Shown here: positions 1 to 64,000 of the stretch, piece by piece
Numbering within the stretch: the first letter of the stretch is position 1
Layout of the letters: each line of letters starts with the position of its first letter
From: a candidate division LCP-89 bacterium B3_LCP
Lineage (GTDB): Bacteria; Electryoneota; B3-LCP
Length of the DNA stretch: 64,000 bases
Reading direction: 5' to 3'
NCBI GenBank assembly: GCA_005223185.1
Contig: NJBN01000003.1
Location: forward strand, 310,001 to 374,000
Notes under the pieces: model-generated
What the model was told of the DNA's origin: nothing
Databases searched by the model: none
Seen by the model: only the letters and a program-made list of their open reading frames with translations
Made by a program: the position numbers and the translations under genes

Positions 1-19
1 CTGCCCCTACATTTATAGT

Positions 20-2488
20 TCACTTCATCAGCACCATCTTACCTGTGAGGTAGGTTGGATTCCCCGAATCCGACGCTTCCAACCGATATACATATATCCC
101 CGAAACTAATCCCGAGCCATCGAAGGTGACCTCGTGTAAACCCGCATCCCGCCAGCCGTTGACAAGCTCGGTGACCAAGCGGCCGGATATGTCGTAGATG
201 GACAGGTTCACGAGACTTGCAACTGGTAGCTGGTAACTGAGAGCTGTCGCCGGGTTGAAGGGGTTGGGATAGGGGTGATTAAATGTGTATTCGGAAGGAG
301 GTTCGGATTCAAATATGACCTCTTGGAATTCCTCTCCTGTACAAATCCAATCTGATGGCGATCCCAATCCGCCAGGGTATGTAAATTGGTCACCCCCCGT
401 TTTTTCAAAGGTAAAAGTATCATAGTGGTCAACGGACCATGGATAGGTACCTACATAGGCATAGTAGGTATAGGTTCCTGCGGGAGCGAAATCGGGAACT
501 TCCTGAGTGCGATCACGATCAACACTGGTAAATGCCGGTAGTGAGTAATCAAGCAGGGTTATTATCGGCACAACTCCAACCTCAGGCAATCTGATATCAG
601 TCCACAGATCAAACGTCTGCGCAGTTGAACTGAAGTTTTCGACCATGATGTTAAAATCGAAGGAGCCCCCACTCTGGGGAATAACTATAGGAGGATTGTA
701 GGGTGTCAGCGTTACACCCACCAAGAGAGGCGCTTCGCCCGTTCCCTGTAACACGACCAGCACTGGTTCATCGTTATTTTCGATGGTCAGGATTTCATCA
801 TAGAAGATAGCTTCTAATGGACTAAAGTAAACGGAGACTAAAAGGCTATCTCCAGGTACGAGTATGCTGTCTGCAGGATTAAAATCGGTACTGAAGCATG
901 GATCGCTTGTGGATAGGTAATACAACACGAGAGTGCCTTCACCAATGTTATAGATCGTCAGAGGCATACTCTCCTGGTAGCCTATCGGTACTATACCAAA
1001 ATCCAGCAGATTAGTTGATAATTCTATATTGGATTCCGGCGTGACGTATGTCGAATCGAAGTAGAAAGCCCCTATATCGGCTATCGTACTGTCCGGATCG
1101 AATGGATAGCTTGGATCACCGGCGTCTATGCAGGGGGAATCCTCGGTGAGATGGAAATCCCCTCCCCACTGATCAACGAATGAGGGATTCAGGTAGATAT
1201 TGTGAAACACATCGCAGGAATCTCCATTGAAGTTGGTGGTGATCAATGGACCAAGACTGGCAGGAATTGAAGTCCCGCTGAAATTACCCTCGGCATTATA
1301 ATAGAAATCGCTGTAGGTCACTGTTGTACTGCCCGAAACTTCAAAATGGATGCCCGCACCGCCATTATTATTTGCCACGATATTATTTACGAGAGCTGCA
1401 GTCGAGGCTCCGATAGAAATACCCGCTCCTCCTCCCCAGGGATATGGATGATTATTACCCACAATAGTACAGTGCTCGAGGCTCCCATTTGAATTGAGAT
1501 CGACATCGATTCCGCCACCATAAACTCCATTCGCCGTGTTATCATGAATGACACACCGCGATACATTAAAAACAGCTGAGTTAACAATCCTGATTCCCCC
1601 ACCACTTTCAGCAGCAACGTTGTTGTTAATAATGCATCCGCTCATCGTGAGGTTTGCGCCGCTACCACCAATCGATAATCCTCCACCCCCGCCCTGTTGA
1701 GTAATATTCCAGCCAATTACGCTGTATTCAATGATAGGACTACAATCGCCTGAGCAGCCAATTCCACCGCCGGCAGCAGTACTCGTTGAGTTACCAAGTA
1801 TGGAGCAATAGCTGATAATTGGATCACAACCATTCCAAAAACTGATCCCTCCGCCATAATGTGCAATGTTCTCATTGATGATGCAATAACTGATGATCGG
1901 GTCACAATTATTCTCAAATTGTATCCCACCGCCACCAGCACTCGTTGTGTTCCTGTTAATGGAGGAATAGCGTATCAGCGGGCTGGAATTCGTTAGGTAT
2001 ATACCTGCTCCGCCTGCATACCATCCGGTAGATGAATTATTCCTGATCGAGGAATGACTGATGACTGGATTAGAGTTCTCACAGTAGACACCTCCACCCT
2101 TGGCATCCGATTGTGATCCGGTCGCATTGCCGTACTGGATAATACAGTAGGATAGATGACTGCTGTCTGGGGCATCGATGAACCGGATACTATGCCAACC
2201 TTCAGTGGTATCTGCGGCGGTGAAGCGTATTGAATCCCCTTCGGATCCAATAGCGTCGAGGTAACCGTTGACGATAAGTTTGTAGTAATCCTGGAATATG
2301 ACGTCCACACCTGGTCCGATATTAAGTGATGAATCCGCATGAACAGTAATTTGACCATCAATCAAGTAAGGTGAGCCAGTAGATTCCCAGATGCCGGACA
2401 CATGTCCCTCGGGTATAGTTGTCTGCGCCGAAGTGAACGAAGTCACCAGCGCACACCATAAGAAACCCATCAACATTCTGAAATCCAT
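20..2488 (-). CDS. Secreted beta-helix protein with T9SS-type sorting domain
   Basis: Exported surface protein of 822 residues with no recognisable catalytic site. It has a signal peptide (residues 1-21, ending TSA), then an N-terminal module with GPGVDVIFQ and GWHSIRF. A right-handed parallel beta-helix follows (about 100-430), built from turns of the type GGGIYCxNSxPxIxxC. Next come an ASH/HYDIN-like Ig domain (about 485-590, with DFGIVPIG), the Ig-like module shared by its neighbours (about 595-710, GGSFDFNI to DTFTFEK), and the sorting domain (last ~85 residues, YPNPFNP to KMVLMK). Such CTDs are known to direct T9SS export and surface attachment. The start is supported by AGAGGAGG six nucleotides upstream and a perfect promoter at 2536-2564. 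Its ligand or substrate is unknown. Confidence 0.9.
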   Translation of the reverse strand: MDFRMLMGFLWCALVTSFTSAQTTIPEGHVSGIWESTGSPYLIDGQITVHADSSLNIGPGVDVIFQDYYKLIVNGYLDAIGSEGDSIRFTAADTTEGWHSIRFIDAPDSSHLSYCIIQYGNATGSQSDAKGGGVYCENSNPVISHSSIRNNSSTGWYAGGAGIYLTNSSPLIRYSSINRNTTSAGGGGIQFENNCDPIISYCIINENIAHYGGGISFWNGCDPIISYCSILGNSTSTAAGGGIGCSGDCSPIIEYSVIGWNITQQGGGGGLSIGGSGANLTMSGCIINNNVAAESGGGIRIVNSAVFNVSRCVIHDNTANGVYGGGIDVDLNSNGSLEHCTIVGNNHPYPWGGGAGISIGASTAALVNNIVANNNGGAGIHFEVSGSTTVTYSDFYYNAEGNFSGTSIPASLGPLITTNFNGDSCDVFHNIYLNPSFVDQWGGDFHLTEDSPCIDAGDPSYPFDPDSTIADIGAFYFDSTYVTPESNIELSTNLLDFGIVPIGYQESMPLTIYNIGEGTLVLYYLSTSDPCFSTDFNPADSILVPGDSLLVSVYFSPLEAIFYDEILTIENNDEPVLVVLQGTGEAPLLVGVTLTPYNPPIVIPQSGGSFDFNIMVENFSSTAQTFDLWTDIRLPEVGVVPIITLLDYSLPAFTSVDRDRTQEVPDFAPAGTYTYYAYVGTYPWSVDHYDTFTFEKTGGDQFTYPGGLGSPSDWICTGEEFQEVIFESEPPSEYTFNHPYPNPFNPATALSYQLPVASLVNLSIYDISGRLVTELVNGWRDAGLHEVTFDGSGLVSGIYVYRLEASDSGNPTYLTGKMVLMK

Positions 2489-2535
2489 TTTAACCTCCTC
2501 TGAGATGAAAGACTGCGATTATCATTCTATTTGAC

Positions 2536-2564
2536 AATATAACGAATTACTTTATGTATGTCAA
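2536..2564 (-). promoter_or_regulatory. Sigma70-type promoter of the 20-2488 gene
   Basis: On the minus strand TTGACA (2559-2564) and TATATT (2536-2541) are separated by exactly 17 nt, about 50 nt upstream of the ATG. The same two hexamers with the same spacing recur at 18207-18235 and 18429-18457. Confidence 0.8.
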
Positions 2565-2603
2565 GTAATATTTTAAACCTGAAAAAATATATTACCATTG
2601 ACA

Positions 2604-2632
2604 ATAAAAAGGCGGATGCTACGTTCCGCCTT
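2604..2632 (-). terminator. Intrinsic terminator after the UGA-containing gene 2659-3417
   Basis: Read on the minus strand, AAGGCGGA and TCCGCCTT form an 8-bp stem with an 8-nt loop, followed by TTTTTATTG. It lies 26 nt after the stop of the sorting-domain half, with no terminator at the internal UGA. This suggests that both halves are carried on one transcript. Confidence 0.8.
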
Positions 2633-2658
2633 CGACCTGATCTTATTTGTGAAAGGAT

Positions 2659-3417
2659 TTACTTCATCAGTACCATTTTGCCTGAGGCAGAATGGCTACC
2701 GATATCAAGTTGGTAGATGTAAATCCCCGAAACTAATCCCGACCCATCAAAAGTCACCTCATGCACACCCGCATCCCGCCAGCCATTGACAACTGTGGAT
2801 ATCAGGCGTCCCGAAACGTCGTAAACTGCGAGGTTTACCAGACTCGAAACTGGCAACTCGAAACTAATAACTGTGGTCGGGTTGAAGGGGTTGGGGTAAG
2901 CCTGGATTACCGGGTAGTTAACAGGTATTGCTTGAGTGTTTGTGTTCTCCCATCCTGAAAGGTTCCATCCCGATCCGGGATGATCGCAGTCTCAAGCGTA
3001 TTTCAGGAAGGTAAATTCATCACTGTCGATAATCGTACCCGGATATTCACCAGCATTACAGCGATAGGTATATGTTCCGTAAGGGGCACCGAAAGGAACG
3101 TTCTGCGTCATCGTTCTCGTGAGCAGACCACCAGAAGGCAATTCCAACCCCTCTCGCAGAATAATGGGTCCAAATAGAGTTGTGTCGGGCAGGACGGCTT
3201 CAATCCAGGTATCGAACGTATCCGATACGGAACCCACATTCTCGATATCCAAGATGTAATCAAATGATCCTCCGTAAACAGGGATGGTAACTGGTGGATC
3301 TACGGGGGTCAACGTTACCTGAAGGGTGGATCTCGCTTCTGCGACATAGATCAAGCAGCAGACACATAATGAGAACCGAACGAAAGCAGTCCACCATAAA
3401 CTTGATTTACTTTTCAT
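2659..3417 (-). CDS. Short T9SS-type surface protein with in-frame UGA (candidate selenoprotein)
   Basis: Two open frames in the same phase are separated by one TGA (2992-2994, codon 142); read through, the product has 252 residues. The first half is a signal peptide (residues 1-28) plus the Ig-like module shared with the neighbours (VTLTPVDPP, GGSFDYIL, DSDEFTFLKYA). After the UGA the frame continues as DCDHPGSGW and then a complete sorting domain (AYPNPFNP to KMVLMK), with no other stop. Without recoding, the product would lack its sorting domain. UGA is followed by Asp-Cys, giving U-x-C, and by the hairpin at 2965-2983. The start has AGGAGG seven nucleotides upstream. A simple nonsense mutation is the alternative; the two other UGA genes in this window argue against chance. 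Confidence 0.7.
2965..2983 (-). promoter_or_regulatory. SECIS-like hairpin downstream of in-frame UGA
   Basis: In the mRNA sense, UCAUCCC (2983-2977) pairs with GGGAUGG (2971-2965), giving seven pairs of which one is G-U. The loop is GGAUC (2976-2972). The loop begins at nucleotide +16 after the UGA. Known bacterial SECIS elements have a small apical loop 16-37 nt after UGA with G in the first two loop positions; this fits at the lower limit. Its function is inferred. Confidence 0.5.
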
Positions 3418-3462
3418 TGCTTCACCTCCTATGATACTTTTTTTCAGAATGTACGGAATATG

Positions 3463-3480
3463 ACAGACAAGAATGTCTGT
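3463..3480. other. Intergenic inverted repeat
   Basis: ACAGACA and TGTCTGT form a perfect 7-bp inverted repeat with a 4-nt loop, between the stop of the SBBP gene and the start of the UGA gene. There is no U-tract on either side, so it may be an operator or a weak terminator. Confidence 0.4.
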
Positions 3481-3496
3481 TCTCCTTGGTTATTTA

Positions 3497-5548
3497 TTAC
3501 TTCATCAGTACCATCTTCCCACTGGCTTTATAATCTCCAGCAGTCAGGTTGTATATGTAGATTCCTGATACCAGATTCGATCCGTCGAAGGTGACTTCGT
3601 GGGTTCCTGCATCCCGCCAGCCGTTGACAAGCTCGGTGACCAAGCGGCCGGAAACATCGTAAACTAATAGGTTTACAATACATGCATTTGGCAGCTTGTA
3701 ACTGAGAGCTGTCGCCGGGTTGAAGGGGTTGGGGTAGGCGCCTAGTACTTCGTAGATTTCTGGCAACGCTGGAGTTTCTTCAGCTGATAAGATATCGAAA
3801 CATTCGTTCACGTTGTTAAAATCGTCTAATAGGCTCACCCCACCGGTATCCAGCTTGACAAATTCCAAGAAATCGCAATCCCAGGTCAGATAGGGATAGA
3901 ATCCGATATGAGCGATGTATTGGTATTGGCCTGAAGGCGCCGTTCCTGGTACAGTCTGAGTTCGGTGCCAACTGGTGGTTCCGGGATTTAGGTTGACGCT
4001 AACAGGCCCCAGTAAAAGATCGTGCCCTGAGCCGCTGGGAAGAATCGCGTCGATCCACATATCGGCTGCGCTTGGATCGCCGATATTATTGGCGGCGAAT
4101 AGGTAGTATTCAAAACTTCCACCAGAAGCGGGGATTTGAATCGGCACGCTAAAAGGTATCAAATCGATGGCAAAGTACGGGTTATATATTTGTGTATATT
4201 TGATGGTGGCATAGTCATAATTCGTTCCGCTTCCATCACTATATCCCGTAACATACACATTTCCCTCCGCGCTGACTGCTAACGATTGAGCTCCATCATC
4301 GAAATTTCCTGGGCCGTTAAATCTAGCAACCCATAGCTCAAAGCCGTTGTTGTCGTATTTAACAGTTGCATAATCGTAGTAAGTCCCGTTTCCCTCACTG
4401 AGTCCCGTCACATACACACTCCCATCCCCATCGACAGCCAAAGAATAAGCCAAATCGAGACTATTCCCCAGGCCGTTATATCTGGCCTCCCACTGTTCTA
4501 TACCATTTGGGTCATATTTGATGGTTGCATAGTCCCAGTCAGTCCCGCTTCCCTCACTAAATCCCGTTACATACACACTCCCGTCACTATCAACATCTAA
4601 GGATGTGGAACAATCATCACCATTTTCCGGACCGTTATATCTGACAACCCATAGCTCAAAACCTCTGGGATCATATTTAATGGTTACATAGTCTAAACCC
4701 GTTTCGATTCCTCCACTTGCTGCCGTTACATACACATTTCCATCCACGTCGATATATAAGGAACTAGGCACATCACAACCGAGTACTGGGCTGCTGTATC
4801 TGGCGACCCACAATTCCGAACCGTCAATACCATATTTGATGGTTGCTAAGTCATTAGATGCCCCAGATCCGTCACTTCTTCCTGTTATGAACACATTCCC
4901 ACTAGGATCAACAGCTAAAGAATTTGCCTGATCAGAACCATTCCCCGGGCCGTTATATGTTGCAACCCATTGTTCTATACCGGCGGAGTCATATTTAATG
5001 GTGGTATAGTCCCAGCCTGTACTGCTTCCAATACTTGCTCCTGTAACATATACATTCCCATCCAGGTCAACAGCTAAAGAATATGCCTGATCAGGCCCAT
5101 TCCCCGGGCCGTTATATCTGGCCACCCATTGTTCGATACCGGTTGGGGCGTATTTAATAGTGGCATAGTCGGCGTCCGTCCCGCTTCCCTCACTATAGCC
5201 AGTAACGTACACATTACCGTCCGCATCGACAGCTAAGGATTTAGCTATATCACACAAATAGTTAGCTGGGCCATTATATCTGGCAAACCATTGTTCAACA
5301 CCGGCTGAATCATATTTAATGGTTGCATAGTCGGAGTTAATTCCGTTTACATAACTATGTCCCGTTACATACGCATTTCCGTTCCTATCAATGGCTAAGG
5401 ATTGAGCATAATCAACCCCGATTCCCAAGCCGTTATATTTCGTCACCCACTGTTCGTAGACCTGGGCATTTGCCTGTTGGAATGTCTTAAAAAGACATAA
5501 TTGAATGAGTATTGCGAATACCAACAAAACTATTCTTAGATTTTTCAT
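3497..5548 (-). CDS. Secreted SBBP-repeat beta-propeller protein with T9SS-type sorting domain
   Basis: Exported protein of about 683 residues. The signal peptide (MKNLRIVLL to ANAQ) is followed by eight SBBP beta-propeller repeats of about 52 residues (GNVYVTGxSxGxGT, DYATIKYD, EQWVARYNGPGN), filling residues ~25-440. The shared Ig-like module (GGSFEYYLF to DFLEFVK, about 455-565) and the sorting domain (YPNPFNP to KMVLMK) complete it. The start is placed at 5548 rather than 14 codons upstream, because GGAGGG lies just before this ATG and the signal peptide begins here. SBBP repeats are known as beta-propeller blades in exported proteins; no enzyme activity can be assigned. Confidence 0.9.
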   Translation of the reverse strand: MKNLRIVLLVFAILIQLCLFKTFQQANAQVYEQWVTKYNGLGIGVDYAQSLAIDRNGNAYVTGHSYVNGINSDYATIKYDSAGVEQWFARYNGPANYLCDIAKSLAVDADGNVYVTGYSEGSGTDADYATIKYAPTGIEQWVARYNGPGNGPDQAYSLAVDLDGNVYVTGASIGSSTGWDYTTIKYDSAGIEQWVATYNGPGNGSDQANSLAVDPSGNVFITGRSDGSGASNDLATIKYGIDGSELWVARYSSPVLGCDVPSSLYIDVDGNVYVTAASGGIETGLDYVTIKYDPRGFELWVVRYNGPENGDDCSTSLDVDSDGSVYVTGFSEGSGTDWDYATIKYDPNGIEQWEARYNGLGNSLDLAYSLAVDGDGSVYVTGLSEGNGTYYDYATVKYDNNGFELWVARFNGPGNFDDGAQSLAVSAEGNVYVTGYSDGSGTNYDYATIKYTQIYNPYFAIDLIPFSVPIQIPASGGSFEYYLFAANNIGDPSAADMWIDAILPSGSGHDLLLGPVSVNLNPGTTSWHRTQTVPGTAPSGQYQYIAHIGFYPYLTWDCDFLEFVKLDTGGVSLLDDFNNVNECFDILSAEETPALPEIYEVLGAYPNPFNPATALSYKLPNACIVNLLVYDVSGRLVTELVNGWRDAGTHEVTFDGSNLVSGIYIYNLTAGDYKASGKMVLMK
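3700..5480 (-). repeat. Eight SBBP repeat units in DNA
   Basis: The coding sequence of the propeller shows about 156-nt periodicity. CATACACATTTCC-like segments (GNVYV) and GGGCCGTTATATCTGGC-like segments (ARYNGP) recur in each unit. The units differ by scattered substitutions, so the array is not freshly expanded. Confidence 0.8.
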
Positions 5549-5572
5549 ATTTCCCTCCGCACTAAACAGAAT

Positions 5573-5616
5573 GGGGCGACTTTTCCGCATAGCGGTGCCT
5601 TTGGCACAGCCGCCCC
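5573..5616. other. Intergenic three-hairpin structure (GGGGCGAC...GCCGCCCC)
   Basis: GGGGCGAC (5573-5580) and GCCGCCCC (5609-5616) can close a stem. Between them lie two small perfect hairpins, CCGC-ATA-GCGG and GTGCC-TTT-GGCAC. It sits between the stop of the 5626 gene and the start of the SBBP gene. The same outer stem without the inner hairpins is at 12124-12145. Confidence 0.55.
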
Positions 5617-5625
5617 CTTATTTAG

Positions 5626-7350
5626 TTACTTCATTAGTACCATTTTACCGGAAACAGAATTGCTGCCAATGTCAAGTTGGTAGATGTATATTCCGGAAGC
5701 CAGACTCGACCCATCAAATGTCACTTCGTGCACTCCCGCATCCCGCCAGCCGTCCACCAGTTCTGCAACCAGGCGGCCGGAGATGTCATAGATGGACAGG
5801 TTGACAATACTCGCAACTGGCAGCTTGTAACTGAGAACTGTAGATGGGTTGAAGGGGTTGGGGTGGTTTTGGTGTAAACAAAATGCAGCAATCCCCATAG
5901 TACCTACGGATACGGTCACCAACGGTGAATAAGAAACTGAACCACTATAATCTAACTGCTTAATGCAGTAAGAATACATCCCAGTAGCAACCGAATCAAG
6001 ATAGCTGTATTCATGTGGTTCCGGGGTAGTTCCATTTCCCTGGATAATAGGGCTTACATCTTCACCGTTGCGTTGAACAATCCAACCATAGCATTCTATT
6101 TCACAAGCAGTACTCCAGGTCAACAGAACACCCATATCCAGGGGATCAGCGAAAAAGCCAGCGAGAATTACCGGTGTAGTGCTCTGATCGTAATAAAAAG
6201 CACCCATATCAGCGCGGGTACTATCCGGATCCAGTGGGGAATTGGGATCACCCGCGTCAATACAGGGAGAACCCCATTGCAGGTAGAACACGCCCCAGTT
6301 CGGATTCACCATCAACGGGTCCTGCCAGATATTTCCTGTACCATAGTAACCACCCATGATGTCACAGTAAGTTACGGATGGGTTCCCATTACCACCAATC
6401 TGATTCGGAGGATTGTTCCAGAGAATACAGTTAATAAGTGTAGGATCCTGCCAAAATGGAGCGCAGTAAATTCCGCCTCCCTCGGCATTGGATGAATTCC
6501 CGTAAAATGTACAGTTGATGATATATGCTGCCCCGTTGAAATAACAGTGCATACCACCACCGTCATCGTCGGCATGATTGCCGTTGATGACGCAATTGCT
6601 TATGACCGGTCCGGAGCGGTAGCACATTATTCCACCGGCCGCTTCAGTAGCACTATTATTACTTATGGAACAATACTGAATTGTTGGATATGAGAATTGG
6701 CCTATGTATATTCCACCAGCATCCATTTCGGCGTGGTTGCCAAGCACCTGGCAGTTTTCGATGAGCGCATCAGTGTGATCAAAAAGGTAAATCCCACCGC
6801 CCATCCAGGCACTCCAATTGTCCCGCACTACACAATGGCTGATTATTGGATTGGCGTAATCATCACAGAAGATACCACCTCCGTAACCATTAGCAGTATT
6901 CCCGACAACAGTGCAGTGACTTATCAGTATAATAGAGCTTTCGCAGTAAATGGCACCCCCACACTTGTCAGGATAATCGCCTGTGGCTCGACCGTTTGTA
7001 AGTTTACAATACGCAATTTCACTGCCATCTGGCGAATTATCGAAGCGCAGTCCGTGCCAACCATCACTCGGATCTGCGGTATCGAAGATAATCGAATCCT
7101 CTTCTGTGCCCACCGCTTCCAACCAGCCGTTGATGATAAATTTGTAGTGTCCCTGGAAGATGATATCCACTCCAGGTTCAATATTCAATGTGGAATCTGA
7201 ATATATGGCAATTTCGCCTTCGATCAGGTAGGGAGAACCAGCAGCTTCCCACAGCCCGGAGACGTAACCACCAGGGATAATTGTCTCAGAGGAAGCGATG
7301 GTAACCAGTACAAATCCTCCTACCAAAAAGTAAAGGACATTCCTGAACAT
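5626..7350 (-). CDS. Secreted beta-helix protein with FnIII-like domain and T9SS-type sorting domain
   Basis: Exported protein of 574 residues from this start. The start is chosen at MFRNVLYFLVGG, which has CGAGGAGG upstream and begins the signal peptide; an upstream in-frame ATG would overlap the end of the 7380 gene. The N-terminal module (PGVDIIFQGHYKFIINGWL) is followed by a beta-helix (about 85-360; GGGIYLFD, GGGMHCYF) and the closing motif CIDAGDPNSPLDPDSTRADMG. A fibronectin-III-like domain (about 395-490, LTWSTACEIECYGWIVQR) precedes the sorting domain (HPNPFNPST to KMVLMK). FnIII domains of this type often precede T9SS CTDs. Ligand unknown. Confidence 0.88.
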   Translation of the reverse strand: MFRNVLYFLVGGFVLVTIASSETIIPGGYVSGLWEAAGSPYLIEGEIAIYSDSTLNIEPGVDIIFQGHYKFIINGWLEAVGTEEDSIIFDTADPSDGWHGLRFDNSPDGSEIAYCKLTNGRATGDYPDKCGGAIYCESSIILISHCTVVGNTANGYGGGIFCDDYANPIISHCVVRDNWSAWMGGGIYLFDHTDALIENCQVLGNHAEMDAGGIYIGQFSYPTIQYCSISNNSATEAAGGIMCYRSGPVISNCVINGNHADDDGGGMHCYFNGAAYIINCTFYGNSSNAEGGGIYCAPFWQDPTLINCILWNNPPNQIGGNGNPSVTYCDIMGGYYGTGNIWQDPLMVNPNWGVFYLQWGSPCIDAGDPNSPLDPDSTRADMGAFYYDQSTTPVILAGFFADPLDMGVLLTWSTACEIECYGWIVQRNGEDVSPIIQGNGTTPEPHEYSYLDSVATGMYSYCIKQLDYSGSVSYSPLVTVSVGTMGIAAFCLHQNHPNPFNPSTVLSYKLPVASIVNLSIYDISGRLVAELVDGWRDAGVHEVTFDGSSLASGIYIYQLDIGSNSVSGKMVLMK

Positions 7351-7379
7351 ATTAACCTCCTCGATAAGGTGAGATAAAC

Positions 7380-9476
7380 TCATTTCATAAGTACCATCTT
7401 CCCACTGGCTTTATAATCTCCAGCGGTCAGGTTGTAGATGTATATTCCGGATGACAGATTCGATCCGTTAAAGGTTACTTCGTGGGTTCCGGGAGGATAT
7501 TGACGGGTTGACGCAAGGTCGACCCCTACGCGGGAACCGGAGATATCAAACACTTCCAGTTTCACCCAACATGCGACAGGTAATTGAAAGCCGAGAACTG
7601 TGATTGGGTTGAAGGGGTTGGGGTAATTTGGGTAAAGTGAATAATTCTCAGGTATATCAATTGCATCCTGGGCGAGATCAAACCATTCATCGAACGGTTC
7701 GCCGTTGTTGTTCCAGCTACCTTCACTTTCGCCATCGCCAGTGCTTAGCTTTACAAAGGGAAAACTATCTGTCGAATAGATTCCTGCCACTTCTGCGTAT
7801 GCGTTAAAAGAAAAGAGTCCGGGTGGCGCAAAAGCCGGAATGTCCTGTGACCTATCCCTCTCGACCGTCAACCCTGCGGGCATATTGATAGTTACTGGCC
7901 CCAGAACAGGGCCGTATACCTGCCCACTGGGCATCGTAATGTCGCACCATATTGTGGTCGGATGAGAAACACTATCGGCATTGGTCGCTTGAATATTGAA
8001 GTCGAAACTTCCCCCTACTGCTGAAATCTGGATGGGCACGCCGTAAGGAGTCAGCAATATGCGCACCGGCATGCTCTGATCGTAGTAATAACAGCCCATA
8101 TCCGCTCTGGTACCATCGGGGTCGTAGTATTGTGGATCAGGATCTCCGGAGTCGATGCAGGGTGAGCCCCATTGCAGACGGTAGTCAGACAGAGCAGAAT
8201 TGATGAAGATAGGATTATCATCAATATTTCCGATACCTGTCCAACCATCTTGAATATCGCAGTAGGTCGCCTGCACGCTGCCTCCGGATCCCAGATGAAT
8301 TTGTTGGGATGTATTTCCCCAGAGAATGCAGTTTCGTATTTCCATGCTGGAGGTAGTGCAGGAGATCCCGCCAGAATAAGGATCTTGGTTGTCTACGATA
8401 GTGTTCTTGTTCATGGTAACGTTGGAATTATATATTTGAACTCCCTCACCGGAATTGTTGCTGATTTCGTTGAATTCAAAAGTGCTTATCGTAGCATCCT
8501 CGATATAGACTCCAGCTCCATTAGAGGCTGAATTTCCACTGAGGGTGTTGTTGGTTATGCTTGGGCTGGAATTACCGTGGCAGCAAATTCCGCCGCCGTC
8601 CCAATACGTTAAATTTGCGTTAATAACGTTAACGCTAATATCCGGGCTGGCATTGTAGCAATAAATTCCACCTCCACCGAAACCATAAGTGGCAGAATTT
8701 CCGCTGATAGTGTTGCCATTGATTACGGGGCTGGATTCGTAGCAGCAAATTCCGCCGCCGGATCCCCAGGCGTTTGCATTTCCGCTGATGTAGTTGCTGT
8801 CAATGACGGGGCAGGAATTGTTGTGACAGGAGATCCCACCGCCGTTACCGCCGGCGGTATTGCTGCTGACATCGTTACCGTTGATAACGGGGCTGGAATT
8901 ATCGCAGTATATTCCAGCACCATAACCATCAGCAGAATTTCCACCGATAACATTGTCGCTGATGATAGGGCAGGAATTGGAGTAGCAGGCTATCCCACCA
9001 CCACTACCCGTGGCAGAGCACCTGTCAATCAGGCAGTTTTGCACCACGGGGCTAGAGTTGTAGCAGTGTACCGCTCCACCGTTTTCATCATCCCCACCAC
9101 CATAGGCGTAGCCATTCGTCAGATGACAGTATTCCAGGATCGAGACATTTGAAGCATTTATAAAACGAATGCCGTGCCAGCCATTAGTAGGCCAGAGCCA
9201 ATGTTCCATGAAGGAAATAGAATCACGCATCGTACCAGTAGCAATCAGAGCGGCGCTGTCGTCTACAATGAATTTACAGTAAATGAAGAAATAGATCTCC
9301 ACGCCAGGTTCAATGGCGAGAGTTTGTCCAGGTGGCACGCGCACTTCCCCTGTCACAACAACCGTATCAGCAGACCACACGCCCCAGACATCTCCTGAAA
9401 CTTCGAGTAAATCCGCCCAAGTAGGTGAAAATCCTCCGAGACTCAGGCAAATTGACAGTAAGAGCAGCCTTTTCAT
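7380..9476 (-). CDS. Secreted beta-helix protein with T9SS-type sorting domain
   Basis: Exported protein of 698 residues. It has a signal peptide (MKRLLLLSICLSLGG to TWA), an N-terminal module (IEPGVEIYF, GWHGIRF), and a long beta-helix (about 115-410) of regular turns such as SSPVINGNTISGNSA with GGGIYCYN. It closes with CIDSGDPDPQYYDPDGTRADMG. The shared Ig-like module (GGSFDFNIQATN to DSFPFVK) and the sorting domain (YPNPFNPIT to KMVLMK) follow. AAAAGGAG lies eight nucleotides before the ATG. The turn sequences resemble NosD/pectate-lyase-fold repeats but no catalytic Asp/Arg/Lys set can be recognised, so a structural or adhesive role is more likely than lyase activity. Confidence 0.88.
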   Translation of the reverse strand: MKRLLLLSICLSLGGFSPTWADLLEVSGDVWGVWSADTVVVTGEVRVPPGQTLAIEPGVEIYFFIYCKFIVDDSAALIATGTMRDSISFMEHWLWPTNGWHGIRFINASNVSILEYCHLTNGYAYGGGDDENGGAVHCYNSSPVVQNCLIDRCSATGSGGGIACYSNSCPIISDNVIGGNSADGYGAGIYCDNSSPVINGNDVSSNTAGGNGGGISCHNNSCPVIDSNYISGNANAWGSGGGICCYESSPVINGNTISGNSATYGFGGGGIYCYNASPDISVNVINANLTYWDGGGICCHGNSSPSITNNTLSGNSASNGAGVYIEDATISTFEFNEISNNSGEGVQIYNSNVTMNKNTIVDNQDPYSGGISCTTSSMEIRNCILWGNTSQQIHLGSGGSVQATYCDIQDGWTGIGNIDDNPIFINSALSDYRLQWGSPCIDSGDPDPQYYDPDGTRADMGCYYYDQSMPVRILLTPYGVPIQISAVGGSFDFNIQATNADSVSHPTTIWCDITMPSGQVYGPVLGPVTINMPAGLTVERDRSQDIPAFAPPGLFSFNAYAEVAGIYSTDSFPFVKLSTGDGESEGSWNNNGEPFDEWFDLAQDAIDIPENYSLYPNYPNPFNPITVLGFQLPVACWVKLEVFDISGSRVGVDLASTRQYPPGTHEVTFNGSNLSSGIYIYNLTAGDYKASGKMVLMK

Positions 9477-9572
9477 CTTGATCTCCTTTTTAATACGACA
9501 TCTAAGACGTCTGGCAATTTGCGCACCAGATAAACATGTAATGCCGCTTCTATTTTGGGCGAATTGATTTGA

Positions 9573-12098
9573 TTATTTCAGCAGCACCATCTTCCCATTA
9601 GCTACAAACTTTCCTATCTTCAACCGGTAGATATACACCCCCGAAGCCAATCCTGATCCTTCGAAAGTTACCTCATGGGTTCCGGCCTCGCACCAGCGGT
9701 CTACTATTGAGGCTGATTTCAAATCCGCAACCATACACCCAGAAATATCAAATACGTCCAGCTTTACCCAATCCGCCTCAGGCAGGTCAAAGCAAAGGGT
9801 GGTCGTAGAGTTAAAGGGATTAGGGTAGTTCTGATGAAGCAAATATGATTCAGGAATTCGCATACTGGCGGATTGCCTCCCAGCTACGGCAAAATCCTCG
9901 AAGTATCCTCCTGTATTAAACCATTCGGCGAATCCATCTAAACCATTTGAGTCCAGCTTTTCGAAAAGGAAATGATCTATGGACGTATCTGCGCCGACAA
10001 CAGCGTAAGCATTGTAAAAATACCTTCCCGCCGGAGCTGCTGGTGGGACATTCTGATTCCTCAACCGGCTGGCGGTGAATTGCGGCATTAGCGTCACCGA
10101 AACTGGGCCTAATACCGGTCCGTAGATCGTCAAGTTTGGCATAGTTACATCACACCAGATCTGAGTTGTATGCAACACTGAATCAATATTTGTGGCCTGA
10201 ATATCAAAGTCAAAGCTCCCTCCTTCTGCTTGAATCTGGATGGGTGTGTTGTAGGGAGTCAGTAATATGCGCACCGGCTTGCTCTGATCGAAGTAATAGC
10301 ATCCCATATCCGCTCGAGTGCCATCTGGGTCGCTGAATTGGGGATCTGGATCCCCAGAGTTTATACATGGAGAATCCCATTGCAGTCTGTAGTCGCTCTG
10401 CCCAACATTGACGAATGAAGGATCTTGATTGATGTTGCCGATGCCCGGCCAAAACTGTTCAATATTGCTGTATGTTGCTTGCACATTAGACCCGGCAGTT
10501 TGAAAGATCTGTTGTGGTGCATTTGCCCAGAGAATACAGTTTCGTAACTCAGGGTTTGAGCTGGTGCTGTAAAACCCACCACCAATTGATGCGTTATTGA
10601 AGGTGATCGTATTTTTATTCATAGGCACATTGATAAGGTTAAAATAGATCCCTCCACCGCTGCCAGAAGCCGTATTATCACTGATCTCGTTGAATTCGAT
10701 TATGCTGGGACTGGATGAACAGTAAACACCGCCACCATCTGCTGCAAAATTTTCGCTTATGGCGTTGCCGCTGATACCGGGGCTGGAACCATTGTTGCAG
10801 TTAATTCCACCACCTGAACCGGCTGTATTTGCGTAAATGAGGTTATAGCTGATACTGGGACTGGAAGATGTACAATTAATCCCACCGCCGAAAGAAGTAG
10901 CTCCATTTCTGCTAATGGTATTACCACTGATAATGGGATTGGAAGAAGTACAGTTTATCCCACCGCCGGAACTGGCTGAATTTCCCTTGATTGTGTTGTA
11001 GCTTATGGTGAGGTTGGAATTATAGCAGTGAATTCCACCGCCGCCATCAGCCGAATTTTCGCTGATAGTATTGCCGTTTATGGTAATGCTGGAAGAGTTA
11101 CAGTAAATTCCACCGCCGAAGCCGCCCATATAACCTGAAACTGTATTTGTGCTGATTGTATTGCCAATTATGCTGGAGTTGGAATCAAGGCCGCTGCAGT
11201 AAATTCCGCCACCGTATGCTGGATAGGGTTCAAATGAATGAATGGCTGTATTTCCGCTGATGGTGTTGCCGTTAATAGCGATACTGGAACTGCTACAGTG
11301 AATCCCGCCGCCGTAATACACGGCTGAATTTTCGTTGAGGCTGTTGTCGATGATAGAGATGCTGGAACCAGTACAGTATATTCCGCCGCCATATGTTGCT
11401 GAATTCATACAAATGGCATTATTGGCGATTGTGAGAGCTGAATTATCGCAGTAAATCCCGCCGCCGTAAGGCCCGCTTGAATTTCCGTTGATAGTGTTGT
11501 CGCTGATGATAAGGTTTGATCCATCACAATAAATACCGCCACCATTACCATAGTTAGCTGAATTTCCGCTGATGATGCAGCCGCCGATTATGGGACTGGA
11601 ATCGTAACAGTAAATCCCGCCGCCACCGCCGTCCCAGAATGATGCATTTCCGCTGATAGTGCAGTTGACAAAGCTCGGGTTGGAGTTAGCACAATAAATA
11701 CCCCCGCCGTAACAATCTGGACTACTTCCAGTGGCACGTCCGTACTGGACGATACAATAAGATAGGTGGCTGCTATCCGGTGCACCGATAAACCTAATAC
11801 CGTGCCAGCCCTCGGTGGAATTATCTGCCGTGAATAGAACCGAATCAGCCTCTGTCCCTACCGCTTCCAACCAGCCATTTACAATCAGCTTGTAATGTCC
11901 CTGGAAGATCACATCAACCCCCGGATCTATAACCAGCGTCTGATCCGCAGGTACTGTTATTTCGCCTTCAACCAGGTAAGGTGAACCAGCTGCTGTCCAG
12001 GTACCAGAAACTTCTCCACCTGGTATAATGGTTTGCGCAAAAACGAAGGAGATTAGTGTAAGTTCGCTTAATAAAACAAACAGAATGTTTCTGAACAT
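9573..12098 (-). CDS. Large secreted beta-helix protein with T9SS-type sorting domain
   Basis: Exported protein of 841 residues from this start (MFRNILFVLLSEL to FAQ signal peptide; GGAGG five to six nucleotides upstream, within the four-codon extension of the longer frame). The N-terminal module contains YCIVQYGRATG-SSPDCY-GGGIYC, the site that aligns without gaps with the UGA site of the two plus-strand paralogues. About eighteen beta-helix turns follow (GGGIYCxxSSxxINGNTISxNSA). Then come CINSGDPDPQFSDPDGTRADMG, the shared Ig-like module (GGSFDFDIQATN to DHFLFEK) and the sorting domain (NYPNPFNSTT to KMVLLK). No catalytic residues are recognisable. Confidence 0.88.
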   Translation of the reverse strand: MFRNILFVLLSELTLISFVFAQTIIPGGEVSGTWTAAGSPYLVEGEITVPADQTLVIDPGVDVIFQGHYKLIVNGWLEAVGTEADSVLFTADNSTEGWHGIRFIGAPDSSHLSYCIVQYGRATGSSPDCYGGGIYCANSNPSFVNCTISGNASFWDGGGGGIYCYDSSPIIGGCIISGNSANYGNGGGIYCDGSNLIISDNTINGNSSGPYGGGIYCDNSALTIANNAICMNSATYGGGIYCTGSSISIIDNSLNENSAVYYGGGIHCSSSSIAINGNTISGNTAIHSFEPYPAYGGGIYCSGLDSNSSIIGNTISTNTVSGYMGGFGGGIYCNSSSITINGNTISENSADGGGGIHCYNSNLTISYNTIKGNSASSGGGINCTSSNPIISGNTISRNGATSFGGGINCTSSSPSISYNLIYANTAGSGGGINCNNGSSPGISGNAISENFAADGGGVYCSSSPSIIEFNEISDNTASGSGGGIYFNLINVPMNKNTITFNNASIGGGFYSTSSNPELRNCILWANAPQQIFQTAGSNVQATYSNIEQFWPGIGNINQDPSFVNVGQSDYRLQWDSPCINSGDPDPQFSDPDGTRADMGCYYFDQSKPVRILLTPYNTPIQIQAEGGSFDFDIQATNIDSVLHTTQIWCDVTMPNLTIYGPVLGPVSVTLMPQFTASRLRNQNVPPAAPAGRYFYNAYAVVGADTSIDHFLFEKLDSNGLDGFAEWFNTGGYFEDFAVAGRQSASMRIPESYLLHQNYPNPFNSTTTLCFDLPEADWVKLDVFDISGCMVADLKSASIVDRWCEAGTHEVTFEGSGLASGVYIYRLKIGKFVANGKMVLLK

Positions 12099-12123
12099 TT
12101 CATCCTCCATTAGTTAACAAACC

Positions 12124-12145
12124 GGGGCGACCTTTCAGCCGCCCC
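12124..12145. terminator. Intergenic GC-rich hairpin between cargo genes
   Basis: GGGGCGAC and GCCGCCCC pair over eight positions around a 6-nt loop, directly after the 12155 gene on the minus strand. It is a plausible terminator or processing site, but only a weak T-rich tail follows. Confidence 0.5.
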
Positions 12146-12154
12146 CTTATTTTG

Positions 12155-15100
12155 TTACTTCATCAGTACCATTTTACCGGAAGCAGAATAGCTGCCGATA
12201 TCAAGCTGGTAGATGTAGATTCCTGAAGCTAATGCCGATCCATTGAAAGTGACCTCATGCACTCCCGCATCACGCCAGCCGTTGACAAGTTCAGTTACCA
12301 GGCGGCCGGATATGTCGTAGATGGACAGGTTCACGAGACTTGCAACTGGTAGCTGGTAACTGAGAACTGTACTGGGATTGAACGGATTAGGATATGCACC
12401 CAACACCTCAAACTGAGCAGGCACAGCATTGTCAATCTGAGTCATCATTATGTCTTCAAACGGATTGGGCGCATTCAGTGGCAGATTGGATTCAAAGTCG
12501 AATCCCAGATCGACAGGACCGTCTTTCACCCAGGAGAAAGCATCGGTGTGCCAGACTTCATATTCGGGATGCCAGCCGGAATAGATCCTGAAGTCATAAT
12601 TACCACCGGGCCATACTGCAGGGACCGGATACCAGGCATCCGGGCGGTTTATCTGCCAGCCGGGCTGGTAGTTGGTGATTTCGCGTAAAATCAAAGTAGT
12701 GGTGTCGGTACTTTCGTAGATTTTATCTATCCAGATGTCGTAATCCAGTGGTACCGCACCCTGGTTTTCACCCCAGATGGTGTAATAGAGGTTTCCACCT
12801 CCAGCGGACACAGGTGAACCGGAAACGTAATCCACATCGACGACCATAGCTGGTGGGGCTGCTTCGGGTTGATAGAACACAAAATCGTCCAGATACCATC
12901 CTTCTTCACCAACTCCCTGATCTGAACCGAAGCGGAAACGTACTTGAGTATCATCACCAGAGTATGGTAGTTCAGCGCGTTCATAAGCCCAGTCGAAATC
13001 AGAGGAGTAACATTGCGTCCCATAGGCGAAGGGACCACCTGAACTGGTATGAGTAATCTGGTCGGGATAACCGCTCATAGGCGTTATCTGAACCCAGGTT
13101 CCTCCTATCTCCATCTCAATAATGCCACCATCCCAATCCGCTTCGGCGTTCATTCTATGCCAGAAGGAGACTCGGGCATTACTGGTGAAATTCAGCGAGG
13201 GTGTTACCAATTCCGCGTTCAGGAGGGCGCCATACCCACCACTTCCTTCCGAACCGCATTTCCAGGAGGAAAAACCATCAGGGGTGTGGTTTCTCATGGT
13301 GGATATATGCCATTGATCGTTATAGTCTCCGAAAGCAACATCATGAGTCCAACCGCCCATTCCGCTTTCGACATCGTTCGCCAAGACGACGTCCCAGCTC
13401 AGTTCCAATGGGATTGAGGTGGCACTATTTCCACCAAGCCAGGTCAGTAACAGGGTCGCTTCTGCGTCGTATCCGGCAGGGCAGTTGGCATCTACGGAGA
13501 TTACAAACGGAGTAATATTTTCACCAGATAGTGTAATCCCAATATCGGGGAAAGCGGCTTGATTTTGTATGATCGTGATGTATGGATCTGTGCTGTGCAA
13601 AGTACCAGAAACCTGTAGAGCCTCCCCTGAACCGAGGTTCTTTAAGCGGAGGTAAAGATCGCCGGTCTCACCAGCATCCAGGAAACCATCCGCGTCACCG
13701 CCATCGTCTTCGACGACGCTTCCCGAGAAGATGAGATCAGCAGTACCGCCGATAAACTCCAGGTCGAAGGTCATCAAAGGCCCCGAATTGCTGATGTTGG
13801 TGATATAGACACCGGAGGGTCCGTAGTAGCCACCGGAACTGGGATCAGTCAAGGGAGTCAATTCCGTCTGACCATCTTCGGCGCTGAAAGCTGCGCCGAC
13901 GCGAAATTCGTACGGATACCACCATTCGGTAAATTCGATTCCGGGCCAGGGTTGAGAGCTGGTGTATCCGGCGTCTACGACAATACAACCGTAATGAGGT
14001 TCATCAGGTGTGCCGTTGTTCAAGTCCACTTCCTCATCGACATGTTCGATAACCAAACCGGCGTCCAGGGGATTGCTGCCGGGAGTAAACCAGTTAAACC
14101 ACGCTGAAAAATCGCTGTCCCATTTGTCGAAGAGAGCTCCCAGACAATCGGGATTTCTGTTGGCAACCAGGAAATACTCTGTTTCCGATCCACTGATGGG
14201 AATCTTATAAACAACCGGATTGGCTTCATAGTCCGGGACCTGGATGCCAGTCTGCGAAAGCCCTAAGATGACCGGATCAACCCAACCAAGCATCGACTTA
14301 AACAGTGAGGCATGATGATTAGGAGAAGAGCCACGGCCGTAAGATGATATGCCGTAGCCTCCATAGCCCATTATGCCCCAGTCCATAACCGGATGATCGT
14401 TGTCATCTCCCAAGACAGTGAATGTATTTGGATTGAGTTTCTCATCATAGTCGTAGAGATCAGGCAATCCCAGGAGGTGTGTGTATTCGTGAGCGAAGAC
14501 ACCTATTGATTCGATCCCACCGGTGATACCTGTACCCGCCAGTTCAGGATCCATGCTGTAGTCGCTGACATAGACACCATCCAGGTAGACTTCAGGAAAA
14601 GACCAACGATGAGACCAGATATCGTTCACGCTACCAGTATTTTCGGCACCAGGCCCCTGGTGAACAATAATCAATGCATCCACGCGACCATCGCCGTCGT
14701 TGTCGTACTGAGAGAAATCGACACCTAATGCATCAGCAGCTAACACGGCTTCCTCGGCCAGTTTTTGCGCGTTATGAGGATAACTGCCGAATCCGTAGTT
14801 ATTCCAGGTATAGTAGCTGTAGTTATTGTTAGCCATTACCCAGCCGACGACTTCTCCATCTACGCCGAATGCACCGTAAGAGCTTTCCAGGAAGTAGTCG
14901 TTCATACTGCCAGTGGGATAAATACCGGTGGAGTATAACAGACTATCGAAGCTCTCAGGCTGAATCTGATTTGCTATATCTGGTGTTCTGATCAGAATTG
15001 TTAGCGCCTGATCAACTTCATCGGTGCGATCCAGATTCATCGGTGGGATGCGATTGGCATCATCGGGGAAGATCGGATAAGGATCACCGGTTGTGTTTGA

Positions 15101-15229
15101 CTTCAGTGTGATCGGGTCATACAATCCGGGAGCAGGCTGTATATTAGCTTGTATGTTTGCCGCAAATGCGGCGATGAGCAGCAGCGAAAATAATACTGCT
15201 AAGGTCGTTGGTAAATTTTTCCTGTGCAT
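12155..15229 (-). CDS. Secreted M6-like (immune-inhibitor-A-like) metalloprotease with T9SS-type sorting domain
   Basis: Extracellular zinc metalloprotease of 1024 residues. A signal peptide (1-28) precedes a short propeptide-like region and the catalytic domain (about 75-470). The zinc motif is H247-EYT-H251 followed by LLGLPD, the extended HExxHxxGxxD of the M6 family, with a downstream DWGIMGYGG Met-turn-like segment. A calcium-loop-like DNDGDGRVD is at 176-184. A jelly-roll/MAM-like domain (ESGMGGWTHD, FWHRMNAEADWDGG) lies around 615-780. A GGGNLYYTI Ig-like module almost identical to that of the next gene and the sorting domain (YPNPFNPST to KMVLMK) end the protein. It probably degrades extracellular protein together with the neighbouring carboxypeptidase. 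Confidence 0.92.
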   Translation of the reverse strand: MHRKNLPTTLAVLFSLLLIAAFAANIQANIQPAPGLYDPITLKSNTTGDPYPIFPDDANRIPPMNLDRTDEVDQALTILIRTPDIANQIQPESFDSLLYSTGIYPTGSMNDYFLESSYGAFGVDGEVVGWVMANNNYSYYTWNNYGFGSYPHNAQKLAEEAVLAADALGVDFSQYDNDGDGRVDALIIVHQGPGAENTGSVNDIWSHRWSFPEVYLDGVYVSDYSMDPELAGTGITGGIESIGVFAHEYTHLLGLPDLYDYDEKLNPNTFTVLGDDNDHPVMDWGIMGYGGYGISSYGRGSSPNHHASLFKSMLGWVDPVILGLSQTGIQVPDYEANPVVYKIPISGSETEYFLVANRNPDCLGALFDKWDSDFSAWFNWFTPGSNPLDAGLVIEHVDEEVDLNNGTPDEPHYGCIVVDAGYTSSQPWPGIEFTEWWYPYEFRVGAAFSAEDGQTELTPLTDPSSGGYYGPSGVYITNISNSGPLMTFDLEFIGGTADLIFSGSVVEDDGGDADGFLDAGETGDLYLRLKNLGSGEALQVSGTLHSTDPYITIIQNQAAFPDIGITLSGENITPFVISVDANCPAGYDAEATLLLTWLGGNSATSIPLELSWDVVLANDVESGMGGWTHDVAFGDYNDQWHISTMRNHTPDGFSSWKCGSEGSGGYGALLNAELVTPSLNFTSNARVSFWHRMNAEADWDGGIIEMEIGGTWVQITPMSGYPDQITHTSSGGPFAYGTQCYSSDFDWAYERAELPYSGDDTQVRFRFGSDQGVGEEGWYLDDFVFYQPEAAPPAMVVDVDYVSGSPVSAGGGNLYYTIWGENQGAVPLDYDIWIDKIYESTDTTTLILREITNYQPGWQINRPDAWYPVPAVWPGGNYDFRIYSGWHPEYEVWHTDAFSWVKDGPVDLGFDFESNLPLNAPNPFEDIMMTQIDNAVPAQFEVLGAYPNPFNPSTVLSYQLPVASLVNLSIYDISGRLVTELVNGWRDAGVHEVTFNGSALASGIYIYQLDIGSYSASGKMVLMK
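12492..12640. repeat. Near-identical Ig-like module, copy 1 (protease gene)
   Basis: This segment is almost base-for-base identical to 15642-15790, at an offset of 3150. The similarity continues with a few substitutions to about 12830. Wobble positions are preserved, so the copy is recent or has been homogenised by gene conversion. Confidence 0.85.
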
Positions 15230-15301
15230 GTTTCCATCCGTGTAATTTTTAGTGATTCATCTATTTCAAGTTATTCGAAAGATAACCTTCCCTTGAGACG
15301 T

Positions 15302-18157
15302 TTACTTCATCAGTACCATTTTACCGGAAGCAGAATGGCTGCCGATATCAAGCTGGTAGATGTATATTCCTGAAGCTAATGCCGATCCATTGAAAGTGAC
15401 CTCATGCACTCCCGCATCCCGCCAGCCGTTGACAAGCTCAGTGACCAAGCGGCCAGAGATGTCGTAGACGGACAGGTTGACAATACTTGCATCTGGCAGC
15501 TTGTAACTGAGAACTGTAGATGGGTTAAACGGATTGGGATAGACTCCCACAACTCCAAAGCTTGTAGGAATTGCCAAATCCGCTGTTGTTTCGATGATCT
15601 CATCGAAGGGATTGGGGAAGCCAGCCGTGGGCAGGTTAGCCTCAAAGTCGAATCCCAGATCGACAGGACCGTCTTTCACCCAGGAGAAAGCATCGGTGTG
15701 CCAGACTTCATATTCGGGATGCCAGCCGGAATAGATCCTGAAGTCATAATTACCACCGGGCCATACTGCAGGGACCGGATACCAGGCATCCGGGCGGTTG
15801 ATCTGCCAGCCGGGCTGGTAGTTGGTAATTTCGCGTAAGATCAGAGTGGTAGTATCGCTGCTTTCGTAAATTTTATCTATCCAGATGTCGTAATCCAGTG
15901 GTACTGCACCCTGGTTTTCACCCCAGATGGCGTAATAGAGGTCACCGCCTCCAGCGGGCACAGGTGAACCGGAAACATAGTCCACTTCTACCACCATTTG
16001 CGGAACACCACCTGACGGGAATCCCGTCACCAGGACGTCATCCACATACCAGCCGGTTTCCGCCCCGCCGTTATCGGAACCGAAGCGGAAGCGGAGCTGG
16101 ATATCGCCGGTGAAAAGCGAAAGATTGGCGGTCTGTTCCACCCAGCCGCCGCTGTTGCCGGAAAAGACCGGAGTGGCGGGATCAAATGGCCCCGTGTAAG
16201 GATTACCACCACCTGCAGTAGCGCGGATGTAATGGGTATAACCATCCATGGGCAGTACTTCCCAGGTTCCGCCATAGAAGATCTCGACAGTACCACCGTC
16301 GTAAGCTGAGTCTGGATAAGCACCGGAAGCTTCAGCAACGATCCAGGACCAGAATTTCAGTTCCGAACTGACGCCGATGTTGATAACAGGTGAAATCAAA
16401 GCACCGTCAGCATTATTGGCATAGCTGCCAATACCGGTATCCCCGAACTTCCAGGAATGAGTGGGTGAATGGCTGTTAGCAGTGGATAAATGCCACTGAT
16501 CAGTCCAGCCGGGAGTCACAATTTCGTGCGTCCAGCCTCCAACGCCGCTCTCCATGTCATCTTCGAAGAAGACCGATGGAGTTCCCACCGTCAGGGTGAT
16601 CACTTCGGTGCGCAAGTATCCACTCTGGTTAATGGTCAAGGTGAAATTCGCCTGATGCCCGGCAGGACAGGTTGGATCAATGTCGGCGATGATGGGATCG
16701 GCAGCGTTATCCGCTGTTTCCCTGCGAGGAATAGCTGGGGTAGTACCGGTGGCAGTTGAAAGCGTGATATATGGATCAGAAGTAGTCAGCTCAAACTCGA
16801 TCGGTTCCGAAGTCCCCCAGCCCCGATTGAATACAGTTACCACGATTTCATCGCTTTCACCGGGAGTAAGGTAGCCATCCACAACTCTGACGGATTGATA
16901 GACAATCTGACCGCCTGCGCACCAGAACTGGTTCATGATACAGCGCTGAATATCACGCGCTTCCGGGAATATCTGCGATACTGGAGGCCAGAAACCGTTA
17001 CCACCTACTTCCGGTTCGAGGTTGATTATGTCATGCGTGTGCAGCTGCCAGTCCTGAGTACGTCCATTGGAAGCGTACATGATCTGATAGCAGGTACCGT
17101 AGCTGTATCCGTTCAGAGCAGAAGCATATTCCATGTATTCCATGTGCACGTCATAATGTTCCGGAGGTACATTGGCATATCCGTAAGCTGTAATGAAGAC
17201 GCCTGCAGCAGTGTGAACTGTCATACCGGTGGTCATAGTATGGTCACCGATGAAGTTCATCATCGTCTGAGCTTCCGGCTCTGATCCGGGTTCAGGACCG
17301 CGATATGTCGATGAGCTGGGTGTCGGGCTCGATCCCTGATTATCGTAACCCCACTGATAGGTGTAGTTACGATTCAGATCTACGCCATAAACACCGCCAC
17401 CGTTATCGCGGCGGTTTTTGCGCCACATACCCCCACCACCGGGATTTGTCAGTATATTGTAGAGAAAACCGTCTGGATTGACAACAGGAACGAAATATAG
17501 TTCGCGGTTATCCACCAGGTAGGTCATTACGGGATCGATCCCGTAATTTTCAAGCAGATTCCACATACCGTACAGCAGACAGGTATAACTGCCCGGTTCG
17601 CGAGCATGGTGCAGTGCATCGAAAATTCCTTCCGGCTCATCTTCGTTGATTTCGACGTTGTCCGAAATCTTCACCATATAGATGGGATTATCATCCCAGC
17701 CGTAGCCCAATATCACCTTTTCCGCACAGATGTCGGGATACAGCATGTGCATCGAGTCGAGATCAGCTACTATCTCTTCGAAGTTATAAAAACCACCCAT
17801 GGATCCATATTTCATATGCACTGGATCTTCGTCAGTCTGCCCGGGAATGTTCTTCATATTCTTCAGGCAGATTTCTCCGTAATAGCTCTCCAGGTCTTCC
17901 TGTACTATCTGATAGGAGATACCCTGATCATCAAGTAGCGCAAGGTCAATTTCCCGCAGGGGGATTTCCAGACCTTCCCCTTCGATGATGCGGGAATCAT
18001 CCAGAGGTAATCCCAAACCAGCCATGATTAGAACCGTCTGCTGATCGGGATTGGGAACCAGTACCGTATGATAAATATGGTTCGCACTTGCCGGAATTCC
18101 ACCTGCAAGTATCAGCAAAGTAGTGATAAGAACTGTAAACCGCTGCATCTGTTTCAT
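15302..18157 (-). CDS. Secreted M14 zinc carboxypeptidase with T9SS-type sorting domain
   Basis: Extracellular metallocarboxypeptidase of 951 residues. It has a signal peptide (1-26, ASA) and a short prodomain. The M14 domain (about 120-410) has zinc ligands H184 and E187 in HHAREPGS and H315 in MTVHTAAG. It also has substrate-binding NPDG and DLNRNY motifs and a candidate catalytic Glu in NLEPEVGG (E381 or E383). A CARDB-like segment (about 415-520), a jelly-roll/MAM-like domain (ESGVGGWTHE, about 530-705), the GGGDLYYAI module shared with the protease gene, and the sorting domain (YPNPFNPST to KMVLMK) follow. GAGAGGA precedes the ATG, and a perfect promoter lies at 18207-18235. It probably trims peptides released by the M6-like protease. 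Confidence 0.93.
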   Translation of the reverse strand: MKQMQRFTVLITTLLILAGGIPASANHIYHTVLVPNPDQQTVLIMAGLGLPLDDSRIIEGEGLEIPLREIDLALLDDQGISYQIVQEDLESYYGEICLKNMKNIPGQTDEDPVHMKYGSMGGFYNFEEIVADLDSMHMLYPDICAEKVILGYGWDDNPIYMVKISDNVEINEDEPEGIFDALHHAREPGSYTCLLYGMWNLLENYGIDPVMTYLVDNRELYFVPVVNPDGFLYNILTNPGGGGMWRKNRRDNGGGVYGVDLNRNYTYQWGYDNQGSSPTPSSSTYRGPEPGSEPEAQTMMNFIGDHTMTTGMTVHTAAGVFITAYGYANVPPEHYDVHMEYMEYASALNGYSYGTCYQIMYASNGRTQDWQLHTHDIINLEPEVGGNGFWPPVSQIFPEARDIQRCIMNQFWCAGGQIVYQSVRVVDGYLTPGESDEIVVTVFNRGWGTSEPIEFELTTSDPYITLSTATGTTPAIPRRETADNAADPIIADIDPTCPAGHQANFTLTINQSGYLRTEVITLTVGTPSVFFEDDMESGVGGWTHEIVTPGWTDQWHLSTANSHSPTHSWKFGDTGIGSYANNADGALISPVINIGVSSELKFWSWIVAEASGAYPDSAYDGGTVEIFYGGTWEVLPMDGYTHYIRATAGGGNPYTGPFDPATPVFSGNSGGWVEQTANLSLFTGDIQLRFRFGSDNGGAETGWYVDDVLVTGFPSGGVPQMVVEVDYVSGSPVPAGGGDLYYAIWGENQGAVPLDYDIWIDKIYESSDTTTLILREITNYQPGWQINRPDAWYPVPAVWPGGNYDFRIYSGWHPEYEVWHTDAFSWVKDGPVDLGFDFEANLPTAGFPNPFDEIIETTADLAIPTSFGVVGVYPNPFNPSTVLSYKLPDASIVNLSVYDISGRLVTELVNGWRDAGVHEVTFNGSALASGIYIYQLDIGSHSASGKMVLMK
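15642..15790. repeat. Near-identical Ig-like module, copy 2 (carboxypeptidase gene)
   Basis: Partner of 12492-12640. The sorting-domain-coding ends of both genes (from 12155 and 15302) are also nearly identical, while the catalytic parts are unrelated. Confidence 0.85.
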
Positions 18158-18206
18158 GATTGTCCTCTCATTATATATGATCTGTTATTCTGTTATCGCA
18201 TCCTTT

Positions 18207-18235
18207 AATATACAAAATTTTAACTTAATTGTCAA
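18207..18235 (-). promoter_or_regulatory. Sigma70-type promoter of the carboxypeptidase gene
   Basis: On the minus strand TTGACA (18230-18235), a 17-nt spacer and TATATT (18207-18212), about 50 nt before the ATG. The hexamers and spacing are identical to those of the 2536-2564 promoter. Confidence 0.8.
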
Positions 18236-18428
18236 GCAGAGATTTTCATGTAGGCAAAAAAAATGGCAGCAGTCCGGAGCTATCCCGCCAAGGTGGAATA
18301 ATCTGACCCTTTTAATGTAACCACTGGATTCCGGGTCGTAGCTGAAGAATGACATTATACCTTTGGGGACAGCCCCTTTTTCACTTCAATATCGAGAAGC
18401 TGGAAAATTTTATAATAAAAAAAAGTAC

Positions 18429-18457
18429 TTGACATCTTGTGAAAATAATATTATATT
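18429..18457 (+). promoter_or_regulatory. Sigma70-type promoter of the TrmB-UGA-gene cluster
   Basis: TTGACA (18429-18434), a 17-nt spacer and TATATT (18452-18457). It lies 54 nt before the regulator's ATG and is followed directly by the dyad at 18470-18485. Confidence 0.8.
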
Positions 18458-18469
18458 ATAGTATTCTAT

Positions 18470-18485
18470 TACCACCCTGGTGATA
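18470..18485. promoter_or_regulatory. Candidate operator for the TrmB-like regulator
   Basis: TACCACCCTGGTGATA is a dyad (TA-x-CACC-CT-GGTG-x-TA) about 12 nt downstream of the -10 hexamer. This position, just after the start point and before the regulator gene, suits autorepression. The link to this regulator is inference. Confidence 0.5.
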
Positions 18486-18511
18486 AATTCAGTAATTAAA
18501 GGTGATTTTTT

Positions 18512-19351
18512 ATGCCGGGAAACAACACGAATCTTACAGAAAGGCTGATAGAACTTGGGCTAAGCGAGAGAGAAGCCAAGGTTTATCAAGCGCTACTGAA
18601 CAAGCGCAACGCTACCATAGCCGAATTGCAGAAGTCTTCCGGTGTTCCTCAGTGCAAGATGTACGAGATAGTCAGGCGCTTGGTTCATCAGGGGTATTGC
18701 CAGGAGAGAAAAGAGGGCAGAAAGAGGACTTTTGACGTTATTGACCCACAAAGTGCTCTGGCATTTCACATACCCAAGCTGGAAAATCGCCTGGATAACG
18801 CCCATGCACTTATTTCAGATTTATCCAGCCAGTTTGCACAATCCGAAAGCGTAGCGGAACCACTTGATTACATTGAAGTGATTCGCGGCAATGATACCAT
18901 ACACAAGCGTTACTGTCAGCTTGTGAACAGTACCAGCAGCGAACTGTTGGGTTTCGGACGGGGACCTTATGCTTGCGACACAGAAGACAAAGTTGACGAA
19001 CAGGATCGTGAGAGTGTGGACATAATCGGACGTGGCGGTGAAGTGCGCTGGGTTTACGAATTGAATTTGGAGGATGATGAATGGATTTTAGGTACGCTTG
19101 ATGGTCTGGTTGAGAACGGCGTGGGGATCAGAGTGGCGGACAATCTGCCTATTAAAATGATGATCTTCGACCGGCAGAAGCTGTTGGTTGCCGATGAGGA
19201 GCCGTTTAATCAGCCCGGTGATTTAACCATGTCCATTATCAAGCAGGGGACTATGGTGAACGCGTTTCGGGCGCTCTTTGAGTTTTTCTGGCAGAAATCC
19301 ATTCCAATAGATGAGTGGATGAAGAAATATGCAATAACCCAACAGGGGTAA
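18512..19351 (+). CDS. TrmB-family transcriptional regulator
   Basis: DNA-binding regulator of 279 residues. The N-terminal winged helix (residues 5-75) shows LTERLIELGLSEREAKVYQAL and a recognition-helix region VPQCKMYEIVRRLVHQGYC, typical of TrmB proteins. A short coiled segment (about 85-110) leads to a C-terminal phospholipase-D-like sensor domain (about 125-270). TrmB proteins are known mostly from Archaea, as sugar-sensing regulators; the effector here cannot be read. The gene is the first of a plus-strand cluster with its own promoter and dyad. It lies only 48 nt before the first UGA-containing cargo gene, so it probably controls both cargo genes and itself. GGTGA upstream of the ATG is a modest ribosome binding site. 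Confidence 0.88.
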   Translation: MPGNNTNLTERLIELGLSEREAKVYQALLNKRNATIAELQKSSGVPQCKMYEIVRRLVHQGYCQERKEGRKRTFDVIDPQSALAFHIPKLENRLDNAHALISDLSSQFAQSESVAEPLDYIEVIRGNDTIHKRYCQLVNSTSSELLGFGRGPYACDTEDKVDEQDRESVDIIGRGGEVRWVYELNLEDDEWILGTLDGLVENGVGIRVADNLPIKMMIFDRQKLLVADEEPFNQPGDLTMSIIKQGTMVNAFRALFEFFWQKSIPIDEWMKKYAITQQG

Positions 19352-19399
19352 TTCAAAAAACAAAGAGGGATGAATTAAATAGTTGAAGGTAGAGTAATC

Positions 19400-20824
19400 A
19401 TGTTTCAGATTAAATCATTAATTACAGCTTATGCACTGCTTGTTGTTTTAGCAGTAACAACTTCCTTTGCGCAGCCGATAATCAGCGGACAACAGTCGGG
19501 TACTTTGGGACCCGAGACTTACATTGTGAATGGTGACATACAGGTGCTTTCCGGTCAAACGTTGACCATCATGCCAGGAACCGTTTTCCTGCATAACGGC
19601 AACCATACCTGGGAGATATCCGGTCAGTTAAACGCCGAAGGCACCGAAACGGACAGCATCAAATTCGTGCGCCAGGATCCCATCGATGAACACCGCTGGG
19701 GTGGCATTCGCTTTCTTTCAGGATCATCCGATCAAAGTTCGATTGATTACTGCGTGATAGATCACTGTTTTCACGATATATTCCCATTTGGCAACTATGG
19801 AGCGGGAATATTCATTGACGGAATATATTTAGAGATAAGCAACTCTCGAATTTCAAACTGCCTGAATAACTGGGAAGGTGCTGGTATTTACGCTTATAAT
19901 GCCACCGTTATCACTTCCCATTGCCTGATCGTGGATAACAGCACCGAGGGTGAAAGCAACGGTGGAGGGATATATCTTTTTAATTGCCCACAAGGAGTCA
20001 TAGAATATTCGGTAATTGCCAGAAACGCAGCTACCGGCACGTGAGACCAATGTGGAGGTGGCGGGATCCGCTGCGATAATTCACCAACTGAGATCATCTA
20101 CAATCAGATTTTCGATAATACCTCGCTGATGTTCGGTGGGGGTATTTATGCGGATTCATGTTCTGTGCATCTGGTGAACAATACCATATCACAGAATGTA
20201 TCGGAGGTAATGGAACCTGAAAGTAGGGGTGGCGGGATCTTCGCCAAGCCGACGGCCGATTATTATGGTGAAAACAATATAATCTACGATAACGATGCTT
20301 TTGGAGATCCGGAGTATTCCGGTACTGCCGCACTTAATTATAGTTGCTGTGCAACGACCCTATCTGGCACGGACAACATCACTGATGACCCTCTGTTTGT
20401 CGATCCTTCAGTCGATGATTTCAATTTACAGGAGTTATCACCCTGCATTGATACCGGTGACCCACTAAGCCCCTATGATCCGGACGGCACGCGCGTAGAT
20501 ATGGGAGCACTCTATTACGATCAGTCTGCCGGTGTGATCATCAGCCAGATCGATCATCCATTTGAGTTCAGACTGGAACCTGCATATCCCAATCCCTTCA
20601 ATCCTGTTACTAATATAGCTTTCAGTCTGCCAATAGCAGGGGATGTGATATTAGGAGTCTACAATATACAAGGATCTCAAGTGGCTACACTCCTTGATGA
20701 ATGGCAAAATGCAGGTCGCCATGATGTGACCTTCGTCGCAAATAACCTTAGTTCAGGATTGTATATTGTAAGGTTACAAGCGGGAGAGTTCCATACCTCC
20801 CAAAAAATTGTATTGATGAAATGA
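19400..20824 (+). CDS. Beta-helix T9SS-type cargo with in-frame UGA, copy 1 (candidate selenoprotein)
   Basis: One reading frame of 474 residues broken only by TGA at 20042-20044 (codon 215). The first part has a signal peptide (1-25, SFAQ), an N-terminal module (TIMPGTVFL, HRWGGIRFL) and beta-helix turns (GAGIYAYN, GGGIYLFN). After ...ARNAATGT-UGA-DQC the same helix continues as GGGGIRCDNSP and GGGIYADSC. It closes with CIDTGDPLSPYDPDGTRVDMG, and the sorting domain (YPNPFNPVT to KIVLMK) follows. The UGA falls in a turn between helix rungs and makes U-x-x-C. In the 9573-12098 paralogue the aligned turn has Ser for U and Cys for Cys. Truncation at UGA would leave half a helix without a sorting domain. 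The translation start has AAGG upstream. Confidence 0.75.
20058..20074 (+). promoter_or_regulatory. SECIS-like hairpin downstream of in-frame UGA, copy 1
   Basis: GUGGCG (20058-20063) pairs with CGCUGC (20069-20074), with two G-U pairs, leaving the loop GGAUC (20064-20068). The loop starts at +20 after UGA. The loop could be closed further by a G-C pair to GAU. Twenty-six nucleotides from 20051 to 20076 are identical to 21568-21593. Confidence 0.55.
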
Positions 20825-20925
20825 CCAAAAGGTATATAATTCGAAATAAAAGAGGGCATAAAGAATTCTCAACCAATAAAAGTGTGCAGAAAAGGCAAGA
20901 AAACAAGTAAAAAGGAGAGATTGCT

Positions 20926-23925
20926 ATGGAAAAACTGCTGAAAGTTTTAATGCTGTGCCTGCTGGTAGCGGGTTTTGCTCAGGCACAGACGTACATCAGT
21001 GGACCGCAGTCAGGAACGCTCGGACCCGGTCTCTACATAGTAGAGGGCAACATCCGGGTGATGCCCGGAGAAACGCTCACCATAGTTCCTGGTACGGACC
21101 TGCAACACAACGGCAACTGGAAATGGGAGATCTACGGACAGCTGAATGCTGAAGGTACCGAAAGCGACAGTATCTATTTTGTCCGTCAAAATCCTGTGGG
21201 TGAACATCGATGGGCGAGTCTTCGCTTTATGGAAGGTGCAGCCGACGCCAGCACGATAGACTACTGCGTCATCGACAACTGCAATATTCCCAGCGGTACT
21301 CCAAGCACCAAGTTAGGCGGCGGTATCTACACGAATGGTGTCGATATAACCGTGACCAACAGCAGAATATCTAACTGTGACGCCTACTGGCACGGCGGCG
21401 GTATTTACGCCAGTTCTGCCAATATCGTGGTAGACTATTGTCTGATCGTCGACAATACGGCTACTTCGGGCGCAAATGGCGGGGGAATTTATCTGATGAA
21501 CTGCGATAATGCAGTCATCACTAACTCCGAGATCGCGCGAAATAGCGCCACCGGTACGTGAGGTACCTGTGGAGGTGGCGGGATCCGCTGCGAAAATTCC
21601 CCAGCTACAATTACTTACAACCTCATCTACGACAACACTTCCGTTTACTTTGGAGCCGGTATTTTAGCTACTGGCTGCACTCCCGAAGTTATCAACAACA
21701 CAATCGCAGGGAACAGATGTACTTCAACTTTACCAGCCGCTAATGGTGGTGGTCTCTGGGCAAACGAAGGTGCATCATTTGAGGGCATCAACAACATTCT
21801 ATACTACAACTATGCCACGAATAATTCGGAATATGCTGGTGATGTCAGCTTCAGCTATTCCTGTTGCTCAGTTGAATTCGATGGTGAAGAAAACATCACC
21901 GATGCACCGGAATTCGTTGATCCTCAGAATTTCGATTTCAACTTGATGGTGAATTCTCCCTGCATAGACAATGGCAGTCCATTTAGTCCGCTTGATCCTG
22001 ACGGTACCTATGCTGATATGGGCGCCCTCTATTTTGACCAGGGAACCACAGCACAGCTCCGCCCGGCAGCGCCGAGCGATTTTACAGTTAGCCATAATAA
22101 TACACTGTTAATCGCATCTATGGACTGGACTAATCCCAGTCTGAATGCCATCGGAGATCCCCTTTCCGACCTGACAGGTGTAAAGGTGTATCGAAATGGC
22201 GATTTAATTGCCGACCTGACTGACGTGGTCATGGGTGAATCCTACGCTTACGATGATGATGCGGTACCGGTTGCCGGTATGTATGATTACAAACTGGCGC
22301 CCTATAACTCGTATGGTGAAGGCCTGTGGATTCAAGTATCCGCCTGGATCGGTCTGGATACACCGGGTGAGGTTCAGAACGTCATCGCCACACCCGATCC
22401 TAACGAATTGCTGGAATGTACCATCACCTGGGATGCACCGGTAGAAGGCGAACACAGCGGCTACTGGCCCACCGGATCATGGACAGGGCAGAGAGTATAT
22501 CGTGACAACGTCATGATTGTCGATCTGCTTGGTACCAATACCTCATACGTTGATAATACCATGCCCATAGCCGATTGGTATAGCTACGGTGTATCATATT
22601 ACAACGATTCAGGTGAAGGACCCATCACTACTGCAGATCCCGATCCGATCTTTGTGGGACCGCCACAGTTTGCTGAGATTCCGTACGGTTGGGTCGAAAT
22701 CGCCGGAATTGGAACCAACACCGGAATCACCATGGACGACCAAGTACAGGGACCATTTGATATAGGTTTCGCCTTCCCGTCCTACGGGTACAGCGCTTAC
22801 AGCCAGATCTACGTCTGTTCCAACGGCTGGGCGTCGTTCAACGCGGAAACCTACGGTGCTTTTACTAACGCCCCCATTCCCACTGCTGCGACACCAAACA
22901 ACCTGGTTTGTCCTTACTGGGATGATATGAATCCCACCCAGGGTGGGGATATATGGTACATGTACGATGAAGCCAATGAGCGTTTCATTGTCGAATGGAG
23001 AAATGTTCCTCATTACAGTACAGGTGGTAGTTATACCTTTGAGATAATCCTGTACCCCAATGGCGACATAGACTTCATGTACGCTCAATTGACGCCCGGA
23101 ACTGCTAATTCGGCGACGGTAGGATCCGAGAACGCCGATGGGACTGATGGAATCCAGGTTACCTTCGACGGTTCAGGTCCGCTAAATCCTGTCGCTGATA
23201 TGGGAATCAGGATTTATCCAGTTTCCTTAGGAGCACCGGACGTTACCGTTACCATGACACCCATTGGAGCACCTATAGTCCTTCCGGCTGTTGGTGGGAC
23301 ATTCGACTACAACATAGCAGTTACCAACAACGAAAGTTCTGCGGTACCTATGGACGTCTGGGTAATGGTACAATTACCTAACAGCGTCTGGTATGGGCCA
23401 GTGCTGGGTCCTGTTAACATTACCTTACCAGCGACGGTTACCATAGACCGTGATCGTCAGCAGTCAGTGCCTGGTAGTGCACCAACTGGAACCTACAATT
23501 ACGAAGGCCGCGTTGGTTATTATCCCGATGCCGTCTGGCATTCGGATAGCTTCACCTTCGAGAAATCCTCGACAGGTGATGGCGCGATAATCGAGGAGTG
23601 GTTGAATACCGGTGAGTCTTTTGAAGATCTAATGAATCAAATGGCTGCTGAATCTGTTCCGGACGTGTTCTCACTGGGACAGAACTACCCCAACCCCTTC
23701 AACCCGAGCACGACGATTAACTTCAATCTGCCACAGATGGTCAAGGTCAATCTGTCCGTGTATGACGTTAGCGGCAGGCTGGTCGCAACGGTGGTTGACG
23801 GCTATCGCCAGGCTGGCAGTCACGAAGTAACCTTCGATGGTTACGGACTGGCTTCAGGCATGTACATCTACCGGATTCATGCCGGTGATTTCATCGCCAG
23901 CGGCAAGATGGTTATGATCAAGTAA
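20926..23925 (+). CDS. Beta-helix T9SS-type cargo with in-frame UGA, copy 2 (candidate selenoprotein)
   Basis: A 999-residue frame broken only by TGA at 21559-21561 (codon 212). It has a signal peptide (1-20, FAQA), a module (TIVPGTDLQ, HRWASLRF) and a beta-helix. The UGA sits at the same turn as in copy 1: SATGT-UGA-GTC-GGGGIRCENSP, again U-x-x-C. The helix ends with CIDNGSPFSPLDPDGTYADMG. Two FnIII-like domains (about 365-565), a nidogen-like domain (about 570-765; SNGWASFN, CPYWDDMNP), the shared Ig-like module (GGTFDYNI to DSFTFEK) and the sorting domain (YPNPFNPST to KMVMIK) follow. AAAAGGAG lies seven nucleotides before the ATG. Protein-level conservation with copy 1 continues after the UGA while codons differ, which indicates that the downstream part is translated. 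Confidence 0.78.
21575..21591 (+). promoter_or_regulatory. SECIS-like hairpin downstream of in-frame UGA, copy 2
   Basis: Same stem and GGAUC loop as copy 1, with the loop beginning at +20 after UGA. The codons before the block differ (GGT ACC against GAC CAA), and so do those after it. Conservation at the nucleotide level is therefore limited to the hairpin and its edges. Confidence 0.55.
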
Positions 23926-23953
23926 AAAGGAAAATAATCAAAGGAAAAAGTAG

Positions 23954-23990
23954 GGGCGGATCCGTCGGCAGACGGATCTGCCCTTTTTTT
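23954..23990 (+). terminator. Intrinsic terminator of the TrmB-cargo cluster
   Basis: GGGCGGATCCGTC and GACGGATCTGCCC form a 13-bp stem with one G-U pair and a GGCA loop, followed by seven T. It lies 29 nt after the stop of the second UGA gene. Confidence 0.93.
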
Positions 23991-24165
23991 AATAGGTCAT
24001 AATTCGCGGAGTATTTTACCGACCGATTCTTAGAATTCTCTGATATCCTTGAGGATACGCATTATCTGTTTTGAAAGGTAATTATCAATCGTTATGTTAT
24101 ATGTCAATCTTATCTCGGTGAGAGGTTAATTCTCAAGGCGAACCAGAAATATCTTGAAAGATAAA

Positions 24166-26829
24166 ATGGACGTTGAAACCGAAAGCTCTACAGAACTAAA
24201 AGAAGAATTGGAACGTCTGCGCGGGAGAGTGGCTGAATTGGAGGAATTGGAAACCGAACGTAAGCATGCGGAGGATGCACTGCTCCGCTCAGAGACGAAG
24301 TTTCGCGCATTGTATGATTCGAGCAGCGACGCGGTCATGCTGCTCGACGAGAAGGGCTTCTTCGATTGCAACGAGGCCACGTTAGGTATCTTCAGTTGTA
24401 AGAGTAAAGCAGAGTTCTGTTCAAAGCATCCGGCCGATATATCTCCACCCGCTCAACCCTGCGGCACGGACTCGATGACACTGGCCAACGAACGAATCGC
24501 CACAGCAATGAAGGACGGCAGCAACCGCTTTGAGTGGATGCACAAGCGTCTTGACACCGGCAAGCCGTTCCCCGCCGAGGTCTTGCTCAATGCCCTGGAA
24601 CTTGATGGGAGACAGGTACTTCAGGCGGTGGTCCGCGATGTCACCGCACGCAAGCAGATGGAGGAGACACTGCTCCGCTCAGAGACGAAGTTTCGCACAT
24701 TGTATGATTCGAGCAGTGACGCGGTCATGCTGCTCGACGAGAAGGGCTTCTTCGATTGCAACGAGGCCACGTTAGGTATCTTCAGTTGTAAGGATAAAGC
24801 AGAGTTCTGTTCCAAGCATCCGGCCGACATATCTCCACTCGTCCAGCCCTGTGGCATGGACTCAATGACGCTGGCCAACGAACGAATCGCCACAGCAATG
24901 AAGGACGGCAGCAACCGCTTCGAGTGGATGCACAAGTGTCTTGATACCGGTAAGCCGTTCCCCGCCGAGGTCTTGCTCAATGCCATGGAGCTTGATGGGA
25001 AACAGGTACTTCAGGCGGTGGTCCGCGATGTCACCGCACGCAAGCAGGCGGAGGCGGAACTTGAGGAATATCGCAACAATCTCGAGAAACTGGTCGAAAA
25101 GCGTACGGTTGAACTTAACGATGTAAACTCTTACCTTGAGGAAACGATCCGGAAGCTGGAAGAATCGGTTGAATATGCGCAGGAGATGGCGATACAAGCG
25201 CAAGACGCCAGCGCTGCGAAAAGCGAATTCTTAGCTAACATGAGCCATGAGATTCGCACACCAATGAATGGTGTAATCGGCATGACGGGACTTCTGCTTG
25301 ACACAGACCTTAATGACGAGCAGCGCGAATATGCCGCAATAGTCCAAACCAGCGCAGATTCGCTTCTAGCGATTATTAACGATATTCTCGATTTTTCGAA
25401 GGTTGAAGCAGGGAAAATAGAATTAGAAATTATCGACTTTGATCTTCGAACCATGATAGCTGAAACCGGCGATCTCATGGCCATGAAGGCTCAGGAAAAG
25501 GATTTGGAATACATTCATATCATTGACCCTGACGTCCCTTCCTTATTGCAGGGTGATCCGGGACGCTTGCGGCAGATTCTGACTAATCTGATAGGCAATG
25601 CAATAAAGTTCACCGAAGGTGGAGAGATTTCTGTTAAGGTCAATCTTGATACAGAAGACGAAAAAAATGCTTCTTTACGATTTGAAATAAGCGATACTGG
25701 AGCAGGAATTCCAGAGGACAAACGGAATAGTCTGTTTGATCCATTTACGCAGGTAGATGCATCCACCACAAGAAAATTTGGCGGCACCGGGCTTGGACTA
25801 TCCATTTCCAGACGAATTACAGGACTGATGGGCGGTGAGATTGGTGTCGAAAGTGTAGAAGGCGAAGGTTCTACGTTTTGGTTTACCGCCATTCTGGGCA
25901 AACAGTCACCGGTATTAAAACCAATTGAGGAAAACCTAAAAAGCCTCACTGGTGAGCGCATCCTGATCGTCAATGACAATAAAACAAACCGGTACTGGTT
26001 GTCATTACTGCTCAGTTCCTGGCAGTGTCGGTTTGAGAAAGCCCCTAACGGTGAGACTGCACTGCAAAAGCTCAGAGAGGCTTCAAGCGAAGGTGATCCT
26101 TATCGAATAGCCATTCTGGACATGCAGATGCCCATAATGGACGGTGAAACATTAGGCATCAAAATAAAGGAGATCCCTGAACTGCAGGATACACTCTTGG
26201 TTATGATGACTTCATTGGGAAAACGCGGTGATGCTGCCCGTATGAAAGAAATCGGGTTTTCCGCCTATCTTTCCAAACCTGTTAATCAATCGCAGTTGCA
26301 TGACTGTCTGGTAATGATTCACAGTAGTACGGACAAGAATTATGAAGATGCATCACCGCATTTAGTTTCAAAACATACAGTCTCTGAAGCGAGACGGAGA
26401 AACGTGCGCATTCTATTGGCTGAGGATAATAGGATTAATCAAACCCTAGCTCTGGCGATTCTAAGCAAACTAGGGTATAGAGCTGATGCAGTTGGCAATG
26501 GTTTGGAAGCTGTTAAAGCGTTGGAGATGATTCCTTATGATATAGTATTTATGGATGTGCAAATGCCCGAAATGGACGGCTTGGAGGCCACAGACCGAAT
26601 CCGCGATCCCCAATCCAAAGTCCGCAATCATGACATTCCGATCATAGCAATTACGGCTAATGCTATGCAGGGTGATAAAGAGGAGTGCATTGAGGCAGGG
26701 ATGGATGATTACATTTCCAAGCCGATCAGCTCCGATGCAGTTAACAATGCCATAGAAAAATGGACAGGTAAGGGTAATAAAGGAAACTTCAAAATAGAAA
26801 ATATTGAAACCTTAATAGCGGAAGATTAA
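24166..26829 (+). CDS. Hybrid sensor histidine kinase: PAS-PAS-HisKA-HATPase-REC-REC
   Basis: Cytoplasmic hybrid kinase of 887 residues without membrane segments. A short coiled coil (5-40) leads to two PAS domains (about 40-165 and 170-295) that are nearly identical copies. A second coiled coil follows, then HisKA with H361 in [12 protein letters not shown], and HATPase with the N box NLIGNAIKF and the G boxes DTGAGIP and [10 protein letters not shown]. The first receiver has phospho-acceptor D652 ([12 protein letters not shown]) but a degenerate acidic pair (VNDN). The second has a full set with D797 ([11 protein letters not shown]). The start is taken at the ATG; a TTG four codons upstream is also possible. 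No cognate output regulator is next to it; it follows the terminated cargo cluster. Confidence 0.93.
24281..24655 (+). repeat. Tandem PAS-coding repeat, unit 1
   Basis: This 130-codon unit recurs at an offset of 390 nt (24671-25045) with only scattered base differences, many of them at silent positions. It is a recent intragenic duplication in phase with the domain boundary. Confidence 0.9.
24671..25045 (+). repeat. Tandem PAS-coding repeat, unit 2
   Basis: Second copy of the PAS unit. Protein differences from unit 1 include PPA/PLV, RLD/CLD and SK/DK. Both copies keep the same [18 protein letters not shown] core. Confidence 0.9.
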
Positions 26830-26847
26830 ATCACAAACCGTCAAATT

Positions 26848-26958
26848 ATGCAGAAAATCAGGGCGCCACATGGCGAATACCATGCTGCAGTTGATGGATT
26901 GAAAGCTGTTGTGGCTTATGAAAGAGCCCTGTATGACAAAGACTTCGGCGAATTCTAA
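26848..26958 (+). other. Possible 36-codon ORF or gene remnant
   Basis: An ATG-to-TAA frame encodes a short peptide ending in YERALYDKDFGEF. It has no ribosome binding site, and neither this strand nor the other shows another gene here. It may be a decayed gene end. Very uncertain. Confidence 0.2.
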
Positions 26959-27035
26959 TTAATCAACAAAATAGGCCCAGGCGATTGGAGGAATGCGGGG
27001 AATCTGTTGATTTTTCTATCCTTTTCTCACCCCTT

Positions 27036-27236
27036 CTAACTATCTTTCTTCCCTTTCATCTTTGCCACCAAGAATCCCCCTGCGAAACCGATAAGCAGCA
27101 TAAGCGGCACGATTATGATCAAGGGGATACTCATTCGCCAGAACAAGAGGTGAAACCATACGGAATGTGAATTCTGAATGATGATTATTAGAGCTATCAG
27201 CGCTATCACGATTAAGGCTATGGTCTGCGGTTTCAT
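27036..27236 (-). CDS. LapA-domain (DUF1049) small membrane protein
   Basis: Inner-membrane protein of 66 residues with two hydrophobic segments (about 5-24 and 36-58). They are separated by QNSHSVWFHLLFWRMSIPL and followed by a basic tail (KMKGKKDS). This is the layout of the LapA domain, whose members act in lipopolysaccharide assembly in proteobacteria. It is the last gene of the tightly packed minus-strand group, 17 nt after the BamA-like gene, and has AAAAGGAGAT upstream of the ATG. The function in this organism is inferred only from the family. Confidence 0.8.
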   Translation of the reverse strand: MKPQTIALIVIALIALIIIIQNSHSVWFHLLFWRMSIPLIIIVPLMLLIGFAGGFLVAKMKGKKDS

Positions 27237-27253
27237 GTTTGATCTCCTTTTAT

Positions 27254-28996
27254 TTAAAATCTATTGATAAGTCTGAAGTGCACCTTCGCCGTTGCCAGAA
27301 CGTCATCTTCGCCCAGAGCAAAATCGAAACCGATAATACCCAGCCTGGTACCCTGCCGAAAACCGATTCCGTATCCCCAGGGCCACCCTTCACTCACAGA
27401 ACTATCTGAAGGTGATTTGTATTCATAATAACCCAGATTTAAGAAAGCGTAAATGCGTGAAACCTTATCCATCCACAAGCGGTATTCTGCTGTTCCCCAA
27501 CCGATCAGATGTCCTAAGAACTGGTCTTCACGGTAACCCCTTAAGGTCTGCGCACCACCCAGCCTGTAGATGTCAGGCTGAGGAATAGGGTCTTCATCGC
27601 TTTCTAAGAAGCGCCCGTGGAACTGCAGGTTTAAAATTTGGCGTTTATAGATGGGTAAGCACCAGTCAAGATCAGCATGGTAACGGCGTATAGTTAAATC
27701 TCCTAAGTTCGCGGATGGTTCATAACTCTTTTCTGAAGTGGAGAACAGGGAGGTGTATAACAATCCCCGGATGGGATTATCGGGATAATCCCGGTTGTCG
27801 TATTTGACTTCAAGGGCGCCTCCCCAGGTCTTCGAGCGGTTTAATCCTAAGTATTCCCTTCCCGATGAATCGGGCAGCACCTCTTCCTGGAATACTGATC
27901 CGACTAAAGATAAGACATCAGTGGCAGCCCAGGCGACTCCACCGCTAAATTGCCGTTCGAGATAGAGGGAATCCTGGATTTCCTGCCGGAATTCTCCCCA
28001 CAGGTTGAAGGGGAATCCCAGCACCCAGGGTTCTTCGTAGTATAACTCCAGAGCTTGCCGGAATTCACTGGTTCTCTCCCACAGTATCTTAGCTTTGCGA
28101 CCTGTTCCGAAGAGGTTCATGAAGGTCAGGTTGAGCAGACCCGTTACTTCTCCTTTTTCGCCATCTGTACCGGGTTGGTAACCGATCACACCATCGAAAG
28201 AATTGCTGTGCGCTTCTTGCACCTGAAACATGACGTCATAGCGGTCGGATCCAAGGGGAATCAAGGCAGGCTGTGAAACCTCTTCAACGAAGGGTAGTTT
28301 GCGTATGCGCTGTCTCGCCTTTTCCAGACGATTAGGGTTGTAAGGTTCACCGGAAACGATACGAGCTTCCCTGGCTATTGCATTCGGTTTGGTAGAAGTT
28401 ACACCCAGCACACGGACGGATTCTAACAAGGCGATGGGACCTGAAGTCATACGTGTTATCACATCTAAGGAATCATCGGAAAGTTGCAGTTCTTTGACAA
28501 TCAGCCGTGCAAAGGGGTAACCAGTCTCCTGTTTGGCATCTAAAATATCCTGCAGATCTGCTTGGAGCATTATGCCGAACAACGGCGATCCCGGGCGTGA
28601 TTGCAGCGGCGCCTCTTCCCCGGTTCTCATCGTATCGCCATTGATTTGCAGGCTCTTCAGAATAAGACGATGCCCTTCTGTTAAATAGAAGTCCAGGTCT
28701 ATTTTCGTTGAATCGGCTGACCAATTCTGAATCACACTATCAATGCGGCTAAAGTAGAAGCCTTCTAAAGCGAATTTGGATAGAATATTCTTCGCTGCAG
28801 TCTCCTCACTTCCTGATGGGAAAGGCTTATCTATCTTCAGTCCGGACCAGGCGATGATCTTGCGCTGGGAAAATTCCCTGTTGCCGTAGATAGATACTGA
28901 TCTCAGCAAGGGTTCAGCACAGAAAGATACCTGCCAATAACCCAAGGCGAAAAGGCAGAAAACTGTATAGAATAACTTGTGACGTATTGAATACAT
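27254..28996 (-). CDS. BamA/TamA-family outer-membrane protein
   Basis: Outer-membrane beta-barrel protein of the Omp85 superfamily, 580 residues. After the signal peptide (1-26, FCA) come about three POTRA-like domains (30-270; GNREFSQRKI, LEGFYFSRID, GEPYNPNRLEKARQRIRKLPFVEE). A C-terminal 16-strand-type barrel (about 275-580) contains the loop signature LGGAQTLRGYREDQF, matching the G-x-RGY lid-lock motif. It ends in F, as is usual for BAM substrates. At 580 residues it is shorter than a five-POTRA BamA and closer to TamA-like proteins. It starts three nucleotides after the preceding large outer-membrane gene, suggesting that it helps insert that protein. Confidence 0.85.
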   Translation of the reverse strand: MYSIRHKLFYTVFCLFALGYWQVSFCAEPLLRSVSIYGNREFSQRKIIAWSGLKIDKPFPSGSEETAAKNILSKFALEGFYFSRIDSVIQNWSADSTKIDLDFYLTEGHRLILKSLQINGDTMRTGEEAPLQSRPGSPLFGIMLQADLQDILDAKQETGYPFARLIVKELQLSDDSLDVITRMTSGPIALLESVRVLGVTSTKPNAIAREARIVSGEPYNPNRLEKARQRIRKLPFVEEVSQPALIPLGSDRYDVMFQVQEAHSNSFDGVIGYQPGTDGEKGEVTGLLNLTFMNLFGTGRKAKILWERTSEFRQALELYYEEPWVLGFPFNLWGEFRQEIQDSLYLERQFSGGVAWAATDVLSLVGSVFQEEVLPDSSGREYLGLNRSKTWGGALEVKYDNRDYPDNPIRGLLYTSLFSTSEKSYEPSANLGDLTIRRYHADLDWCLPIYKRQILNLQFHGRFLESDEDPIPQPDIYRLGGAQTLRGYREDQFLGHLIGWGTAEYRLWMDKVSRIYAFLNLGYYEYKSPSDSSVSEGWPWGYGIGFRQGTRLGIIGFDFALGEDDVLATAKVHFRLINRF

Positions 28997-28999
28997 GAT

Positions 29000-31900
29000 T
29001 TAGAAGAAAGCTCTTATTTCCGCTTGACCGATATGGATGGTTTCCCTATCGGCTTCTTTATTACCATTGTAGGACAGCGTGGCGGTCAGGTATTTCGATA
29101 TGCGGTAATCCAGGCGTAGATCCCACCTGAAATTGTGCCCGGGAGGATCGCCTTCCGCCATTTCGTAAGGCAGAACGTCCGCACTTGTCGCCACGTGATG
29201 CCAATCCAAGCGCAATTCAGCGCGTCCTTTCTGCATGAAACTGCGGGTGATGCGGCTTTCTAATCCGTATCGGTTTGATTTTAAGTTTTCCACCCGGTCA
29301 CTGTCAAGTTGTTCCACGATGCGCAGACCTATCTCCCAAATTCTATCTGGCCGGAAGACAGGTTCTAAGGAACCTTTCCATGTTAGAATGTCCCTGCTGG
29401 AGGCGCTGGTCTGTCGGTACACGCGCTGTTCCGTCTCCCTGCCGACGTCCAACTGGGTGGACCATTTTTCATTGAACGATCTCCTCAGGCGAAAAGAGGC
29501 CGATTTGCGTTTAGTTTCCTGTCCGCCGGATAGGTATAAATTGGAGAGCGATTGAGAGATTTCACCTCGCAGCCGGAAGGAAAGATCCCTTCTGTGACGG
29601 AAGAGGAACAGATCCTCTCTCAGTAAGAACGTCCCCTGCAATGTGGAATCCTTCTGGAATTTTGAAAAGTCCAGAAGGTAGAGCGACCAGGTATCATCTT
29701 CCTTGGTCTTTTCGGTAAAGTTAAGCAGGGTCTGTGATGAGAGATACTTCCAGGGTGCAGGCAAATTATCCTGATCTGCTTTGGGCAGGCGGTGCGGATC
29801 CAGGTCCAGGGATGCCGATCCTTCCAGTTCGACTACCGGCTCAAATTCACCGGTGGATTGGGCAATCAGAATGTATTCACCTTCCGGATCTTCATAATAG
29901 ACGTCGCCAATCTTGGTATGAGTACCCTGACCAGGTCCAACTTCCACCGGCGTCTGCACGATAGTGGAAACGCGCGTATTGTTAATGCGGTAATGCGCCT
30001 TCAGATTGACGCTACGATGAAATGGCGTCCAGCCGGCGTTCATCTCTAAAAGATCGGTGCGGGTCGCGCTTGAGTCAGATTGCTGGTACTCCTTGTCTCT
30101 ATGAGTGAAGAGGAAATCGGTTGTCAGATTGCGCCAGTTGGATAATTCCAGATGATAGATGCCGGTTCGGGCGTGGCTATGGTCATCTAATTTATTCTGC
30201 AGATAGTTCTGATCGTCACGAACCTCTTGTGAGGTCTCCAGCACCAATTTACCCGCTTCATATCGCAATCCTGCTTCATATACATTAAAGAGGAAACCCC
30301 CTAAAGAATCTGCATAATCGTCATGCTTGTGTTCTCTTTCGTAGGATACGCTGGGCGTCAACCGCCAGAATGAATGCTGAGCGGAAGACTTACCCCGGGT
30401 CCAGAAGCCGGTGCGACCGGCGGCATCCGAGCTGCTGCGAATCCAATCAGCTTCAGCAGAGATCAGAGGTAGATCAGGATTCAGCAGTTTCGTTTCGCCG
30501 CGCCATCTCTCACTGCGAAATCCATCTGTTGGTTTGTCAAGTAAGCCGTACTCGATTTTAGACGTCCAGGGCGAAATGGGGCGGATGGTCATGGCTACTT
30601 CACTTACGGTCTCTTCATTTGAAGCTTCTTCATCTAAGTCCCACTGCCTGTTGTATTCCACTTGCTGGTAGCGGTCAATCTGGGAAAACTGAGCATCCAC
30701 GTCACGCACTTGCGCATCAACTTTAAACCTTGCGAAGTCACCGCTCTTCTTCACGTCTGAAGACTGCCACGACCCTTTAGCAGCCCAGGCAGTTCCATCA
30801 TTATCACCGTCATCGAGACCGGATAGCGTGTTTTGATCCAGATCGGATATTGCACCTTCAAACTTTATCTGAGAAGTACCGGTGGGATTGCCCCATACTT
30901 CAATGTCCGCCAGCATTTTTCTCTCCGGCAATGTCAGGCGGTTGACCGGAGCGTAACTTCCTTCGCCGGGTCCAACCCATTCGTAATAAAATCCGGAAGC
31001 TCCCGCTTCCCGTTTGTAATCACCGTTTCCCTGACCGACATAGCTGAAGATGACGTTCAGGTAACCTGTGGAATCCGGTCCCACATATGTGAAGATAGAA
31101 TCTATCGAGACAACTTCGCGGATGTAATAGCCTTCACCAACTGCGACTGAATCCACCTGCATCACTCCAGCTAAAGAGGGGTCATCTCCCGCGCTTGAGA
31201 TCACCGCTCTATTATCTTCAGACATGATAAATGATAGAGGATTATTCTTAGCGTCAGATTCGGAAATGAAGGTGGTGCGAATGCCCATCCTGTCATCAAA
31301 GAAGCGGCTTTCACCTTGTACTGCATAGATGTCTCGACCGTAGCTTTCAGCAGAATACTGGAAGTCCACGGTAATGCGCGAATCAGATGTGATCAGTCTC
31401 TTAGGTGTAAAGGTGATTTCACCGAGACCGTATTCGATAATATAATCATTGTTTTCACCGCGCAGCAAGCGTTCTCCATCCAGCCAAACCCTTTCAGTAC
31501 CGGCTAAAACTAAAATTCCCGTGCGTCCCTCTTCATCAGTCAACGGATATGGTCCCTGGTTACCTTCTTCACCGTAGAAGAAGTTGCTGTGGTACTGTCC
31601 CTTGGAAACAGCGCCAGATAGCGTCAAACGGCTGTCAGTGGTGCGTCCTTCTAACCTGCCACCTTGCAGTTTTCGGTAGTAACTGCCGAAACGAGGTCCG
31701 TCCAATTGCAGTTCGTAATCACCTAAAGTAGCTCCAAAATGAGTGCTTTGAACCTCGATCAACACCTTATCGATCTCCTGGAGGGTAGCGGTGTTGCCTT
31801 CCGGTTGAATGGGCGTATTTTCGTCAGAAAGCAGCGCCAGTACGTCCACGTCTTTGCCCAATCTGCCTTCCACCTGAAGATTCAGACCGGATTCCACCGA

Positions 31901-32386
31901 GAGATCGCGGTCGGAACCTATGGTGATACCGCGCACCAAAGTACCACTCTTGTGAAGAGAACCGATGTCCATGAATTCGGATTCGGAAGGCAGTGGTAGT
32001 GATTTAAGGGTATCTAACGTGGCAGCTTCTTCAGGTCTTATGGTCAAGATGGGATTGAAGTAGCTTATGCGCAGGTTCAGAGGCAAGACCTGGTAAGTGA
32101 TCCTGGCGGTATCTTCAACTGATAGAGTACCGGAAAAATGGATAATGCCTCTGACATAATCCAGACGGTAGTCCACCTCGCGGATCAACAGGGAGTCCTG
32201 AATATGGATCACTTCACTGTCATTAACTAAAATGGAATCAGGCAGATGGCGCGCTTCATCGATGCCGGTACCAACCAGGGCAGTTTGACGTTCATAAAGG
32301 TTGTAGGAAGATTGTGCAGTACAGAGAGAGGTGAGAAAGACGATGAATATGAAAACGATTGGGTTGACCCGCATAGTGGCGTTCAT
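29000..32386 (-). CDS. Large outer-membrane beta-barrel protein, function unknown
   Basis: Exported protein of 1128 residues with a signal peptide (to about residue 25, CTAQ). The N-terminal part (30-130) looks like stacked beta-sandwich segments (VDYRLDYVRGIIHF). It is followed by GITIGSDRDLSVESGLNLQVEGRL and LSDENTPIQPEGNTATLQEIDKV, and then by many amphipathic beta strands to the end (AEIRAFF). The N-terminal repeats recall the assembly seen in T9SS translocon SprA-like proteins, but the length is about half and I cannot establish homology. Its ATG overlaps the stop of the NHL gene (ATGA), and the BamA-like gene follows at once. It is therefore probably an outer-membrane partner of both. 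Confidence 0.7.
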   Translation of the reverse strand: MNATMRVNPIVFIFIVFLTSLCTAQSSYNLYERQTALVGTGIDEARHLPDSILVNDSEVIHIQDSLLIREVDYRLDYVRGIIHFSGTLSVEDTARITYQVLPLNLRISYFNPILTIRPEEAATLDTLKSLPLPSESEFMDIGSLHKSGTLVRGITIGSDRDLSVESGLNLQVEGRLGKDVDVLALLSDENTPIQPEGNTATLQEIDKVLIEVQSTHFGATLGDYELQLDGPRFGSYYRKLQGGRLEGRTTDSRLTLSGAVSKGQYHSNFFYGEEGNQGPYPLTDEEGRTGILVLAGTERVWLDGERLLRGENNDYIIEYGLGEITFTPKRLITSDSRITVDFQYSAESYGRDIYAVQGESRFFDDRMGIRTTFISESDAKNNPLSFIMSEDNRAVISSAGDDPSLAGVMQVDSVAVGEGYYIREVVSIDSIFTYVGPDSTGYLNVIFSYVGQGNGDYKREAGASGFYYEWVGPGEGSYAPVNRLTLPERKMLADIEVWGNPTGTSQIKFEGAISDLDQNTLSGLDDGDNDGTAWAAKGSWQSSDVKKSGDFARFKVDAQVRDVDAQFSQIDRYQQVEYNRQWDLDEEASNEETVSEVAMTIRPISPWTSKIEYGLLDKPTDGFRSERWRGETKLLNPDLPLISAEADWIRSSSDAAGRTGFWTRGKSSAQHSFWRLTPSVSYEREHKHDDYADSLGGFLFNVYEAGLRYEAGKLVLETSQEVRDDQNYLQNKLDDHSHARTGIYHLELSNWRNLTTDFLFTHRDKEYQQSDSSATRTDLLEMNAGWTPFHRSVNLKAHYRINNTRVSTIVQTPVEVGPGQGTHTKIGDVYYEDPEGEYILIAQSTGEFEPVVELEGSASLDLDPHRLPKADQDNLPAPWKYLSSQTLLNFTEKTKEDDTWSLYLLDFSKFQKDSTLQGTFLLREDLFLFRHRRDLSFRLRGEISQSLSNLYLSGGQETKRKSASFRLRRSFNEKWSTQLDVGRETEQRVYRQTSASSRDILTWKGSLEPVFRPDRIWEIGLRIVEQLDSDRVENLKSNRYGLESRITRSFMQKGRAELRLDWHHVATSADVLPYEMAEGDPPGHNFRWDLRLDYRISKYLTATLSYNGNKEADRETIHIGQAEIRAFF

Positions 32387-33345
32387 TTCACTATGCTGAA
32401 TTGATAGTGATGAATAGACCCATCCGAATCAAGCAGCCAGATATTTTCCCTGCGGATGGCAATATCAACAAACGTTACGCTTGCCTCTATCTTTAATTCT
32501 TCAGGTGTGAAAACCGCAGTTTGTCTCTGGTAATGATCATAAATCCATAAGAGTGAATCCGAACATACCCAGATAGCGCTTTCTGAAATCGCTAATCCAG
32601 TGGGACTGCCGGCCAGTACAGCGGTTGTCGCACTCAAGTATCCACCGTATTCGTCGAAGTGTGTAACTCGACCACATATATCTAAGACGTGAAGGCTTCC
32701 ATCCGGAGCTGGTTCGATACGTTTAGGTTCAGAAATGGGCCCCACGCCTCCACCGTAGTATCCAAAGGAGAAGATCGGCTGCCCGGAGGGGTCGATTTTA
32801 AGGATGCGGTCGTTACTTCCGTCAGCGATGAAAAGATCACCACGTCTGCCTAACAGAACTGATTGTGGTCTTTCGAAGGTGAGATCGCTCTGCGTACGGT
32901 CTAAAGTGTGAAACTGCGCCAGGTAGTTCAAGTTTCGATCTAAGCGCACTATGCGGTCATTGCCGCTATCCGCTATAAAGATATCCAAACCTGAATAGGC
33001 ACAAATATCTGATGGATCGCTGAATTGATCGTTGCCTGACCCCGGACCTCCTATATGACGCAATGCACCACCATCCAGATTCATTTCAACCACTACGGCA
33101 AGTTGTGCGTCAAGAAGGTACAGAGTAGCCGCAGGGCTTATCGCCAGCGCTATTGGTAATTGAGGGGTGAATTCCAGATATGGAGGATCAAGAGATGAGA
33201 TGTGGGTAAGTTGAATCCTGCCGTAAGCGGATGGGTGGAGAGAGAGAATTAGGGCTATTATGAGGGATACAATCAGTAAACTTCTGCAGCAGTTATTATC
33301 GGTTGGCAGGTTTTTACTTCCTGAGGGCAAGTTCGTAGATTTCAA
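32383..33345 (-). CDS. NHL-repeat beta-propeller exported protein
   Basis: Protein of 320 residues with a long N-region and one hydrophobic segment (about 22-42, LLIVSLIIALILSLHPSAYG), probably a signal peptide. It is followed by about six propeller blades. NHL-type motifs are visible in FSDPSDICAYSGLDIFIADSGNDRIVRLD and FERPQSVLLGRRGDLFIADGSNDRILKID. NHL propellers serve as binding platforms; no catalytic residue is visible. The gene overlaps the end of glgA by 32 nt and the start of the next gene by 4 nt, so translation is probably coupled. The start is uncertain because the first 20 residues lie within or near the glgA overlap. Confidence 0.8.
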   Translation of the reverse strand: MKSTNLPSGSKNLPTDNNCCRSLLIVSLIIALILSLHPSAYGRIQLTHISSLDPPYLEFTPQLPIALAISPAATLYLLDAQLAVVVEMNLDGGALRHIGGPGSGNDQFSDPSDICAYSGLDIFIADSGNDRIVRLDRNLNYLAQFHTLDRTQSDLTFERPQSVLLGRRGDLFIADGSNDRILKIDPSGQPIFSFGYYGGGVGPISEPKRIEPAPDGSLHVLDICGRVTHFDEYGGYLSATTAVLAGSPTGLAISESAIWVCSDSLLWIYDHYQRQTAVFTPEELKIEASVTFVDIAIRRENIWLLDSDGSIHHYQFSIVK

Positions 33346-34798
33346 CGTACTTCTTGGCTGATGTGCGCCAGGAAAAATCCTGGTTCATACCGCGAATCTG
33401 CAATTTTTGCCATTTATCACGATCCTGATATAGCTTCAGCGCTCTTTTAATGGCGTCAAGCATTTCAGAAGCATCGTACTTCTGGAATACGAAACCGGTG
33501 CCGTCTTTGGAATTTTTATCTATATCAACCACCGTATCGGCTAATCCGCCAGTTGACCGCACGATGGGCACGGTTCCGTACATGAAACTATACATCTGGT
33601 TCAGACCGCATGGCTCGTAACGTGATGGCATGAGGAAGAGGTCACAGCCTGCTTCGATCTGATGTGCCAACTGGTTATTGAAAGTAAGCTGCACGGAAAT
33701 CTTGTTCGGGTATTTCTTAGCCGCTTTGTTGAATAGGGTGTGGTATTTCTTTGCGCCTGTTCCTAAGATAACCATCTGCACATCGAGAGCGGCGATCTTA
33801 TTCAGAACTTCCGAAATCAAATCGAAACCCTTCTGGTCAGCGAGGCGGGATATTATACCGATTACGGGAATATCAGGATTATATTCCAGGTCGAATCGTT
33901 CCAGCAGAGCTTTTTTGTTTTCCTCTTTTCCCTCCAAATCCTGTGGATTGAAGTTATGCGCTATAAGGCTATCTTTTTCGGGATTCCAGATAGTGTCATC
34001 TATTCCGTTTAAAATGCCGTAAAGGTCTTTTTTCCGGTTGTGCAGGACTCCTTCCATGCCGAAGCCGTATTCGGGATCGGACTGGATCTCATGAGCATAT
34101 TTTTCACTGACGGTGGTGATGACGTCAGCATAACTGACTCCAGCTTTCATGAAGCTGAAGTTGTCGTGAAATTCTATGGGGGATAGAGGTTTGAAGAGCT
34201 TATCAGGTAGATCGCCCACCTTCACGGCAGATGGTGGGAAATTGCCCTGGTAGCCTACATTGTGCAGAGACAGGATGGTCTTCGTCCCATTGAAGAAGTC
34301 ATCTTTGCTATATAGCGTGTTCAGATAAAGGGGAATAGCACAGGTCTGCCAATCGTTGCAGTGGATTATGTCAGGTTGCCAGGCTAAAGTTCTGGCGAAC
34401 TCAAGAACACTTCGCGAAAAGAGAAAGAAGCGGAAATCATTGTCCTTGTAATCCTTTTTTGTCCTGGGATCGACGTAGAGGTCTTTGCGTTTGAAGGATT
34501 TGGGGTGATCTACGAAGTACACCTGGACTTTGGAATCCGGAATAAAAGCTGATTTAATCGCTACTGTGTGGATTTGCCCATTAAGGGGGATATCTATTTG
34601 CCGCAGTCTGATTACTTCACGCAGTTTGTACTTGACTTCAGGGATTGTGCCATATTTTGGCATAACTACGCGAACATCGTGCCCTAATTGCTTTAACTGT
34701 TTAGGCAGAGCACTGGAGACATCCGCTAACCCACCGGTTTTAGCAAAAGGTACGACTTCACTTGAAACATACAAAATTTTTAAGTTTTTCTTAGGCAT
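33314..34798 (-). CDS. glgA: Glycogen synthase (ADP-glucose type, GT5)
   Basis: Cytoplasmic glycosyltransferase of 494 residues that extends alpha-1,4-glucan from ADP-glucose. The GT5 signature is clear: SSEVVPFAKTGGLADV with K20 in the KTGGL nucleotide-sugar motif, HNVGYQGNFPP, and the C-terminal donor-site block SRYEPCGLNQMYSFMYGTVPIVRSTGGLADTV. Length matches the usual 470-500 residues. It is the first gene of the minus-strand group that continues into the NHL and outer-membrane genes, an unusual neighbourhood for glgA. No other glycogen gene is in the window. Confidence 0.96.
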   Translation of the reverse strand: MPKKNLKILYVSSEVVPFAKTGGLADVSSALPKQLKQLGHDVRVVMPKYGTIPEVKYKLREVIRLRQIDIPLNGQIHTVAIKSAFIPDSKVQVYFVDHPKSFKRKDLYVDPRTKKDYKDNDFRFFLFSRSVLEFARTLAWQPDIIHCNDWQTCAIPLYLNTLYSKDDFFNGTKTILSLHNVGYQGNFPPSAVKVGDLPDKLFKPLSPIEFHDNFSFMKAGVSYADVITTVSEKYAHEIQSDPEYGFGMEGVLHNRKKDLYGILNGIDDTIWNPEKDSLIAHNFNPQDLEGKEENKKALLERFDLEYNPDIPVIGIISRLADQKGFDLISEVLNKIAALDVQMVILGTGAKKYHTLFNKAAKKYPNKISVQLTFNNQLAHQIEAGCDLFLMPSRYEPCGLNQMYSFMYGTVPIVRSTGGLADTVVDIDKNSKDGTGFVFQKYDASEMLDAIKRALKLYQDRDKWQKLQIRGMNQDFSWRTSAKKYVEIYELALRK

Positions 34799-34887
34799 GT
34801 CTCCTTACGCTCTGAATTCAGATAACAACATTTCCTATGTGAATGGTTAATATATGAAAATTTTTAAATTAAATCAAGAATAATCTA

Positions 34888-36489
34888 TCATTTTGCTGGT
34901 AAGCATCGATTTCTACCATCTCGCTTAGCCTGATAAAGCGCCAGGTCTGCGCGTTTGAACAGTTCCTGATGGCTCTTCATATCGGCGGTGTTGGCAGCAA
35001 CGCCCAGTGAAATAGTCAGGTTTTCCAGGGGCTGTTTTCGCTGATTCTTGAATTTTTGCGTTTCGACTTCCCGGCGAATTTTTTCAGCTACGATCATCCC
35101 GTTCTGGAGGTTAATTTCGGGGAGAAGCAGGGCAAATTCTTCACCGCCCCAACGGGCAATAAGGTCGATCTCACGCACGGACTTTTTTATGGTAAGAGCA
35201 ACTTTTCTTAAAGCCTGGTCTCCCATCAGATGTCCATTTATATCATTGTATTCTTTGAAGTTATCAATATCAATTATAATCAGGGAGAGCCAATTGCGGT
35301 AACGGCGCGCTCGGGTAAATTCCTTTTGTATCTGCTCCATGAAATAGCGGTGGTTATAAAGCCCGGTCAGTCCATCTATAGTAGCCATTTTCTGTGCATC
35401 CCGGTAGCGCCAGGTACGTGATAGCGCCCGGAAGAGTATGGCTGCTCCTTTAACCAGCCACGCCTTCATATCAGGGCTATAGGTAATTTTATGCTGGAAG
35501 AACAATTTCATTACACCGCCGGCGCTATCGTTTTGAATTAAAGGTACGAGAATCCCTCGCTGCAGCTCCATCACTTTCAGGAGTTCCGGGTTGTTAATCA
35601 AAGACTCACACTTGTTGGCGTTCACAGTTACCGGGCGTTTGCGACGTGGTAGCCCTTTGATGAAGGGTTCTTTAAGAATGATCGATAGCAGTTTGCCACC
35701 AAAACCGGTGTCATTGCGGACATAGTTTACGGGATCGGGGTCAACTTTACTGGAATTGGGCAGGAAAGTTATTTCCAAATAGTCAAAGGCGACGTATTTT
35801 TTAAGTATATCGCTGAAAATCTGCAGCATTTCTTCGGGCGCAATGAAATCTCCCAGCTCTTCATCCAGTTCGAACCCGAAGCGGGTCCAATTGAGATCAG
35901 TCTGTGAGTTGCGGAAGCTCTTGTCGGTATTCTTAGCGGCATTAAAGCCGAAGAATTTCCATTGTTCCAGAGTCGCGTCAGAACCTGCGTCTTTGGTGAT
36001 TGCAATCGATGACAAAGCATCCAACAATGCTTTCCTGTGAACTGGATTTTTTAGTTCTCCAGCGATAGTATGCAATACTTTTTTAACCACAGAAGGCTGA
36101 ATACAGAAGAATGTATCGAAGATCGGCTGTTCAATGACGGATACCGTTGATGCCGAAGTTTCGACTCTTTCTGCAAAAATGAAGGCTGTATTGTGGTTAT
36201 CAATGGCGACCAGAACCAGACCTGAATTGTCAGGCCATTCCATGCCAATAAATCTATCCGAATATTTAAAAATGGATAAGACTGATTCTCCTCTATCACT
36301 TCTAACGTCAATATCCTGACCGAAAATGCCGAAATCGGATCGATGGGCGGATAGGAAGAGCAAAGAATCAGCATCATTCCAATGAATCCTACCTAATATT
36401 TCCGCTGCCAGCGTCTTTAACAGGTCTCCGGTAAATCTACCGCGCTGGCAATGGCTGCCGCATATTTTTTCAACTTTCTTAGCGTTCAA
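34888..36489 (-). CDS. GGDEF diguanylate cyclase with GAF-like region
   Basis: Protein of 533 residues. The N-terminal ~200 residues match nothing I recognise. Residues ~210-360 look GAF-like. The C-terminal GGDEF domain (about 370-530) has the active-site motif GGEEF (448-452) and an upstream I-site RxxD (R439-EI-D442), so it should make cyclic di-GMP and be inhibited by its product. Supporting motifs are DGLTGLYNHRYF and DIDNFKEYND. It has no membrane segments. It follows hutI by 27 nt on the same strand and may be the last gene of that group. The input signal is unknown. Confidence 0.92.
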   Translation of the reverse strand: MNAKKVEKICGSHCQRGRFTGDLLKTLAAEILGRIHWNDADSLLFLSAHRSDFGIFGQDIDVRSDRGESVLSIFKYSDRFIGMEWPDNSGLVLVAIDNHNTAFIFAERVETSASTVSVIEQPIFDTFFCIQPSVVKKVLHTIAGELKNPVHRKALLDALSSIAITKDAGSDATLEQWKFFGFNAAKNTDKSFRNSQTDLNWTRFGFELDEELGDFIAPEEMLQIFSDILKKYVAFDYLEITFLPNSSKVDPDPVNYVRNDTGFGGKLLSIILKEPFIKGLPRRKRPVTVNANKCESLINNPELLKVMELQRGILVPLIQNDSAGGVMKLFFQHKITYSPDMKAWLVKGAAILFRALSRTWRYRDAQKMATIDGLTGLYNHRYFMEQIQKEFTRARRYRNWLSLIIIDIDNFKEYNDINGHLMGDQALRKVALTIKKSVREIDLIARWGGEEFALLLPEINLQNGMIVAEKIRREVETQKFKNQRKQPLENLTISLGVAANTADMKSHQELFKRADLALYQAKRDGRNRCLPAK

Positions 36490-36516
36490 AGGGTACCGAT
36501 TGGTTCTGTTTATTGA

Positions 36517-37743
36517 TTAAATGATTAGTCCATTATTTACGACAAGTTTTCCGGATTTAAAGACCTTCCGGACTTGATTGATTCCGAAATAGTACGGGAT
36601 CAGGTTTTCCTCATCACAATCCCATACGACCAGGTCAGCATCAACGCCAGCATCTATGCAGCCCGTCTTGCCTTCCAGGTTCAGCGCACGAGCGCCACCT
36701 CGAGTGGTTGCCCAGAGCGCTTCTTTGGTGGTCAATCCGCAGAAAACGCAGCACAGTGTCATCATCAGGGATAAGTTCTGCGTTGCCGAGCTTCCGGGGT
36801 TGAAATCAGTGGCAATAGCGATATTGCCACCCGCTTGCAGGATCTTTCTGGCTGGAGGATATTGATTATACCCCAGAAAAATTACCGCTCCGGGAAGCAG
36901 AGTGAATACCACGCCAGCTTCCGCCATTTTGGCGATACCGCTGTCCGATATAAAATCCAGATGTTCTGCGGATATAGCGCCGACGTCAGCGGCTAGTTCT
37001 GCTGCTCCAGTATCGGTAAGTTGATCAGCGTGGATTTTAGGGATTAACCCATGCTTCTTCCCGGTTTCTAAAACAGTGCGTGATTCTTGGGTTGAATAGA
37101 CGCCTTCTTCACAGAAGACGTCACAGAAAAGAGCCAGCTTCCTTTCAGCCACAGCAGGAATGATTTCGTTCATGACGATGTTCAGGTATGCCTTTCTGTC
37201 ATGGCGATATTCATCCGGGATTTCGTGCGCTGCCAGTAGAGTAGGTACTAATGACAAAGGATGTTCTTGATCGCAACGCTTGATAGCACAAAGCTGCTTC
37301 AACTCGTGTTCAAGTGATAGACCATAACCTGATTTCGCTTCGATAGTGGTGATGCCGTTTGTCAGGAAACGATCCATGCGCGGCAGCATTCTTTCGACCA
37401 GATCATCTTCCGATATTTCCCGTAACGATCTAACTGAAGATCTAATGCCGCCGCCCGACACAGCAATCTCCTGGTAACTCTTACCCTGGTTGCGCATCTC
37501 GAACTCAACGGCGCGTGCCTCAGCGAAAGCTGGATGCGTATGGCTGTCAATCAGACCCGGTGTAACCAGACGTCCACCTGCATCGACAATTTGAGCATCT
37601 TTGGCATCGGTGAGAACTTCAGATTCTCTGCCATATCTAATAATTTTATCATCGAAAAGGATGGCAGCGTCATTGATCTCTTCCCAGGTGCCGTCCGCAT
37701 TGGGATTAATAAGCTTGCCAATATTTTTAATACAGGTTGACAT
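36517..37743 (-). CDS. hutI: Imidazolonepropionase (histidine degradation)
   Basis: Amidohydrolase of 408 residues that opens 4-imidazolone-5-propionate to N-formimino-glutamate, the third step of histidine breakdown. The family motifs are present: DSHTHPAF (metal-binding HxH), a substrate-loop region with SGGGIRSSV, KIHADQL, SAEHLDF and ATDFNPGS. Length is typical. It lies 12 nt after yjbQ in the hutU-yjbQ-hutI order. The ammonia-lyase gene hutH is not in this window. Confidence 0.97.
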   Translation of the reverse strand: MSTCIKNIGKLINPNADGTWEEINDAAILFDDKIIRYGRESEVLTDAKDAQIVDAGGRLVTPGLIDSHTHPAFAEARAVEFEMRNQGKSYQEIAVSGGGIRSSVRSLREISEDDLVERMLPRMDRFLTNGITTIEAKSGYGLSLEHELKQLCAIKRCDQEHPLSLVPTLLAAHEIPDEYRHDRKAYLNIVMNEIIPAVAERKLALFCDVFCEEGVYSTQESRTVLETGKKHGLIPKIHADQLTDTGAAELAADVGAISAEHLDFISDSGIAKMAEAGVVFTLLPGAVIFLGYNQYPPARKILQAGGNIAIATDFNPGSSATQNLSLMMTLCCVFCGLTTKEALWATTRGGARALNLEGKTGCIDAGVDADLVVWDCDEENLIPYYFGINQVRKVFKSGKLVVNNGLII

Positions 37744-37755
37744 CTGATCTATAAC

Positions 37756-38175
37756 CTATTCGCCGTTTAATTGTGCTACCAGACTTCGGTTGCGGGATTT
37801 GTTATCGAAATCTATGAAGATAATCTGCTGCCAGGTTCCCAATGTCAACCTGCCTCCTGAAAAGGGCACGGTCAACGATGGTCCTAACAGGCTGGCACGC
37901 ACGTGGGAATGTCCATTGCCATCACCCCAGGTGGCGTCATGGTGATAGGTTCGATCCGATGGCGCCAGTTTTTCGAAGAACTCGGGCAGATCCTTGAGAA
38001 GTCCCGGTTCGTATTCCACCGTGGTCAATCCTCCTGTTGAGCCGGGCACGAAGAGCAGCAGCGAGCCTTCTCGCATACCATTACGGTTGACAACATCCTG
38101 TGCTTGTCCGGTGATGTCGTGGATTTCGGTATGACCTCCGGTATTCAGTTCGATTGTATCGGTTATTATGGGCAT
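37756..38175 (-). CDS. yjbQ: YjbQ family (UPF0047) protein
   Basis: Small cytoplasmic protein of 139 residues, full length for the family. The conserved block GNGHSHVRASLLGPSLTVP and the C-terminal LGTWQQIIFIDFDNKSRNRSL are present, with conserved His residues expected to bind metal. The E. coli protein has a weak thiamine-phosphate synthase activity, but the physiological role of the family is not settled. The position between hutU and hutI, with gaps of 18 and 12 nt, suggests expression together with histidine degradation. Confidence 0.9.
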   Translation of the reverse strand: MPIITDTIELNTGGHTEIHDITGQAQDVVNRNGMREGSLLLFVPGSTGGLTTVEYEPGLLKDLPEFFEKLAPSDRTYHHDATWGDGNGHSHVRASLLGPSLTVPFSGGRLTLGTWQQIIFIDFDNKSRNRSLVAQLNGE

Positions 38176-38193
38176 GGCTACCTGCCTCCTGCG

Positions 38194-39846
38194 TTATGGC
38201 ATACTCGGTATCTTCACTTCCCGATCTTTCGCTACCTCAATGGCACGTTCATATCCTGCATCCACATGCCGGGCGACGCCGATGCCCGGATCGTTGGTTA
38301 GAACGCGATCAAGCCTCTTTGCCATCATGTCAGTACCGTCAGCGACTATGACCTGACCTGCATGCAAAGCGTAACCTATGCCCACGCCGCCTCCATGATG
38401 AAAGCTGACCCAGGAAGCGCCGGATGCCGTGTTGAGCAGTGCGTTCAAGATAGGCCAATCAGCTATAGCATCACTGCCGTCTTTCATGCTTTCGGTTTCA
38501 CGATAGGGAGATGCTACGCTGCCGCAGTCGAGATGATCCCTTCCTATAACAATGGGAGCTTTTATCTCGCCCTTGCGCACCAGTTCGTTTATAGCTAATC
38601 CAAATTTCGCTCTCTCCCCATAGCCCAACCAGCAGATGCGGCAGGGCAACCCCTGAAACTTTACCTTTTCTCTGGCTAACTTAATCCAGCGCTCTAAAGC
38701 CTTGTCCTCCGGAAAGAGGCGCAGAACCTCTTCATCTGTGCGGGCTATATCTTCAGGGTCGCCGGAAAGAGCCGCCCAGCGGAAGGGACCTTTTCCTTCG
38801 CAGAATAGAGGTCTCACATACGCGGGAACGAAACCGGGAAATTCAAAGGCGCGGTCGTAACCACCCTTTTCGGCTTGCGCACGAATATTGTTACCGTAAT
38901 CGAAGACGACAGCGCCGCGATCCTTCAATTCAACCATGGCTTTTACGTGCTGTGCCATGGATCGATATGACATTTCAATGTATTTTTCAGGATCGGATTT
39001 ACGCAGTTCTATAGCTTCATCGTAGGGGATTCCATGAGGGACGTAGCCGCCTAACTCATCGTGCGCGGAAGTCTGATCCGTTACCAGATCGGGAATTACA
39101 CCGCGTTTGACAAATTCAGCGAAGGCTTCAGCGGCGTTCATGTGCAGACCGATGGAGATGGGCTCTCGCTTCTCTTTGTACTCAAGTGCGATTTTTAGAG
39201 CACAATCAAAGTCAGTTTCCATTATATCAAGGTATTTGCCTTCGAGGCGGCGTTCTATGCGGTGTCTATCCACTTCCACACAGATGGCGACGGCTCCATT
39301 CATGGTGGCGGCTAACGGTTGAGCACCCCCCATGCCGCCTAAACCACCGGTCAAAAGTAACTTACCGTAGAGGTCGCCCTCGAAATGCGTATCAGCTGCA
39401 GCAGCGAAGGTTTCGTAAGTGCCCTGAAGAATACCCTGCGTGCCGATATAAATCCATGAACCCGCAGTCATCTGACCGAACATGATCAAACCCTTGCGCT
39501 CCAGTTCGCGGAAGTAATCCCAGTTAGCCCAGTTCCCCACCAGATTGGCGTTGGCTATCAGGACTCTGGGGCTGGTTTCGTGAGTGCGAAACACGCCTAC
39601 CGGTTTACCCGATTGCACCAGCAGAGTCTCGTCGTTTTCCAGCTCTTTCAGAGCGCGCACTATGGCATCGAAGGCTTCCCAGTTACGGGCGGCTTTTCCC
39701 GATCCACCATAGACGATTAATTCATCAGGGTTTTCCGCTACTTCAGGATCGAGATTATTCATTAACATGCGCAGAGCAGCTTCCTGCTGCCAGCCCTTGC
39801 AGGAAATGGCAGTACCACGCGGAGCTCTGATGGTGCGGGACGACAT
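38194..39846 (-). CDS. hutU: Urocanate hydratase
   Basis: NAD-dependent hydratase of 550 residues that converts urocanate to 4-imidazolone-5-propionate. It has the NAD-binding [14 protein letters not shown] motif and the urocanase signature around [16 protein letters not shown] with the active-site Cys. Length is typical (about 550-560). It is the first gene of a four-gene minus-strand group with a promoter at 39930-39958. GAGG lies about nine nucleotides before the ATG. Confidence 0.98.
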
Positions 39847-40195
39847 GGTGAGAACCTCACTTCAAGATTAATATTTCAGCTTTCCCAATGATAGATTTGG
39901 TGGAGAGGTAGATTTGCTCTCTAAAGCAGAATATAATATATTCTAAGCTAAAATGCAATGTGAGAAGTTACCAAGGGGTTATGCAACTACAGGTGCAGTT
40001 CTCTTCTGGGAGGAGCAGGTCAAAGATGCGGTAACATTGCATCTTAATTGAACCAGCCACATCTCGGGGTCGGGGCGACCCCGATTACAGGATATTGGAC
40101 TTATGAAGTCTTATAGTCGGCGGCGGAACCTGTGGTGCCCCTGACGCTGACGAATGTCAGAACAATCTGCTAATTATCATCCTATCTGTACTTAT
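39847..40195. other. Intergenic region between lon and hutU
   Basis: Apart from the hutU promoter (39930-39958), this stretch holds a perfect 8-bp hairpin CGGGGTCG-GGG-CGACCCCG (40065-40083) without a U-tract, and a second GC-rich segment near 40110-40150. No reading frame is convincing. It may be an interspersed repeat or a lon 3' end. Confidence 0.5.
39930..39958 (-). promoter_or_regulatory. Promoter of the hutU operon
   Basis: Minus-strand TTGCAT (39953-39958), a 17-nt spacer and TATATT (39930-39935), about 85 nt before the ATG. Confidence 0.65.
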
Positions 40196-42571
40196 TCAGG
40201 ATGACAGTTTCGGTTTCTTCTTTCCCGCTACGAGAGCTATCTTCAGAGCTTCACCTACGTGGTCAACGAAGTGGAAGGTCATGTTTTCTTTTACCTGCTG
40301 GGGGATTTCTTCTAAATCCTGTTTGTTGTCTTTGGGCATTAAAACATTCTTTATCCGCAGTCTATGCGCGGCGACCAACTTCTCCCGAATTCCGCCAACG
40401 GGGAGGATTTTACCCTGCAGGGTAAGTTCGCCAGTCATCACCAGGTCATCGCGTATGGGGCGGTTAGTGAAGAGCGAGGCTAAAGCTGCAGCCATGGTTA
40501 CACCGGCTGATGGTCCATCCTTGGGTGTGGCTCCTTCCGGAATGTGCAGGTGGATCTCTTTCCCGTTGATGAAATCTGATTTGAGACCGTGCTGACTGGA
40601 ATTACTGCGCAGATAACTCATAGCGATGTCTGCAGATTCTTTCATCACATCTCCAAGGTGTCCGGTCAGGTGCACCTGCTCACGTCCGGGCATCCAGGAA
40701 CATTCTATAGCCATTACTTCGCCTCCCACCGGCGTCCATGCTAAACCATAAGCCAAACCCACTCCAGCTTTGCGCCTGTTGCGGTCCGCGCCGAATTTAG
40801 GCACACCCAGAAAATCACGGTAGTTCCTGCTGGTTACCTTCACTGGACGTATATCACCCTGGGTCAGTCTCATGGCTGTTTTTCTACAGAAAGTCGCCAC
40901 CGCTCTTTCCAGGTTGCGAAGTCCTGCTTCACGAGTATACTCACGGATGACCTTTTGCAAGGCATGCTCGCTGAAGTGAAGCTGTTTAGGATCCAGACCA
41001 TGCTCTTCCAACATGCGGGGGATCAAGTGGCGTTGTGCGATAGCCACTTTTTCAGGCAGGATATAGCCGGAAAGGGAGATGACTTCCATGCGGTCTCTTA
41101 GCGGCGCGGGAATCTGGTATATCTGGTTAGCGGTGGTAATGAATAGGACTCTGGAGAGATCGAAATCCATCTCGATGTAGTGATCGCTGAAATTGGAGTT
41201 CTGTTCAGGATCAAGCACTTCCAGCATAGCAGAGGCTGGATCACCCCTGAAATCGTTACCCATTTTATCTATTTCATCGAGCATAAAAACAGGATTATTG
41301 ACCTGTGTCAGACGCATCTTCTGCAAAATGCGCCCGGGCATAGCGCCGATATATGTGCGCCTGTGCCCTCTGATTTCGGCTTCATCCCGGATGCCCCCTA
41401 ATGATACGCGCGCGAATTCACGACCTAAAGCTCTGGCGATTGACCTGCCCAAGGAGGTCTTTCCCACACCAGGGGGTCCGGCGAAGCAGAGGATCGGTCC
41501 GCGCACGTCATCACGAAGCTTGCGTACTGCTAAGTACTCTAAAATTCGTTCCTTGACGTCTTCGAGCCCATAATGATCCTCACCCAGAATATCCCGGGCA
41601 TGCTCAATATCGATGGATTCATTGGTGGATTTTAACCATGGCAGTGCTAATATCCAATCAAGATAAGTGCGGGCGACCGTATATTCTGCCGCTGCGGGAT
41701 TCATCTTCGCCAGGCGGATGAGCTCCTTGTGCGCCACTTCCCCGACATTTTCGGGGAGTTCGGTATTATTGATCTTCTCCTCCAGTTCCCGTATCTCAAC
41801 CGTGCTGTCATCCTCATCGCCCAGCTCTTTCTTGATGACCTTCATCTGTTCTCTCAGATAGTATTCCTTCTGGGAACGGTCTAATTCATCATCGACGTCG
41901 CTCTGGATTTTATGAGAGAGCTCTATCAGCTTCAGTTCGCGCTTTACATGGATGGAGATCTTCTGCATGCGGTCTTCCAGAAGCCATGTTTCCAGAATTT
42001 CCTGCTTCTTCTCCAGTTCCAGACTAAGGTGTGAAGCGATGAGATCAGCCAGTGTTTCGGGGTCGGTAACGTTGTTAAAACTTATCTTGATCTCTTCGGT
42101 AAAGTGAGGGGAAAGATCTATCAATTTGCTGAAATTCTCGGAGACTGTTCGCGTAAGTGCTTCTAAATTGAGCGAACGCCGCCTATCGAGACGCATCTTC
42201 TCAATGCGGGCTAAGGGGTAGGGTTCTTCCTGAGTAATTTCCTTTAAAATGATGCGCGTGATACCACGAACCAGAAGGCGGACGCTGCCATCCGGGACGC
42301 GGAACATCTTCATTATCTGGCAGCAGGTGCCAGTTTTGTATATCCTCTGTGTATCGCTATCAGTCCCCGGTTTCAGCGAGAAACAGGCAATTATCTTATC
42401 TCCGCTGAGTGCATCATTTATCAATTGCACCATCGGTTCATTAGAAACCGCCATGGGGACAATTATTCCCGGGAACACCACCAGTTCAGAAAGTGAGAGA
42501 ACCGGCAGTACTTCCGGTATGGATTCAAGATTCAGTGTGTTAGTCTGTTCTGCTTTTTCGACGATTTCCAT
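40196..42571 (-). CDS. lon: ATP-dependent protease Lon
   Basis: Cytoplasmic AAA+ serine protease of 791 residues that degrades misfolded and regulatory proteins. It has the N-terminal LON substrate domain (about 20-215), a coiled region, an AAA+ domain with Walker A GPPGVGKTS and Walker B VFMLDEIDKMG, and the C-terminal protease domain with the S688-K731 dyad (PKDGPSAGVT, REKLVAAHR). The 43-residue spacing of the dyad equals that in E. coli. It lies 21 nt after the Hsp20 gene, so a chaperone and a protease are expressed together. Confidence 0.98.
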   Translation of the reverse strand: MEIVEKAEQTNTLNLESIPEVLPVLSLSELVVFPGIIVPMAVSNEPMVQLINDALSGDKIIACFSLKPGTDSDTQRIYKTGTCCQIMKMFRVPDGSVRLLVRGITRIILKEITQEEPYPLARIEKMRLDRRRSLNLEALTRTVSENFSKLIDLSPHFTEEIKISFNNVTDPETLADLIASHLSLELEKKQEILETWLLEDRMQKISIHVKRELKLIELSHKIQSDVDDELDRSQKEYYLREQMKVIKKELGDEDDSTVEIRELEEKINNTELPENVGEVAHKELIRLAKMNPAAAEYTVARTYLDWILALPWLKSTNESIDIEHARDILGEDHYGLEDVKERILEYLAVRKLRDDVRGPILCFAGPPGVGKTSLGRSIARALGREFARVSLGGIRDEAEIRGHRRTYIGAMPGRILQKMRLTQVNNPVFMLDEIDKMGNDFRGDPASAMLEVLDPEQNSNFSDHYIEMDFDLSRVLFITTANQIYQIPAPLRDRMEVISLSGYILPEKVAIAQRHLIPRMLEEHGLDPKQLHFSEHALQKVIREYTREAGLRNLERAVATFCRKTAMRLTQGDIRPVKVTSRNYRDFLGVPKFGADRNRRKAGVGLAYGLAWTPVGGEVMAIECSWMPGREQVHLTGHLGDVMKESADIAMSYLRSNSSQHGLKSDFINGKEIHLHIPEGATPKDGPSAGVTMAAALASLFTNRPIRDDLVMTGELTLQGKILPVGGIREKLVAAHRLRIKNVLMPKDNKQDLEEIPQQVKENMTFHFVDHVGEALKIALVAGKKKPKLSS

Positions 42572-42592
42572 GAATGTCCCCCCAAGAATTTG

Positions 42593-43063
42593 TCAGCGTC
42601 TCGTATCCGGATTATCCTGTTTTATAGTACCTTGATGCGAAGTGAGTCCAGGAAATTTCTTTTCTATTCGTATAAGGTAGAACCCCCCCAGGTTCTGCCA
42701 TTGCAGCGTCTTCGGTTTGACCGGTTCGGGAATTACCAGGGTTCTCTCAAAACATCCGAAGTCCAGTTCCATCTTGTGGTATTTGCGTTGATCGAATCCC
42801 GGAATTTCCCGGCGCACACCAGAAATCAGCAGAGTTCTATTTTGCAGTTTTATCTGCACATCCTGCGGAGCCACGCCCGCAAGTTCAAGCAGGCAAGCCA
42901 TTTCAGTCTCCGTTTCAAAGATATCCATCGCTGGCAGATAACCTCGGCCCACACCCGGCACAGGATGTGTGTCATCTATGAAACTCTGCATGAGCAGATC
43001 GATGTCTTCAGACAGCGTCTGGAAATCCTTGATAAGCCGGTGTGTGTCGTTCTCCCGTTCCAT
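42593..43063 (-). CDS. Small heat-shock protein (Hsp20/alpha-crystallin)
   Basis: Holdase chaperone of 156 residues with an alpha-crystallin domain (about 42-135). Features are MDIFETETEMACLLELAGVAPQDVQI, LLISGVRRE and a C-terminal strand region GGFYLIRIEKKFP. The terminal I-x-I anchor is weak (LIRIEK). It lies between larB and lon on the same strand, which fits a protein quality-control pair with Lon. Confidence 0.88.
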   Translation of the reverse strand: MERENDTHRLIKDFQTLSEDIDLLMQSFIDDTHPVPGVGRGYLPAMDIFETETEMACLLELAGVAPQDVQIKLQNRTLLISGVRREIPGFDQRKYHKMELDFGCFERTLVIPEPVKPKTLQWQNLGGFYLIRIEKKFPGLTSHQGTIKQDNPDTRR

Positions 43064-43122
43064 GGATTGACTTTATTCGAACTTGTTGCTGAACTAAGCT
43101 ATTGCTGGCAGATATTTAAGTT

Positions 43123-43899
43123 CTATTTTTTGGCGCTTTCAAGGTTACGCAGAATTACAGCAAGCATATACCCTGCAGCGAAACCGTTATCGATGTTGAC
43201 CACAGCCACACCTCCGGCGCATCCGGTTAACATGCCCAACAATGCCGAAATTCCATTGAAGTTCGCTCCGTAACCGACAGAAGTCGGGACGGCGATGACC
43301 GGCACTTCGACTAACCCACCAACAACTGAAGCAAGTGCGCCTTCCATTCCTGCTATTACAGCGATGGCGTTGGCTTTTAGAATCCTCTCACGGTGTGCCA
43401 TAAGGCGGTGAAGACCGGCGACACCGACGTCGTAAAGCCGGTCGCAGTTGTAGCCGAAAGCTTCCAGAGTTTCTGCAGCTTCTTCCGCGACGTCCATATC
43501 GGAAGTCCCCGCCGTCATAACCATACCCTGGAGATCCGTTTTATCAGATCGTTTCGATTTCGGGTCCTTGCCCAGAAGGGCGGTTCTCGCCTTCCGGTTT
43601 ATTTTCGCGTCCGGATATTTCTTTATAAGAGCTTCGATCTTATCTTCGTTCAGCCGCGTGATGAGAGCCGGATTACCATGCTGGTTTATCTTCTGAGCGA
43701 TCATTACTATCTGATCAATGTCTTTTCCTTCGCCGTAGATGACTTCGGGAAAACCGCGTCTCAAGCTCCTGTGATGATCCACCTTGGCGAAATCCAAATC
43801 TTCAAAGGGGAGGTTTTTCAGGTAACCGATGAGCTTCTCTTCATTAAGTTTCCCGGCTTTGAAATCAGCCAACCAGGATTTAATTGTATTCTCATTCAC
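43123..43899 (-). CDS. larB: LarB-like pyridinium-3,5-biscarboxylate synthase
   Basis: PurE-like carboxylase/hydrolase of 258 residues. In lactobacilli LarB makes the pyridinium-biscarboxylate precursor of the nickel-pincer cofactor of lactate racemase. The N-terminal helical part (1-115; DHHRSLRRGFPEVIYG) and the PurE-like core (125-258; MTAGTSDMDVAEEAAETLEAFG, AVIAGMEGALASVVGGL, PTSVGYGANFNGISALLGMLTGCAGGV) match the family. LarC and LarE are not in the window. It overlaps the dus gene by eight nucleotides, so the two are co-translated. Confidence 0.92.
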   Translation of the reverse strand: MNENTIKSWLADFKAGKLNEEKLIGYLKNLPFEDLDFAKVDHHRSLRRGFPEVIYGEGKDIDQIVMIAQKINQHGNPALITRLNEDKIEALIKKYPDAKINRKARTALLGKDPKSKRSDKTDLQGMVMTAGTSDMDVAEEAAETLEAFGYNCDRLYDVGVAGLHRLMAHRERILKANAIAVIAGMEGALASVVGGLVEVPVIAVPTSVGYGANFNGISALLGMLTGCAGGVAVVNIDNGFAAGYMLAVILRNLESAKK

Positions 43900-44923
43900 A
43901 GCTTAATTCACTCTTAGGATTTAGAAAGAACTTCTGGCAAATATTTAAAACTTCTTCAGGGTCTTCCAGCCGGAAAACCTTAGCTCGTAATTCAGCAGCG
44001 CCAGATAAACCTCTGCTGTACCAGCCTAAGTGTTTACGCATCTCCCTGACACCGATAAAATCTCCCTTATCCACGATCATCAGGGAATAATGTTCCCTGA
44101 TAACATCCCATCTTTCGGCAGTATCCGGCGTCTGCCATGGTTCACCTTTTAGAACAGCTCTACAAGCGCTGAAAATCCAGGGATTACCCAGAGAGCCTCT
44201 GCCGATCATCACGGCATCACACCCGGTCTGATCCCGCATTTGCAATACGTCCTGCGGCGCGATTACATCACCGTTCCCGATTACCGGAATGCTGACAGCT
44301 TCCTTTACCTGGGCAATTATCTTCCAGTCCGCCTTGCCCTTGAATGCCTGCTTGGTGGTGCGGGGATGAACGGTTACAGCAACGGCACCTTCCGTCTCCG
44401 CTCGCTTGGCAGCTTCAACGGCAACTATCCGATCAACAGAAGGTCCAGACCGGATCTTAACCGTTACCGGCGTTTTTACACTCTGGACAACCCAGCGCAC
44501 CGCAGTTGAGAGTCCTTCAAGGTCTTCTAAAAAGCCAGCTCCAGCACCGCGTTTGACGACTTTCCGAACCGGACAGCCGAAATTCAGGTCTATCGCGTCC
44601 GGTTTCAACTCCTCGACAGAAGAAGCTGATCTTGCCAGCGTTTCCGGATCGTGACTGAAAATTTGGATGCCGACTGGATGTTCGCTTTTAGAAAAAGTAG
44701 CTAAGTTCCACGATTTCGCCGAATTATGCTCGATAGCTTCGGAGCTGACCATCTCTGTGAAAACCATCCCGGCGCCAAGCCGCCGGCAGATTGATCTGAA
44801 AGAGCGGTCGGTGATTCCGGCTAACGGGGCCAGCATAACGGGGAATTCCACATGTAATTCCCCTATCTTCACCGGAGGCAATATATATGGTGAGTCAGAA
44901 TGTTGCAACTTATTTTTATTCAA
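43892..44923 (-). CDS. dusB: tRNA-dihydrouridine synthase
   Basis: FMN-dependent enzyme of 343 residues that reduces uridine in tRNA D-loops. It has the TIM-barrel motifs MLAPLAGITDRSFR, the catalytic-Cys motif NFGCPVRKVVKRGAGAGFL, VTVKIRSG, and the phosphate-binding IGNGDV and MIGRGSLGNPWIF. The C-terminal helical tRNA-binding domain is complete. The sequence is closest to DusB in these motifs, although subtype assignment needs a tree. It lies 37 nt after the DUF1844 gene. Confidence 0.93.
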   Translation of the reverse strand: MNKNKLQHSDSPYILPPVKIGELHVEFPVMLAPLAGITDRSFRSICRRLGAGMVFTEMVSSEAIEHNSAKSWNLATFSKSEHPVGIQIFSHDPETLARSASSVEELKPDAIDLNFGCPVRKVVKRGAGAGFLEDLEGLSTAVRWVVQSVKTPVTVKIRSGPSVDRIVAVEAAKRAETEGAVAVTVHPRTTKQAFKGKADWKIIAQVKEAVSIPVIGNGDVIAPQDVLQMRDQTGCDAVMIGRGSLGNPWIFSACRAVLKGEPWQTPDTAERWDVIREHYSLMIVDKGDFIGVREMRKHLGWYSRGLSGAAELRAKVFRLEDPEEVLNICQKFFLNPKSELSCE

Positions 44924-44960
44924 ATCGGAGTGTGCTTGGTTTCAGTGCTGATAAAACGAA

Positions 44961-45335
44961 TTAACTTTCCGTCTTTTCGCTTGAATCGCCATCAGATTTT
45001 GTAGTATCGGAAGAATCCCGTTCCTCAGTATCTTCGGATTTTGATTCCGTTTCATCTTCTTTGGGTTTGTTCATCTCTTCAACATAGTTCAGCTTAAGGT
45101 GGGAAATGATCTGTTCCAATGTACTCGATTCTTCCTCTGATATGTTTCCCTTGGTCCTGGCAGCCAGCATATCCAGAAGGTCAATATAAGCTGAAGCTCC
45201 TTCGAGGCTAACTTCCGTTTTGCCGGTTAGCGGATCTACCAGTTTCCCCATAGTCTGCAGGGCGTTTTGTTGGAAGGAAGTTACCAACCCCATGAACAGA
45301 AGAGAATTTTTAGAATCTACGTCGTTTTCTGACAT
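44961..45335 (-). CDS. DUF1844 protein
   Basis: Protein of 124 residues. The N-terminal part (about 10-90; LLFMGLVTSFQQNALQTMGKL, AYIDLLDMLAARTKGNIS, LEQIISHLKLNYVE) matches the DUF1844 family, which is helical and of unknown function. The last 35 residues are an acidic, Ser/Thr/Glu-rich disordered tail. It starts the minus-strand dus-larB-hsp20-lon run. Confidence 0.85.
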   Translation of the reverse strand: MSENDVDSKNSLLFMGLVTSFQQNALQTMGKLVDPLTGKTEVSLEGASAYIDLLDMLAARTKGNISEEESSTLEQIISHLKLNYVEEMNKPKEDETESKSEDTEERDSSDTTKSDGDSSEKTES

Positions 45336-45435
45336 TCGGGATCCTCACGTATTGTATAATGATTTTATGTAGTAGTAATCCTTAAGTGGATTATCCTTGT
45401 GCCTATTGAGATAGTGTAGCCACAGTGAGAATATG

Positions 45436-45468
45436 AAAAAGGATCATTCCAATATGTGGAAATGATCC
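45436..45468 (-). terminator. Intrinsic terminator of the bifunctional-nuclease gene
   Basis: On the minus strand GGATCATTTCC and GGAATGATCC form a stem with one bulged base, followed by TTTTT. It lies about 27 nt after the stop at 45495. Confidence 0.85.
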
Positions 45469-45494
45469 AACCTCATTAACTTGAACAGGGGAAG

Positions 45495-46040
45495 CTAACG
45501 CAGATTTTCCTTCTTCTCCAGATCGCGAATGCGATCACGAAGTGAAGCAGCTTCTTCGTAGCTTTCGTTTTCAATTGCTGATTGAAGTTTCTTATTCAGT
45601 TCTGCAATCTGGTTGAGATTGTTTATTTGTGATTGAGATCTATCTCCGGTTACACCTGCCGTGTTCATTACATGTTCCGCCACGGTAATGGTCGCTTTTG
45701 ACCGTAATCCGATGGCGATAGCGTCCGAGGGTCGGGCGTCGATTTTTGCGTCCCCTGCAACCGTTTTCATTTCGACTAAAGCATAGAAGGTATTTTCCTT
45801 CAGATCGATGATCGATACCTGCTCAACTTGAGCATTGGCTGCATCTAAGAGGTTATAGAACAGGTCGAATGTCAAAGGGCGCGAATAGCTTTTATTGCGC
45901 AGTAGTAATGAAATTGCCTGCGCTTCAGCAGCGCCGATAAAGATCGGTAACCAGCGTTCTCCTTCTATTTCATGGAGAACAACCACATATCCCTGATAGG
46001 GAGGGCATACGGAAACATTCGCCACTCTTACCGGTATCAT
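45495..46040 (-). CDS. Bifunctional nuclease (BFN/DUF151) with C-terminal UVR domain
   Basis: Protein of 181 residues. The DUF151/bifunctional-nuclease domain (1-130) contains LPIFIGAAEAQAISLLL, TFDLFYNLL and DARPSDAIAIGLRSKATI. A C-terminal UVR helix pair (about 145-178; LQSAIENESYEEAASLRDRIRDLEKK) resembles the UvrB-UvrC interaction motif. BFN homologues from plants have DNase and RNase activity; the bacterial role is uncertain. The gene is monocistronic, with its own promoter (46083-46111) and terminator (45436-45468). Confidence 0.92.
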   Translation of the reverse strand: MIPVRVANVSVCPPYQGYVVVLHEIEGERWLPIFIGAAEAQAISLLLRNKSYSRPLTFDLFYNLLDAANAQVEQVSIIDLKENTFYALVEMKTVAGDAKIDARPSDAIAIGLRSKATITVAEHVMNTAGVTGDRSQSQINNLNQIAELNKKLQSAIENESYEEAASLRDRIRDLEKKENLR

Positions 46041-46082
46041 ACTCCCCTCACGATTATTACGCGTTAGCGATGGCTACCTATA

Positions 46083-46111
46083 ATAATATGAAAAAAAACA
46101 CGCATTGTCAA
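46083..46111 (-). promoter_or_regulatory. Promoter of the bifunctional-nuclease gene
   Basis: Minus-strand TTGACA (46106-46111), a 17-nt spacer and TATTAT (46083-46088). A perfect palindrome CTTACGTAAG (46116-46125) touches the upstream side of the -35 and could be an operator. Confidence 0.8.
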
Positions 46112-46186
46112 GCCCCTTACGTAAGAAATTTAAGAAAAAAGGCATGATCGACCGAAACGATAAATAACAGAATCGCGAATTTTTCC

Positions 46187-46215
46187 TTGCATTATCATGA
46201 GTATTTATCTATATT
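46187..46215 (+). promoter_or_regulatory. Promoter of rpmB
   Basis: TTGCAT (46187-46192), a 17-nt spacer and TATATT (46210-46215), 45 nt before the ATG. The leader contains the palindrome CCCGTACGGG (46243-46252) next to the start. No clear Shine-Dalgarno is seen. Confidence 0.75.
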
Positions 46216-46259
46216 GAAGTTTCTAAAAAATTATCTAAATGTCCCGTACGGGTTAAATC

Positions 46260-46451
46260 ATGTCTCAAAGATGCGATATTTGCGGTAAAGGACCCTTAGT
46301 CGGTCACAATAAAAGTCACGCTCACAATCTGACCAAGCGGCGCTGGATACCAAACCTCCAGAGAGTCCGGGTGGTGCAGAACGGTCACGTCAAGCGGATG
46401 CGTGTTTGTACATCATGCATTCAAGCCGGAAAAATTCAGAAAGCAAGCTGA
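46260..46451 (+). CDS. rpmB: 50S ribosomal protein L28
   Basis: Ribosomal protein of 63 residues. The sequence [19 protein letters not shown] with [16 protein letters not shown] and a second CTSC pair is typical of the zinc-ribbon (C+) form of L28, with all four Cys present. It is monocistronic, between its own promoter and terminator. Confidence 0.97.
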
Positions 46452-46474
46452 AACTGAACAAATCATGATTGTTG

Positions 46475-46503
46475 GCCGATCTCTGATGTGAGATCGGCTT
46501 TTT
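46475..46503 (+). terminator. Intrinsic terminator of rpmB
   Basis: GCCGATCTC and GAGATCGGC form a perfect 9-bp stem around TGATGT, followed by TTTTT. It touches the stop of the convergent aminotransferase gene. Confidence 0.95.
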
Positions 46504-47561
46504 CATGTGCTAACCTGACTTAGATGATCCAACAATCCTTTAATATCCTCTGTGGTCCAGTCACCCATGTGACCGATGCGAATAGTTCTACCTTTTAGCT
46601 TTCCATAACCGCTGTCAATCAGGAAGCCGCGTTCGGTTAAGGCTGCAACGATCGGGGAGGTGGCACGGCTGACTTCTGGACGGAGGCAACTCACCGAAGG
46701 AAGCCTGTAGTCTTCCGGAGGAAAAGGAATGAAACCGTTCTTTTCAGCCCAATGTATGGTTAATTCTTGCATATTCTTATGGCGTTTCCAGCGTACCTGG
46801 ATTGATTCATCCTGAATTCGGTCCAGTTGGGTTAGCATTGCCTGGAGCTGAGGTACTGCGGGTGTACCGACAACCTTATTTTCATGCCAGCTTTCAGCCC
46901 AGAGGTTGAAATCGAACGAATAACCTTTCTGCTTCGCGGATTTGCTTCTCTTCAGGGCACGCGGTGATAATCCCAGGGGAACCACACCAGGCGGCAGAGC
47001 TAAGCATTTATGTGATGCGCCCACCAGTACGTCAATTCTGGATTTATCCATCTGAAGTTCAACGCCACCTAAGGTGGCAACTGCGTCCACTATGAAGACA
47101 ATTTCGGGATGTGCCTTTAGTAACTCTGAGATCGGTTCGATGGGATTTAACATCCCTGTAGATGATTCCCCATGGACCATCACCACCGTATCGTAGGGAA
47201 CTCGATCCAGCAGACGACGAACCTCATATGGTGGTATGGGAATTCCCCAGCCCAATACCAACCCATCTGAAGCCAAACCTCTGCTCCTGGCTGCCTGCAG
47301 CCAGCGTTCCCCGAAAGCTCCGTTGGAAACAACCAGTATTTTCTCTTTACATGTATTTACCAGAGCCGCTTCTAAAGCAGCTGAAGCAGTACAGGTTAGG
47401 GTTATTACCTCGTTTTCCGTGCCAAAGATGTACTGCAACCGGGATTTGAGTTGAGATATGAGGTCTCTGAATTCCGGTGTATGATGCCCCATTACAGGCT
47501 TGGCAAGTTCAGCCAGGATTTCAGGGTTTACCTCTGTCGGTCCGGGGAGGAAGTTTTTCAT
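46503..47561 (-). CDS. Class V aminotransferase (serine-pyruvate/alanine-glyoxylate type)
   Basis: PLP-dependent aminotransferase of 352 residues from the chosen start (MKNFLPGPTEVNPEI, where family members begin). The longer frame adds 35 residues that look non-coding and would overlap a terminator. Motifs are FLPGPTEV, MVHGESSTGMLNPI, FIVDAVATLGGVEL and the PLP-lysine motif GASHKCLALPPG. A C-terminal GYGKLKGRTIRIGHMGDW closes it. Its substrate could be serine, alanine or phosphonate-type compounds; this cannot be told from the sequence. Confidence 0.9.
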   Translation of the reverse strand: MKNFLPGPTEVNPEILAELAKPVMGHHTPEFRDLISQLKSRLQYIFGTENEVITLTCTASAALEAALVNTCKEKILVVSNGAFGERWLQAARSRGLASDGLVLGWGIPIPPYEVRRLLDRVPYDTVVMVHGESSTGMLNPIEPISELLKAHPEIVFIVDAVATLGGVELQMDKSRIDVLVGASHKCLALPPGVVPLGLSPRALKRSKSAKQKGYSFDFNLWAESWHENKVVGTPAVPQLQAMLTQLDRIQDESIQVRWKRHKNMQELTIHWAEKNGFIPFPPEDYRLPSVSCLRPEVSRATSPIVAALTERGFLIDSGYGKLKGRTIRIGHMGDWTTEDIKGLLDHLSQVST

Positions 47562-47660
47562 GTTGCAGCAGGTGGAGAATTGAAACTGTACAGAAAGCAC
47601 ATATAAAATATAGCAAAAAGAGGTAGATTTTCCAAGGGAAAAAGCGTTTACGGGTAGGTA

Positions 47661-47700
47661 AAACAAAAAGCCCGGCGATCTAAGCGAACACCGGGCTTTA
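47661..47700 (-). terminator. Intrinsic terminator of the HDOD gene
   Basis: On the minus strand AAAGCCCGG and CCGGGCTTT form a 9-bp stem with a 15-nt loop, followed by TTTTGTTTT. It is 14 nt after the HDOD stop. Confidence 0.88.
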
Positions 47701-47713
47701 AGGATGGTTTATA

Positions 47714-48577
47714 TTAAGCCAGCAGGGTCCCCAATTCCTGGCTGTTGGCGATTTCTCCTTTTAGCTCTTCATCCCATTCCTGCAATATTTCGGGCTCAAT
47801 ACTCAGAACTGACCAGACATTGGGGTCTATCGGAGGATTTTTTTCCGCTCCACCGGAACCAATTTTATAATGATAGGTAAGCATATCGGCTAATTGGATC
47901 AGGGCGATCAAACCAGCATGTTCGGATTCCGGTTCCAGAGAGTGGTGCTGGGCAATTACATGCACAAGCTTTTCGGGAAGTTTCCAGTTTTCAGCCAGAA
48001 GAGAGCCAATTTCGGAATGGGAAGTTCCCAACGTAATAGTCTCTGCTTCATAGAAAGAGCTGCCGTTATTTTTAATATGTTCCATTACTGAGACGAGCTG
48101 TTCGGGGAAGAAACGGTCTAAGATGACTTTGCCAATATCATGAGTGACGCCAGCGATGAAACCATCTTCGTTCTTTTCCCAACCTAATTGATTGCTGATG
48201 TACCTGGCTATCAGACCGCAGCCAATTGAGTGCTGCCAGAAAGCTTTACGGTTGAAGCCTGTGCCAGGTTTACCTGTATTGAGAACTTTAAAAATAGATA
48301 TGGAGATAACCACGTTCTTGATAGTGGAGCTTCCTAAAAGCACGATAGATTGTTGGATGGAATCAACTTGCTTGGAAAGACCGTAGAAAGTGGAGTTAAT
48401 CAGTTTCAAGATTTTCATGCTAATTGCCGGATCCGATTCAATTATTTCCGCAATGTCCTTCATGGAAACTTCGGGATCCCGCATTAACTGCATGATGCGC
48501 AGGAATACGTTGGGTAGTGTGGGCAGATTGTCAATGACGTCCAATTGTTCTAAGATTGAACTACGTTGCTCTATCAT
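47714..48577 (-). CDS. HDOD-domain signalling protein
   Basis: Cytoplasmic protein of 287 residues consisting of one HDOD domain (about 10-215) and a short helical tail. It shows DNLPTLPNVFLRIMQL, IAEIIESDPAISMKILKLINS, and an HD-like motif THDIGKVILDRF. HDOD proteins take part in signalling and stress regulation, usually without a known enzyme activity. The start is placed at MIEQRSS, because AGAGGAA precedes it. It lies between the rod operon and the aminotransferase gene, with its own terminator. Confidence 0.9.
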   Translation of the reverse strand: MIEQRSSILEQLDVIDNLPTLPNVFLRIMQLMRDPEVSMKDIAEIIESDPAISMKILKLINSTFYGLSKQVDSIQQSIVLLGSSTIKNVVISISIFKVLNTGKPGTGFNRKAFWQHSIGCGLIARYISNQLGWEKNEDGFIAGVTHDIGKVILDRFFPEQLVSVMEHIKNNGSSFYEAETITLGTSHSEIGSLLAENWKLPEKLVHVIAQHHSLEPESEHAGLIALIQLADMLTYHYKIGSGGAEKNPPIDPNVWSVLSIEPEILQEWDEELKGEIANSQELGTLLA

Positions 48578-48659
48578 GGTGCGTTCCTCTAAATGTTCAG
48601 TGTCAAGCATTCCCTAATATTTACATTCAGAACGCATAAATCAAGGTTTTTTTTACAAA

Positions 48660-49886
48660 TTAAGGGGTATATTCCTTCCAGCGCCGTCCTACACCCAATA
48701 TTAGCCCAACAGAAATCATAATAGTCCATAAGAAGGAACCGCCATAACTGAGGAAAGGTAACGGCAGTCCCGTCACGGGCATGATACCAATAGTCATACC
48801 GATATTTATAAAGATGTGTACGGTGATTATGATGCTTAAACCTATACATATCAAGGCACTGTATTTGCCTTTTGTGCGCAAAGCCGCGTGGAATCCTCTA
48901 TAGACGACCCAAAAGAGCAGCGCCAGAACTCCTGTAGCTCCTATCAACCCAAATTCCTCACCGATTACGGAAAAGATAAAATCAGTATGCTGTTCGGGGA
49001 GAAATTTTAGCTGCGTCTGGCTTCCCCGCCCCAATCCCTTGCCGCTGAAGCCGCCGGAACCAATTGCCACTTTAGATTGAATTACCTGGTAGCCTGATCC
49101 TTTTGGATCAGCCTCGGGATTGACGAAGGAAATCAAGCGGTTTTTCTGATAAGGTTTAAGCTGATTCCAAAGCTCTGGCGTCCCCAGACTGATAACCAGA
49201 TTAGCAATTATCAGTAGAATCAACATACCCATCCGCATGTGCATACCCCAGGCAAATAATATTATGACTATGATATAGATAAGGAGAACTATAGTATTTA
49301 CCGATGCCAGAGCAGCACATATTGGTGTTATCATCAGAAGGAGATAAGAAAAGGGGGTTCCAATAGCAACTAACATCGCTAGTAATATTGCTGCGAAAAC
49401 TATGGATGTGCCGAGATCCGGTTGTAATAATACCAGTGTTAAAGGGATAAATGTTACGGCTATCGTTCCCATGATGTGCAGCGGTTTACGGGGATCGTAC
49501 TTTTTATCAGTCACGTACCGCGCCAGAACTAAAACCAATGCAATTTTAGCCGGTTCCGAAGGTTGGAATGAGAATAACCCTAAGTCTATCCATCTGGCTG
49601 CCCCCTTAGTTTCATCTCCCCAGAGAAGCACTCCTAAAAGCAGTAAACAACTGACAATATAGAACAGATATGCGAACGTGTAATGCACACGCGGTGAGAA
49701 GATAGCAGCAATTCCCATGAAAATCACACCGATGAATCCATAAAGCAGTTGTTTCTGGAATGTGGTGGAGATACCGGTTTGATTGCTGGATGTAACCGTG
49801 TAAAGGACAACCAGTCCGATTCCAATAAGTGTGATTACTGCAAAGAGCAACCCAAGGTCCTGTTGTTTTAGCCTATTAAATATCAC
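48660..49886 (-). CDS. rodA: Rod-shape SEDS peptidoglycan polymerase RodA
   Basis: Integral membrane glycan polymerase of 408 residues with about ten membrane segments. SEDS motifs are visible: LLQPDLGTSIVF, PYQKNRLISFVNPEADPKGSGYQVIQSK, FLPEQHTDFIFSVIGEEFGL and the C-terminal PFLSYGGS. The start is set at GTG (49884-49886), with AGGAG eight nucleotides upstream. It lies just inside the mrdA coding end, so the two overlap by 11 nt; the longer ATG frame adds 15 residues with no family support. Last gene of the rod operon. Confidence 0.95.
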   Translation of the reverse strand: MIFNRLKQQDLGLLFAVITLIGIGLVVLYTVTSSNQTGISTTFQKQLLYGFIGVIFMGIAAIFSPRVHYTFAYLFYIVSCLLLLGVLLWGDETKGAARWIDLGLFSFQPSEPAKIALVLVLARYVTDKKYDPRKPLHIMGTIAVTFIPLTLVLLQPDLGTSIVFAAILLAMLVAIGTPFSYLLLMITPICAALASVNTIVLLIYIIVIILFAWGMHMRMGMLILLIIANLVISLGTPELWNQLKPYQKNRLISFVNPEADPKGSGYQVIQSKVAIGSGGFSGKGLGRGSQTQLKFLPEQHTDFIFSVIGEEFGLIGATGVLALLFWVVYRGFHAALRTKGKYSALICIGLSIIITVHIFINIGMTIGIMPVTGLPLPFLSYGGSFLWTIMISVGLILGVGRRWKEYTP

Positions 49887-51684
49887 TCGCAGAATCTCCT
49901 GTACTATCAGCAGGTTCTTCTTCCGCCACAATCTGAGGAACTTCTGAAATCTCCAGGTAGCGCGTCATCAGCTCTACAGCTATAGGTGCTGCATGCGTCG
50001 ATCCAAATCCGACATTTTCCACTATTACCGCCACGGCAATAACAGGGTCCTCAAATGGCGCAAAACCTACGAACAAGGCATGGTCATCACCATGAGGGTT
50101 TTGGGCGGTGCCGGTTTTTCCCGCAAGATGCCACCTCGGATCATCGAGCCACTTAGCAGTGCCGTCTTCGCCTGAGAGAACGAGTCGCATTCCTGACCTC
50201 AGAACTTCAAATGTTGCCGGTTTTATATCGATATGGGTAATTTCTGGTTTACTCTGGAAAACTTCACCATTTCCCTGGTGCATTTCTAAAAATAGTTGAG
50301 GTCTTGCCTTCAATCCCTTCATTGCCAGAATCCCACAGTACTGAGCCAACTGCAGCGGTGTTACCAGGATTTCCCCTTGACCGATGGAAATATTTATAGC
50401 TAAGCCTTTACTCCATTTTCCCGCGCCATACCTTTTATCAAGGTATTGTTTGTCCGGTACAATTCCAGCGATTTCATTATCGATATCTACGCCTGTTTTA
50501 GAACCAAAGCCGAATATTTTCATGTAATGAGCTATTTTCTCCACGCCAAGCTGGTGTCCAAGCTTGTAGAAAAAAGCATCACATGATTGTTCGATTGCTT
50601 CGATTGGAGTTAGTTCACCGTGCCCATCTCGTTTGAAACAGTGGTAAATCCTTCCCAGGCGGTAATAGCCGGGGCAATCGTGGCGATATTCTTCATCCAC
50701 TAAACCTTCTTCGATTCCTGCTGTCATAGTAACCATCTTGAAGGTGGAAGCAGGAGGGTAACCACTTTGAATCGCACGGTGCAACAAAGGGACGTCGGGG
50801 TTATTTTGCAATTTCTGCCAGTCATCGCTGCGAAGTACGCCAGTAAACACTTCAGGGTCGTATTTCGGCGCTGAAGCGATAGCTAAGATTTCGCCATTGC
50901 GTGGATCCAACGCGACAACGGCACCACGCTTACCGGCAAGCAATTTTTCCGCTAATATCTGGAGATCGAGATCTATAGTCAGGTACAACTTACCTCCGCG
51001 CCTGGGGGGAATGTATTTATCCTCGATTTCCCCTGTTATCTGCCCTAAGGCGTTTACAATCATGTAATGATAGCCTTTTCGCCCCGCAAGAATATCTTCA
51101 TATTGGCGTTCGATACCGCTTTTACCTACAATGTCACCGGTCTTTCTGGAAGGGAACTTTTTCTTCTCGGATTCTGAGATTTCAGCTATGTAACCTAATG
51201 TGTGAGGAGCTACTGAATAAGGATAGAATCTTTTGGGATCGAAGTGGTAGCTGACACCGGCTAAATGGAACTCTCTCGCTTTGAAAGCAGCTAAAGTGTG
51301 AAAGTCGATATCTCGAGCTAATTTAACGGGTTGGTAGCTCGGAAGTCCCTTATTTTGCGTTAAGGCTTGAAGTTCAGATTGTGGTCTTGACAGGATTATC
51401 GATAGTTCACTGATGGTATGCGGGTTACGTTTTGCCTCATACGGGATCAGACTCAGGGAATAAGAAGGTCTGTTCTCCACCAGTACGCGCCCGTTTCGAT
51501 CACAGATTAAAGTTCTGCCGGGTAACTCTTCAACTACGCGTACACTATTGGCTTCTGATCTTGCCTGAAATTTATCACTCTGGATGATCTGGAGCTGGTA
51601 CAACCTTATCCAGAGGAAAAGAAACGCAATCAGGCTGATTCCTCCCAGCATTTTTATCCTCGATTGCAGGTTGTAATCAGCCAC
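49876..51684 (-). CDS. mrdA: Penicillin-binding protein 2 (transpeptidase)
   Basis: Class B penicillin-binding protein of 602 residues with an N-terminal membrane anchor (about 12-31), a dimerisation/pedestal domain (about 50-230) and a transpeptidase domain (245-590). Active-site motifs are S313-TF-K316 (ASTFK), S367-C-D369 in place of SxN as in other PBP2 proteins, and K523-T-G. It cross-links the peptidoglycan made by RodA. It overlaps mreD upstream by eight nucleotides and rodA downstream by 11. Confidence 0.97.
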   Translation of the reverse strand: MADYNLQSRIKMLGGISLIAFLFLWIRLYQLQIIQSDKFQARSEANSVRVVEELPGRTLICDRNGRVLVENRPSYSLSLIPYEAKRNPHTISELSIILSRPQSELQALTQNKGLPSYQPVKLARDIDFHTLAAFKAREFHLAGVSYHFDPKRFYPYSVAPHTLGYIAEISESEKKKFPSRKTGDIVGKSGIERQYEDILAGRKGYHYMIVNALGQITGEIEDKYIPPRRGGKLYLTIDLDLQILAEKLLAGKRGAVVALDPRNGEILAIASAPKYDPEVFTGVLRSDDWQKLQNNPDVPLLHRAIQSGYPPASTFKMVTMTAGIEEGLVDEEYRHDCPGYYRLGRIYHCFKRDGHGELTPIEAIEQSCDAFFYKLGHQLGVEKIAHYMKIFGFGSKTGVDIDNEIAGIVPDKQYLDKRYGAGKWSKGLAINISIGQGEILVTPLQLAQYCGILAMKGLKARPQLFLEMHQGNGEVFQSKPEITHIDIKPATFEVLRSGMRLVLSGEDGTAKWLDDPRWHLAGKTGTAQNPHGDDHALFVGFAPFEDPVIAVAVIVENVGFGSTHAAPIAVELMTRYLEISEVPQIVAEEEPADSTGDSASDI

Positions 51685-52162
51685 GTCCTTTACCAGCTCT
51701 TAAATGTGCAAATGGCGAGAAGATCCATATAAAACCGAAGAACCAACTATAGAATGCTCCCGGAAGCGTTCTGGTGAGGAACAGGTATCCCCATCCCGCC
51801 TGATCCCAGGGTTCGATAAAATAGAGAAAGATAACAAAGGCAGTTAACGATCCCAAAGCGAGAGTGAGCAGGTAGCGGCTGCGACTTGTCCCCTTCTTCG
51901 ACGAAAATTGGCCGCTGATGAAGCCTGTTATGGCATAAGTGAATGCGCCCAGCCCAAACAGCCCGCCGCTCATCGAATCGAGAATGAGACCACATCCAAA
52001 ACCCCAGAGAACTCCGGCAGTCGGTCCTTCCGAAAGCGCCCGACCAACGATGAATAGCACCAGCAAATCCGGACGGATTCCCTTAATTGCCAACATGTTA
52101 AGCATGGTTATCTGGAGGAGGATGAATAGGAAGCCAACTGATAGATTCTTTAGCTGGCTCAT
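51677..52162 (-). CDS. mreD: Rod-shape-determining membrane protein MreD
   Basis: Membrane protein of 161 residues with about five hydrophobic segments, typical length for MreD. IRPDLLVLFIVGRAL and GLILDSMSGGLFGLGAFTYAITGFISG match the family core. The start ATG overlaps the mreC stop (ATGA) and its end overlaps mrdA. Confidence 0.92.
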   Translation of the reverse strand: MSQLKNLSVGFLFILLQITMLNMLAIKGIRPDLLVLFIVGRALSEGPTAGVLWGFGCGLILDSMSGGLFGLGAFTYAITGFISGQFSSKKGTSRSRYLLTLALGSLTAFVIFLYFIEPWDQAGWGYLFLTRTLPGAFYSWFFGFIWIFSPFAHLRAGKGRG

Positions 52163-52968
52163 GGTGTTACTGGGGAAGGATTATTCGTGACTAAAAATAC
52201 TTCTTCTACTTTAGAAAAAACTACGGCTGGTTGTATTTCAACCTGAAGAAAGAGGCTCTCTTCAATTTTATTGGTGCTGATGACTTCTCCAACGGGGATT
52301 CCTTCAGGGAAGATTCCATCTAACCCTGATGAAATGACCTCTTCATTTAAGTGTACTGGCGCTGAAGCAGGAATACCTTCGATAATCAGCCGGTTGTGCC
52401 CAGCCCATTTGGTTATTCCATCAACTCTGCAATCGGAAAGTCTCACAGCCGCTCCTAAGTTGCGATCGAGGATCAGTTGAACGACCGATGTCTTAGCTCC
52501 TACTTGAACCAGTTTACCCACCAACCCCTGACTGCAAATAACTGGCTGGTGTATCTCTGCACCCTGGCGTTTACCAATATCTAAGAGGATCGAATTTACT
52601 CCCGGGAGAGGATCTCTGGCTAAAATATCAGCAGATCTTAGATTAAGGTTTGATTTTTTCTTAAAATCCAGAAGCTCCCGCAGTCGTTGATTTTCGTTGA
52701 TAGCCTCATCTGCATGGTTAGCGCGAAGCATCAGTTCGACGTTTTCTCTGCGCAAACGAGTGTTTTCGGACTTCAAGCGGATCATTTCCGGGAAAATGCC
52801 GAAGGGTCGAGTCAACGTTGCTATTATATCAGCGGCGCGTGCACTGGCTATACCAGTTATATCGCCACTGCCAGTGGTCATAAAAACCATTGAAAGTGTC
52901 ACTGCCGCAGCTAAGGTGATCCATGGTTTTAGCGTTCTTCCCGCTAATATTTCCAGCAAGCGATACAC
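52159..52968 (-). CDS. mreC: Rod-shape-determining protein MreC
   Basis: Periplasmic, membrane-anchored scaffold of 269 residues. It has a single transmembrane helix (about 17-35), a coiled coil (about 58-95; LKSENTRLRRENVELMLRANHADEAINENQRLRELLDFKKK), then the beta-barrel domain with VIVCSQGLVGKLVQVG-like and GLDGIFPEGIPVGEVIS motifs. It ends in UGA overlapping the mreD ATG, with a normal family length, which shows that UGA works as a stop here. Confidence 0.95.
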   Translation of the reverse strand: MYRLLEILAGRTLKPWITLAAAVTLSMVFMTTGSGDITGIASARAADIIATLTRPFGIFPEMIRLKSENTRLRRENVELMLRANHADEAINENQRLRELLDFKKKSNLNLRSADILARDPLPGVNSILLDIGKRQGAEIHQPVICSQGLVGKLVQVGAKTSVVQLILDRNLGAAVRLSDCRVDGITKWAGHNRLIIEGIPASAPVHLNEEVISSGLDGIFPEGIPVGEVISTNKIEESLFLQVEIQPAVVFSKVEEVFLVTNNPSPVTP

Positions 52969-52971
52969 TGA

Positions 52972-53994
52972 TTAACCTCGCAACAGAACCTTTTCGTATT
53001 TGCCAAAGTCGTCAAGTACTTTGCCGGTACCGCGAACTACGCAGGTGAGAGGGTCTTCAGCAATGTTGATGGGGAGATTGGTTTCCTCGCGAAGCCTTCG
53101 GTCCAGACCTTTTATCAAAGCGCCGCCGCCCGTCATGATAATGCCGCGATCACGAATATCCGCCGCCAACTCTGGTGGCGTCTTCTCCAGAGATACCTTC
53201 AGTGCGTCAACTACAGCGCTTACGGGTTCAGCCAGAGCTTCCCTGATCTCTTCAGAATTGATTTCAATTGCCTTGGGAACGCCTGCTATCAGGTCGCGTC
53301 CTTTGGCAATCATAGTCAGTTCTTCATCCAGCGGCATAGCAGAACCGACTGTGCATTTAATATTCTCGGCTGTGCGATCGCCGATCAATAGGTTGTAATT
53401 CCGGCGCATGAATTGAATGATAGCTTCGTCCATTTCATCTCCACCGATGCGGATGGAAGTATCACAGACAATGCCGCCCAAACTTATAACGGCGATTTCG
53501 GTAGTTCCACCCCCTATGTCAACAACCATGTTGCCCATCGGTTCGAGTACCGGCAGATCTACACCCATAGCTGCAGCCATCGGTTCAGCAACCAGATATA
53601 CTTCACGGGCGCCTGCTTGTTCGGCGGAATTGCGGATGATCCGTTTTTCAGACTTGGTTACACCGGAAGGCACGCAGACTATCACCACGGGTCTGACCAG
53701 GCGGTTCTTGTGTACCTTGCGGATGAAAGAACGGATCATGACTTCGGCGATTTCGTCATCGTCGATAACGCCGTCTTTCATGGGGCGGACCACCTGGATT
53801 TCACCGTGTGTCTTACCCATCATAGCTCTAGCTTCATGACCGATGGCAATAGCTTTATGATCGGTTGCGCTTATTGCCACAATGGACGGTTCGCGCACCA
53901 TGATGCCTTTGCCTTTAACGTAAACCAGCGTGTTCGCCGTACCCAGATCAATGGCGATGTCGCTGGAAAGCATACTGAATAGAGAGAAACCCAT
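52972..53994 (-). CDS. mreB: Rod-shape actin MreB
   Basis: Bacterial actin of 340 residues that organises lateral wall synthesis. It has the phosphate-1 motif IDLGTANTLVYV, phosphate-2 VVDIGGGTTEIAVIS, and the adenosine motif MTGGGALIKGLD; length is typical. AAAGGA eight nucleotides before the ATG supports the start. First gene of the mreB-mreC-mreD-mrdA-rodA operon, so the organism is expected to be rod-shaped. Confidence 0.98.
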   Translation of the reverse strand: MGFSLFSMLSSDIAIDLGTANTLVYVKGKGIMVREPSIVAISATDHKAIAIGHEARAMMGKTHGEIQVVRPMKDGVIDDDEIAEVMIRSFIRKVHKNRLVRPVVIVCVPSGVTKSEKRIIRNSAEQAGAREVYLVAEPMAAAMGVDLPVLEPMGNMVVDIGGGTTEIAVISLGGIVCDTSIRIGGDEMDEAIIQFMRRNYNLLIGDRTAENIKCTVGSAMPLDEELTMIAKGRDLIAGVPKAIEINSEEIREALAEPVSAVVDALKVSLEKTPPELAADIRDRGIIMTGGGALIKGLDRRLREETNLPINIAEDPLTCVVRGTGKVLDDFGKYEKVLLRG

Positions 53995-54082
53995 GGGGTT
54001 AGTTCCTTTGGATAAAGTTAATTTTCACTATTTTATGATAGTTATCCATGTTTTATTATATTTCGGCGAATATTAAATTCTC

Positions 54083-55609
54083 TTAATGCCGAAAATGCCT
54101 TTCACCGGTGAAGACCATAGCAACATTCAGTTTGTCGCAGGCTTCGATTACGTCTTTATCTCGCATGGAACCACCGGGTTGAATGATGGCAGTTGCGCCG
54201 GCTTTCACCGCGGCTTCCGCTCCGTCAGGGAAGGGGAAGAAGGCGTCTGAAGCTAAAACTGAACCCTTCAAATGCGGTCCATATTTCTTGGCGCGAGCGA
54301 CAGCCAGTTCAACTGAGTCCACGCGCGAGGTCTGTCCCAGACCAATACCCAGAGTGCAATCTGCAGAAGCGAACACCACCGAATTGGATTTTGCCCAGCG
54401 GCATACTTTCCAGGCGAATTCCAATCCAGCCCATTCTCTTTCTGTGGGTTGCCGTTTAGTCGCCACAGTCCAGCTTTCGTTACGCGGGGTAACCCCGTCC
54501 TTTTCCTGGACAAGCAGTCCACCCATAGCACTGCGTATATCCTCACTACCAGAGGGTAATTCAGTCAATTTGATCAGACGCAGATTTTTCTTCTTTCGCA
54601 AGATTTCCAGCGCATCTTCATCGAACGCCGGGGCGACTACCACCTCATAGAACACACCGGAAAGTTCCTGTGCCAGTTCCCGGCTTAAGGGGTGATTTAA
54701 ACCCACAATGCCGCCGAAAGGACTGGATGTGTCGGTTGCGAAGGCGTTTTTATAGGCTTGCACCGGATCGGAATGGACAGCAGCGCCGCAAGGAACGGTG
54801 TGTTTAACCAGAATAACGCAGGGATTGTCGAAATCTGCTGCCATACCGGCAGCGGCTTCCAGGTCCAGTAGGTTATTAAAGCTTAGCTCCTTGCCCCAAA
54901 GCTGCTGATAAGGAGCAGATTTTCTGGTAGGTAGATAGAAGGCAGCCTTTTGATGAGGGTTTTCACCATAGCGCAGGGACTGCTGCTGGTGGAAATGCAT
55001 GATCAGGTCTTCAGGGAAACCCTGCGAATCGCCGCCAGTCAAATACGCTGCGACGGCACGATCATATTCAGTTGTATGATGGAAAGCTTCGGCTGCAAAC
55101 TGTCGACGGAAATCCTCATCAAGAGCGTTTTCTTCAATCGCTTTGATTACGTCTGCATATCTTGAGGGTATGCAGATTGGAAGTACAAATGGGTAATTTT
55201 TGGCGGCGGCGCGAAGCATGGAAGGTCCGCCAATGTCTATCATTTCCAGGACGTCTTCATGCGAGGCATTGGGGTCAGCGGCAGTGCGCGCGAAAGGATA
55301 CAGGTTCACAGCAATTAAGTCAATGGAATCTATGCCCAAATCGGTCAGGCATTTTTTGTCATCTTCCAGATTTCTGCGGAAGAGGATACCAGCGTGTATA
55401 TGCGGATGCAGCGTCTTTACACGCCCGTCCAGAATTTCAGGGAAGTTGGTTATCTCTTCAGCCTGTCTGTGAGGGATATTTTCCTGTGATAACGCTTTGG
55501 AAGTGCCACCCGTGGAAATAATATTCACATCCAGGCGGACTAAATCTCTGGCGAAGTCTGTTACTTTGGTCTTATCATAAACTGAGATTAGCGCGTTTTT
55601 AATCTGCAT
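54083..55609 (-). CDS. purH: Bifunctional AICAR formyltransferase / IMP cyclohydrolase
   Basis: Purine biosynthesis enzyme of 508 residues that performs the last two steps to IMP. The N-terminal IMP-cyclohydrolase domain (1-190) has STGGTSKAL, DGRVKTLHPHIHAGIL and MIDIGGPSMLRAAAKN. The C-terminal formyltransferase has LRYGENPHQKAAFY, the catalytic KHTVPCGAAV, DTSSPFGGIVG and ASDAFFPFPDG. Length is usual. It follows purN by 48 nt. Confidence 0.98.
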   Translation of the reverse strand: MQIKNALISVYDKTKVTDFARDLVRLDVNIISTGGTSKALSQENIPHRQAEEITNFPEILDGRVKTLHPHIHAGILFRRNLEDDKKCLTDLGIDSIDLIAVNLYPFARTAADPNASHEDVLEMIDIGGPSMLRAAAKNYPFVLPICIPSRYADVIKAIEENALDEDFRRQFAAEAFHHTTEYDRAVAAYLTGGDSQGFPEDLIMHFHQQQSLRYGENPHQKAAFYLPTRKSAPYQQLWGKELSFNNLLDLEAAAGMAADFDNPCVILVKHTVPCGAAVHSDPVQAYKNAFATDTSSPFGGIVGLNHPLSRELAQELSGVFYEVVVAPAFDEDALEILRKKKNLRLIKLTELPSGSEDIRSAMGGLLVQEKDGVTPRNESWTVATKRQPTEREWAGLEFAWKVCRWAKSNSVVFASADCTLGIGLGQTSRVDSVELAVARAKKYGPHLKGSVLASDAFFPFPDGAEAAVKAGATAIIQPGGSMRDKDVIEACDKLNVAMVFTGERHFRH

Positions 55610-55657
55610 TTGATCTGTTTACAGTTAGTTTCTATTAATATTAAACTTTCGTTATGA

Positions 55658-56278
55658 TCAAGGGAGTATTTCCACGCGCCTGCCGTGCAGGCGGATCTTA
55701 TCTTTAACCGCAAGTTCAACAGCTTGAGGGTATATTTTATGTTCAACTTCAAGAACGCGCGCTGCCACTTCTTCGGGCGTATCTTCATAGGTGACGGGCA
55801 CGGTTTCCTGTATAATGACCGGGCCGGTATCGTATTCTTCATCCACCATGTGCACGGAAGCTCCGGACACTTTGACGCCTGAATCGACAACAGCGTTGTG
55901 AACGTTCATTCCGTACATTCCCTTACCGCCGAAGCTGGGCAACAAGGCAGGATGAATGTTCATCATGCGACCGTTGTAGGCGCGAACAACTTCAGACGGA
56001 ATCAGTTTCAGGTAGCCAGCTAAGGTAATCCATTCCACTTTGTGCGCTTTGAGTTCGGTTAAAAGTCTCTTCACATAGTCATCGCGAGAAGAAAAGCCTT
56101 TGGCATTCAAATGCAGAAAAGGAATTCCTTCCGCATTAGCGAAATCCGCCACTGGTGGATTAGGGCGGTCACTGATCAACAGTACATATCTGCCGGGCAG
56201 GGATAGTTTTTTTAAGTGTCTATGAATTGCTTTAAAGTTTGACCCCTGACCGGAAGCGAAAGCAGCCAGTTTTACCAT
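55658..56278 (-). CDS. purN: Phosphoribosylglycinamide formyltransferase
   Basis: Folate-dependent GAR formyltransferase of 206 residues. It shows ASGQGSNFKAI, the active-site region GRMMNIHPALLPSFGGKGMYG with the catalytic Asn-His, and the signature SGASVHMVDEEYDTGPVIIQ with the catalytic Asp. First gene of purN-purH. Confidence 0.97.
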   Translation of the reverse strand: MVKLAAFASGQGSNFKAIHRHLKKLSLPGRYVLLISDRPNPPVADFANAEGIPFLHLNAKGFSSRDDYVKRLLTELKAHKVEWITLAGYLKLIPSEVVRAYNGRMMNIHPALLPSFGGKGMYGMNVHNAVVDSGVKVSGASVHMVDEEYDTGPVIIQETVPVTYEDTPEEVAARVLEVEHKIYPQAVELAVKDKIRLHGRRVEILP

Positions 56279-56411
56279 TAATTTGGGAAAAGGTTTGTCT
56301 GGGGAGTCCGACCGTTCTTACAGGATAAAGCAGGTGGTCCTGAGGCAATATACGAATTTTTAAGTTTTTTGTCAACAAATTGTTGCATTATCAATCAGGG
56401 AGACAAGAGAA

Positions 56412-56435
56412 CGAGCTACATGTTGATGTAGCTCG
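56412..56435. terminator. Hairpin after the HtrA-like lipoprotein gene
   Basis: CGAGCTACAT and ATGTAGCTCG form a perfect 10-bp stem around GTTG. Only a weak T-rich tail follows on the minus strand. It lies 37 nt after the lipoprotein stop and is probably its terminator. Confidence 0.55.
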
Positions 56436-56471
56436 CCTCTATTATCCAAATACCTTATACTCTAATGGCAA

Positions 56472-57551
56472 TTAGGCTGATCGTTTAACGCAGCGTCTCT
56501 TTCTGTCAGGGTTATCGGGCAAGGCTGCAAGTTCGATTGTAAGGTCAATCTCCTGTCCATCCCGAATGACGCCTAAAATAACGCTCATGCCCGGTGCAGT
56601 AGCAGTCGTTTTTCTCCTGAAATCAGATATGCAGATAACGGGATTAGAGTCAAATGTCACTATGATGTCCGATGGTTGAAGACCAGCAACTTCTGCCGGA
56701 CTTCCCGGTACAACATCAGAAATAACAGCTCCCTTGCCTTTCCATTCATAAATCAGTGCGGCAATGGTTCTTTCAGGGCAAACGGGATCGGACTTTATGC
56801 CCGCCCAACCACGATTTATGTGACCATCCCGGATTAATCTCTCAGTTACCCGTTTGATTGTTGTAGCGGGAATGATAGTCAAAGTTGCTTCCATCTTTTC
56901 CAGATGCCCCTCGGCAATACCGATAACGTTACCGAAGACGTCTATTATGGGCGTGCCGCTCTGGATTTCAGGCCAATATAGATGCATTGCCAGAAGTTTA
57001 TCGTCTAAGAAGTCCCCGCCGCCAATCCAGGTTTGATTTATGGTTCCCCAGGTGCATGCTAATCCCTGTGAATAGTAAGTATTCCCCAGCACCAGTCCCA
57101 GGCATCCAACCGGTTCTCCTTCAGGGAGTAGAGGTATCGGTTCGGCACCCATATTGTCAACCTTGATAACGGCAATGTTGGTTTCGCAATCTCTGCCGAC
57201 CAATTCAGCGGGTAGTTTCTTTCCATCCTGCGTAATAACGGTAATTTCATCTACATCACTTAAGATGACGTCTGCGGTGACAATCATTCCGCTGGCGTCA
57301 TACATGAAACCTGAACCGATACGATGCTGGTAGTGTTCACAATCGTCGTCGTGATTCTCAATTATCTTGGTTTTGACGTCAACGACAACTATTGCTTCCA
57401 TCCGCTGCATGGCAACTTTCTCTATGGCTTTCTGGATGGAATCCAACAGAGTATGTTCATCGACAGTTTGGCATCCTTGAAATGTAATCACAGGCAGGAA
57501 AAGGCAAACCGCTCCAAGGATGAGGCTTTTTCGGGCAATTTGATAATTCAT
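56472..57551 (-). CDS. HtrA/DegP-like lipoprotein with PDZ domain, predicted inactive
   Basis: Lipoprotein of 359 residues (lipobox ITFQGC, C27). It has a chymotrypsin-fold HtrA-like domain (about 78-245) and one PDZ domain (about 270-345; GAVISDVVPGSPAEVAGLQPSDIIVTF). Aligned with DegP, the catalytic His of VTNNHVV is V95 in VTADVIL and the catalytic Asp of SDIA is N125 in TNIA. Only the nucleophile survives, as S198 in QSGTP. Proteolysis is therefore unlikely; a substrate- or peptide-sensing role is more plausible. It lies seven nucleotides after an anti-sigma factor and downstream of an ECF sigma factor, an arrangement like envelope-stress modules. Confidence 0.85.
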   Translation of the reverse strand: MNYQIARKSLILGAVCLFLPVITFQGCQTVDEHTLLDSIQKAIEKVAMQRMEAIVVVDVKTKIIENHDDDCEHYQHRIGSGFMYDASGMIVTADVILSDVDEITVITQDGKKLPAELVGRDCETNIAVIKVDNMGAEPIPLLPEGEPVGCLGLVLGNTYYSQGLACTWGTINQTWIGGGDFLDDKLLAMHLYWPEIQSGTPIIDVFGNVIGIAEGHLEKMEATLTIIPATTIKRVTERLIRDGHINRGWAGIKSDPVCPERTIAALIYEWKGKGAVISDVVPGSPAEVAGLQPSDIIVTFDSNPVICISDFRRKTTATAPGMSVILGVIRDGQEIDLTIELAALPDNPDRKRRCVKRSA

Positions 57552-57557
57552 GATGGA

Positions 57558-58118
57558 TTATTCTTTTAGTTGTGAAAAGTTAATGTCTTTTCCTTCGATG
57601 GTTTCCAGACTTATTTTTTCTGAATAATAAATTGTTTCTGTGTTCGGTGAGTGATACACAATAGCACCTTCTTCAGCGAAATTTGTCAAACTCTCACCCA
57701 GTCTCAGATCCATGGGATTTGACGCATCATACCTGTTGAAATGCAGATGTCCGCTAACGAAAACTACCAATACAGCAGCAGCACCAGCCAGGACCGTCCT
57801 CATCTGAGGATTTTGTGCAAGGGCTGTAACCCTCTGAATGAATATACTCAGAGCCTGGAGAATACCCGGCTTTTGACTACCAGGATTGGGATTGTACTTC
57901 AGCTCCTGATCAATGGCACGATCGAATGGTTCCCAGTCCAAACCTGTAATGGAAGTACTCACTTCCATACTGAAATTACAGACTTTTTCCCAGGTTTCCA
58001 GCCACAGTTGGCATCTCTCACATCTGTCTAAGTGCTTCAGGAGAAGTTTCTTTATGCGGTTGGATATGCTGCCGGTGCGCAGATCCGGGATGTACTTTTG
58101 TGCTTTGCTACATTTCAT
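57558..58118 (-). CDS. Zinc-finger anti-sigma factor
   Basis: Membrane protein of 186 residues. The N-terminal cytoplasmic zf-HC2 domain has H29-x3-C33-x2-C36 (HLDRCERC) plus C3. A single transmembrane helix follows (about 105-124, RTVLAGAAAVLVVFVSGHL), with a C-terminal periplasmic region of about 60 residues. This is the ZAS anti-sigma layout. The gene lies between the ECF sigma gene and the HtrA-like lipoprotein gene, so it probably binds that sigma factor. Confidence 0.88.
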   Translation of the reverse strand: MKCSKAQKYIPDLRTGSISNRIKKLLLKHLDRCERCQLWLETWEKVCNFSMEVSTSITGLDWEPFDRAIDQELKYNPNPGSQKPGILQALSIFIQRVTALAQNPQMRTVLAGAAAVLVVFVSGHLHFNRYDASNPMDLRLGESLTNFAEEGAIVYHSPNTETIYYSEKISLETIEGKDINFSQLKE

Positions 58119-58273
58119 CGCTATTTCCCCCTATAAATCCCTTTCGATTATCATCATTTTACGGAAATTCAGACATTCTGATCCATTGAGCCAATTCACA
58201 CTTCGATTGGAAGCGTTAACCCCCACAAAATAATTACGTGAAACAAATAACGTGAGTTGGTAAATAAATTGAA

Positions 58274-58942
58274 TCATTTTACGGTCGTTTTAGTCTTCTT
58301 CCCGGAAACGAAGTATTCGGGATAATTTTTTTCAACGTGCTGCCGAATTTTTTTACGCGCTTCATGTAGATACCAACGGAGTGTCACCTGCGGACAGTCC
58401 ATTATTTCCGAAGCTTCAGCAGAAGATAATCCCTGTAGGTCGCAGAGCAGGAAAGCGCTCTTCTGCTTGGGATTAAGCCTGCTGACAATGCGGTGAAAGA
58501 TCTCATTGCGCTCGATCTTTTCCATGCGTCTATCCAGATCGTGATCTAAATCCTGATTGGGAAACTGAACGTAACTATCATCTGAATCGATGGATTCGTG
58601 ATGGGAACGTTTTTTATTAGCGCGGATGAAATCAATTGAAGCGTTGACTGTCAATCTGTAAAGCCAGGTGAAGAATTTCCGTTTTACGTCGAATTTACCC
58701 AGCGATCTATAAACTTTTATGAAAACTTCCTGGGAAATATCGCGGGCATCATCGTAGTTGTTAACCAAACCGTAAGCTATCGAGGCTACTCGGGTTCGGT
58801 ACATATCTACCAGATCGCGAAAGGCTAATTGGTCGCCATCTTTGGCGCGAATAATCAGTTCGCGAGTTGCGGTTTCCTGGGCACTGATCTCTTCAGAGGT
58901 AATCTCAGGCGTGCTGCTATTTCCATCTCCAGCAGGAATCAT
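58274..58942 (-). CDS. ECF-type sigma factor
   Basis: RNA polymerase sigma factor of 222 residues. Region 2 (about 38-110) has DLVDMYRTRVASIAYGLVNNYDDARDISQEVFIKVYRSL and FFTWLYRLTVNASIDFIR; region 4 (about 150-205) has LNPKQKSAFLLCDLQGLSSAEASEIMDCPQVTLRWYLHEARKKIR. An N-terminal extension of about 30 residues has no known motif. The anti-sigma gene follows 155 nt downstream. The likely promoter at 58948-58976 places the start of transcription at the ATG itself, so the mRNA may be leaderless; no ribosome binding site can be seen. Confidence 0.93.
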   Translation of the reverse strand: MIPAGDGNSSTPEITSEEISAQETATRELIIRAKDGDQLAFRDLVDMYRTRVASIAYGLVNNYDDARDISQEVFIKVYRSLGKFDVKRKFFTWLYRLTVNASIDFIRANKKRSHHESIDSDDSYVQFPNQDLDHDLDRRMEKIERNEIFHRIVSRLNPKQKSAFLLCDLQGLSSAEASEIMDCPQVTLRWYLHEARKKIRQHVEKNYPEYFVSGKKTKTTVK

Positions 58943-58947
58943 ATTTT

Positions 58948-58976
58948 AATATACAAAACAAAAACAGAATATTCAA
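58948..58976 (-). promoter_or_regulatory. Promoter of the ECF sigma gene, possibly giving a leaderless mRNA
   Basis: Minus-strand TTGAAT (58971-58976), a 17-nt spacer and TATATT (58948-58953). Only five nucleotides separate the -10 from the ATG, so the start point would fall on the start codon. Confidence 0.6.
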
Positions 58977-59123
58977 GTTTTAGAGTAATTTTCCCCTAAA
59001 GGTAAAGTGGGTCAGAAAGGATATTTTCTTAGATAGCGGCAGGAACCGCATCTTTATCCTGGAGAAAAAGAAACATTTAGCATGTTATAAACTCTGACAG
59101 CCTGATTTCAAGGGTGATAGTAA

Positions 59124-59153
59124 AAGCGTCCCACTAAATGGGGCGCTTTTTTT
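59124..59153 (+). terminator. Orphan intrinsic terminator upstream of thiG
   Basis: AGCGTCCC and GGGGCGCT pair around ACTAAAT, followed by seven T on the plus strand; TTTT also follows on the minus strand. No plus-strand gene precedes it. It may end a small RNA or insulate the thi promoter. Confidence 0.75.
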
Positions 59154-59174
59154 ATCTGTTAATCTGCTTTCCAT

Positions 59175-59203
59175 TTGCTTTTTCAGGTTGAATATGCTAT
59201 ATT
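59175..59203 (+). promoter_or_regulatory. Promoter of the thi operon
   Basis: TTGCTT (59175-59180), a 17-nt spacer and TATATT (59198-59203). The leader to the thiG ATG would be about 64 nt, too short for a TPP riboswitch. Confidence 0.65.
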
Positions 59204-59273
59204 GCATCTGAAAGGGTAAACTTTCACGGGCGAATAGGCGTATAATACCTTTAGAATAAGTTGAACATATAAA

Positions 59274-60059
59274 ATGTCTAAAAAACCACAGGATTCTTTG
59301 GTCATCGCCGGGCGCAGCTTCAGGTCACGGCTCTTATTGGGGACGGGGAAATTTTCCTCCAGCAGCGTAATGCGGGAAGCGGTGGATGCTTCCGGTTCGG
59401 AAATAGTAACCGTGGCGCTACGGCGCGTCGATCTGGAAAACCCTCAGGATGACATGCTGACGGCGCTGCAGGGCGGTGATTTCTTGCTGCTGCCCAACAC
59501 GTCAGGCGCCAGAGACGGGGAGGAAGCAGTACGGCTGGCGAAATTGGCTCGCGCTTCGGGCATGGATCCCTGGATTAAACTGGAAGTAACGCCCGATCCA
59601 AGATACCTGCTTCCCGATCCGGTGGAAACCCTAAAAGCGGCTGAAATTTTGATCGCTGACGGTTTCACCGTTTTGCCCTACATAAACGCTGATCCGATAT
59701 TAGCCAAAAAACTGGAAGACGCAGGTTGTGCTACGGTGATGCCTCTGGGTAGTCCCATTGGAACGAACAAAGGGCTTCGCACTCGCGATTCTATCGGTTT
59801 AATTATAGAGAATTCGTCCGTGCCTGTGGTGGCGGATGCTGGATTAGGAGCACCATCCCACGCAGCAGAAGCGATGGAGATGGGTGCTGATGCGGTCTTA
59901 GTGAACACTGCCATAGCCACTGCTGAAGATCCCATAAGGATGGCTCTGGCTTTTAAACAGGGAGTTGAAGCCGGTAGGGAGGCGTTTTTGGCCGGGATAC
60001 CTACAGAAGGAATCACTGCCAGAGCTTCTTCACCTTTGACAGGTTTCTTAAGAAAATGA
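59274..60059 (+). CDS. thiG: Thiazole synthase
   Basis: TIM-barrel enzyme of 261 residues that builds the thiazole phosphate ring of thiamine from deoxyxylulose phosphate, dehydroglycine and ThiS thiocarboxylate. It shows [12 protein letters not shown], the Schiff-base lysine K102 in [25 protein letters not shown] and [26 protein letters not shown]. Its UGA stop overlaps the thiH ATG. The normal length shows that UGA ends translation in this gene. Confidence 0.98.
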
Positions 60060-61216
60060 GTTTTACCGAAATACTGGACAGAACGGATATTTCCCGCCTT
60101 GTCGAGACAATTGCTGGTACTTCAACCTCACAGGTCGAGGCTGTTTTAGGGAAAGCGGAGGTGAATTTCAGTGATTTCCTGGCACTGCTTTCACCGGCAG
60201 GGGAAAATTATCTGGAAGAGATGGCTGAACAGGCTCAGGCGATAACGCTACGCCGTTTCGGGCGGGTCATCCTGCTCTATGCGCCATTATATCTATCCAA
60301 TGTGTGCAGCAACTCCTGTGTTTATTGTGGATTTAACGTTACCAGAGACGTACCCCGGATAACCCTGGACATCGATGAGATATTATCCGAAGCGGCGCAT
60401 TTGAAGAAGTGGGGTTTCGGGCATGTGTTACTGGTATCCGGTGAAGCGCCTAAAGTTCTGCCGGTCGCAAGATTGCGAGAGATAATACAGGCACTCAGCC
60501 TTGATTTTCCTTCACTTTCCCTGGAGATATATCCACTATCAGGACCTGCTTACGCACAGATGGCTGAAGCAGGCGCTGATGGCTTGACGCTATACCAGGA
60601 GACTTATGATCGCCAAGTGTATGCTTCGGTGCATCCACGAGGAAAGAAGAGGGATTTCAACTGGCGGTTAGAAGCGGTCGAGAGGGCTGGAGATGTAGGT
60701 TTCAGACGGATAGGTATAGGATCGTTGTTGGGGCTGAACGACTGGCGTTGGGAAGGAATTGCCCTGGCTCTACATGCTGATTATCTGATGAAGAGATATT
60801 GGCAGACGCAGATTACCATCAGTTTTCCGCGTCTGCGTAATATTCCTGGCGATTTTCAACCGGCATATCCCGTCAACGATACCTCTTTAGTACAGTTGAT
60901 GCTGGCGCTACGCCTGTTTCTCAACGATGCGGGTTTCGTGATTTCTACGCGGGAACCGGCTTCGCTTAGGGATCATTTAATTCCTCTGTGCGTTACGCAG
61001 ATGTCGGCAGGATCGCGCACTGAACCAGGTGGATACCGTCATCCTGTTCAAGAAGGTGCACAGTTCGTTGTTGAAGATCAGCGTTGGCCAGAGGAAGTTG
61101 CCGCCGCAATCCTTAAAAGCGGTTACGAACCGGTATGGAAGGATTGGGATTATGTCATGCACGAAGGATCTGAACATGCGGATCACCATAAACGGGACGT
61201 CCAGGGAAGTGTCTGA
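60056..61216 (+). CDS. thiH: 2-Iminoacetate synthase (radical SAM)
   Basis: Radical-SAM tyrosine lyase of 386 residues that supplies dehydroglycine (2-iminoacetate) to ThiG. The iron-sulfur cluster motif is C84-SNS-C88-VY-C91 followed by GFN. The C-terminal part ([44 protein letters not shown]) is typical of ThiH. The enzyme is oxygen-sensitive and replaces the ThiO route, in line with an anaerobic life. It overlaps thiG by 4 nt and thiS by 41 nt. Confidence 0.97.
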
Positions 61217-61376
61217 AGACGTTTCGCTGTCATCCCTCTTAGAAGAACTGGATTTGAATGCAAATACGACGGTTGTAGAACTCAACCGGGAGGTTGTTAA
61301 GAAAAGCGTTTATCCGGAGGTTAAGTTAGCTGATGGTGACATTCTCGAATTGGTGCGGTTCGTTGGAGGAGGTTGA
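61176..61376 (+). CDS. thiS: Sulfur carrier protein ThiS
   Basis: Ubiquitin-fold protein of 66 residues that carries sulfur as a C-terminal thiocarboxylate. It begins [12 protein letters not shown] and ends DILELVRFVGGG, with the required terminal Gly-Gly followed by UGA. The longer frame from 61029 is rejected because it runs through thiH and adds 49 unrelated residues. ThiF is not in the window. Confidence 0.93.
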   Translation: MRITINGTSREVSEDVSLSSLLEELDLNANTTVVELNREVVKKSVYPEVKLADGDILELVRFVGGG

Positions 61377-62035
61377 TGGTACCTAAAGATAATTCGCTGA
61401 ATTTCGATCTGTATCCGGTGACTTGTGAGAAGTTATCAAACGGGCGTACCAACCTTGAAGTTCTGGATGAGTTGATCGCTGGAGGGGCGAAGGTTGTACA
61501 ACTTCGAGAAAAAGACCTTTCAGATAGGGATTTCTTCGAACTTGCCACAGAATTCCGCCGCAGAACGTTTCAGGCGGGGATGACTCTGATAATAAACGAC
61601 AGAGTGGATATCTGTCGTGCGGTCGAGGCTGACGGAGTTCACTTAGGGCAGGATGACTTCCCCCTAAAAACAGCCAGACGGATGTTAGGACCTCAGACCA
61701 TTATTGGTGTTTCCACGCATAGTATCGAAGAAGCCGTTCAGGCTGAAAAGGAGGGCGCTGATTACATCAATGTGGGACCTATCTTCGCCACTCAGACGAA
61801 GGAACACACCGGAACGCCGGTTGGTATTGAGCTTTTTCGTAAAGTCAATGATCTGGTGAATATCCCTATTACAGTGATGGGTGGGATTAAGCTGGAAAAC
61901 CTGCAACAGGTACTTGATGCCGGAGTTAAGCGGGTTGCAGTAGTTACAGGAATAATCAGTTCAGATGATATTGCCATAGCAGTTCGGGAATTCCGGCGGA
62001 GAATTACCGAAGTTACCGTGGGTGAGGATTTATAA
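61376..62035 (+). CDS. thiE: Thiamine-phosphate synthase
   Basis: TIM-barrel enzyme of 219 residues that joins HMP diphosphate and thiazole phosphate. Motifs: VVQLREKDLSDR, LIINDRVDICRAVEADGVHLGQDD, the pyrophosphate-binding IGVSTHS, NVGPIFATQTKEH and MGGIKLEN. The ATG at 61376 is preferred over a TTG one codon upstream, because GGAGG lies six nucleotides before it. Last gene of the operon. Confidence 0.96.
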   Translation: MVPKDNSLNFDLYPVTCEKLSNGRTNLEVLDELIAGGAKVVQLREKDLSDRDFFELATEFRRRTFQAGMTLIINDRVDICRAVEADGVHLGQDDFPLKTARRMLGPQTIIGVSTHSIEEAVQAEKEGADYINVGPIFATQTKEHTGTPVGIELFRKVNDLVNIPITVMGGIKLENLQQVLDAGVKRVAVVTGIISSDDIAIAVREFRRRITEVTVGEDL

Positions 62036-62036
62036 T

Positions 62037-63632
62037 TCAATTATCAGCCGCTGTGCAGACTTCGCCGTCCAGAACGTTTCGCACTTGAGCTAACAGAGCA
62101 TTCATTCTGTAAGGTTTTTGAATAAACCCTGTGGTGTTATGATGGTGGAAGTCCATAGAAGTCTCATCGTCAAATACAAATCCACTGGTGATTAGAATCT
62201 GTACATCCGGGGCAATTCGTTTCAATTCACTGATGATGCCATCAATTTTGTAGTCGGGGAGAAACATATCCAGAATAACCAGATCAATCTCGCTGCTTCT
62301 ATTTCTAAATATAGTTAACACCTGACTTCCCAGTTCTGCGTCCAATACAGTATATCCGTTGGAACGGAGAATTTTACACCCCATGGCGCGTACCACAGGT
62401 TCACTATCCACAAGGAGAACTGTCTCCTTCCCTAAATGTGGCGTATCGATCTCGATATCAGTTTTTTCCACAGGCTCTGAAGCTTTCGGGAAATAGAGGG
62501 TGAATACGCTTCCTCGCCCTAACTGGCTGTCAACTCGAATCGAAGCATGGTGTTTCTTAAGTATTTTCTGAAGTGAAGTTAGCCCCAATCCTAAGGAATC
62601 TTCTAATTTCCCGCCATTGAAAAACGGTTCGTATAGTTTTTCCCTGGTCTCCTGTGTCATACCCACGCCTGTATCCTGAAAGGCAGCCCAGACGCCTTCA
62701 TCTGCTGTGTCTGGTAGACCCAAAGCATCGGTTTCGGCAGCAGGAATCGTCCCCGTACGAATATTGATATTCCCACCTTGTGGCATAGCCTTGGCTGCGT
62801 TGGAAAAGAGGGTAATTATGGCTCGTTTGACGTCAACTTCATCGGCAAGAATTGGCGGCAGTGAAGAATCAAATTCTAATGATATATTGATCTTATTAAA
62901 AAGAGGTCGTTGCATTATATTAACAGTCTCTTTAATTAGATCGTTCAAATTCAGCGGTTGAGGCGTATTTCCTGTCGGTTTTACCCATGAACGTAAGCGT
63001 CGGGTTATTTCAGAGGCTGTAAGTGCTGCTGTTTCAATGGCGTCAACATCAGCCAACAGTGGGCTCTCTGATTCGAAGTTCGACTTTATGAATTGTGAAT
63101 GCCCCAGTATAGCGCAGAGAAGGTTGTTAAAGTCATGCAACATCATGCCTGCTACAGATCCTGTGGTTTCAAGCATCAGCGCCTGATTGTTCGTCTCGGT
63201 TTGATTGGTCTCTTCTGTTACGTCATCGATAATTATCATGCCGCCATTGACGTCACCTAAAGACCCATATAGTGGGATTCCCTTTATATTTAATACAGCC
63301 CGCTCCTTTCCATATCGATCCTCTTCGACAAAATTGGTAAAAGAAATCGGGCGACCTTTGCGCATCTTCTGCAGAGCTTTATCTATGTTTATGGTCTGCC
63401 CGAATACGGTATCGGAATAGGGTTGTCCGACAAGTTTTTCCAAATCACCGGTCGAAAGACTGAAGCGTTCCAGCAGCCAGGAATTGGCATCTAAAATACG
63501 TCCTAAAGAATCCGTGGTGATGACGCCTAAAGGCAGGTGATTGAATATTGCTTGCCACCTCTGAATGAGGTCATGATTCTCAGGCGTATCCAAGTCTTGG
63601 TTTCCAGGTTGTTTTTGTTGGTGAGAACTCAT
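62037..63632 (-). CDS. PAS histidine kinase with C-terminal receiver
   Basis: Cytoplasmic hybrid kinase of 531 residues. A PAS domain (about 22-145; NHLPLGVITTDSLGRILDANSWLLERF) is followed by an NtrB-like dimerisation region with H166 in MMLHDFNNLLCAILGHSQF. HATPase (about 265-390) has LFSNAAKAMPQGG, DTGVGMTQETREKLYEPFF and LGLGLTSLQKILKKH. The receiver (about 410-525) has phospho-acceptor D455 (VILDMFLPD) and FIQKP. The HDFNNLL-type kinase joined to a receiver usually acts in phosphorelays. It is convergent with thiE, with one base between their ends. Confidence 0.93.
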   Translation of the reverse strand: MSSHQQKQPGNQDLDTPENHDLIQRWQAIFNHLPLGVITTDSLGRILDANSWLLERFSLSTGDLEKLVGQPYSDTVFGQTINIDKALQKMRKGRPISFTNFVEEDRYGKERAVLNIKGIPLYGSLGDVNGGMIIIDDVTEETNQTETNNQALMLETTGSVAGMMLHDFNNLLCAILGHSQFIKSNFESESPLLADVDAIETAALTASEITRRLRSWVKPTGNTPQPLNLNDLIKETVNIMQRPLFNKINISLEFDSSLPPILADEVDVKRAIITLFSNAAKAMPQGGNINIRTGTIPAAETDALGLPDTADEGVWAAFQDTGVGMTQETREKLYEPFFNGGKLEDSLGLGLTSLQKILKKHHASIRVDSQLGRGSVFTLYFPKASEPVEKTDIEIDTPHLGKETVLLVDSEPVVRAMGCKILRSNGYTVLDAELGSQVLTIFRNRSSEIDLVILDMFLPDYKIDGIISELKRIAPDVQILITSGFVFDDETSMDFHHHNTTGFIQKPYRMNALLAQVRNVLDGEVCTAADN

Positions 63633-64000
63633 GGTGTCACATCGGATTGTTGATGCTCAATAATCGTCTGTTGCGAAGTTTACAGTTCATAAAAATAGTG
63701 GTTTCTATTGCAATTTAGCAATAACTTTAGAGGCTTTTTAAACCCTTCTGGCAAGAATGTGCCCACCAGGTGAAAAATACTCCTGACAAATCGCAAAATT
63801 TTCACGAAATTTCTTGACTTTCCACCTCATTATTTTGTACCTTTGTATGGGCTTTCAAAGCCCATTTTTTTGAATCATTTAATGTGGTTCTCAATTCGAG
63901 CCTTAAAAATTACTATACCTTCCATATCCGTCTAATCTAAATGCTGTAATTACAAGTATATTAGAAATCATTACGGGGATAAACGCGAAAAAAACAGGAG
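63633..64000. other. Terminal non-coding region with an orphan terminator
   Basis: No gene is visible. It holds the plus-strand terminator at 63847-63871. The window ends with ACAGGAG, which could be the ribosome binding site of a plus-strand gene beginning just outside. Confidence 0.5.
63847..63871 (+). terminator. Orphan intrinsic terminator
   Basis: ATGGGCTTT-C-AAAGCCCAT is a perfect palindrome followed by seven T on the plus strand. The nearest upstream gene is on the other strand. It could end a small RNA of about 200 nt or act as an attenuator of the gene beyond the window. Confidence 0.8.

Follow-up and report, generated by a model that had tools for sequence, protein, structure and literature searches.

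Within the 64-kb stretch of candidate division LCP-89 bacterium B3_LCP DNA analyzed here (the window; contig NJBN01000003.1, positions 310,001 to 374,000), a minus-strand gene, gene 2659-3417, starts at an ATG preceded by AGGAGG and runs for 141 open codons to a TGA, from which 110 further open codons lead to a TAA. Table 1 lists its parts together with two other UGA-interrupted genes. The source genome comprises 18 contigs and 3,794,239 bases, and its named relatives are LCP-89, Tariuqbacter and similar metagenome-assembled genomes.

Table 1. Positions of gene 2659-3417, its elements and the two further UGA genes in the window
Feature	Positions	Strand	Content or basis
Whole gene	2659-3417	-	Signal peptide, Ig-like module, proposed Sec142-Asp-Cys144, T9SS type A sorting domain; 252 codons read through
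In-frame UGA, proposed selenocysteine codon 142	2992-2994	-	Frame reading and Sec machinery in genome
SECIS-like hairpin UCAUCCC-GGAUC-GGGAUGG	2965-2983	-	Loop GGAUC at 2972-2976
Cys144 codon (U-x-C)	2986-2988	-	Column without Cys in 36 paralogues
Ig-like beta module, residues 32-139	3001-3324	-	Common to well over 100 own-genome paralogues
C-terminal sorting domain (TIGR04183/PF18962), intact	2671-2898	-	Profile match and decay test
AGGAGG ribosome-binding site	3425-3430	-	Sequence
Intrinsic-terminator-like site, 3' of sorting half	2608-2633	-	Only such site on strand; none near UGA
UGA gene A: beta-helix and sorting domain	19400-20824	+	TGA 20042-20044, U-x-x-C
UGA gene B: beta-helix, nidogen-like domain, module and sorting domain	20926-23925	+	TGA 21559-21561, U-x-x-C

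Layout of the interrupted gene

Inspection of the reading frame bears out the initial annotation, which had placed a TGA in frame between the Ig-like module and the sorting domain, read Asp-Cys directly after it and described a terminator solely beyond the sorting-domain half. The TGA is the sole interruption, with no second stop or other lesion in the frame; translation gives D-C at this position, and the only terminator-like site on the minus strand follows the sorting-domain half. From the UGA up to the sorting domain, the frame has no ATG, GTG or TTG. The tail matches TIGR04183 (T9SS type A sorting domain) at 39.3 bits against a cut-off of 23. A domain search found no beta-helix in the gene, and the beta-helix UGA family signature ATGT-U-xx-C-GGGGIR is absent from it; as had been proposed, it is not a simple copy of the other two UGA genes, with which it shares a hairpin only. 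Its signal peptide, Ig-like module and sorting domain above the curated cut-off resemble T9SS type A cargo (TIGR04183/PF18962), from which it differs in having a proposed Sec codon in the linker that leads to the tail.

An AlphaFold model of the 252-residue read-through product (mean pLDDT 85) presents the Ig-like beta module as residues 32-139 and the sorting tail as a second beta domain, with U142 in the linker, immediately past the final strand of the Ig-like module. A stop at the UGA is predicted to yield a truncated product that keeps the signal peptide and Ig-like module and loses the tail. Such a product would suit low-level UGA readthrough by a near-cognate tRNA, giving Sec-free protein partly with and partly without the tail, an explanation we regard as very improbable in that it leaves unexplained the hairpin common to the UGA families, the U..C motifs and the Sec machinery described below.

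Scored with a model built without it, the sorting domain reaches 133.2 bits, above the family median of 127.9, and ranks 26th of 94. Judged from its sequence, the downstream half shows no decay, and neither the extra lesions nor the eroded residues of a pseudogene were found. Separately, the last 18 residues of the gene (YQLDIGSHSASGKMVLMK, window positions 2659-2760, minus strand) are identical in another sorting-domain gene of the same genome, which hints at gene conversion among tails.

The UGA site among paralogues

The Ig-like module belongs to a large family with over 300 candidate copies, and gene 2659-3417 is the sole UGA copy among about 150 own-genome matches scored. At the UGA site, paralogues mostly carry sense codons for Ser, Thr, Asp or Asn, and Cys appears in none of 36 paralogues at either the U column or the Cys144 column. 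Coding sequence is conserved on both sides of the UGA, while neither UGA nor Cys is conserved at the site among homologues. The initial annotation had looked for evidence against decoding in close relatives with a sense codon and in decay of the downstream half. The second of these can be set aside, whereas relatives proved uninformative (no orthologue in 60 related genomes) and the paralogues do carry sense codons. Since gene 2659-3417 is the only UGA copy and has no orthologue, the case for it depends on the shared hairpin. By sequence, it is probably a selenoprotein that the usual homology criterion would miss, outside the two conserved families described below.

A UGA unique among paralogues is also what a recent nonsense mutation would leave, making the gene a young pseudogene of a large family with a coincidental hairpin. 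The gene has no cargo domain, and sporadic cases exist, namely a single TAG in a relative's module copy (G001:C12) and a TAA in a gene of the same genome (L235). We nevertheless consider this explanation unlikely. Interruptions ahead of sorting domains strongly favor UGA over TAA and TAG (about 16 TGA, 1 TAA and 0 TAG in a 457-kb genome sample read by hand, with three listed TAA/TGA rows set aside as ordinary gene ends), the downstream half is intact, and a Cys stands at +2 in a column otherwise devoid of it. A base error in the metagenome-assembled genome draws on there being one assembly of the genus among those searched, but is scarcely credible: the UGA base plays no part in the hairpin, and an error would have had to strike at just the spacing that suits a rare hairpin.

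The GGAUC hairpin as an RNA element

The hairpin downstream of the UGA, with its loop starting at +16 as first described, comprises seven pairs, the stem CAUCCC/GGGAUG plus an outermost U-G, around GGAUC (MFE -12.3 kcal/mol). It shows the published bSECIS features of a G in the first two loop positions, a loop of 3-9 nt, a stem of 4-16 bp and an MFE of at most -7.5 kcal/mol (PMC13188914). Counting from the UGA to a 5-nt loop gives a spacing of 15 nt, which becomes 16 nt when the inner G-C is taken as paired, the state it has in the predicted fold; the published range is 16-37 nt (PMC13188914).

Generic hairpin stability was rejected as evidence, being uninformative: the folding energy is not unusual for the composition (z -0.25), and 39% of synonymous recodings of the peptide give some G-loop hairpin. 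A hairpin with G near the loop start is present at 19% of comparable paralogue positions, so that a generic hairpin says little and the GGAUC loop is the informative part. A GGAUC hairpin arises in 1.6% of synonymous recodings (p = 0.016), that is to say, the peptide itself makes it easier to form, and none was found at 261 equivalent paralogue positions. The window holds just three GGAUC hairpins with a stem of at least 5 bp, one per UGA gene. The 457-kb sample, which covers a 393-kb part of the genome plus the 64-kb window (915 kb counting both strands), holds 24 of them, 14 of which follow a TGA interrupting a long frame. GGAUC hairpins of at least 6 bp without a preceding interrupting UGA number three in 915 kb of strand, from which our own arithmetic gives a chance expectation of ~4e-5 for such a hairpin in the 11 allowed positions after a given stop; this counts against a nonsense mutation that merely happens to precede one.

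The two further UGA genes claimed in the initial annotation are both real, although their loops start at +20 and not at +16. A comparison of 45 UGA/GGAUC sites places the loop start between +16 and +20, with 19 nt before the loop in 37 sites, 16 nt in seven and 15 nt solely in gene 2659-3417; a Cys lies within 10 residues downstream of the UGA in all 45. In an alignment of 38 sites that leaves out gene 2659-3417, the GGAUC loop is invariant, 97.4% of stem cells are paired, and five of six pairs have changed on both sides (16 double-sided cells versus 2.1 in shuffles). Some compensations are synonymous, with a downstream Leu (CTC) or His (CAC) replacing Cys (TGC) alongside a matching wobble change in the upstream Gly codon. 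The codon frame of the loop differs as well, reading GGG ATC in beta-helix genes, CGG ATC in FG-GAP genes and GGA TC in gene 2659-3417. Because the stem covaries around an invariant loop, the GGAUC hairpin is, on comparative sequence evidence, an RNA signal. Together with the differing codon contexts and several unrelated architectures, this supports the original suggestion that the shared loop reflects RNA function rather than protein descent.

Conservation of UGA at its site distinguishes two families. For the beta-helix proteins, a search of 41 genomes with the UGA region of gene B returned best matches (31, down to 40-45% identity) that each contain exactly one TGA, with weaker matches being mostly ordinary beta-helix proteins without TGA. 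For an FG-GAP (beta-propeller type) secreted family, the best 19 matches each contain exactly one in-frame TGA, and the members read have Cys immediately after the UGA (U-C). One FG-GAP UGA gene (L009:1-1143, minus strand, C18; homologues L161-L173) carries the hairpin UCCAC-GGAUC-GUGGA and adjoins selD and a tRNA-Sec. In two FG-GAP homologues from single-SelB genomes, the equivalent position has the loop AGAUG and a stem with compensating changes.

The covariance model R1 does not list the hairpin of gene 2659-3417 because R1 mostly encodes beta-helix coding sequence; it was rejected as a detector for this gene and used for the family only. An exact-pattern search with GGATCAGGGATGG carries no meaning, as the pattern was mistyped.

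Several other interrupted genes were observed along the way. A second beta-helix UGA subclass (L245, L246, L249, L240, L244) has its loop at +17 and U-x-x-x-C (GUGSLCSGIYC) or a farther Cys, distinct from the +20 class. A beta-helix UGA gene with a GGAUC hairpin (L242:15057, minus strand; C16:55,057) has another stop 20 codons upstream in frame and is possibly a decayed family member; its hairpin is counted among the 14 that follow an interrupting TGA. One of the roughly 16 TGA interruptions, in an amidohydrolase gene (L247:14615, minus strand, C2; YtcJ-like by our own reading) with a sorting tail, lacks the GGAUC element; here the context is GEPSG-UGA-LLE, and GCUGG-AGAUG-CCAGC lies just 7 nt past the UGA; this TGA may encode Sec or else be a plain nonsense mutation.

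Selenocysteine machinery and proposed decoding

The genome encodes SelA, SelB, a Sec-type SelD and tRNA-Sec, as expected of a selenoprotein-producing organism. Two tRNA-Sec genes (anticodon UCA), two SelB and two SelA are present, and by our own reading of the frame, SelD contains CAG-UGA-GCA just upstream of a tRNA-Sec. Reassignment of UGA (code 4 or 25) was rejected because UGA also terminates gene A and a tRNA-Trp of the genome has the anticodon CCA.

We consider the UGA of gene 2659-3417 very probably a selenocysteine codon. The evidence is wholly computational and combines the machinery genes, the association of UGA with the hairpin, its covariation and the intact downstream half; the machinery, hairpin and downstream half likewise favor the initial claim that this UGA is decoded. 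For gene 2659-3417 itself, what we infer is that the UGA is decoded, which residue it specifies, that the protein is exported and what the U-C pair does. SelB carrying Sec-tRNA-Sec would bind the GGAUC hairpin just 3' of the UGA, Sec would be inserted, and the ribosome would continue into the sorting domain. The read-through protein would then be exported and attached or released via a T9SS-like route, with Sec142 and Cys144 (U-D-C) in the linker probably serving as a surface redox or metal-binding pair. When selenium is absent, translation would end at the UGA, leaving a protein that lacks the sorting tail.

The proposed arrangement resembles that of bSECIS selenoproteins (PMC13188914) in the order of UGA and stem-loop, the GG at the loop start, the 4-16 bp stem, the close spacing, the U with a nearby Cys and the presence of SelA, SelB, SelC (tRNA-Sec) and SelD. 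It departs from the catalogued families in that one invariant loop recurs across unrelated secreted architectures and that no Cys homologue was found at the site in gene 2659-3417. Of the 119 prokaryotic selenoprotein families inventoried in 2026, most of them thioredoxin-fold or redox enzymes, none is of beta-helix, FG-GAP or sorting-domain type (PMC13188914). For this very assembly (GCA_005223185.1), the deep-Sep paper counts 4 known selenoprotein genes and 0 new ones; its authors state that selenoproteins lacking Cys homologues may be lost to their homology filter (PMC12013277).

Doubling of the machinery extends beyond this genome. In a SelA count covering 17 genomes, each of G000-G005, G010 and G015 has two SelA; SelB is likewise doubled in seven of these eight, G003 being the exception. 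The remaining phylum members tested carry a single set or no set at all. The search for beta-helix UGA/GGAUC genes gave confident hits in these eight genomes and no others. The tRNA-Sec sequences split into two types, both present in the six members of the window's family, with one tRNA-Sec seen in G010 and G015 (genomes 77-79% complete). The SelB tree joins one copy to the single SelB of the neighboring family and sets the other apart as a diverged extra type (loci of the second SelB, tRNA-Sec and SelA: L001, L002, L010, L214-L233, L272-L275). Multiple tRNA-Sec copies are known, for example in two operons of Photobacterium profundum 3TCK (Secmarker, PMC5330540), and such genomes likewise have more than one tRNA-Sec and sometimes further sel genes. 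What differs here is that two SelA, two SelB and a pair of tRNA-Sec types that have clearly diverged recur throughout a family of genomes, and that the doubled set coincides with GGAUC-loop secreted genes. A literature search found no report of duplicated selB or of secreted bacterial selenoproteins of these types. We tentatively raise the possibility of two parallel Sec systems, in which the second SelA/SelB/tRNA-Sec set might serve the GGAUC-loop SECIS of many surface selenoproteins (beta-helix, FG-GAP, Ig-like), the portable hairpin seeding new UGA sites in unrelated secreted genes.

Insertion of Sec under the direction of a bSECIS is an established mechanism; what sets the present case apart is the classes of protein involved, the loop they share and the doubling of the machinery. 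UGA genes of this kind are easily split or annotated as pseudogenes. If the reading is true, Sec would be used far beyond the known redox enzymes, on the bacterial surface and in secreted families with many members per genome, and the single invariant loop across unrelated genes, combined with the doubled Sec machinery, would make it directly testable whether SelB paralogues differ in the SECIS elements they recognize.

Follow-up and report, generated by a model that had tools for sequence, protein, structure and literature searches.

The DNA examined here, termed the window, is the whole stretch of 64,000 nucleotides from the candidate division LCP-89 bacterium B3_LCP, and it encodes a pair of paralogous genes, A and B, each of which is interrupted by a single TGA codon. 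The relevant features are as follows:

18512..19351, + strand: TrmB-like HTH regulator gene, 48 bp upstream of gene A
19400..20824, + strand: gene A, candidate T9SS-type beta-helix selenoprotein of 474 aa, predicted Sec at residue 215 (from the ORF and its domains)
20042..20044, + strand: in-frame TGA of gene A, predicted Sec codon
20058..20074, + strand: SECIS-type hairpin of gene A, GUGGCGG-GAU-CCGCUGC, loop starting 20 nt past the UGA
20926..23925, + strand: gene B, 999-aa paralogue of A (beta-helix, nidogen-like part and T9SS tail), predicted Sec at residue 212
21559..21561, + strand: in-frame TGA of gene B, predicted Sec codon
21575..21591, + strand: SECIS-type hairpin of gene B, its 17 nt identical to those of gene A

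Both products display a signal-peptide-like N-terminus, followed by a region recognized by Pfam and NCBIfam as a right-handed beta-helix and by a Por_Secre_tail T9SS sorting domain, for which PF18962 and TIGR04183 score above their cut-offs in either gene. An earlier sequence-only reading of this DNA had claimed that each gene carries one in-phase TGA at a matching site, beyond which the frame runs on to a sorting domain, and both statements hold at the coordinates given above. Gene B terminates with TAA, while gene A terminates with a normal TGA (20822-20824) followed by an in-frame TAA; hence UGA would have two meanings inside this one gene. As developed below, it is highly likely that the internal UGA of both genes is read as selenocysteine, an inference that is strongly supported, if by comparative rather than experimental evidence, there being no selenium, peptide or ribosome data.

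The window also contains a non-Sec beta-helix paralogue (9573-12110, minus strand), which is rich in GGGIYC turns, lacks an in-frame TGA and serves as a control. Two different T9SS-tailed peptidases (12155-15229 and 15302-18157, minus strand) share a nearly identical module (DYDIWIDKIYES...FDFE), which is also found in diverged form in a Sec beta-helix gene (L020), a distribution suggestive of module shuffling. Downstream of gene B, a hybrid sensor kinase (24154-26829, plus strand) possesses two nearly identical tandem PAS-like modules, which suggests a recent internal duplication.

A search across the 3,794,239 bases of the genome recovered seven intact paralogues, including A and B, with a TGA at exactly this site, along with one truncated copy and two divergent family members. 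The truncated copy (L031; G000:C16:54170-55069, minus strand) starts at the U-x-x-C motif without a proper upstream part and looks like a pseudogene. More generally, the regions of gene A that encode the beta-helix or the T9SS tail are matched 187 times in genome G000, constituting a large expansion of exported proteins. In its strict form the set comprises 33 intact genes from several named phyla, with the same-site TGA present in metagenome-assembled genomes labeled Tariuqbacter, Calditrichaeota, Zixibacteria, Sabulitectum and Aegiribacteria, and a Chitinivibrionales genome has a related U site. A possible further member, albeit a weaker candidate, is a beta-helix ORF of Zixibacteria bin38 (L101:3082, CP070742.1) with an in-frame TGA in the context GPU-PYC-NGAGVFC and a weaker hairpin. 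Thus what the sequence-only reading observed is not merely confirmed but had been understated.

That reading had also recommended a search for homologues with Cys, Sec or TGG at this codon. A pattern equally permitting TGC, TGT and TGG was run against 39 genomes of the phylum and returned 32 matches in nine of them, every one with TGA and none with a Cys or Trp codon. All but one of these (31/32) are family sites, one being the truncated copy; the remaining match, in G026, was rejected as a chance occurrence outside any coding frame. No Cys-containing homologue was detected among the best 79 loci or in the 39 phylum genomes, although this search was not exhaustive, and no homologue found to have the loop shows a sense codon at the site. 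A broader TGA-UxxC genome pattern was abandoned as a means of finding members, as a backwards control indicated that its matches are mostly due to chance. The recurrence of the in-frame TGA at this site is far beyond chance, and very probably a large selenoprotein family, with no ordinary cysteine version among the sequences searched, has been previously overlooked.

In both window genes a 7-bp stem capped by a 3-nt GAU loop begins 13 nt past the UGA; its loop, stem and spacing (20 nt) satisfy the published bSECIS constraints, so that the anticipated SECIS-type element is indeed present, together with compensatory changes. The fold energies of 35-nt windows range from -9.5 to -17.8 kcal/mol. 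Against shuffled sequences the folding energy of the hairpin is unremarkable. Since the corresponding z-scores were not significant, covariation and codon bias were used as evidence instead. Across 33-35 genes, 98.8-99.1% of the stem cells are paired, and the covariation score of 0.25-0.26 compares with about 0.14 for shuffled alignments, none of 500 shuffles reaching as high; it is also well above slid controls. The compensatory pairs include GGA with CTC and GGT with CAC, and in one case a Gly-to-Asn change (GGC to AAC) is offset by a synonymous CGC-to-CGT change. In Aegiribacteria and Sabulitectum the stem is retained, with U-A replacing C-G and a GGU loop. Furthermore, all 33 genes use GGG for the glycine located seven codons past the UGA, whereas GGG accounts for only 13.7% of their other Gly codons. 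Covariance-model matches at E < 1e-5 were restricted to family-bearing genomes, the best match elsewhere being 0.002. One match within the window (11013-11049, minus strand) was rejected, as it falls in an ordinary paralogue that lacks Sec and in which the TGA is not in frame. Judged by these substitution patterns, the hairpin is under pair-preserving selection.

The protein itself is conserved on either side of the codon. The sequence-only reading had noted that similarity between the copies persists past the UGA. The part preceding the codon has a median identity of 39.2% and the part following it one of 41.7%, so that the latter is no less conserved. The proposed dN/dS comparison could be realized only in part: as dS is saturated, absolute values are uninformative and the two sides of the UGA were instead compared with each other, giving similar pN/pS ratios of 0.56 before and 0.52 after. 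Invariant residues cluster at U-x-x-C-G-G, and the stretch U-x-x-C-G-G-x-G, usually part of a U-x-x-C-G-G-x-G-I-R motif, ranks with the best-conserved parts of the alignment. Conservation is weaker for the Cys than for the Sec: the Cys is replaced by Asn in G011:C74 and absent from its position in L042, both of which keep the Sec; the suggested U-x-x-C motif therefore stands for most members but not for these two. An AlphaFold model predicts the beta-helix with confidence, also around the Sec loop, which lies between the strands at 205-207 and 223-226. Ordinary beta-helix turns lack this whole inserted loop, and hence it seems, to the extent that such an inference can be drawn from extant sequences, that the Sec arrived together with the loop instead of replacing a Cys. 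Fold searches offered no functional lead, recovering only generic beta-helix lyases and tailspikes (the best being pectate lyase Pel9A, TM 0.41), and a search of plasmids found nothing beyond distant similarities to the beta-helix and the tail.

The genome encodes two tRNA-Sec genes, both with the anticodon UCA, two full-length SelB proteins, two SelA proteins and a SelD whose own frame crosses a TGA (CAGUASKLG). It is thus equipped for selenocysteine, and the search that had been suggested for selA, selB, selD and tRNA-Sec found every component, with all but SelD doubled. None of the findings that the sequence-only reading had listed as refuting turned up.

Against this background, other explanations of the internal UGA can be weighed. 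Translation past the UGA is clear, which in itself would be equally compatible with readthrough by a near-cognate or suppressor tRNA, for instance one for Trp, without any Sec. This is, however, very unlikely, given that gene A itself terminates at TGA, that TGG or TGY occupies the site in 0/32 matches, and that a covarying SECIS-type hairpin coexists with the full Sec machinery. Start codons downstream of the UGA do give long ORFs, and the genes could accordingly be seen as truncated, with the remainder a relic or separately started; nevertheless, the same-site TGA in 33 intact genes and a downstream identity equal to that upstream leave this even less credible. The least probable of these explanations is an error of sequencing or assembly, for while the genome is probably metagenome-assembled, the same TGA is seen in numerous assemblies that different projects produced independently. 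Selenocysteine insertion has its own weak points, namely a folding energy no better than that of shuffled sequence and a Sec without a Cys homologue, which is unusual among selenoproteins. Even so, we regard the assignment of genes A and B to a new family of exported selenoproteins, with Sec insertion being inferred, as very probable. The conserved UGA, the selection on the hairpin, the machinery and the two-sided conservation of the protein are established, in so far as comparison of sequences can establish them, while the surface location of the proteins is inferred by prediction and the selenol/thiol loop is likewise only inferred to act in redox chemistry or metal(loid) binding.

The doubling of the machinery raises a further possibility, namely that either the type I or the type II set of SelA, SelB and tRNA-Sec works specifically for this family and reads its GAU hairpin, resulting in two partly orthogonal Sec systems. 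Two SelA proteins are present in 8/8 family-bearing genomes of the phylum and in 0/31 others, two SelB proteins in 7/8 versus 0/31, and two tRNA-Sec genes in each of the six f1 genomes. A single tRNA-Sec was seen in each of the f7 and f8 genomes, whose completeness is 77-79%. The SelA tree, the SelB tree and the tRNA T-arms concur in the same split into types I and II, of which type I is common to family f2, whereas the tRNA of type II is similar to the one in f3-f6. The genes of the two sets lie on different contigs, and both sets recur across several genera. Both types occur only in f1, f7 and f8, to which the beta-helix family is likewise limited within the phylum, so that in the main lineage it is confined to bacteria with two Sec-insertion systems. 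The Chitinivibrionales genome with the related U site (G046; L328/L189 and L330/L179) also has two SelB proteins, each encoded near its own distinct tRNA-Sec on the same contig; this genome lies outside the phylum of the window, and one of its SelB proteins is on a very long branch. On the other hand, f1, f7 and f8 may be a single clade, in which case the co-occurrence could reflect a single event, and the Aegiribacteria and Sabulitectum genomes carry the family with only one SelB. An attempt to infer from the SelD hairpin which SelB type goes with which SECIS loop remained undecided, as the SelD loop varies between families (GGA, GAU and AGUUG) and hence does not reveal which SelB reads the hairpin. 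Taken together, a dedicated system is a tentative proposal, and the evidence leans somewhat against it.

With respect to control of the family, the sequence-only reading had invoked the adjacent TrmB-like regulator. A TrmB-like gene adjoins family members at four loci in two phyla (the window, L151, L071 and, in the other phylum, L072), which supports a link, but none was found beside most other members; the claim is thus upheld as regards adjacency alone, without any data on regulation.

If the UGA is indeed read as selenocysteine, a ribosome arriving at it would encounter the 7-bp GAU-loop hairpin, with its loop 20 nt downstream. SelB loaded with Sec-tRNA-Sec(UCA) would bind this hairpin and insert selenocysteine in place of a stop. 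The predicted product would be a secreted, T9SS-sorted parallel beta-helix, which displays the Sec in the inserted loop of one turn.

This arrangement is reminiscent of the formate dehydrogenase type of selenoprotein in E. coli, which similarly combines an in-frame UGA, a hairpin just downstream within the coding region, and SelA, SelB, SelD and tRNA-Sec. It differs from other bacterial SECIS-dependent selenoproteins in having a GAU loop where the usual pattern is G[G|U], and in being, by prediction, a beta-helix of the cell surface and not one of the known redox enzymes, with no Cys homologue found. Exported selenoproteins are already known, as the FCYXU-type TonB-dependent receptor and MtrB/PioB-like proteins have been predicted to be outer-membrane selenoproteins (PMC13188914). 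However, these differ from the beta-helix family in fold, export route and motif, and the TonB-type family has Cys homologues. The fold and tail are shared with the Beta_helix (PF13229) plus Por_Secre_tail (PF18962) proteins, many paralogues of which are present in the genome, but ordinary members of this group lack the entire U-x-x-C loop. There is no NCBIfam selenoprotein model for the family protein, and the terms beta-helix, T9SS and sorting do not occur in the text of a 2026 review (PMC13188914). Application of deep-Sep to the candidate division LCP-89 bacterium B3_LCP reported four known and no new selenoproteins (PMC12013277), and we infer that the assembly used was the genome analysed here. 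Its authors indicate that selenoproteins lacking Cys homologues may escape the method, all known ones now having such homologues (PMC12013277). A precedent for doubled machinery is Photobacterium profundum 3TCK, whose genome harbours two complete Sec operons (PMC5330540). There the sets are operons in a single gammaproteobacterium, whereas those of LCP-89 are scattered over contigs and occur in several genera, where their presence goes together with that of a selenoprotein family. Thus, the present analysis adds a multi-copy selenoprotein family, located at the cell surface by prediction, where a state-of-the-art predictor reported nothing new. Should the proposal of a dedicated system prove true, these bacteria would possess two parallel and partly orthogonal routes of Sec insertion, of which one would serve a large family of Sec-only surface proteins exported via T9SS. 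The coexistence of two systems makes the splitting of natural Sec insertion into separate channels a testable idea, and such channels would be of relevance to the engineering of the genetic code.

Follow-up and report, generated by a model that had tools for sequence, protein, structure and literature searches.

A lineage-specific family of probable secreted beta-helix selenoproteins in candidate division LCP-89 bacterium B3_LCP, and a possible second selenocysteine insertion system

Two adjacent paralogous genes in the genome of candidate division LCP-89 bacterium B3_LCP each contain an in-frame UGA codon, and each carries the same 26 nucleotides shortly behind it. This raises the question of how the codon is read, and of what the shared block contributes to its reading. 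The window analysed here is a stretch of 64,000 nucleotides of contig NJBN01000003.1 (GCA_005223185.1), to which the coordinates of both genes refer; both lie on the plus strand. Gene 1 (19400–20824) encodes 474 amino acids with a signal peptide, a right-handed beta helix, a putative selenocysteine (Sec) at residue 215 and a type IX secretion system (T9SS) sorting domain. Translated with TGA as U, it displays Pfam matches to Beta_helix (residues 105–287) and Por_Secre_tail (residues 396–471). Its in-frame UGA (20042–20044, motif TGT-U-DQC-GGGGIRC) aligns with the UGA of 45 homologues, and its terminator is also TGA (20822–20824). Gene 2 (20926–23925) encodes 999 amino acids, with the putative Sec at residue 212 (UGA at 21559–21561, motif TGT-U-GTC-GGGGIRC) and, according to Pfam, a NIDO domain and a T9SS sorting domain downstream of it. 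Ordinary beta-helix genes lacking the UGA, relatives of this family, are found on the minus strand of the same window (1922–2098 and 10647–11465).

The initial annotation had described the block at 20051–20076 as identical base for base to 21568–21593, with differing codons on either side, and both statements hold; the shared sequence is TGTGGAGGTGGCGGGATCCGCTGCGA. Over 372 aligned codons the two genes are 54% identical in amino acids and 57% in nucleotides, and only 39% of the 196 identical residues use the same codon. Within this background the block forms a run of eight identical codons, the next longest runs in the pair being three codons, and no stretch of comparable identity was found elsewhere in the two genes. 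A run of at least eight is expected by chance with a probability of 0.0012 (permutation), or 0.0018 when the permutation is restricted to whether identical residues share a codon. The block contains the hairpin GUGGCG-GGAUC-CGCUGC, at 20058–20074 in gene 1 (arms 20058–20063 and 20069–20074, loop GGATC 20064–20068) and at 21575–21591 in gene 2 (arms 21575–21580 and 21586–21591, loop 21581–21585). It is as first described, with the amendment that two of the six pairs in the gene 1 copy are G.U wobbles; in silico, the hairpin often folds with one additional G-C pair, leaving a GAU triloop. The loop does begin 20 nt after the UGA.

Homologues were searched for in the same genome with a 63-amino-acid query around the UGA and without any RNA criterion. 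Ten places were found, each match containing exactly one TGA, and GGGATC follows the TGA in all ten genes. A covariance (RNA) model added four genes with an in-frame UGA, giving 14 in this genome; four other matches of the model (L059, L062, L065, L066) were dropped, as their TGA is out of frame. RNA model and protein-profile search together list 45 genes with UGA and GGGATC hairpin in 8 of the 39 genomes of the phylum, namely every genome of the same taxonomic family and two genomes of neighbouring families. The UGA is absent from all listed matches in the other 31 genomes. Three loci are recorded as side observations. One UGA copy (L020, G000:C16:54956–55078, minus strand) is possibly decaying, as its upstream frame is broken some 20 codons ahead of the UGA. 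A short-type UGA gene (L129/L072, G003:C298:8026–8217) has the GGGATC and a weaker outer stem. At L286:9000–13300, genes judged by eye to be heterodisulfide-reductase-like and DsrC-like lie between two beta-helix Sec genes.

Every UGA gene examined retains the hairpin, and covariance analysis of 39 sequences finds that it covaries. The six stem pairs form in 98.7% of cells, and two-sided changes occur in 14 cells (mean of shuffled data 2.1). In each of 500 shuffles the pairing, the number of double changes and the covariation score all stayed below the observed values, and when the partner is shifted by one to three columns, pairing falls to 25–65%. Examples of covarying arms are GGAGGCG/CGCCTC, GGTGGCG/CGCCAC, GGCAACG/CGTTGC and GCAGTG/TACTGC. 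Substitutions in the 3′ arm alter the protein (C to L, H or Y) with pairing preserved. Furthermore, Gly-Ile is written GGG-ATC at the hairpin, against only 9 of 190 Gly-Ile pairs elsewhere in the same reading frames. Local gene conversion homogenising the 26 nt, which had been offered as the alternative and which the adjacency of the two paralogues would allow, is thus refuted as a full explanation and retains a negligible probability, because stem pairs covary across genera around an invariant GGGATC, with compensation seen also where the encoded residue is altered, such changes cannot come from gene conversion, and codons are not shared at other conserved residues.

The proposal of a SECIS-like hairpin under selection at the RNA level is therefore supported both by the homologues and by the lack of comparable identity elsewhere in the pair. 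Published limits for bacterial SECIS elements (bSECIS) are an apical loop of 3–9 nt, an upper stem of 4–16 bp, at least one G among the two leading loop positions, a UGA-to-loop distance of 16–37 nt and a minimum free energy of at most −7.5 kcal/mol (PMC13188914). All 39 hairpins have a loop of 5 nt (or 3) and form 5–6 of 6 pairs; all 39 carry GGAUC, although GGGATC was itself a requirement when these genes were extracted for counting, as it was not for the first ten. Spacing from UGA to loop is 16 or 19 nt, and the energy limit is reached by 39 of 39 sequences as 45-nt folds after the UGA and by 35 of 39 as minimal hairpins. Neither Rfam SECIS_1 nor a relaxed Rfam scan matched the hairpin; SECIS_1 also failed in control genomes, so this result carries little weight. 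As in the bSECISearch model and the E. coli fdhF type, the hairpin lies in the coding region, 16–37 nt after the UGA, with a G in the first two loop places. The likeness to the fdhF loop noted at the outset is only partial: most SelD genes of the phylum have such a GGA or GGU loop, while the apex of the beta-helix genes is an invariant (G)GAU(C) instead of the usual GG/GU and finds no Rfam match. From its sequence, the (G)GAU(C) hairpin looks like a second SECIS class.

Conservation continues on both sides of the UGA. Amino acid identity is 0.54 downstream and 0.55 upstream, and third-position identity is 0.38 and 0.36, respectively (codon-position identities were used since dS is saturated). 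The T9SS sorting domain lies after the UGA in 12 of 12 full-length genes scanned in the B3_LCP genome. Mechanical open reading frame calls split both window genes, as would be expected if the UGA terminated a short frame and the downstream frame were separate or dead. Such short frames or pseudogenes are very improbable, given a UGA at one site in 45 genes of 8 genomes, a downstream protein under purifying selection, the presence of an ATG in the first 40 codons behind the UGA in only 11 of 39 genes, and an export signal that would be lost with the downstream part.

The UGA, conserved in frame with coding sequence on both sides, is thus probably translated, and the residue has to be considered. 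Reassignment of the code is rejected, since UGA also terminates genes of the family. A suppressor tRNA might insert another residue, for instance Cys or Trp, with the hairpin stimulating readthrough; it could be argued that no Cys/Sec pair points to Sec, and indeed neither the matches that were read from the phylum's 39 genomes nor a scan of genome contigs showed a homologue with Cys at the Sec position. Nearly all selenoprotein families have such a homologue (PMC13188914), and its absence counts against the Sec reading, as do 3 of 39 genes that lack a Cys nearby; Cys homologues are a usual feature of selenoprotein families, not a required one. Insertion of another residue nevertheless appears highly improbable in view of complete Sec machinery in the genome, hairpin geometry that fits a bacterial SECIS, true UGA stops in the same genes (gene 1, and 5 of 30 family terminators) and a UxxC-like context in 36 of 39 genes (31 with UxxC and 5 with UxxxC). 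Since the genome encodes SelA, SelB, SelD and tRNA-Sec, selenocysteine is the best reading of the family's UGA.

The Sec machinery of B3_LCP is present twice: there are two SelA, two SelB and two tRNA-Sec with UCA anticodon, together with a SelD that has an in-frame UGA. Two SelA genes occur in exactly the 8 of 39 genomes of the phylum that contain the beta-helix family and in none of the other 31. Two SelB (7 of 8 family genomes) and two tRNA-Sec (6 of 8) are likewise confined to these genomes among the 39; the shortfalls are in fragmentary genomes, a second SelB being missing from G003 and a second tRNA-Sec from both G010 and G015. Trees of SelB, SelA and tRNA each separate a type II lineage, which includes the single copies of genome family f2, from type I. 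Type II SelB proteins have in common a STRK/SSRK(F/Y)TTP motif and an insertion that precedes the last winged-helix domain. In genome family f1, it is the type II copies of SelB and SelA that evolve more slowly. In B3_LCP, type II SelB, type II tRNA and two UGA genes all lie on contig C18, type I SelB lies on the contig of the window (C16), and type II SelA lies on C7 with a UGA gene; Sec genes therefore share contigs with UGA genes or the window, and mis-binning is unlikely. In G010, type II SelB, SelD and type II tRNA are found together on one contig. A second SelD copy of that genome (L252, G010:C475) has no UGA in an open frame of 738 codons; the genome thus has this copy in addition to the UGA-containing SelD of the type II operon. 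The genomes are related, and the co-occurrence of two sets with the family may go back to a single evolutionary event.

The SelD hairpins vary as well. GC-GG[A/U]-GC is found where a genome has type I alone, and also in the f1 genomes, where the type II tRNA adjoins a SelD whose hairpin looks type I. GCGC-AGUU[A/G]-GCGC is found in all seven f2 genomes, which have type II only (L278–L284), and AGAUU in the type II operon of G010. It is this last loop that the G-GAU-C of the beta-helix genes resembles. This pattern suggests that type II SelB may read G(A/U)U loops and type I SelB GG(A/U) loops, and we lean, with some reserve, towards the type II set being the one that reads the beta-helix hairpin class. 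A second insertion system dedicated to the beta-helix family is likely but unproven. In its full form, we hypothesize two parallel Sec systems per cell, with separate SelA, SelB, tRNA-Sec and loop class (GGW for SelD, GAU for the beta-helix genes), the second dedicated to an expanded exported family; we would place this slightly above even chance. If true, nature would here provide an example of one codon being read, as one amino acid, by two orthogonal machineries.

The most serious competing explanation grants Sec insertion via the hairpin but assigns it to the ordinary machinery, so that the second SelA, SelB and tRNA-Sec would have no dedicated role and would be a redundant remnant or a copy acquired by transfer. 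There is precedent for duplicate Sec operons in Photobacterium profundum 3TCK, which has two complete machineries in one genome (PMC5330540), and f2 genomes keep the type II set without having the beta-helix family. Yet both sets are intact across the family and in f6 and f7, the type II SelB and SelA of f1 evolve more slowly than their type I counterparts, and SelD loops vary with the type of machinery held. Moreover, in contrast to the duplicated operons of P. profundum 3TCK (PMC5330540), the two sets described here are two clades common to relatives, are scattered over the genome, and track one selenoprotein family and a SECIS loop class. We consider a purely redundant second set unlikely, though far from negligible.

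It is highly probable, in our view, that the window genes encode lineage-specific secreted beta-helix selenoproteins, their UGA being translated as Sec via a SelB-bound hairpin before translation proceeds to the T9SS signal. A ribosome arriving at the internal UGA would meet, 16–19 nt downstream, a hairpin with a 6-bp stem and an invariant G-GGAUC apex. SelB bound to this hairpin would bring Sec-tRNA, Sec would be inserted, and translation would run on until the type IX secretion signal at the C-terminus is made. The residue would then occupy a turn on the surface of the beta helix, in most cases within a UxxC motif. Structure prediction yields a beta helix with Sec215 in an inter-strand loop (residues 211–216, pLDDT <50), at low confidence overall (pLDDT 55.6), and a Foldseek search with the predicted structure gave no match at E <= 0.001. 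Fold and export signal are those of right-handed beta-helix proteins (PF13229; NosD/POMP-like) with T9SS sorting domain. In contrast to the non-Sec relatives, which have neither this turn nor a Cys there, the family has an inserted turn bearing the UGA-coded residue. UxxC-type bacterial selenoproteins (119 families, PMC13188914) share the UGA-coded residue and the Cys, two residues on, while the beta-helix family differs in being T9SS-exported, in having no Cys homologues found and in its absence from that list. Sec in this turn may act as an exported redox or metal-binding site at the cell surface, although we put this assignment of activity somewhat below even chance.

B3_LCP (GCA_005223185.1) was among the 20 test genomes of deep-Sep, for which 4 known and 0 new selenoproteins were reported (PMC12013277, Table 2); the 14 UGA genes described here were missed. 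Deep-Sep and most other pipelines lean on Cys homologues, which the beta-helix family lacks here. There is no beta-helix family in the 2026 list of 119 selenoprotein families (PMC13188914), and no second dedicated Sec system was found in the open-licence literature. Judged by their sequences, the beta-helix selenoproteins thus appear to be a previously unlisted family, in an uncultured sediment bacterium.

This would add a multi-gene family of secreted selenoproteins, with 14 members, to a genome credited with 4 selenoproteins. Methods based on Cys/Sec pairs are built to miss such families, which suggests that bacterial selenoproteomes are undercounted. Naturally paired sets of SelB and SECIS could reveal how SelB reads its hairpin and could give orthogonal tools for selenoprotein synthesis. 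For the organisms themselves, the family would place Sec at the cell surface of uncultured bacteria.
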